A DNA stretch of 24,709 nt, from positions 1 to 24,709 of IMG/VR virus record IMGVR_UViG_3300010885_023131. One strand, 5' to 3'. Each line of letters starts with the position of its first letter. The stretch's first letter is position 1. The translations under genes and the position numbers were made by a program. The notes under the pieces were generated by a model. It saw only the letters and a program-made list of their open reading frames with translations. It was not told where the DNA came from and made no database searches. Below, piece by piece: positions 1 through 24,709 of the stretch. The stretch comes from a virus.

Positions 1-1673
1 CCATTTCTGGTCAACTGAAGTTTCTGAACTACCGATGTTCTCAGATTGTCTGGAATGGTATTTGATGTGGATGATTGTGTGAAAGAATATACGCTCTTTG
101 GAGCATAAACAACGCTAAAATCGTTGGATATGCCCGATTGTGTTTTGTTGACAAAAACTATTCTCTCTCCAAGGATGACATCACCGTTCGCATTCAACTT
201 TGCATTCTCAAAAACACCATTAACCTCGCTGACCACAAGATTGAACAATCTGGAATCGGTTGGATTGATCGTGAGTTCTTCTACTTTTGCACTAGAGAAA
301 GTATCCGCTCCGATGATATGTGTGCTGTTTGATGTTAGGGTAGAAAGGTTGAAATCCAGAAGTGAATTGTAGTAATAATTCTCTCCCTGAATTGTGGCAT
401 CCTGATCTACCAGCAATTCCATATCAAAATGCTGATAATCGTTTGGTACTACGGAATCCTCGTCCGTCTTTAGATTTTGGATTATTCCATACTGTCTGAC
501 ACTGGCACCAACTCCAAAAAATCTTTCATTTCCACTATCTACCAAAGAATAATTAAATTCCTTGTTTATCAAGAGATGACGAGGACGCAGTTCGTTGATT
601 ATGTCGAAACCGTATCCACCATCTGGTGGAATGACCGCAGATACAGTCACATCATCCCCTGCCATCAAGTATACTTGCGCGAAACTATAATCAGTTCCAC
701 CATCTACAACCTCTATGCTTGTCAGTAGATTATTATCAAAAACTGGGTATGCAACTGCACCGTAACCATTACCGACGATGTTTACTTTTGGTAGAATGGA
801 ATAGATGTCTCCTGTGGAAATATTACCAGCACCTGTGTCTGGGTATATCTCGCACAGTTCTATTGTCGCTGTGTTTCCAGAAACTGTGTATGTTCTTATG
901 GTTCCTACTTTACCACTATCAAAAAGAACGATATAGTCGTTATTGTAGTAATTAGAGGAAGTAGCAAGATCGGAACGGAGATTGACTGTAAACACTAAGT
1001 TATTAACGGTACTCACAGTATGTGTCGAAGTCATATCTGGATTTACTAGATCCGTATAGATGGGGGATGTTCCGTCCACAGTTATTTTCTCTATGAAACC
1101 AGAAACGGAGTCCAGTTTTACATCCAGTGCCAGTGCTCTTTCATCGGAATAGGAAATATCGCTAATTTCAGTTATTGGCATGTAAGTATCTGTGAGAAAT
1201 GCTTCCATTTGCTCTGTGAAACTGTACATAAACTTCCAGACATAGCCATCTGCCATTCTTATTTCCTGTGTGCTAGTTCCTTCTGGTGAACTGGTCGAAA
1301 CCGCACCGCTATTGTTGGATAAGCACATATAGACACGATATTCGTTCTGGGATAAGACCAAGACATAATATTTCTTGTCGGAAAGATCAACATCGTCCTC
1401 ATATTGATCGTATACGGTTCCAGACAACCAATCGTATCTCCTGACCATCAGAGAAACATCTGATGGAAGAATGTGATTGTAGAACATCGCTTGTCTTTTT
1501 GCTTCGTTTTCTTCCTGAACAGTATCGGATATGGAGGGAACCGTGCTTTCATCTTCCCTAGCCTTCGCACCACCATAGAATATGAAATACTTGTTCACGG
1601 ATCTAGGATCCGTCAAACTTCGAAAGAACTCCTTAACGAAGGAAGATTTAATTGCGTTTGTCAGTAGCGCCAT
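1..1673 (-). CDS. gp8: Baseplate wedge protein, T4 gp8-like (C-terminus cut by window edge)
   Basis: An open frame of 557 codons runs off the left edge without a stop. Seen: residues 78-82 read RRYDW and residues 141-150 read ADGYVWKFMY. In T4 gp8 the corresponding parts are a RRDW motif and an ADGYVWEY motif, in the same order and at comparable spacing. gp8 is a structural subunit of the baseplate wedge that joins gp6/gp7 and helps the wedges assemble around the hub. The start is the ATG at 1673, preceded by an AAAAGGG ribosome site about 8 bases upstream; another ATG at 1684 is out of frame and stops quickly. It follows the gp7-position gene by 16 bases and ends the visible baseplate operon. 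The identity is inferred from motifs and gene order (6, x, 8, as in T4 6-7-8). The visible part already exceeds T4 gp8 (about 334 residues), so this version is enlarged. Confidence 0.72.
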   Translation of the reverse strand, partial: MALLTNAIKSSFVKEFFRSLTDPRSVNKYFIFYGGAKAREDESTVPSISDTVQEENEAKRQAMFYNHILPSDVSLMVRRYDWLSGTVYDQYEDDVDLSDKKYYVLVLSQNEYRVYMCLSNNSGAVSTSSPEGTSTQEIRMADGYVWKFMYSFTEQMEAFLTDTYMPITEISDISYSDERALALDVKLDSVSGFIEKITVDGTSPIYTDLVNPDMTSTHTVSTVNNLVFTVNLRSDLATSSNYYNNDYIVLFDSGKVGTIRTYTVSGNTATIELCEIYPDTGAGNISTGDIYSILPKVNIVGNGYGAVAYPVFDNNLLTSIEVVDGGTDYSFAQVYLMAGDDVTVSAVIPPDGGYGFDIINELRPRHLLINKEFNYSLVDSGNERFFGVGASVRQYGIIQNLKTDEDSVVPNDYQHFDMELLVDQDATIQGENYYYNSLLDFNLSTLTSNSTHIIGADTFSSAKVEELTINPTDSRLFNLVVSEVNGVFENAKLNANGDVILGERIVFVNKTQSGISNDFSVVYAPKSVYSFTQSSTSNTIPDNLRTSVVQKLQLTRN

Positions 1674-1689
1674 CTGGTTTCATCCCTTT

Positions 1690-3537
1690 TTAGTGCGTAG
1701 TTTCACCAACTACAGCCACATCTTGTATCTGAAGATCGAAGAAATTTTCAATAGATCCATTTGTATTATTTATCAGCACGCTAGGATGTGGGAAAACCAC
1801 CCAGTAATGTGTTCTTTGATCCCAATCGTGCATATATGAACTCAAATCTCCAAAATTCTCAAAGTAAGCACTATCAATATTTGTAGTTTCTGGATTTCCA
1901 AGATTATTGTGGATGAAATATCCATCCGAATCGGGTGGAATTGGTTGTGTCATATTAGGACCAGATGGAAACAAATCAACATTATCATTTCCATCCAAGG
2001 TAATGTCTCTTAGGTTCACATCTCCATCTATTCTGTAGGCAATATAGTTTCCGATGTAATAAGAACTGGAAGCAGTTATGTTTGTCTCTAGATTTTCTGC
2101 CAATACTTCCAGTGCCATCTTAGTGCTGAGAAGTTGAGCACCGAACATCTTATAACCAGCAGGATGTACTGTTCTCTTTATAGTGTCATAATACGACTGA
2201 AACGGAACATTAGAAATTATCTCATAGGAATGTGTCTGGTAGTAGTCGTTGTCTTGGATGAAACTCCTGTCACCCAGAACTCCATTAGAACTGGCATAAT
2301 ATCCAGAGTAATCGAACACTACTCCGCTGGTTGCAGTTCCAGAGAAACCCAATCCGTTTGTGGAAACGATGGATACGGTATACTTGGACTGTAGGTTTTC
2401 TTCGTAATTTACACCGAAGTTTACGGTGGTTATTTCCTGAACTTCTCCTCTAGAACCAACCTTGCTTACTTTTCCAGTATATCCAACTCCTTGTGCATTT
2501 GGGAGGGAAACAAGATAAACTCTTTCACCTATCTTGTAGTTGTATCCAGACGAAACTATATCTATCTGAACAACGCCTCTCTTGAGATTGTAGTTCAGTG
2601 TTTCTTCGGAATCCTCGATCAATACATCACACAGTATTGGGTAGCCATCTATAAATTCACCAAGAACCTCCGTTAGTTCCAGTTCTGCGACTGTAAATGG
2701 AGATTGCTTGAAGATGTTGCAGGAAACAACTCTTGCCGAAGCGACCTGTATGTTTTCATCATTCAACTGGTATATTACGCTTCCAACCATCAATCTTTCG
2801 TTGGATGCGTTAGTAGAAAATATCTTTAATGTCTTCTTCTCCACCCAAAGACCACCAGACACCACGAACATATGTTCTCTTGGATAGTAGAACTCTATAT
2901 CTTCATCAAAAAGAACTCTGAACATAAAGTTAAAGGAATGCTGCGTTCCTTTTGAACGATAGAATTCACTTGCTCTCTTTATTAGCGTCTTTAGGTTGAG
3001 GGGTTTGCCAGTTTCTACATCATATGTCAGTTCACTTGGAAAATCTGGAATGAATTGTTTTCTAAACTTCTCGTTGAATATCGTCGGAGAGAGATCGACA
3101 TCCGAGAATTCCTTGGATGACAGTGGGACGAGTTTAGGATCGTTGGATTGTTCCAGAAATTTGTAGTATGCTTCTATGAAAGAAACGAATTGCTCGTAGT
3201 CCTGTCTTATGAAATCTGGAATTTGAGTTGGAATTATGGAAGAAACCTTGTTCTTGATTTCCAGAACATCGGTATTCGTGTAAAAGAAATACTTTACTTC
3301 CGATCCTACTATCTTCTTGTTGAACTTATTGACAAGATATGCTCTTATAGTGTGCTTGCCTTCTGCAAGACCAGTGACTTGAAATCTACCTTTTAGTTCT
3401 ATCTTCTCGAACTTAACAGCATCAACATAAAACACCACCTTGTCGGTTGACTTGGAGTTTTCTTTTACCTCATACTCTACGAATATATCCGTATTGTAGA
3501 GAAGGCTGTCGCTGATTGGACTAGTTATGCTAATCAT
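1690..3537 (-). CDS. Baseplate wedge/virion structural protein in the gp7 position, with N-terminal Ig-like domain
   Basis: 615 residues. Residues 1-85 look like a beta-rich Ig-like module: it opens ISITSPISDSLL, has alternating hydrophobic strands, and contains a GLAEGKHTIRAY stretch typical of bacterial Ig-like folds. A helical segment follows at about 100-130 (PDFIRQDYEQFVSFIEAYYK), then a conserved block around 165-215 containing a RSKGTQHSFNFMFRVLF motif, and a later VHPAGYKMFG motif. This combination recurs in structural proteins of environmental T4-like phages as I recall them, but I cannot name a T4 equivalent from sequence alone. Context: its start overlaps the gp6 stop by 4 bases (ATGA) and gp8 follows, which is the place of T4 gene 7 (1032 residues). 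A wedge role is inferred. It is far shorter than T4 gp7, so it could be a functional replacement rather than a homologue. Confidence 0.6.
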   Translation of the reverse strand: MISITSPISDSLLYNTDIFVEYEVKENSKSTDKVVFYVDAVKFEKIELKGRFQVTGLAEGKHTIRAYLVNKFNKKIVGSEVKYFFYTNTDVLEIKNKVSSIIPTQIPDFIRQDYEQFVSFIEAYYKFLEQSNDPKLVPLSSKEFSDVDLSPTIFNEKFRKQFIPDFPSELTYDVETGKPLNLKTLIKRASEFYRSKGTQHSFNFMFRVLFDEDIEFYYPREHMFVVSGGLWVEKKTLKIFSTNASNERLMVGSVIYQLNDENIQVASARVVSCNIFKQSPFTVAELELTEVLGEFIDGYPILCDVLIEDSEETLNYNLKRGVVQIDIVSSGYNYKIGERVYLVSLPNAQGVGYTGKVSKVGSRGEVQEITTVNFGVNYEENLQSKYTVSIVSTNGLGFSGTATSGVVFDYSGYYASSNGVLGDRSFIQDNDYYQTHSYEIISNVPFQSYYDTIKRTVHPAGYKMFGAQLLSTKMALEVLAENLETNITASSSYYIGNYIAYRIDGDVNLRDITLDGNDNVDLFPSGPNMTQPIPPDSDGYFIHNNLGNPETTNIDSAYFENFGDLSSYMHDWDQRTHYWVVFPHPSVLINNTNGSIENFFDLQIQDVAVVGETTH

Positions 3538-5375
3538 CTGTTTCTATATGGTATGAGTGTTGTGTTTATAGTCAAAGATCTGGAACTTGGGTTTTCGTGC
3601 ATAAGGAACATCTTTTGCTTGGCAACTATATCTCTTTCATTTGGAACTGCGAAAATTATGATCGGTAGTCCATCTATAAGGGAAGATGGTTTAAATCTGT
3701 TTAGATTTATCTTACCTGTTGTATAATCAACAGTTCCCATTTTCTTATTAAGAATTACTTTTTCATTATCCAATAGATGATATAGAACTATGTTTCCATA
3801 TCCATCATCTTCCAACTGACAATCTCTATCCACTGGTTGTGTACCAGATGTATCCAAATATCCAAAGAGATTTGTGCTTATTATGCTCTTGTAGCCATCA
3901 TTTGGATGATAGAATGGATTGTTGAAATTTATTTCATAATTGTGTGGTTTCGAATCGAATGTTGGTATGAATCTCTTTTCCATAGAGACACCAATATCGT
4001 TGCTTATGATACTTTCGTTTACTTTCTGTATATCTGTGCTGAGATCGGTTGCATAGAAATCCTTATCGAACTTATCCAGATATTTGTCAGTGAAGTCGTA
4101 GATTTCTTTTGTTATATCCGTGACCAATTGAGAAAGACCAGAAGATATATTGATAGGATCTATTTTGAGATTAACCGTTAGATTGAGATACAATATCTCT
4201 GGATCTACAAACTCCACCAGAACACCCACCACATTTCTGGTCTGAGTGAGAGTGGAGAGGATCTTTGCTTTCTCAACATTAGAAAGTATCGCACCTGTCT
4301 TTGGTTTTACACTTATGAATACTTTGCCATATGCTGGAGGATCGTTTTCTTCACCACCCCAGCAAATTACATCTTCTATTATTGGAAAATCCTTGAGGAT
4401 TATATTTCTGTAATCTTCCTTAGTAACTGCTCGTTCCTGCGTGACAAAGTTTCTGGTTGTATTGAAACGAATGGATTCTTTGCTCTCGGCATCGGAACCT
4501 CCATTTGACGGAACAACTACTCTCACCGTGGTTCCAGGCACAACTGGAATACTGAAAGAGGATGTCGAGTTGGCAATACCAATTCCGTTTGCCTCTGCAC
4601 CAGAAGATTCGATGATTTCCACTCTTATGATGTTGCCATCGCTCAATCTCTTACCAAGCACACCATCACCAAAAGTAAGTTCTAGGAATCCGTCTGAATT
4701 TTCTTCCAAGAAGTATATTTTACTATCTTCCTTCAGCATCGTTATATTCGTTGCTTCGGAATAATAGAACTTCTCTGTGCTGGCTGCTGATGATTGCACA
4801 CTGACTTTGAGAGTCGAAGCATCTACATTTGTATATGGTATGGTGTATTTTTGATTCTCAAGATTACCATCCACTATAAATGAATATTTTCTAACAGTTC
4901 CTTCTACAAACTCAATAGCACCCGTACTGACTTCCGTTATTGTTCCCGAAGAATCGAATTCGGACGCACCTACTAAGGCATCTTCCAGTAGTATAAAACT
5001 ATAAGAAGAACCATTATTTGTAGACAGAATTCTTGTTCCTTTTGCAAGATATGTGTCTATATTGCTTGGACTACCTGTGATCTCCACCACTACTCTGGCA
5101 GATTTTATGGTTTTTGGTCTATAAGCAAAATGCTTTGCTATCGAAACGATAGATGATCTCTTGGTAGCACTATCGAGAAACATCTCGTTGACCGTCATGT
5201 TGTTGTAGAATGCTTGATAATATGTGTTGTATGCCAGTACATCTAGGAGGATATTGAGAGCAGATCCTTCAAAATTATACGAAGTAAATTCTGACTGAGA
5301 ACGAAGAAAATTCTTCAAGTTCTGCTTTATCAGGTCAAATTCTATCTCTGTTATGCGTAGTTCTTTGGTATTCAT
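3534..5375 (-). CDS. gp6: Baseplate wedge protein gp6 (baseplate J-like)
   Basis: 613 residues, against about 660 in T4 gp6. The N-terminus (FDLIKQNLKNFLRSQSEF, then LNILLDVLAYNTYYQAFYNN at residues 40-59 and MTVNEMFLDSATKRSS) is the highly conserved gp6 signature. The middle has the GDGVLGKRLSDGNIIRVE type motif seen in baseplate J family proteins. gp6 dimers form the iris-like ring of wedges that holds the baseplate together and changes shape when the sheath contracts. The start overlaps the gp25 stop by 4 bases (ATGA), and the stop overlaps the next start in the same way, so the three genes are probably translationally coupled. The gp25-gp6 adjacency is common in contractile injection systems. 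No damage to the frame is seen. Confidence 0.9.
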   Translation of the reverse strand: MNTKELRITEIEFDLIKQNLKNFLRSQSEFTSYNFEGSALNILLDVLAYNTYYQAFYNNMTVNEMFLDSATKRSSIVSIAKHFAYRPKTIKSARVVVEITGSPSNIDTYLAKGTRILSTNNGSSYSFILLEDALVGASEFDSSGTITEVSTGAIEFVEGTVRKYSFIVDGNLENQKYTIPYTNVDASTLKVSVQSSAASTEKFYYSEATNITMLKEDSKIYFLEENSDGFLELTFGDGVLGKRLSDGNIIRVEIIESSGAEANGIGIANSTSSFSIPVVPGTTVRVVVPSNGGSDAESKESIRFNTTRNFVTQERAVTKEDYRNIILKDFPIIEDVICWGGEENDPPAYGKVFISVKPKTGAILSNVEKAKILSTLTQTRNVVGVLVEFVDPEILYLNLTVNLKIDPINISSGLSQLVTDITKEIYDFTDKYLDKFDKDFYATDLSTDIQKVNESIISNDIGVSMEKRFIPTFDSKPHNYEINFNNPFYHPNDGYKSIISTNLFGYLDTSGTQPVDRDCQLEDDGYGNIVLYHLLDNEKVILNKKMGTVDYTTGKINLNRFKPSSLIDGLPIIIFAVPNERDIVAKQKMFLMHENPSSRSLTINTTLIPYRNR

Positions 5376-5755
5376 CTGCTTCTGGTGACCTCTATGGATA
5401 CTTCCTGCTCTGGGACATCTTCGCCGAGTATAGTGTAGATGATACTTATATTTAGTGTATTTTCATTAACATTTAAATTAACTTCAGTAACTTCCACTCT
5501 CTTCTCATATATCTCCAGCAATTTCTTTATATCACTTTTGGTTTGATTTTCCAGAGCATAGTTAAAATCGTTGAACAACTTATTTGTTATGTTTCCAGAT
5601 ATAGTGGAGAAGGGCTTTTCGAACATATTTAAAAGGACAAGCGTCTTGACGGATTGCTTTATCGCATCCGCTCCACTTTTTAACATAAGATTGCCAGTTA
5701 CAGGATGGGCCCTGAAACTGTAATCCAAATCTGTTATTTTGAGAGTTTTCTTCAT
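5372..5755 (-). CDS. gp25: Baseplate wedge protein gp25 (TssE-like)
   Basis: 127 residues, close to the 132 of T4 gp25. The opening (DLDYSFRAHPVTGNLMLKSGADAIKQSVKTLVLLN) has the typical gp25 layout: a DxDxxF-like start, a helix and the LL.. core. The family's EPR loop is represented by YEKRVEV, with Lys in place of Pro. gp25 nucleates sheath polymerisation and joins the wedge to the sheath; TssE is the type VI secretion counterpart. The start is the ATG at 5755 with AAAAAAGGA six bases before it. The 27-base gap before this gene is the only untranslated gap of any size in the operon downstream of the hub genes. It contains the AAGGA site and lies next to a T4-late-like TATAAATT box. Confidence 0.9.
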   Translation of the reverse strand: MKKTLKITDLDYSFRAHPVTGNLMLKSGADAIKQSVKTLVLLNMFEKPFSTISGNITNKLFNDFNYALENQTKSDIKKLLEIYEKRVEVTEVNLNVNENTLNISIIYTILGEDVPEQEVSIEVTRSR

Positions 5756-5782
5756 TCTTATCCTTTTTTGTTATTTATCAAA

Positions 5783-7516
5783 TTAATTTATACTCTTGCA
5801 ACTTTCTTTCTGCTTAGTGGGGATCCACTTGGCAGGAGGACATTCGATAAACTTAACGGGTAATTCTGGATTTATTACTTTAATGTTGCTATAAACTTCA
5901 TTATAGAACTCTTGGAAGTTTCCACCATCCTCAAATTCTTTATTTTTATACAATTTGCTTCCGCTATACAGAGTGACATTATTGGTTGCCATTATGTTAA
6001 TATTTTTCCTACTGCTTATATTAAACATACCCTGAGAACCGATATACGCTTGTCCTTGACTGTGAATTGATAAAATGCTTTGTTTGTTTTTAGAAAGACC
6101 TTCTACATTTCCGCAATCTATGATCACACCGCCGTGCCCCTGCAACTGAACGGATGTTTGGGACATAAGAATATTTTCCTTTGCGGTTCTTATGATACTT
6201 CTTTCTGTCGAGATGGACAAATCACCTATCAAAAGTGCGCCAGTGCTTGTGCCGGTATTGTTTCCTGTCGAAATACATAGCGATTGGTGGGATTCGACGG
6301 TTCCTGCACCAGAATATGTTCTTTCTGCACCAAATTTGTAACTTTCTTTAACGGTCTGTTCGCTTCCACCAGCGCCATATTCTCTCTCTACGGAATTTAA
6401 ATAATATTCCTGTGCTCGTCCTTGTACCAATTGACCAAGATCATACACTTTTGTCTCTTTCTTGGAACCCTTTTTAGTCATAACCAGATTGTCGAAATCT
6501 CCATCGACTCTGGTGTCTCTGTTTCCACCGACTTCAGTCACTTGATCTTCTCCTACCACCATATGCATATGTCCTGTGCATTCTAGGTTGTAATCACCGT
6601 TTACAAAGTGGTTGTAATGACCACAATCTTGACGAATGTTGACATCACCTTTCTTCAATTGGATATTAGAATCCCCTTCGTCTACAAGAACATTAAGATT
6701 TCCTTTTTCGATGTAGATGTTTACATTAGCATTCTTTCCTATATGGATGTCGAAATTAACAGCCGATTCCTCGCTGCTTTCCAACTCATCCTTATTGACG
6801 AAAATCTTAAGTGCCTTGTCTATGGTGACATTACTGTATCCATCTATGTGGACATGGCTGTCTCTGAACACGGAAGTATAACTATCTCTTACAACTTTCA
6901 CCACTTTATCGCCATTTGGGTGATATTCTTCGAATGTTCCGCTTCTGTGATTTGTGGATATTCTTTCACTGCCTGGGGTGTCATCGAATTCAACTACATG
7001 ACCAGATTCGGTTTCAGTTACTTTGTTGAAGGGATAGATCGTGACATCCTTGAAACGCTCTGCCTCGTTGTCACCTTCTCCATCGCTACCCTCACAACCA
7101 CAATCGTTTTTCTTTGCCTCTATTTTCTTTCCTTTTATCTTACCATACTGAGTTGGTGTTTCTCCCCAACCTTTTCCAGAGTTTGTCTGCATAGAAGGAC
7201 CACTGAATGGTGTGCAGTTTAGATTCGCACCACCACCCAAAGCACCACCGGCACCTCCACCACCACTTCCACCACTTCCACCAGAACCACTACCACTACC
7301 CACAGCACCACCGTCATTTGTGCTGTTTGGTGGACGGCTAGGTGGTCTGGAACCACCCACATTTCCACCACCATATCCACCACTGGTTCCAGGTCTGGAT
7401 GGTGTGACGCCAGTTCCACCTCCACCAGAGCCACTACCGCCTGATTGACCAGGATCGACTGTATTTGGTGGGATTATTATCGGTGGATCGCAATTGTTCA
7501 GATTATCTTCTGGCAT
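5783..7516 (-). CDS. Central spike protein, gp5 C-terminal beta-helix type, with Gly-rich N-terminal linker
   Basis: 577 residues. Residues 24-98 are almost pure Gly/Ser/Pro. A Cys pair (CGC) lies at 139-141. Residues 168-195 carry the marker ESGHVVEFDDTPGSERI followed by HRSGTFEEYHPNG, known from gp5 and VgrG spikes at the start of the beta-helix. After that come many short strand repeats rich in Gly, Asn and Asp (for example VNGDYNLECTGHMHMVVG), as in a triple-stranded beta-helix. This is the membrane-piercing needle part of the T4 gp5 trimer. No lysozyme domain is present here or in the preceding gene. The start ATG overlaps the stop of the OB-fold gene by one base (TAATG). The split of gp5 into two genes is seen directly; that the two products assemble into one spike is inferred. 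The C-terminus has further Cys residues (ECPP, ESCKS) that might bind metal. Confidence 0.8.
   Translation of the reverse strand: MPEDNLNNCDPPIIIPPNTVDPGQSGGSGSGGGGTGVTPSRPGTSGGYGGGNVGGSRPPSRPPNSTNDGGAVGSGSGSGGSGGSGGGGAGGALGGGANLNCTPFSGPSMQTNSGKGWGETPTQYGKIKGKKIEAKKNDCGCEGSDGEGDNEAERFKDVTIYPFNKVTETESGHVVEFDDTPGSERISTNHRSGTFEEYHPNGDKVVKVVRDSYTSVFRDSHVHIDGYSNVTIDKALKIFVNKDELESSEESAVNFDIHIGKNANVNIYIEKGNLNVLVDEGDSNIQLKKGDVNIRQDCGHYNHFVNGDYNLECTGHMHMVVGEDQVTEVGGNRDTRVDGDFDNLVMTKKGSKKETKVYDLGQLVQGRAQEYYLNSVEREYGAGGSEQTVKESYKFGAERTYSGAGTVESHQSLCISTGNNTGTSTGALLIGDLSISTERSIIRTAKENILMSQTSVQLQGHGGVIIDCGNVEGLSKNKQSILSIHSQGQAYIGSQGMFNISSRKNINIMATNNVTLYSGSKLYKNKEFEDGGNFQEFYNEVYSNIKVINPELPVKFIECPPAKWIPTKQKESCKSIN
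5785..5792 (-). promoter_or_regulatory. Candidate T4-type late promoter box upstream of gp25
   Basis: On the minus strand this reads TATAAATT, one base from the T4 late -10 box TATAAATA recognised by gp55-bound RNA polymerase. It overlaps the stop of the spike gene and lies about 30 bases before the gp25 ATG, which suits a short leader. This box stands alone in an AT-rich gap, so chance is a real alternative. The presence of a gp33-like co-activator in the window supports a T4-type late system. Confidence 0.35.
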
Positions 7517-8403
7517 TATTGACTCACATTCTTATTTTTAGCATATACTAGATTTCCATCGGAATTGGTTGGTTTTGAAAGAACTGCTTTATAATTATCA
7601 TAAGTGGATGGAAAGTTGGACGATTCTAATGAATTGTTGCCAGATCCAAGATTTTTGTTCGTTCCTTTGTTTACTCCAGATTCGTTAGTCACTCCGCATT
7701 TGAATTTCTTGAAATCTATAGTAGCAATCTTGACTTCTTGTTCAAGCAATCCGCCTTTCTCTCTTGGCGTCTTCTTATAACCAACTATTGTCTTGTCTAT
7801 GTGCTCTTTGTCGTTAGTTGCTATGACAGAAATATCAGTCATAGTTCCATCGTTATATGCTACGCAACTGTATGAATTGGAGCGAGGAAAGTTTTCTGCC
7901 TTATCGTTCTCCAGTTGAGCACCGTGCTCGTCTCCCTCTTTGTCCTTACCATCTGGAAACTTTCTCTTCTTGAACTTGTTGGTTGGTTCGTTCTTCAGTT
8001 CCTCTTCCGTGCGTGGATCCCTGAAAGCATCGCCATAGTTCTCTTCATAGAAATCCTTGGTTGTATTCTGCTGTAGAAGATCTATGCTAGTTGGTTTCTT
8101 GTTGTTTTCTGGAATTGTGCCTGGTATGCTGAACAAAACAACTGGGATCTGTAGACCATTACCATCGTCATTCCACATACCCATTACCCAACTGCCTGGT
8201 ATTAGAGCATTTATGGATCCTACTCCAGAATTAGATGCAGATGTAGTTGGCATAGCAACCACAGACCAAGGAAGATGGTCTGTGGGTATGTCCTTCTTGA
8301 GTGGAGAATGGTAGCCATGTATACGCACTCGAACTCTTCCCAACTGAAGAGGATCTTTTCTATCTTCCACTACACCGATCCAGAAAACATTTTGATCAGC
8401 CAT
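7516..8403 (-). CDS. gp5: Baseplate hub OB-fold protein, gp5 N-terminal type (no lysozyme domain)
   Basis: 295 residues from the ATG at 8403. The first 35 residues (ADQNVFWIGVVEDRKDPLQL, then GRVRVRIHGYHSP) followed by LPWSVVAMPTTSA, GVGSINALIPGSWVMG and IPVVLFSIPG are the OB-fold of gp5/VgrG-type hubs, covering about residues 1-110. The rest is polar, Lys/Asp/Asn-rich and looks flexible; no T4-lysozyme-like catalytic motif is present. In T4 the OB domain sits on the gp27 trimer. The start was chosen because GGGAGAAG lies 8 bases upstream and the ATG overlaps the hub stop (TAATG); a longer frame to 8445 has no such signal and would only add 14 residues inside the gp27 gene. It lies directly between gp27-like and spike genes. 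Confidence 0.8.
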   Translation of the reverse strand: MADQNVFWIGVVEDRKDPLQLGRVRVRIHGYHSPLKKDIPTDHLPWSVVAMPTTSASNSGVGSINALIPGSWVMGMWNDDGNGLQIPVVLFSIPGTIPENNKKPTSIDLLQQNTTKDFYEENYGDAFRDPRTEEELKNEPTNKFKKRKFPDGKDKEGDEHGAQLENDKAENFPRSNSYSCVAYNDGTMTDISVIATNDKEHIDKTIVGYKKTPREKGGLLEQEVKIATIDFKKFKCGVTNESGVNKGTNKNLGSGNNSLESSNFPSTYDNYKAVLSKPTNSDGNLVYAKNKNVSQ

Positions 8404-9722
8404 TATTCTTCTCCCAGTGCATCTTTTATGCACTTGATATTGCAACCATATTCCGTCTGTCCAGATTTCACTTTTCTGATCTGATGCGTGATGGTGGTTA
8501 TTAGGTATTTTCCACTAAAGGCTATGTCCACGCCATCCGAACTATTCACGGAATCGTTCAACAGTGGTCTTCCGAAATAGATGACTTTTCCTGCACTTAC
8601 TTTACTGGTGTCGGAATTTCCCGTGGTGAAGAATTCGACACCAATCTGGTTCATTTGTTCCAATTGACTTATTCTGGGGAGCAACCAATCGTTAGGACCA
8701 CCTATTTTATTGTTTCCATTCTTTTGTTCTTTGCAGCAGTGTGAATGTCTGGATTTATGATAGTATCTTTGCGATACTGCACCATTTACAAACTGATAGA
8801 ACTCTGAGTTTTTTTCCACCAGAGGGGATGATGATATGTGGGATTGTTTGTTCCAATTATCTGGTAGAAAATAACCAGTTGCCGTCCACATCTTCGATGA
8901 AGGATCTAGGGTGGCTACACAGGTGCTATGCATTCCATTTATAGCATTTTGATACGAATTTAATGGTTTTGTCGCCTGTGTAAGAGCACATCTTCTAGAC
9001 GAAGAAAATGTAGAGCCTGGATTTAAACTATAGAAATAACCAGTATTTGGATCATTACCGAAAGAGGATTGTTGTGTGATCAGTTTACCTACGCTGACGA
9101 AATTGTGCTTTCCAGACAGATCCTGATACATAACATAATTTACATCGTTGCTGTTTTCTTGTCTCACTGCATATGGAACAAGGAACATAATTTGAGCAAG
9201 AGATGTCCTGTATGGAAGAACGAAAGAGAAAGTATTCATAGTTTCCTCTACGGTGTTCCACTCTATGTCCAGATTTTTTGCCATATCCTTCACCATATCG
9301 GAAATCTTCTTTTTCTGATATGATTTGGAGATATTGGTTCCTTCATTCTTTATGAAGACCTTATGTGCAAAATGTATTGTTGTCTGCTGGGTTCCCGTTC
9401 CCATCGGTTCACCAATATCAATTTTATTGATGTAATAATCTTCTTGATTTAGTCGTATCTGTCTCTGCGAAGTTTTTCCATCGTCTTCTAGTCCTGCAAA
9501 ACTAAAACTTATCTTGCACGACAAATCTTCCCTAAGACCAATATTTTTGATTATTCTGGTAGATTCGGTGTCAGAAAGAACAATAGAACCAGTTATGTAA
9601 GGGGAAAATATGCTTTCCGTCACCTGAAACTGAATGACGAATACAGAGACATCGAACGATCCTTTTGGTGTGTGGATCATAAGCGGACCTATGTCACCGT
9701 GTCTTAGTGTGTAGTTACTCAT
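8403..9722 (-). CDS. gp27: Baseplate hub protein, gp27-like
   Basis: 439 residues, against 391 in T4 gp27. Near residues 25-60 it has a hub-type beta domain (DVSVFVIQFQVTESIFSPY, then GSIVLSDTE). At about 115-160 comes a helical segment (KSYQKKKISDMVKDMAKNL) that in hub proteins carries the domain joining the barrels. The C-terminus has VSAGKVIYFGRP and SGKYLITTITHQI, matching the end of phage hub proteins of the gp27/VgrG class. The gp27 trimer forms the channel of the hub and binds gp5, whose OB gene follows directly with a one-base overlap. The start overlaps the gp53 stop by 4 bases (ATGA). Overall identity to T4 gp27 is low, so the call rests on motifs plus position. Confidence 0.75.
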   Translation of the reverse strand: MSNYTLRHGDIGPLMIHTPKGSFDVSVFVIQFQVTESIFSPYITGSIVLSDTESTRIIKNIGLREDLSCKISFSFAGLEDDGKTSQRQIRLNQEDYYINKIDIGEPMGTGTQQTTIHFAHKVFIKNEGTNISKSYQKKKISDMVKDMAKNLDIEWNTVEETMNTFSFVLPYRTSLAQIMFLVPYAVRQENSNDVNYVMYQDLSGKHNFVSVGKLITQQSSFGNDPNTGYFYSLNPGSTFSSSRRCALTQATKPLNSYQNAINGMHSTCVATLDPSSKMWTATGYFLPDNWNKQSHISSSPLVEKNSEFYQFVNGAVSQRYYHKSRHSHCCKEQKNGNNKIGGPNDWLLPRISQLEQMNQIGVEFFTTGNSDTSKVSAGKVIYFGRPLLNDSVNSSDGVDIAFSGKYLITTITHQIRKVKSGQTEYGCNIKCIKDALGEE

Positions 9723-10552
9723 TCAAATAGGTTCCAATTTACAGTGATATTGTCCAATTCCTCTACAATATTGCTTTTCTTGTCTAGATTTACGAACAGC
9801 CTACTTATGTTGGATAGGAATGCATCCTTGTATTCTGGAAGTAGGAGCAGTATATCTCTTTTGTCGTCGTTTATTTTATATTCATAATCTCTGTTTGTAA
9901 TTCTGTATTCATCTCCTCCGCCATTTTCGTTGTTTATGTAATGATACAGATATGTCTGTTGCTCGGTGTATTCGCTTCCGTCTACGGTTTCTCGTGGATC
10001 TAGGTAAAGTCCATCCTCATTCTCGAAATGGTGTACGGAAAATTCATCTTCATATACCACTCTTCGAACGGTAGTCGTTTTCAAGAGAGTTTGATCGTTA
10101 TAAAACCGTATAGTGTCACCCTTGACGATAGACAGCGGTAGTTTGGTAGTAGTCACTATCTTGTTGAAGTTCCTATCAACGCTTTTTATTGGATATTCAT
10201 CACCATCGACAACAAAATGAGTTGCATCCGACAAAACAAAAGTTATATCACTATCGAAAAGAAACACAGAAGATGTAGCATATTTGCTGTCTATGAGATC
10301 CGTGATCGTCTGATATGAGTATGGCCATTCGTTATTTCTATCGCTTATGTCATTCATCATCAATACTATCCAAGACAAAGTTGTGTCTTTGTATAGCAAA
10401 TACGCTAGAGATTCTGGAGTATCTTCTTCTCTTACCCTGTAATTCTCCACGGCGATTGATTTCTTGGCTCTATCGGACAACTTGAATTTCTTCAGTATGT
10501 CCGTAACTAGAATGTCGTTGTATGCTGTTGCTGGAAAATAGTTATATGGCAT
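9719..10552 (-). CDS. gp53: Baseplate wedge protein gp53
   Basis: 277 residues, longer than T4 gp53 (196). Seen: near the N-terminus the protein begins MPYNYFPATAYNDILVTDIL. Residues 46-60 (PESLAYLLYKDTTLS) followed by WIVLMMNDISDRNNEWP (61-77) match the gp53 signature in which a LysM-like segment leads to W-x-x-L-x-x-N-x-x-D-x-x-x-x-W-P. gp53 is the last wedge subunit; it clamps neighbouring wedges so the hexagonal baseplate can form. The region at about 100-190 is an extra beta-rich insert (strands such as HFVVDGDEYPIKSV) that probably accounts for the greater length. It starts 13 bases after the tube-cap gene, with a GGACGGT site upstream. Confidence 0.85.
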   Translation of the reverse strand: MPYNYFPATAYNDILVTDILKKFKLSDRAKKSIAVENYRVREEDTPESLAYLLYKDTTLSWIVLMMNDISDRNNEWPYSYQTITDLIDSKYATSSVFLFDSDITFVLSDATHFVVDGDEYPIKSVDRNFNKIVTTTKLPLSIVKGDTIRFYNDQTLLKTTTVRRVVYEDEFSVHHFENEDGLYLDPRETVDGSEYTEQQTYLYHYINNENGGGDEYRITNRDYEYKINDDKRDILLLLPEYKDAFLSNISRLFVNLDKKSNIVEELDNITVNWNLFE

Positions 10553-10565
10553 ATTTACCGTCCAA

Positions 10566-11471
10566 TTAATCGCCTAGTTGTTCTACTATGGTTTGGTCTA
10601 TAGTGTATAGTTCTTGGAATGTTCCGCTGATATTCACGGTCGTAGGATTACCATCGACATGGGTATGGAATGCACCGTTGGGTGTGTAAGCAACCGTAAA
10701 ATCTGTGCAAGCACAAGCAACAGTTTTGAATATAACTTTCGGACCAGTTCCAACTCCAGTTGAATAAAAAGTAAATATAAATTCTGCTGGAAATTGCAAT
10801 CTGTTCCAAGCACCACCTACAGTTCCATTAAGAGGATATATGGATTTCTTCATTTCTTTTATGAAGTTCTTTATGCTGTTGGCATCTTCCGATGACAGTG
10901 GGTTGAGCGACCATGAGAACTGGAATGTCCTTAGATTGCTCGTCTTGAACATATTTTCCATATTAGGATTGGTAGTGTTTCTTCTTCTTGCTCTGACTAC
11001 ATTTATTGCCTGATCAAGACCGAAAAATCCAAGAACTTCCTCTGCCACTGGTCCTTCAGCAAATCCCGCTATTCCACCACCAAATTCTTTTGTCAACGCA
11101 TCGCTGGCCGCGCTCTTTCCTGCACTCAGCGCATCGAAAACACCCACAGTGCTATTCCCCTGTCCAAGAGCAGCCGTTGCCATAGCGATTGCGCCAAATT
11201 CCATAGTTTCGTATTGAATAGAATGCATATCTGTTAAATCTTGAGGCAAAGGAAGAACCCAAGTTGCACCTTTATCGCCCCAATTAGCAACCACTGTGCT
11301 CTTACTTCTGGGAGCACCATTGGGATATATCTCTAACTGTGTCCAAGTGGTTAATGAAGAGACGGAATTGTTTCCTCCCTTGCCTGGTATGCCTCTACTA
11401 GGCAGCACAGATGATACACCACGACCTAGGCTATCCTTTAGTGCTACTAATCTTTCATCTATATTTGGCAT
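10566..11471 (-). CDS. Baseplate tail-tube cap/initiator protein (gp48/gp54-like)
   Basis: 301 residues from the ATG at 11471. Seen: residues in the middle read RRNTTNPNMENMFKTSNL then RTFQFSWSLNPLSSEDANSI, followed by WNRLQFPAEFIFTFY and later TDFTVAYTPNGAFHTHVDG. This matches the NP..E..F....LR.F.F.W.L.P.S..E pattern of gp48/gp54-type proteins that connect baseplate hub and tail tube. Which of the two T4 proteins it corresponds to cannot be decided here. An Ala/Gly-rich helical segment at about 80-140 may be membrane-like or pack inside the hub. The start was chosen because AAAAGAGA lies about 7 bases upstream of this ATG; an in-frame ATG at 11501 lies inside the palindrome and has no ribosome site. 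It is the first gene of the leftward baseplate operon. Confidence 0.72.
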   Translation of the reverse strand: MPNIDERLVALKDSLGRGVSSVLPSRGIPGKGGNNSVSSLTTWTQLEIYPNGAPRSKSTVVANWGDKGATWVLPLPQDLTDMHSIQYETMEFGAIAMATAALGQGNSTVGVFDALSAGKSAASDALTKEFGGGIAGFAEGPVAEEVLGFFGLDQAINVVRARRRNTTNPNMENMFKTSNLRTFQFSWSLNPLSSEDANSIKNFIKEMKKSIYPLNGTVGGAWNRLQFPAEFIFTFYSTGVGTGPKVIFKTVACACTDFTVAYTPNGAFHTHVDGNPTTVNISGTFQELYTIDQTIVEQLGD

Positions 11472-11497
11472 GAGTAATCTCTTTTGTAAAAATTGAT

Positions 11498-11513
11498 ACA
11501 TACATATGTATGT
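11498..11513. repeat. 16-bp perfect palindrome between divergent operons
   Basis: The sequence ACATACATATGTATGT equals its own reverse complement. It lies between the leftward baseplate operon and the rightward gp4 operon and covers the gp4 start codon. By symmetry it also makes an ATG on the other strand at 11501. It could be an operator, or an mRNA hairpin at the gp4 start. No convincing sigma70 or TATAAATA box was found beside it, so its role is open. Confidence 0.5.
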
Positions 11514-11944
11514 CGTACAAGGGAATATTCAAACCTACTAACCCGTACAAGTATGTTGGTGACCATACCAATATAGTTTATCGTTCTCTATGGGAACGAA
11601 AATTTATGGTATTCTGCGACACCAACAACGGCGTCCTTAAATGGTGTTCCGAGGAAGTAGCAATACCTTATCTATCTCCGATTGACGGTAAATATCACCG
11701 ATACTATGTCGATTTTCTGGTTGAGTTCAAGACCCAAAAAGGACAGGAGATATTCCTCATAGAGATCAAACCAAAAAGACAGTGCAAGGAACCAAAGAAA
11801 GGTAAGAGGACTACCAAATCCTACCTCAAGGAAGTCCAGACCTGGAAAGTGAACAACTCTAAATGGGCCCATGCTAAGAAGTTCGCGGAACAAAACAAAT
11901 GGAACTTCCGAATACTAACGGAAGACGATCTCCACATCAAATGA
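11510..11944 (+). CDS. gp4: Head completion nuclease gp4
   Basis: 144 residues, close to T4 gp4 (150). Seen: MSYKGIFKPTNPYKYVGD at the N-terminus, YRSLWERKFMVFCD at 24-37, then IPYLSPIDGKYHRYYVDF and IFLIEIKPK. E29, D68 and the E85-x-K87 pair form a PD-(D/E)xK (TnsA-like) nuclease core. In T4, gp4 acts with gp50/gp65 to finish DNA-filled heads before tail joining. The ATG at 11510 is supported because the conserved N-terminal motif begins three residues later, yet there is no clear ribosome site and the codon lies in the palindrome. It may be read from a short or structured leader. The stop overlaps the next ATG (ATGA). Confidence 0.85.
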   Translation: MSYKGIFKPTNPYKYVGDHTNIVYRSLWERKFMVFCDTNNGVLKWCSEEVAIPYLSPIDGKYHRYYVDFLVEFKTQKGQEIFLIEIKPKRQCKEPKKGKRTTKSYLKEVQTWKVNNSKWAHAKKFAEQNKWNFRILTEDDLHIK

Positions 11945-12582
11945 AAAACATTCTACAAGACATAAAAGCCACCATTTCGTCCTTGAGGTCGGGTAAGATC
12001 AACGATGGTAAACCATCTACATCTTCTATCAAATGGTTCTCCAAGAAAGTCCAATCCCTCAAAACAATAACAAAGGGAGCGGTCAATCCACAGAACAAAA
12101 AAGTAAAAACCGACATCATAAACGATGCAATTGCGTCAAAGACATTCAGATACAAGAAATCTGGTTATGTGTATTTCTTTAATTACATTCCACCGAACGC
12201 CAAACAATTGGCATTCTATGACGAATTTCCTATGGTGCTGTCCTTGGGATTTTCAAATAATAAACTGATAGGCATAAATCTCCACTACCTTCCAACCAGA
12301 ATTCGTCTGTATGTGGTATACAAGATAGTCAAATCTATGTCATCTACTGCGAAGGAAGGAACCCGTATAAAGGTTCAGTCACTGCTGACAAGTAGGACTA
12401 TTCGCAAATATATAATGATACTTGGCGAAGAGTTCGATATGCGTGGAATAAGATCAAAGATAAAACTGGTGTCCCCTGACGAATTCCTAACTATGTCTTT
12501 CTTGCCAGTTCAGAAATTCAGAAAGAAACAGCAACCACAAGTGACCCAGCAAATAAACAAAATCTTTAGAGGAACGAAATAA
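11941..12582 (+). CDS. Probable DNA end protector (gp2-type), conserved T4-like virion protein
   Basis: 213 residues from the ATG at 11941. Seen: a basic N-terminal 60 residues (many Lys), then FNYIPPNAKQLAFYDEFP at about 80-97 and GINLHYLPTRIRL at 111-123, then a helical region and FLPVQKFRKK near the end. The YDxFP...GxNLHYLP pattern is, to my recollection, carried by proteins of environmental T4-like phages annotated as DNA end protector (gp2). In T4, gp2 protects packaged DNA ends from RecBCD and helps head-tail joining. T4 gene 2 also lies beside gene 4, which agrees. I recall the family but cannot align it to T4 gp2 here, so the function is tentative. The start overlaps the gp4 stop (ATGA), which is preferred over an upstream in-frame ATG at 11899 inside gp4. 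The stop overlaps the next start (TAATG). Confidence 0.55.
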   Translation: MKNILQDIKATISSLRSGKINDGKPSTSSIKWFSKKVQSLKTITKGAVNPQNKKVKTDIINDAIASKTFRYKKSGYVYFFNYIPPNAKQLAFYDEFPMVLSLGFSNNKLIGINLHYLPTRIRLYVVYKIVKSMSSTAKEGTRIKVQSLLTSRTIRKYIMILGEEFDMRGIRSKIKLVSPDEFLTMSFLPVQKFRKKQQPQVTQQINKIFRGTK

Positions 12583-13082
12583 TGGGATTAGATATGAACA
12601 TCGACATAGCGAGACCAAACAGATTTGTAGTATCTGTTTTTTCTCCATTCGGTGAATCGTTTCGCAATATGTATGTCGAAACCATAGATATGCCAAATCT
12701 TAGTATTGCCACGGAAGATTTCGAACTCGACGGCAAACCAAGTATCAAAGTCCCATACAAGAGAAATCCATCTGGAACCGTCACTCTCGGTATACGCCTA
12801 GAGGAAAGTGGCAAGTCCAGAAATATGTTCAAGCAGTGGATGGACAAGATAATCGTCACCAGCGACAACATCAACTACTACAGAGAATATTATGCAAATA
12901 TAACTGGAACAGTGGTCATAAAGCAACTGGATCTGAGTGATAAAGTCAAGTATGGAGTTACTCTGCTGAACGCATACCCAATTAATGTGGACACGGTCCA
13001 GTATGATTGGGGAGACAACAACACTTATGTGAAGCAAAATGTGACTATGTGTTATTACGATGAATTGATTGGTTCTTATTAA
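12582..13082 (+). CDS. Tail tube protein, gp19-like fold
   Basis: 166 residues, against 163 in T4 gp19. Seen: IARPNRFVVSVFSPFGESF near the N-terminus, and LLNAYPINVDTVQYDWGDNN with a final beta strand near the C-terminus. These match the ARPNxFxV start and the GLWPTNVGxxQLDWxxxN end of T4 gp19. The tube fold is shared by gp19, gp48, gp54 and Hcp-like proteins. It may be the main tail tube subunit, or a specialised paralogue at the tube end; its place next to gp26/gp51 and the tape measure does not settle which. The start has GAGGA 9 bases upstream and overlaps the previous stop (TAATG). A second ATG four codons later is less well placed. Confidence 0.75.
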   Translation: MGLDMNIDIARPNRFVVSVFSPFGESFRNMYVETIDMPNLSIATEDFELDGKPSIKVPYKRNPSGTVTLGIRLEESGKSRNMFKQWMDKIIVTSDNINYYREYYANITGTVVIKQLDLSDKVKYGVTLLNAYPINVDTVQYDWGDNNTYVKQNVTMCYYDELIGSY

Positions 13083-13094
13083 TATGGAGATAGA

Positions 13095-13814
13095 ATGAAA
13101 TTACCGAAACTAAACACCCCCACTTATACTCTAGAACTACCATCTACTGGTAAAAAGATCAAATACCGTCCATTCTTAGTCAAGGAAGAAAAGACGCTGC
13201 TTATCGCTTCCAAGACGGAAGATAGTTCGGTCATAGTGGAAAATCTGAACAATATCCTAAGAAACTGCATACTCTCTACGGATGTAGATGTTGAGAAGTT
13301 TACATCTTACGATGCACAGTGGATCTTCCTGAAACTACGCGAAGTGTCTATGGGATCGAAGATAGATGCAAGAGTAAAGTGTCCCATTACCCAGAAATAC
13401 TTCGATGCGGAACTTTCACTGGAGAACGCAAAACTCGTAAAATCGGAAAACAGAAAAGACAAGATAATACTGGACACTGCGTCTGGTGTAGGTGTGGTTC
13501 TCAGGGATCTAAGCCTATATGAAATATATTCTCAAGTAGAACTTTCCAAGACAGATGAATACAAAGCGATGATGACGCTATTGGCTATGTGTATAATTGA
13601 AGTGTTTGATAAGGAAAACACATATCCAGCAGCAGAACTGAGCATAGAGGAAGTTATTGACTTCTTGGAGAATCTACAGAAGGAGCAGTTTGACAAGATA
13701 AACGAGTTCTTCGAAGCAACACCAAAGATAAAACTGGAAGAGGATCTGTTCTCACCACACGCAAATGAATTTATTAAATTGGTGCTAGATAATTTTATGG
13801 ATTTTTTCGCCTAG
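13095..13814 (+). CDS. gp26: Baseplate hub subunit / tail-assembly chaperone gp26 (zero-frame product)
   Basis: 239 residues, against 208 in T4 gp26. Seen: LPKLNTPTYTLELPSTGKK followed by IKYRPFLVKEEKTLLIASK is the signature of the T4 gp26 baseplate family. A mid-region reads DAQWIFLKLREVSMGSKID. The start has GGAGATAGA just before the ATG. In T4, gp26 is needed for hub assembly. The end is odd: after NFMDFF the frame reads Ala and stops at TAG (13812-13814), while the -1 frame continues into a gp51-like domain. Gene position immediately before the tape measure is the place of tail-assembly chaperones in many tailed phages. I infer that this is the abundant short form and that a minor gp26-gp51 fusion is also made. 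Confidence 0.85.
   Translation: MKLPKLNTPTYTLELPSTGKKIKYRPFLVKEEKTLLIASKTEDSSVIVENLNNILRNCILSTDVDVEKFTSYDAQWIFLKLREVSMGSKIDARVKCPITQKYFDAELSLENAKLVKSENRKDKIILDTASGVGVVLRDLSLYEIYSQVELSKTDEYKAMMTLLAMCIIEVFDKENTYPAAELSIEEVIDFLENLQKEQFDKINEFFEATPKIKLEEDLFSPHANEFIKLVLDNFMDFFA
13802..13808 (+). promoter_or_regulatory. Slippery heptamer T-TTT-TTC for -1 ribosomal frameshift
   Basis: In the gp26 frame the codons are GAT TTT TTC GCC TAG, so the heptamer T-TTT-TTC fits X-XXY-YYZ exactly and sits 2 codons before the stop. After a one-base slip back the next codons are CGC CTA GGG and the frame stays open for 64 residues. The last stop upstream in the -1 frame is the TAA at 13789-13791 or within a few bases, so the overlap in which a shift can work is only about 8 codons and contains this heptamer. 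I saw no strong downstream hairpin and no clear upstream Shine-Dalgarno-like stimulator. Confidence 0.72.
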
Positions 13815-14002
13815 GGCTGTCTCGTGAATCTCTGGATGGAATGTATAAGACAAATTTCATCCTGATGCAAGAACACAAGTACAGCCTGGAAGAACTAGAG
13901 AATATGATGCCTTGGGAAAGAACGGTATATGTGAGTTTGTTGATTAAGCATATCAGAGAAATAAACGAAAAGATAGAAAAGAGAAACAAGAGGAGACGCT
14001 AA
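13808..14002 (+). CDS. gp51: gp51-like hub assembly / chaperone domain, read by -1 frameshift from gp26
   Basis: 64 codons plus stop, beginning RLGLSRESLDGMYKTNFILM and ending in a basic EKRNKRRR tail. The segment EHKYSLEELENMMPWERTVYV has the layout of the C-terminal domain of phage tail-assembly chaperones and of gp51-like proteins in T4-type phages (a helix, Y-S-xx-E-x-x-x-M, W/P, ER, Y-V). The first possible ATG in this frame is at 13841 and would remove the conserved opening; it has no good ribosome site (upstream GGATG only). The stop overlaps the tape-measure ATG by one base. Fused to gp26 residues 1-238 it would give a 302-residue protein. gp51 in T4 catalyses hub assembly. Independent translation from 13841 as a 53-residue protein remains possible. 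Confidence 0.72.
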   Translation, partial: RLGLSRESLDGMYKTNFILMQEHKYSLEELENMMPWERTVYVSLLIKHIREINEKIEKRNKRRR

Positions 14003-17000
14003 TGAGCAGACTCGGTTCCACATTAAGCACTTTAGGTCAAGTCGCACAGTCGGCTGGTGGTAAAATTGGCAGTGCTATGAAGGCAGGAAAACAGGCCAAA
14101 GACACCATAATGGCTAGCAAGACCTTCAAATCTATGCAAGGAACTATGCAAGGTCTGCTCAAAACCCAAGCAGCAATGGCAAAACAGTCCAAGAAAGCAG
14201 GAGCATTACAGTTTCTGGAAAAGGAAGATAATAAGGAATTCCAACAAGAACAGATGGAATTCTGGAGCATACTCCTGAAGAAACTCGACAGCATAGAAAA
14301 GAAACTAGACGGATTGACCGGCGGTGGAAAGGGTGAGAAGAAGGGACTTCTTTCCAAACTGTGGGATATTGCTTCTGGTTTGCTGGGTCTTGCAAACGCT
14401 ATTGGATTGCTGAGAATGATGTTCCCAAGATTGTTCAAGGCGATAGATGGATTGGGTCGAAAACTAAAAAATCTTGCTAGAAGAGCGGTGGGTAAGGAAC
14501 CAATTGAACCGAAGCCAGGTGAAAAGCCAGGAGAAGCAAAACCAGGCGAGAAGAAGGCTGGAGATACTAAACAAATAGAAGAAGAAGTAAAACCAGTAGA
14601 AGAACAAAAAACACCTCGTCAAGTTTCGGAAGAAGCAAAGATTGCAATATCCGAACAGGAAACAAGAATACAAGAAGTGAGAGCAGAACTGGAAAAGGTC
14701 TATGACAGATTGGATAAGACCAACCAAGCACTTGAGCAAAATGCAATAGAATTGGAAAAGGCCGGCAGAGAAGGTAATCTCGAAGCCACAGAACGACTCA
14801 AGGAAATGAGAGAGTTCATAAAAGAAGACATCAGGGAACTAGAAAAAACAATAACAGAGACGAAAGAAAAACTCACTGCCTCTCAGGAAAAACTGATTGA
14901 GGCAAGAGATGTCTCTGCACAGATGGAAAAGGCCGCGGTCGAAGGGGAGAAGGGATTCTTCGACAGATTGAAGCAAGGATTTGATGATCTTTTCCAAGAT
15001 CTCAAGAAGACGGTGAATGAGACGAGAGCAACATTCAACGAAAATGAAGCAAAAAATCTCAGAGAACAGGCAAAGAATGCAAAAACTCCAGAGGAAAAGG
15101 CTGCACTCGAAGAGAAAGCAACCCAACTGGAGAAAAGAGCAGGCGAACTGCGTGTTGCAGAGGCAAAACCAACAACAGAACCAGCGGCCGCAAAACCACA
15201 AACAACCGATGCGGATATTCAGAGAGCGGATGCAAATCAAAAAATAACAAGAGAGACGCTGCACGAACAGTATAGAGAAGCGCAGAGATCTTCTGGCAGA
15301 GAAATACCAAAAGATCCAGTACAAGCACTGAATGAAGAAGCAACATGGCTGGAAGAAACAGCCCAGATGGATAGAAAAAGTGCGAAGACGGCCGACAATA
15401 AGTTCTTCGAACGCAGTGCCGAAATCTCAGAACAGGTTGCAAAAGAACTAAGAGCAGAAGCGAAAGCAGCAGAAGCGAAAGCAGCAGAAGCATCAAAAGT
15501 CGGGGCAACTGTTGGAGAAGAAGCAAAACCAGAAGCGAAAGCGGCAGAAGCAGGTCCAGAAGCAAAAGCAGCGGAAGTAAAGCCTGCTGCTGATGTAACA
15601 CCACCAAAGACAGAATTGAAAATAGAAACAGGATATAATGATGCAGAGGGTGGTTATAAGAAAATGCCAAATGATATGGCAGCAGATGCAGTTAAAGCGA
15701 ATGTAATTGATGCCTCTGCAAGCGAAACAGTAAAACAAGAAATAAACGATGTAGTAGCCAGAGATACTGTTGGGCGAGAGGCTGGAGAAAGTTTCACTGT
15801 AGAAGGAAACTCTGGAGTTCGTTATGAAGTGAAGATGTCAGATACTTTGGATTCCAGTGGAAGACCATCCGTCGAATCCGTAAAGATAGACACATCTTCT
15901 ACCAAAGCACAACAAAATGTTGCACCGAAGGCTAAACCAACTGCTCCAGAACCCGCTAAGGCAGCAGAACCCGCTAAGGCAGCAGGAACAGCAGAAGCAC
16001 CAAGGACAACAGGAACTGCGGAGGCTGCTCCCAAAGCACCTGCGGCCGAAGTTATGTCGCCGACTGCTCAAGCGGGAACACCAGCACAAACAACTACACC
16101 AACCGCACCAACAACAAGAGCACCACGAGTATCTACAGATGCTTCATACATCAAACGAGCATCCGAATTTGTAACCAGAAGAGGTTCTATTGCAGCAGAA
16201 AATTTAAGAGAAATGGGTTCTCCCAAAACTCTAGGATTGGGTGCTTTAGGAATTGGAGCATTCTCTGCTGCTCAGTTGTTTAACCGATGGTTGTCTGGAG
16301 AAACTATAAGTCAAGAAGATATTGCAAGACAACTAACAACGGATACTGCAATAGCAGGCGCGGCATCTGGATTACTAGCAGTCGCTCCTGCTCTTGGTCC
16401 AGCAGCAGGAGCCCTTGCAATAGGTGCGGGTATGAATATAGGTACGGAGATACTCACATCATGGACACTGAATGATCGACTTAAAAACGAAAGTAAAAAA
16501 TATCAAGAGGATATTAAAAAACTATCAGAGAGTAACAATCCACAAGACAGAGCAGATCTGCTCGGATATACTCAATATTTTGCAGATTGGGCGCAGATTG
16601 ATAGACATAATGCGGAAGAATTAAACAGAGTACAGGGAACTTCCAGTGCTAGTATGGGTATGGGGTGGATGGGTGGAGGAATACAAGAAAATTATCAAGA
16701 ATATCCAAACATAAGCGACTACATCAAAGGTGGAGCAAAACAACAAGAAGCGATAAAGAAGCAAACATTCGTTGCGATAAAAGCAAGAATACTGGAAGAC
16801 ATTATAAACGACAATATCAAGAAATACCACGAAGGATCGCCTGGTATATTTGGTTCTATGCTCGAAGTTTTCATGCCACAATCAACGGAGTGGAGCGAAC
16901 AGGTAAGATTGGGTTTTGCTTCGGATATGGATCGTTACTTTGAGATATTACCAGAAAGCGACAAACAATTAATATCTGAAGTAGCAGGTTCTGAGAAAAT

Positions 17001-19143
17001 TGCGAAAGAACAGATAGGTCAATCTTTTAATATGATTGATAAATCTGAATTCGAAGCAATTAGAATGGCAAGAGATCCACAATACGCAAATCAACAACGA
17101 TCATCTTCAGACAAAGCAAGACAAAATTTCGAAGAAGCACCAAAACCAGGCGGAGCCAGGATGGAATTCAATTCTGGTGGCCACATCCCAGGTCCGAATG
17201 TCAACAAAGACATCGTTCCGGCGATGCTTACGCCTGGTGAATTCGTATTGCGTAGAGATGCAGTCAAGTCCATAGGTCTTGATGCACTGTATGCTATGAA
17301 CGAAGGAAAGGGTATGTTTACTTCGTTGGAAGGTATGTCTGGTGGTGGATTGGTCGAAGCAAGACCAATAAACATAAACGAACAATCACTGACGATAATA
17401 CCTTTTGACAAACCAGAAGCAACACCGATAAACTTCAACAGAGAACAAACTGAAGATTCGATCAGCAAAGAATACTATGAAACACAAAATAAAAAGATTT
17501 CCAAGAATCTAAAGAAGACAGAAGATGCTATTTCTAGAATAGAAAACAGCATACAAAAACTGGAATCTAGAGCAGACACAAGAGACAACAGATCTAGAAG
17601 AATATCACTTGAGAAATTCCTACAGAACAAGCAAAAGGAAAGAGAAGAACTTCTCAAGAGCAGCCAACTCATAGAGGAACAACTCACCAAGGCAGAGGAG
17701 CAGGAAACGAGAAGAGCAGAAGAGCAAACATCCTCTTCGGAATCTCAGGCAATATCCGTAGAAGCACAGATGAAAGAAGTCGATAAAACTTCTGCCAATA
17801 TCGCATTCATAGGAGAAGCACAGAAAAACATAGCAGCAGAACTGACGAAAAATGAAGAAGAGATAAGAAATATCCAAACAAATATTTCCAATCTCAAGGA
17901 TGTGGATTCCGAAGATGCTAGAAAAATGCAAAAATCTCTAGAAACATCCTTGGAAGAGAAGATCTCCCACAGAGAAGTCGTTCTTGATATGCAGAGAACT
18001 CTTGATCAGGAACTGAGCGATGAGACACAGAAGCAATTCGAAAAGACAACGGAACAAGCGACCATCAAAGCAGCGGATGTTCAGAAAAAGCAACAGCAGG
18101 ATATGTTGCGTCAGATGGAGATTTTGCAGAGAAACAACATCACCGAAGGTTTCTTCAAGATGGGACATTTGGTTGATGAGAACAACAAGGTAGTTGACTT
18201 TGATTCCACAAAAGCAACTTCAATAGAGGAAGCACAGAAGCAAGTCAACCAGTTGTTTGATACAAAATCCGATTCTATTACGACTTCTGCCGAAACAGTG
18301 GTGCCATCACAGTCACAGGAAGAACCATCTGCCACTCAACCAGTCGAAAAGACAGAAGAAGAGAAGAAGATTGAAATATCCAATCTAAAAGACATAAGTG
18401 AATCTTCATTCATAGTTTGGCAAAAAGCAAACGAAGAAATGATGAAGTCGATACAGAATGGTATTTCTGATGAAGAATACAAGAAAAGACAAGAAGAAGT
18501 AAACAATCTCTCCAAACAATACGAACAGAATAGCAAGATATATCAGGATAAACTTGAGGAATATTCCTCCAAGACGCAGACAAAAATAGAACCAAGATCT
18601 TTTGAAGAGATAATGGATAGTGTGTACAGAATTCAGAAGAATACCCCAACAGGTTTCGAGGCAATTCTACCACCAGAGGATGTTCGTCTTGATGAGAAGA
18701 TGCGTACGCCAAATACCAACTGGGTGACTCGCTTGGCGGGAACATCGAATTCTTCTATCAGTGAAAATTCTTCCACTATGACTGCTATTCACGACATAGG
18801 AAGAACCATAGCCAGTTCTGTGGATGAAAGATTGTATCAGACAAAAGAAAACACCACAAACATTCCAAGAACAGCAGAACCTATAATGCAGTGGAATTCC
18901 AAGAATAAACCAATAACTGCTTCTCTGTTTGAAGAGACATTTACACGAATAATACAAAAAGCAATTTCCGAATCAAATACACAGAACAAACCTACGGTAG
19001 TGAACAACAACTCAACAGTCATAGGTGGCGGTGATGGTGGTGGTGGACAGTTCCCACCATACAACACCCCAAGATTCTCGCCAATAGAAAGCGAGACGAT
19101 CTCTAGAATGACTGGAGAATACACAAAAGGTGCAGTGGTATAA
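14002..19143 (+). CDS. Tail tape-measure protein
   Basis: 1713 residues, largest gene here. Seen: a helical N-terminus (residues 1-150, Ala/Lys/Met-rich with hydrophobic segment GLLGLANAIGLLRMMFP near 125-145); long Glu/Lys/Gln-rich coiled-coil stretches at about 205-390 and 1130-1500; an Ala/Pro/Lys linker at about 480-710 with short tandem repeats; a strongly hydrophobic Gly/Ala block at about 740-820; the motif GGHIPGPNVNKDIVPAM then LTPGEFVLRRDAVKSIG at 1057-1095, which is typical of phage tape measures; and a Gly-rich tail. Tape measures set tail length and pass into the cell envelope with the DNA. At about 1.5 angstrom per helical residue it would predict a tail near 250 nm, but the long non-helical linker makes this an upper guess. 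The start has AGGAG 6 bases upstream. It is much longer than T4 gp29 (590). No peptidase or lysozyme motif was recognised. Confidence 0.85.
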   Translation: MSRLGSTLSTLGQVAQSAGGKIGSAMKAGKQAKDTIMASKTFKSMQGTMQGLLKTQAAMAKQSKKAGALQFLEKEDNKEFQQEQMEFWSILLKKLDSIEKKLDGLTGGGKGEKKGLLSKLWDIASGLLGLANAIGLLRMMFPRLFKAIDGLGRKLKNLARRAVGKEPIEPKPGEKPGEAKPGEKKAGDTKQIEEEVKPVEEQKTPRQVSEEAKIAISEQETRIQEVRAELEKVYDRLDKTNQALEQNAIELEKAGREGNLEATERLKEMREFIKEDIRELEKTITETKEKLTASQEKLIEARDVSAQMEKAAVEGEKGFFDRLKQGFDDLFQDLKKTVNETRATFNENEAKNLREQAKNAKTPEEKAALEEKATQLEKRAGELRVAEAKPTTEPAAAKPQTTDADIQRADANQKITRETLHEQYREAQRSSGREIPKDPVQALNEEATWLEETAQMDRKSAKTADNKFFERSAEISEQVAKELRAEAKAAEAKAAEASKVGATVGEEAKPEAKAAEAGPEAKAAEVKPAADVTPPKTELKIETGYNDAEGGYKKMPNDMAADAVKANVIDASASETVKQEINDVVARDTVGREAGESFTVEGNSGVRYEVKMSDTLDSSGRPSVESVKIDTSSTKAQQNVAPKAKPTAPEPAKAAEPAKAAGTAEAPRTTGTAEAAPKAPAAEVMSPTAQAGTPAQTTTPTAPTTRAPRVSTDASYIKRASEFVTRRGSIAAENLREMGSPKTLGLGALGIGAFSAAQLFNRWLSGETISQEDIARQLTTDTAIAGAASGLLAVAPALGPAAGALAIGAGMNIGTEILTSWTLNDRLKNESKKYQEDIKKLSESNNPQDRADLLGYTQYFADWAQIDRHNAEELNRVQGTSSASMGMGWMGGGIQENYQEYPNISDYIKGGAKQQEAIKKQTFVAIKARILEDIINDNIKKYHEGSPGIFGSMLEVFMPQSTEWSEQVRLGFASDMDRYFEILPESDKQLISEVAGSEKIAKEQIGQSFNMIDKSEFEAIRMARDPQYANQQRSSSDKARQNFEEAPKPGGARMEFNSGGHIPGPNVNKDIVPAMLTPGEFVLRRDAVKSIGLDALYAMNEGKGMFTSLEGMSGGGLVEARPININEQSLTIIPFDKPEATPINFNREQTEDSISKEYYETQNKKISKNLKKTEDAISRIENSIQKLESRADTRDNRSRRISLEKFLQNKQKEREELLKSSQLIEEQLTKAEEQETRRAEEQTSSSESQAISVEAQMKEVDKTSANIAFIGEAQKNIAAELTKNEEEIRNIQTNISNLKDVDSEDARKMQKSLETSLEEKISHREVVLDMQRTLDQELSDETQKQFEKTTEQATIKAADVQKKQQQDMLRQMEILQRNNITEGFFKMGHLVDENNKVVDFDSTKATSIEEAQKQVNQLFDTKSDSITTSAETVVPSQSQEEPSATQPVEKTEEEKKIEISNLKDISESSFIVWQKANEEMMKSIQNGISDEEYKKRQEEVNNLSKQYEQNSKIYQDKLEEYSSKTQTKIEPRSFEEIMDSVYRIQKNTPTGFEAILPPEDVRLDEKMRTPNTNWVTRLAGTSNSSISENSSTMTAIHDIGRTIASSVDERLYQTKENTTNIPRTAEPIMQWNSKNKPITASLFEETFTRIIQKAISESNTQNKPTVVNNNSTVIGGGDGGGGQFPPYNTPRFSPIESETISRMTGEYTKGAVV
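15454..15491 (+). repeat. 15-bp tandem repeat (about 2.5 copies) in tape-measure linker
   Basis: The unit GCAGAAGCGAAAGCA occurs twice exactly and is followed by 8 bases of a third copy. It encodes an Ala-Glu-Ala-Lys-Ala pattern. Related but diverged AEAK units continue to about 15590. This looks like length growth by slippage in a flexible linker rather than a regulatory repeat. Confidence 0.85.
15948..15983 (+). repeat. 18-bp perfect tandem duplication in tape-measure linker
   Basis: The unit AGAACCCGCTAAGGCAGC is present twice back to back, giving two copies of Glu-Pro-Ala-Lys-Ala-Ala. The identity at every base, including third positions, suggests a recent duplication. Confidence 0.9.
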
Positions 19144-19148
19144 AAAAG

Positions 19149-19180
19149 AACAGGAGAGGTTTCCCTCTCCTGTTTTGCTT
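19149..19180. terminator. Bidirectional rho-independent terminator
   Basis: An 11-bp perfect stem (AACAGGAGAGG with CCTCTCCTGTT) around a 4-base TTTC loop, with an A-run before it (19142-19147) and TTTT just after. It lies 5 bases past the tape-measure stop and about 20 bases from the end of gp32, which points the opposite way. It can therefore end both convergent transcripts. Confidence 0.9.
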
Positions 19181-19199
19181 GCTCAAATGATGTAAAGTA

Positions 19200-20120
19200 T
19201 CACTCTTCGTTGGCAAGTTTCTCGAAATAACTGAGTGCGTTCTCTTCCTCAGCATCCTCGTCGTATGCTGGCTTCTTCTCTGGGATCTTCGGTGCTGGCT
19301 TTGCCTTCACCGTCTTCACGACAGGAACATCGTCCTCAATCTCCTCTTCCTCCGCACTTGCGGTCTTGGTGGCAGATCCCTTGTTGACCGAATCGAACTT
19401 GCTCTTGAGTTCCTCGTATGACTTGAATTCAGCAGGATCGGTGAATGCCTTGAGAGAATGCTGCTTATTCCACAGTTCCTCCAACTTGGCATCATCACCA
19501 CCAAGAAGAGCAGTAGGAGCGTCGAATTCTGACTTGTCATAGTTGACATATCCAGCAACGCTACGCACGCGCAACTTGAAGTTTGCACCCTTCCAGAAAT
19601 CAAACACATTCAGAGGTTCCACTGGATCATACTCGTTGCTTTCTGGTTGCAACTTCCCCATAATCATGTCGAAGATCTTCTTGCCAAACTTGAACAGGAA
19701 GGTCTTACCCTCGTTCTCTGGATGCTTTGGATCCTGAACTACGAGGATGTTGGCAATATAAGTCAACTTACGCTTGCGATCACTTGCAATCTTTTTGTTG
19801 CTGTCACTTCCACTATTCCAGAGTTCACTGTTGGCTTCACAGATCGGACACTTCTTACCGATAGTGGTTGGACAATTTTCGATGAACCAACCACCAGAAC
19901 CCTTGAAACCGTGGTTGAAAGTGCGAACCCAAGGAACATCTTCATTTTGAACTGGTGGGAGGAAACGGATTACGGCAAAACCATTCTGCGCCTTGTCCAG
20001 TTCTGGGCGCCAGAAACGAACATCCTTGTAGGACTCGGCGCCACCCTTGTTCATCTTCTCAAGTTCTTGGGTGAGTTTGGAAATATCTAGTGACTTCTTC
20101 TTAAGATCTTTGAACGACAT
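19200..20120 (-). CDS. gp32: Single-stranded DNA-binding protein gp32
   Basis: 306 residues, against 301 in T4. Seen: a basic N-terminus (DLKKKSLDISKL) resembling the T4 LAST motif used for cooperative binding; a core RFWRPELDKAQNGFAVIRFLPP; a zinc site H70-x12-C83-x7-C91-x2-C94, where T4 has H-x12-C-x9-C-x2-C; aromatic, basic binding core to about 220; then an acidic tail with EEEEIEDD near 257-264 and DEDAEEEN near the end, as used for partner docking. gp32 coats single-stranded DNA in replication, recombination and repair and organises the replisome. It has a strong AAGGAG site 5 bases before the ATG and its own sigma70-like promoter. T4 gp32 represses its own translation, and the repeats in this leader could serve a like purpose, but that is inference. 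Confidence 0.95.
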   Translation of the reverse strand: MSFKDLKKKSLDISKLTQELEKMNKGGAESYKDVRFWRPELDKAQNGFAVIRFLPPVQNEDVPWVRTFNHGFKGSGGWFIENCPTTIGKKCPICEANSELWNSGSDSNKKIASDRKRKLTYIANILVVQDPKHPENEGKTFLFKFGKKIFDMIMGKLQPESNEYDPVEPLNVFDFWKGANFKLRVRSVAGYVNYDKSEFDAPTALLGGDDAKLEELWNKQHSLKAFTDPAEFKSYEELKSKFDSVNKGSATKTASAEEEEIEDDVPVVKTVKAKPAPKIPEKKPAYDEDAEEENALSYFEKLANEE

Positions 20121-20130
20121 ATGTTCTCCT

Positions 20131-20145
20131 TGTACGATGTGTACG
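20131..20145 (-). repeat. TGTACG direct repeat in gp32 leader
   Basis: On the plus strand TGTACG-ATG-TGTACG, two copies 9 bases apart, lying between the promoter and the ribosome site of gp32. In the mRNA this gives CGUACA-CAU-CGUACA, which could form only a weak 4-bp hairpin. A role as a target for autogenous control of gp32 is speculative. Confidence 0.4.
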
Positions 20146-20157
20146 GTGTATGTGAAT

Positions 20158-20185
20158 AGTATACTCGTTGTATACGCTGTGTCAA
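20158..20185 (-). promoter_or_regulatory. Sigma70-type promoter of gp32
   Basis: On the minus strand, a perfect -35 TTGACA (20180-20185) and a -10 TATACT (20158-20163, one mismatch to TATAAT) are separated by 16 bases. The predicted start near 20151 would leave a leader of about 30 bases with AAGGAG before the ATG. Two GTATAC hexamers (20159-20164 and 20170-20175) overlap the -10 and the spacer and could form an operator. This is the best promoter in the window. Confidence 0.8.
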
Positions 20186-20189
20186 GTAT

Positions 20190-20411
20190 TTAGAACGGTA
20201 AACGGGATGATTTGGGAAGAAGGTTGATCGACTCACCTTCTTCGCGAAGTTTTTCAATTATTGGTTTCGGTAGATGCTTTGCGATGTAGGATGGTTCAAA
20301 AGAAAAGTCCTCACAAAGTTTAAGTACCGCGTCGATGTATGTGTACTTCTTTTGGAGGACTAGTTTTTCTATTTCAGCCAGTATGTTTATGTCACTGTTT
20401 TCAATTATCAT
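20190..20411 (-). CDS. gp33: Late transcription co-activator gp33-like
   Basis: 73 residues from the ATG at 20411. Seen: LAEIEKLVLQKKYTYIDAVL, then KLCEDFSFEPSYIAKHLPKP and EKLREEGESINLLP. The pattern IEKLV...YIDAVL..CE...EP..IAK....K.....A/E..N.LL is that of gp33 from environmental T4-like phages. gp33 binds the RNA polymerase beta flap and, with gp55 and the gp45 clamp, activates late promoters. It is shorter than T4 gp33 (112) and lacks an obvious clamp-binding tail. The start at 20411 is preferred to an in-frame ATG at 20429 because GGAG lies about 10 bases upstream. It overlaps the epimerase end by 11 bases. gp33 before gp32 is also the T4 order, though T4 has gene 59 between them. Confidence 0.75.
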   Translation of the reverse strand: MIIENSDINILAEIEKLVLQKKYTYIDAVLKLCEDFSFEPSYIAKHLPKPIIEKLREEGESINLLPKSSRLPF

Positions 20412-21315
20412 ATTCTCGATTCTCCACATATTCTCGTATTGATTTTGTTGGTTTCCAACCGAGAATTGATTGTATTTTGCTTATATCTGCCAGAGTATGT
20501 CTCGCTTCACCAACTCTCGCTGGTAGATAAGTATACCTCTCGCCTATCATCTTTGCAAGATAATTCACAGAACAATTCTCACCAGAACCGACATTCATAA
20601 CATCGCCCTTGAAATTGTGTTCGCTTGTTGCTGCCATTATATTTGCATTCACGACATCATCGACATAGACATAATCCCTTGTCTGATTACCATCACCAAC
20701 TATGGTAAGTTGCTCTCCGTTCTTCTGCTGTCTTCTGAAAATACCGATGACAGGAGCATACGGCCCCTTCTTTGGTTGTCTTGGACCATACACATTAAAG
20801 TAACGCAAGCAGACGGTGGACAGACCGTATAGATTTGAATACATCTTGCAGGCCTGTTCTCCTGCCAACTTAGAGAGCGAATAGGCATTTAGGCAATCGG
20901 CCGGCATTTCTTCGTGCTGTGGAAGTTGATCGTTCTTCAGTCCATATATGGCAGAGGTAGTCGAAAGAACGAATCTCTTTACACCGTAATCTCTGGACAG
21001 TTTAAGCATGGTCAGAGTACCCATCAGATTAGTTTCATATGCTTTGGTGGGATCTTGAATGCAGTTCTGTATTCTTGCTTCTGCGGCAAAGTGAAGGACA
21101 TAATCTGGTCTAAATCCTTCAAATACTTGAGAACACATCGCATAATCCGTAACACACAACTTGAAAGATGCTCTTGCTTTGTCGTTGAAATAAAATTTAT
21201 CGTGTGCATCTGAAGATAGGTTGTCTATGACGATGACTTCGTGGCCCTGTTCTATGAGAGCATCGACCGCATTTGAACCGATGAAACCGTTTCCACCTGT
21301 TATTAGGTATTTCAT
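20401..21315 (-). CDS. NAD-dependent sugar epimerase/dehydratase (GalE-like extended SDR)
   Basis: 304 residues. Seen: the dinucleotide-binding GGNGFIG (7-13), an acidic residue at the end of strand 2 (VIVIDNLS, 27-34), STTSAIYG at 118-125 and the catalytic pair Y145-x3-K149 in NAYSLSKLAGE. The sugar-binding part has RYFNVYGPRQ (171-180) and RDYVYVDDV. Extended SDRs of this type interconvert UDP-glucose and UDP-galactose, or act on related nucleotide sugars; the exact substrate cannot be fixed from sequence. The start overlaps the stop of the mutase gene by 4 bases (ATGA), so it belongs to the same message. If it makes UDP-galactose it would feed the next enzyme. Its base composition is closer to the phage core than that of the cassette genes on its right. 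Confidence 0.88.
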   Translation of the reverse strand: MKYLITGGNGFIGSNAVDALIEQGHEVIVIDNLSSDAHDKFYFNDKARASFKLCVTDYAMCSQVFEGFRPDYVLHFAAEARIQNCIQDPTKAYETNLMGTLTMLKLSRDYGVKRFVLSTTSAIYGLKNDQLPQHEEMPADCLNAYSLSKLAGEQACKMYSNLYGLSTVCLRYFNVYGPRQPKKGPYAPVIGIFRRQQKNGEQLTIVGDGNQTRDYVYVDDVVNANIMAATSEHNFKGDVMNVGSGENCSVNYLAKMIGERYTYLPARVGEARHTLADISKIQSILGWKPTKSIREYVENREYDN

Positions 21316-22403
21316 ACTAATTCCCTTTCTGCCCTAGAAATTGCAGAACCAACAACTTGATGCATATCGTAATATTTGTAATCTGCTAATCTACCACCAA
21401 ATATGTATTTATCGTGATCTATTCTATCTCTGTACAGAGAATATAAGTTATTATTAAAATCATCGTTCACTGGATAGTATTTTTCTTTACTGACATCCCA
21501 ATCTTGTGGGTATTCTTTAGTAATTACTGTATGGTTCTGTTTACCAAAATTAAAGTGCTTATGTTCCACTATTCTGGTAAAAGGAACATTTTCATCTGTA
21601 TAATTTATTGCAGCAACTCCCTGATAATCTGAAATATCAAGATGCTCTTCTTCAAACTTCAAACTTCTCCATTCTAAAGTACCAAAATCATAATCAAAAA
21701 ACTCATCAATTGCTCCAGTATAAACAATTTTGTTGGCAATATTATTCCACTTATCTCTATCCTGTAGGTAATCAACACCAGTTTCTGTTGGAATATGTTT
21801 TAAAAGTTTATCAAAAATAGCAGTGTATCCTTCAGTGGGTATACCTTGATATTTGTCATCAAAATAATTATCATCAAAAACCAATCTGATCGGTAATCTT
21901 TTCACTATAGATGCTGGGAGATCTTTAGGTGATCTGTTCCACTGCTTCTTGGTGTATCCTTTAATAAATGTTTCATATATCTGTGTACCGACCTGGGACA
22001 ATATCCATTCCTCAAGATTTGATGGATTTTCTATATGAATTTTTTCTTTTTCTATTCTTTGTCTTGCTGCTGCTGGAGTAGTAACTCCCCAAAGTTGATA
22101 AAGAGTAAAAAGATTGATAGGAAAAGAATATAATTTGTTTTGATAATTTACTTTTGGTCTATATGTGAAATGGTTAAAACTAGTCCATCTGTTCATATAG
22201 TTCCATATTTTATCACTGTTTGTGTGAAAGATATGAGGACCATATTTGTGAATATGAATACCGTCTTTGTTTTCGGTGTAGCAATTGCCACCAACATGGT
22301 TTCTTTTATCTATGACTAGACACTTGGCACCCCTGTCCGTCATCTCTCTAGCAAAGATCGAACCAAATAAACCAGAACCGACTATCAAGTAATCATATAC
22401 CAT
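21312..22403 (-). CDS. glf: UDP-galactopyranose mutase
   Basis: 363 residues, normal for the bacterial family (about 370). Seen: FAD-binding GSGLFG (9-14), DKRNHVGGNCYT (32-43), HKYGPHIFHT (52-61), and near the end FGGRLADYKYYDMHQVV, all diagnostic for Glf. The enzyme, with reduced FAD, turns UDP-galactopyranose into UDP-galactofuranose, a sugar donor for bacterial surface glycans. The start overlaps the preceding stop by one base (TAATG) and the stop overlaps the epimerase start (ATGA). A sampled line is about 28 percent G+C, against about 38 percent in a sampled line of the epimerase, which suggests a different origin. Whether it serves the virion, DNA modification or the host surface is not shown. 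Confidence 0.95.
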   Translation of the reverse strand: MVYDYLIVGSGLFGSIFAREMTDRGAKCLVIDKRNHVGGNCYTENKDGIHIHKYGPHIFHTNSDKIWNYMNRWTSFNHFTYRPKVNYQNKLYSFPINLFTLYQLWGVTTPAAARQRIEKEKIHIENPSNLEEWILSQVGTQIYETFIKGYTKKQWNRSPKDLPASIVKRLPIRLVFDDNYFDDKYQGIPTEGYTAIFDKLLKHIPTETGVDYLQDRDKWNNIANKIVYTGAIDEFFDYDFGTLEWRSLKFEEEHLDISDYQGVAAINYTDENVPFTRIVEHKHFNFGKQNHTVITKEYPQDWDVSKEKYYPVNDDFNNNLYSLYRDRIDHDKYIFGGRLADYKYYDMHQVVGSAISRAERELV

Positions 22404-23278
22404 TATAGTAAATCTTTAATTGCTTTTTTTATTTGTTCATCCCAGTAACTCATTCTCATTCTATCTGTAGAAGTTTTTCTATTTTTTAATTCATCAAGTG
22501 AAGTTTCACACCACTGTCTGGTCAAATTCCAATCTTTAGTATAAACAACTGGGAGATCTTCAAAATGACGCAACTCTGGACAGTCCGACCAAATAGGAAT
22601 TCCTCCCATAATTATGGTTTCGTATGTTCTTAGACAATCTTTTCCTTCTCCTGCTGGACATGCAGAAAATATATGTTTTTTCATGGAACGATACATTTCT
22701 TCTGCACCAACTTGATGCTTGACAATATTAAAAATAGGATTACTTTCATTTTGTCTAATTAAAATTCTTCTTTCTTCATTATAACCTGTTGCATTTACTC
22801 TACAATAAACTAATTTATCTTTATATCTTTCTTCTTGAGTTTCTTTGGCAACCCATTCTAAATATGTTGAATGTCCGCCTTCAGTTCCACATCCTACTGG
22901 AACAGGTACAAATAATGGATCATTGAATTCTATGTTTATTCCGTACCATCTCTTAATAGATTTTTTAGATTTTGCTTTATCCAGTATTATCTGTGTTAAA
23001 CTCAAATCATTATTTCTAGTTATAACAATATAACAACCATCATCTGGCAATGAATCAATAAATTTTAAAAGATCCACATTTCCATTAGTATAAACTATAC
23101 CACTTTTTCCAATTTCATTTTTATGTTGAAATGGTATTAGATATGGAAATTCTTTAATTTTATCATTCAACCAACAAGGAACAGATGCAGAATATGGTCT
23201 ATAAACATAATTTGCATGTTTAATAAATTTAGTTGAATTTATTTGGTCCATATAAAGTGGCAAAGATTCGTCTATCAT
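22403..23278 (-). CDS. Exostosin-like glycosyltransferase
   Basis: 291 residues from the ATG at 23278. Seen: residues 203-231 read IFSACPAGEGKDCLRTYE then TIIMGGIPIW, which matches the FxLCPxGxGxDTxRxWEALxxGxIPV block of exostosin-type glycosyltransferases (GT47-like). The N-terminal half is alpha/beta with little similarity that I recognise. It would transfer a sugar from a nucleotide donor; donor and acceptor are unknown, though a galactofuranose donor is suggested by glf next door. The start at 23278 has AGAAGGA six bases upstream and overlaps the previous stop (ATGA); an upstream ATG at 23314 lies inside the methyltransferase gene. AT-rich with many AAA and AAT codons. Confidence 0.75.
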   Translation of the reverse strand: MIDESLPLYMDQINSTKFIKHANYVYRPYSASVPCWLNDKIKEFPYLIPFQHKNEIGKSGIVYTNGNVDLLKFIDSLPDDGCYIVITRNNDLSLTQIILDKAKSKKSIKRWYGINIEFNDPLFVPVPVGCGTEGGHSTYLEWVAKETQEERYKDKLVYCRVNATGYNEERRILIRQNESNPIFNIVKHQVGAEEMYRSMKKHIFSACPAGEGKDCLRTYETIIMGGIPIWSDCPELRHFEDLPVVYTKDWNLTRQWCETSLDELKNRKTSTDRMRMSYWDEQIKKAIKDLL

Positions 23279-23862
23279 ATTATTCCTTCTTTTTGTAAAA
23301 ATAAAGTATCCCAATAATTAAAACCACAGCCATGAGCAGAAGTTCTTTCAAATTTAATTGGAGTGTAATATTTACTTATTTTTTCTATACAAGCATTAAA
23401 TAATGTATCGTGTTTGGATTTAAAATTATGTTCGTGAAATTCTATTGATAATTGTTTTGGAATTGGTTTAAAATTATCGTCCATTAAAATATCATATTCA
23501 CTGCCCTCTATATCTATTTTTAAACAGTCAATATTTGTTCCAATTTCATTATAAATATTGTTTAATGTTATTGTTGTTATTTGTTCTGTTCTTTTTGATT
23601 GTGGTGTATCTGAAATAAAAGTTCCATTTGCATCGTTTACATAATTTACATACATTACTTTATTTGTTGTCCATAAAGCATTTTGTTTAAAAATATCTAT
23701 TGTTTCAGGTTTAATCATTGATTGTATATCGAGTGCATATACCTTTTCATTTCTCTCTTTCATCGCAAGAGAAAAATTCCAATTCCTACATCCAGCATCT
23801 ATTACCCAACCACCAGTTAATAGATCTGTTTTTATTGTATGTTCGTGTATTGTTTCTATCAT
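23275..23862 (-). CDS. FkbM-family methyltransferase
   Basis: 195 residues from the ATG at 23862. Seen: VIDAGCRNWNFS (20-31) is the SAM-binding motif I, VYALDIQ (41-47) the motif II region, LKIDIEGSEYDIL (114-126) and EFHEH (141-145) are the FkbM signature blocks. These enzymes put methyl groups on hydroxyls of sugars or peptides and are often found in phage and bacterial glycan clusters. The start overlaps the upstream stop by 4 bases (ATGA) with AAGAAG about 8 bases before; a longer frame from 23898 has no such support. One sampled line is 25 percent G+C. The FkbM call is firm; the acceptor is unknown. Confidence 0.87.
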   Translation of the reverse strand: MIETIHEHTIKTDLLTGGWVIDAGCRNWNFSLAMKERNEKVYALDIQSMIKPETIDIFKQNALWTTNKVMYVNYVNDANGTFISDTPQSKRTEQITTITLNNIYNEIGTNIDCLKIDIEGSEYDILMDDNFKPIPKQLSIEFHEHNFKSKHDTLFNACIEKISKYYTPIKFERTSAHGCGFNYWDTLFLQKEGII

Positions 23863-24569
23863 TTGAAATGCTTCTTTGTTACTATGAGTTCTGGACATGC
23901 AGGAATTCCTGGGGGAAGGTATTCACAACAACAATAACCACTTTCCTGACCTGTACAATATTCTAAATTATGTTTCCATAAAGATAAACCAAAACAAGTT
24001 TCATCATGTCTATGACCAGATGGACCACCAGAATCTTCCCATCTATCTGTTGATTTACCAAACAATCCTAATCGTTCTGATTCTTTCCATGTCTCAAATA
24101 CTTGTCTACACAGTGGTTCATCAAAATCTAAAGCATAAAAACTTCCTGCTGCAAATTTTAATCCCTTTTCTTTTGCCTCTTCTCTGGTTATTCCAAAATG
24201 CTTTAATGCAGAATCATTACAATTTGTCCATATGAAACTTGCATCATTAGATGCAACAATTCCATGAGTTTTGCAATATTGAAATACTCTACGGATATCA
24301 TTTACCAATATAGAAGCAGAATCCAACCAAACTATTTTTTTGTAACCGGCATCTAATGCTTCCTGTATAGCATGTATTTTAAAACCATACATGCTACCAT
24401 CATTACCATAATGTGGTTTTGAATTTTTTGGTAATCTATCTCTGTAAATAAATTGTTTAGCATTTGGATGTATTTTATTGATACTTTCTATCAATCTATC
24501 CAACATCGGTACATATTGTTTTCCAAATGCCGATGAGCAAAATGCTATATCCTTTTCTTGTATATTCAT
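23859..24569 (-). CDS. Probable glycosyltransferase (GT-A-like)
   Basis: 236 residues from the ATG at 24569. Seen: IAFCSSAFGKQYVPMLDRLI at the N-terminus is the first strand and helix of a nucleotide-sugar fold. Residues 61-92 (YGFKIHAIQEALDAGYKKIV then WLDSASILV) match the K...i..al......ivWlDaD element that places a metal-binding aspartate; here the motif is D-S-A-S, so the second acidic residue is missing. A Cys-rich C-terminal stretch (YCCCEY) is unusual. It probably adds a sugar, but the lost DxD leaves open a changed mechanism. The start has AAAGGA upstream, 10 bases after the preceding stop; an upstream in-frame ATG at 24629 lies inside the neighbouring ORF. Confidence 0.65.
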   Translation of the reverse strand: MNIQEKDIAFCSSAFGKQYVPMLDRLIESINKIHPNAKQFIYRDRLPKNSKPHYGNDGSMYGFKIHAIQEALDAGYKKIVWLDSASILVNDIRRVFQYCKTHGIVASNDASFIWTNCNDSALKHFGITREEAKEKGLKFAAGSFYALDFDEPLCRQVFETWKESERLGLFGKSTDRWEDSGGPSGHRHDETCFGLSLWKHNLEYCTGQESGYCCCEYLPPGIPACPELIVTKKHFK

Positions 24570-24579
24570 TATTATTCCT

Positions 24580-24709
24580 TTACCAGATAATATCTGCTGT
24601 GGAAGTTTCATACATCCTAGATGAATCAATATTTAGTTTAGTTCTATAATTAGTAAAATTGCCACCAAATACACCCTGAGAAAAATATCCAATCATCACA
24701 TCGTCGCTC
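24580..24709 (-). CDS. C-terminal end of an ORF cut by the right window edge
   Basis: A frame open to the window edge supplies the last 42 residues of a protein, beginning SDDVMIGYFSQGVFGG and ending in STADIIW before TAA. The stop is 10 bases before the glycosyltransferase start, so it is part of the same message. The DDVMIG opening recalls the late part of some glycosyltransferases, where an E/D-D-V-x-x-G motif is common, but 42 residues are not enough to name it. Confidence 0.6.
   Translation of the reverse strand, partial: SDDVMIGYFSQGVFGGNFTNYRTKLNIDSSRMYETSTADIIW

Follow-up and report, generated by a model that had tools for sequence, protein, structure and literature searches.

The arrangement of coding regions just ahead of the tape measure gene in the window (the whole stretch of 24,709 nucleotides analysed here, with features on the + strand unless stated otherwise) raises the question of whether gp26 and gp51 are two separate genes, or a single gene whose reading is extended by a programmed -1 frameshift, as the initial annotation had claimed. 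The gp26 ORF (239 aa, 13095-13814) belongs to PF12322 (E = 1.3e-45, above the cut-off), matches phrog_150 (E = 1.6e-47), and closes with the codons GAT TTT TTC GCC TAG, the stop codon being at 13812-13814. The -1 frame opens past a stop at 13790-13792, overlaps gp26 by 22 nt (13793-13814) and ends at the TAA at 14000-14002. The overlap holds a T_TTT_TTC heptamer at 13802-13808, phased as X_XXY_YYZ and situated just ahead of the gp26 TAG, and there is no second in-frame X_XXY_YYZ heptamer within gp26. A slip at this site would give a product reading FMDFF-RLGLSRESLDGMYKTNF..., with 64 residues past the slip codons. These 64 residues (RLGL...KRRR, codons 13808-13999 of a gp51 domain that extends to 14002) match PHROG 634, "baseplate hub assembly catalyst" (E = 2.7e-23), as well as our own HMM. 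They also match the C-terminus of PHROG 150 (E = 1.3e-6), which indicates that some PHROG 150 members have both domains in one protein. The first ATG of the -1 frame lies at 13841, 11 codons into the extension. The junction is as the initial annotation had described it, with its stop codon, its 64-residue gp51 domain in the -1 frame and the heptamer in the overlap. Neither gp26 nor gp51 nor the tape measure protein matched any NCBIfam family, and an Rfam scan of the junction returned chance-level matches only, far under the gathering scores.

We read the locus, with little doubt, as encoding a tail assembly chaperone that this T4-like myovirus makes in two forms from one gene by a -1 slip. Most ribosomes would stop at the TAG at 13812 and release the short form (TAC-N). 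A fraction would move one base back on T_TTT_TTC by tandem tRNA-Phe slippage, probably aided by a stem-loop beginning 5 nt later, and would continue to 14002 through the gp51 domain (TAC-C) to give gp26-gp51 (TAC-NC, ~303 aa). By the scheme put forward for lambda gpG/gpGT, the product of the following gene, the tape measure protein, would be coated by the N-domain, with tail tube subunits brought in by the C-domain. For this locus we infer these binding roles, as well as frameshifting in vivo and the ratio at which it occurs.

The window has the gene order tail tube family, gp26/gp51, tape measure. The gene directly 5' of gp26 (12582-13082, gp54/gp19 family) matches the tail tube phrog_45 (E = 1e-24) and, under the cut-off, Pfam Phage_T4_gp19; the gene in the same position is annotated as gp54 or tail tube in Aeromonas 65, phiM9, Mosig and others. 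On the 3' side, the ATG of the tape measure gene (14002-19143) overlaps the gp51 stop (TAATG) and is preceded by a GAGGAG ribosome binding site at 13990-13995, with a predicted duplex of -7.2 kcal/mol. The whole tape measure ORF has no match in Pfam or PHROGs, and its central segment (17080-17379) matched when searched alone, both to several "tail length tape measure protein" PHROGs (best 1.6e-7) and to annotated tape measure proteins; a GGHIPGPNVNKDIVPAMLTPGEFV motif is found at 17176. These matches identify 14002-19143 and bear out the placement of the junction directly before the tape measure gene. The protein is rich in E, A and K and, with 1713 aa, is larger than the genes in the same place in the cyanophages viewed (~530-1000 aa) and T4 gp29 (590 aa); its length and composition together hint that the tail is longer or that domains have been inserted.

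Relatives were collected in two ways, one set with gp26 and one with the gp51 extension, and the comparative set also took in S-RSM4, P-SSM2 and one marine single-cell virus. The loci that could be scored, with both the gp26 and gp51 parts present, number 162 and fall into 94 clusters at 80% nucleotide identity. The gp51 part is in the -1 frame relative to gp26 in 162 of 162 loci and NNT_TTT_TTN is kept in all 94 clusters, so that the overlap and heptamer recur at the gp26 end of its homologues. The last codon of the heptamer is TTC in 79 clusters, TTA in 8, TTT in 6 and TTG in 1, and the gp26 stop follows exactly 3 nt past the heptamer in 88 of the 94. Among the other Phe-Phe pairs of the same gp26 genes, taken as a control, the T_TTT_TTY form occurs at only 8 of 97. 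Given Phe-Phe, the chance of such conservation is ~1e-51 with the clusters taken as independent, a figure that overstates the case because the clusters are related. The residue preceding Phe-Phe is itself variable across the clusters (S, N, D, H or A), its codon being AGT, AAT, GAT, TCT, CAT or GCT with a third base T throughout, and common ancestry alone would hardly account for a residue that changes while the third base of its codon stays constant.

The same picture is obtained from isolated phages. A profile search found gp51 in the -1 frame together with a phased T_TTT_TTN in nine of nine lineages, namely Aeromonas 65, Aeh1, Vibrio PVA23, Sinorhizobium phiM19, phiM9, Agrobacterium OLIVR6, Acidovorax ACP17, Stenotrophomonas Mendera (whose gp51 profile match is weak, E = 0.55) and pelagiphage Mosig. 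None of the isolate or cyanophage records viewed annotates a joined gp26-gp51 gene, and in Aeh1 and ACP17 gp51 is missing from the annotation. Two contigs with gp26 and no gp51 match (L015 and L021) were considered as counter-examples and set aside because they are truncated contigs, ending within ~50 nt of the gp26 end. A lone overlap of this kind could come from an indel, that is, from a sequencing error or a decaying mutation that split one frame, though no tool result favours such an origin. The probability of this explanation is negligible, since it is refuted by the recurrence of the same junction in 162 loci of independent assemblies and in nine isolates of distinct lineages. Heptamer conservation and the invariable -1 frame instead support a programmed -1 frameshift fusing gp26 to gp51, and by sequence comparison the slip-made pair of gp26 and gp26-gp51 is conserved in every examined relative outside the T4 subgroup.

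GenBank and most database records give gp51 as a short gene with an internal ATG, and about a quarter of the clusters do have an ATG 3 codons past the slip. We consider it very unlikely that gp51 is such a separate gene, begun in the window at ATG 13841 or by ribosomes that reinitiate past the gp26 stop, as the first ATG of the -1 frame pairs with the ribosome worse than random positions do on average. A ribosome site at -6 kcal/mol or below is present at this ATG in 0 of 94 clusters, in contrast to 36% of gp26 starts, and in the window the duplex at 13841 reaches -3.1 kcal/mol, less than half of that of the tape measure gene. The position of the ATG also argues against a start there, since 17 or more codons of the extension precede it in 50 clusters and it lies 19 codons inside the conserved gp51 domain in 37 of the 94. 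In those 50 clusters, the entropy of the -1 frame before the ATG is 1.35 bits at third positions vs 0.78 and 0.59, and N-F at extension codons 15-16 is invariant in 50 of 50. With third positions the most variable and N-F unchanged, the region ahead of the ATG appears to be under selection as gp51 protein, in agreement with the earlier claim that the conserved opening of gp51 precedes its first ATG. A separate gp51 would, in addition, leave the invariant phased heptamer unexplained. It is therefore likely, as far as can be judged from the sequences, that gp51 is made in this phage exclusively as a gp26 fusion. A separately started gp51 with its own ribosome site and no heptamer was not found outside the T4 subgroup; within that subgroup gp51 does have a gene of its own, yet is itself a fusion of a gp26-like domain and gp51, which fits the same two-form scheme.

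In T4, gp26 and gp51 are encoded by two separate genes on opposite strands with no frameshift, which differs from the window. The likeness lies in the domains: T4 gp26 is of PF12322, and the gp51 C-domain common to both phages sits on a gp26-like N-domain. In T4 gp51 (249 aa), residues 1-201 match PF12322 (E = 3.9e-52) and residues 147-246 match phrog_634, the gp51 PHROG (E = 1.2e-23), and an alignment of T4 gp26 with gp51 spans 161 columns at 20% identity (E = 2e-6). In T4, the short form thus appears to be gp26 and the long form gp51, each with a gene of its own. A fused gp51, with gp26 on the other strand, is found in ten T4-type contigs. In one of them (L174:2982-3755, IMGVR_UViG_2974754850) gp51 is split between two frames, presumably by a sequencing error or because the gene is broken. 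T4 gp51 is required for assembly yet absent from the particle (PMC3004832).

A stem that could stimulate the slip is predicted downstream of the heptamer in the window, with its 5' arm at 13814-13826, after a 5-nt spacer, pairing with a 3' arm at 13874-13887 (90-nt fold, -25.8 kcal/mol, z = -2.45). A stem at about this distance is typical of frameshift stimulators. Averaged over the 94 clusters, the 85 nt that follow the heptamer fold with z = -2.0, compared with -0.1 to -0.7 at nine control positions (p = 3e-19 with clusters treated as independent). Stems of at least 9 bp starting 2-9 nt past the heptamer are predicted in 34 of 94 clusters, vs 0-5% of control windows, and a third or more of the relatives have no strong simple stem. 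The form of the stem is specific to the clade, being a hairpin of 10-11 bp, a perfect 8-bp hairpin with base pairs changed between clade members, or the long-range stem of the clade of the window. In the latter (7 members) 95% of stem cells are paired, and covariation is weak, with one double change from G-C to A-U that is not above shuffles (142/500).

These stems, as predicted folds, are good candidates for frameshift stimulators. They also bear on the possibility that RNA polymerase rather than the ribosome changes frame by slipping on the T run. The site does consist of six consecutive T, and an altered U count would join the same frames; such slippage needs neither codon phase nor a stem, yet NNT TTT TTN is always phased and stems are enriched. 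Six U are, moreover, short for efficient transcript slippage, and we regard a polymerase origin of the frame change as very improbable. Returning to ribosomal slippage, we lean towards a general rule in which T4-like chaperone genes outside the T4 subgroup carry the heptamer together with a stimulatory stem ~5 nt on, rebuilt clade by clade. Such rebuilding suggests selection on frameshift efficiency itself. If the rule holds, T4 would no longer have needed a stimulatory stem once its two products were encoded by genes of their own. Within the known system, the downstream stems may be a feature that is less described, and they open a way to test what sets the ratio of short to long form.

The structure model of gp26 has a pLDDT of 90. 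The top solved match of its N-domain (residues 1-86) is the HK97 tail assembly chaperone 2ob9, with Z = 7.4 (below 8), an rmsd of 4.1 and 84 aligned of 107 residues, the next entry being at Z = 5.1; Foldseek gives E = 0.47 for this match, which covers residues 1-86 only. The modelled N-domain may have a tail-assembly-chaperone-like fold, for which the match is moderate evidence, and this match, together with gene order and frameshift, fits the lambda gpG/gpGT scheme. The fold search with a model of the T4-type gp51, built from a 9-sequence alignment, did not have the HK97 chaperone among its matches. Residues 92-236 of the gp26 model (13095-13811) show a weak likeness to zinc-ribbon proteins such as NrdR (Z ~3); T4 gp26 and gp51 keep cysteine pairs in this second half, and the window keeps few.

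To our knowledge, no sequence similarity is to be expected between lambda gpG/gpGT and gp26/gp51, and the lambda slippery heptamer differs from T_TTT_TTC. The analogy that had been drawn with lambda is one of arrangement, a short chaperone with a -1 frameshifted extension ahead of the tape measure gene (PMC5009743), and it is supported by the overlap, the conserved slippery site and the order from tail tube to tape measure. This frameshift was stated in 2016 to be conserved in long-tailed phages "except T4" (PMC5009743). Another similar locus is that of Vandenendeviridae and Andersonviridae (phage Adele), where a TAC-N gene with a conserved poly-T -1 site is followed by the C-domain ahead of the tape measure gene (PMC12846349); its motif is GTTTTT, and we liken it to gp26 by description. 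Closer to the window, gp26/gp51 of cyanophages (Kyanoviridae, e.g., S-RSM4 and P-SSM2) have the same -1 overlap and T_TTT_TTC, although their records, unlike our fusion reading, give gp51 as a short gene.

Vladimirov and colleagues reportedly found frameshifting to be conserved in several T4-like groups, and are said to have described a T4 group with separate genes 26 and 51. According to the papers that cite them, Vladimirov, Gautam and Davidson (Virology 2022) identified the tail assembly chaperone genes of T4-like phages (PMC10885494, PMC12846349), some of which have a short gene alongside a longer, fused one (PMC10885494), with poly-T slippery sites in the TAC-N genes (PMC12846349). As far as these citing papers allow a comparison, their system and the window share the protein families, the poly-T slippery site in TAC-N and the position before the tape measure gene. 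The window differs in coming from an uncultivated lineage, with isolate relatives below 40% gp26 identity, and in its long-range downstream stem. The proposal that gp26 and gp51 are the tail-assembly chaperone pair is hence upheld by gene order, frameshift and the T4 fusion, and was not new, having been published in 2022; a frameshifted T4-like chaperone is already reported, and the window is a divergent, well-supported further member.

For annotation this means that, outside the T4 subgroup, gp26 and gp51, both counted as "baseplate hub" proteins, act like a single chaperone gene with a frameshift, that hundreds of cyanophage records probably mislead in calling them "baseplate hub" and "hub assembly catalyst", and that gp51 is often mis-started or missed. 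In S-RSM4, the gene after gp51 (L003:5192-8194) is annotated as 2OG-Fe(II) oxygenase/M23 peptidase-like and has weak tape measure matches plus peptidase matches; its product may be a tape measure protein that includes a peptidase domain. Elsewhere in the window, the ORFs at 11510-11944 and 11899-12582, a gp4 (head completion)-position ORF and a gp2-like DNA end protector gene, overlap by 46 nt, and the gp4-position ORF has a weak match, far under the cut-off, to the C-terminus of NF046055, a restriction endonuclease family. On the - strand beside the tail module (20401-24629) are sugar-related genes, whose translations were named by eye as NAD-dependent epimerase-like, UDP-galactopyranose-mutase-like and glycosyltransferase-like.
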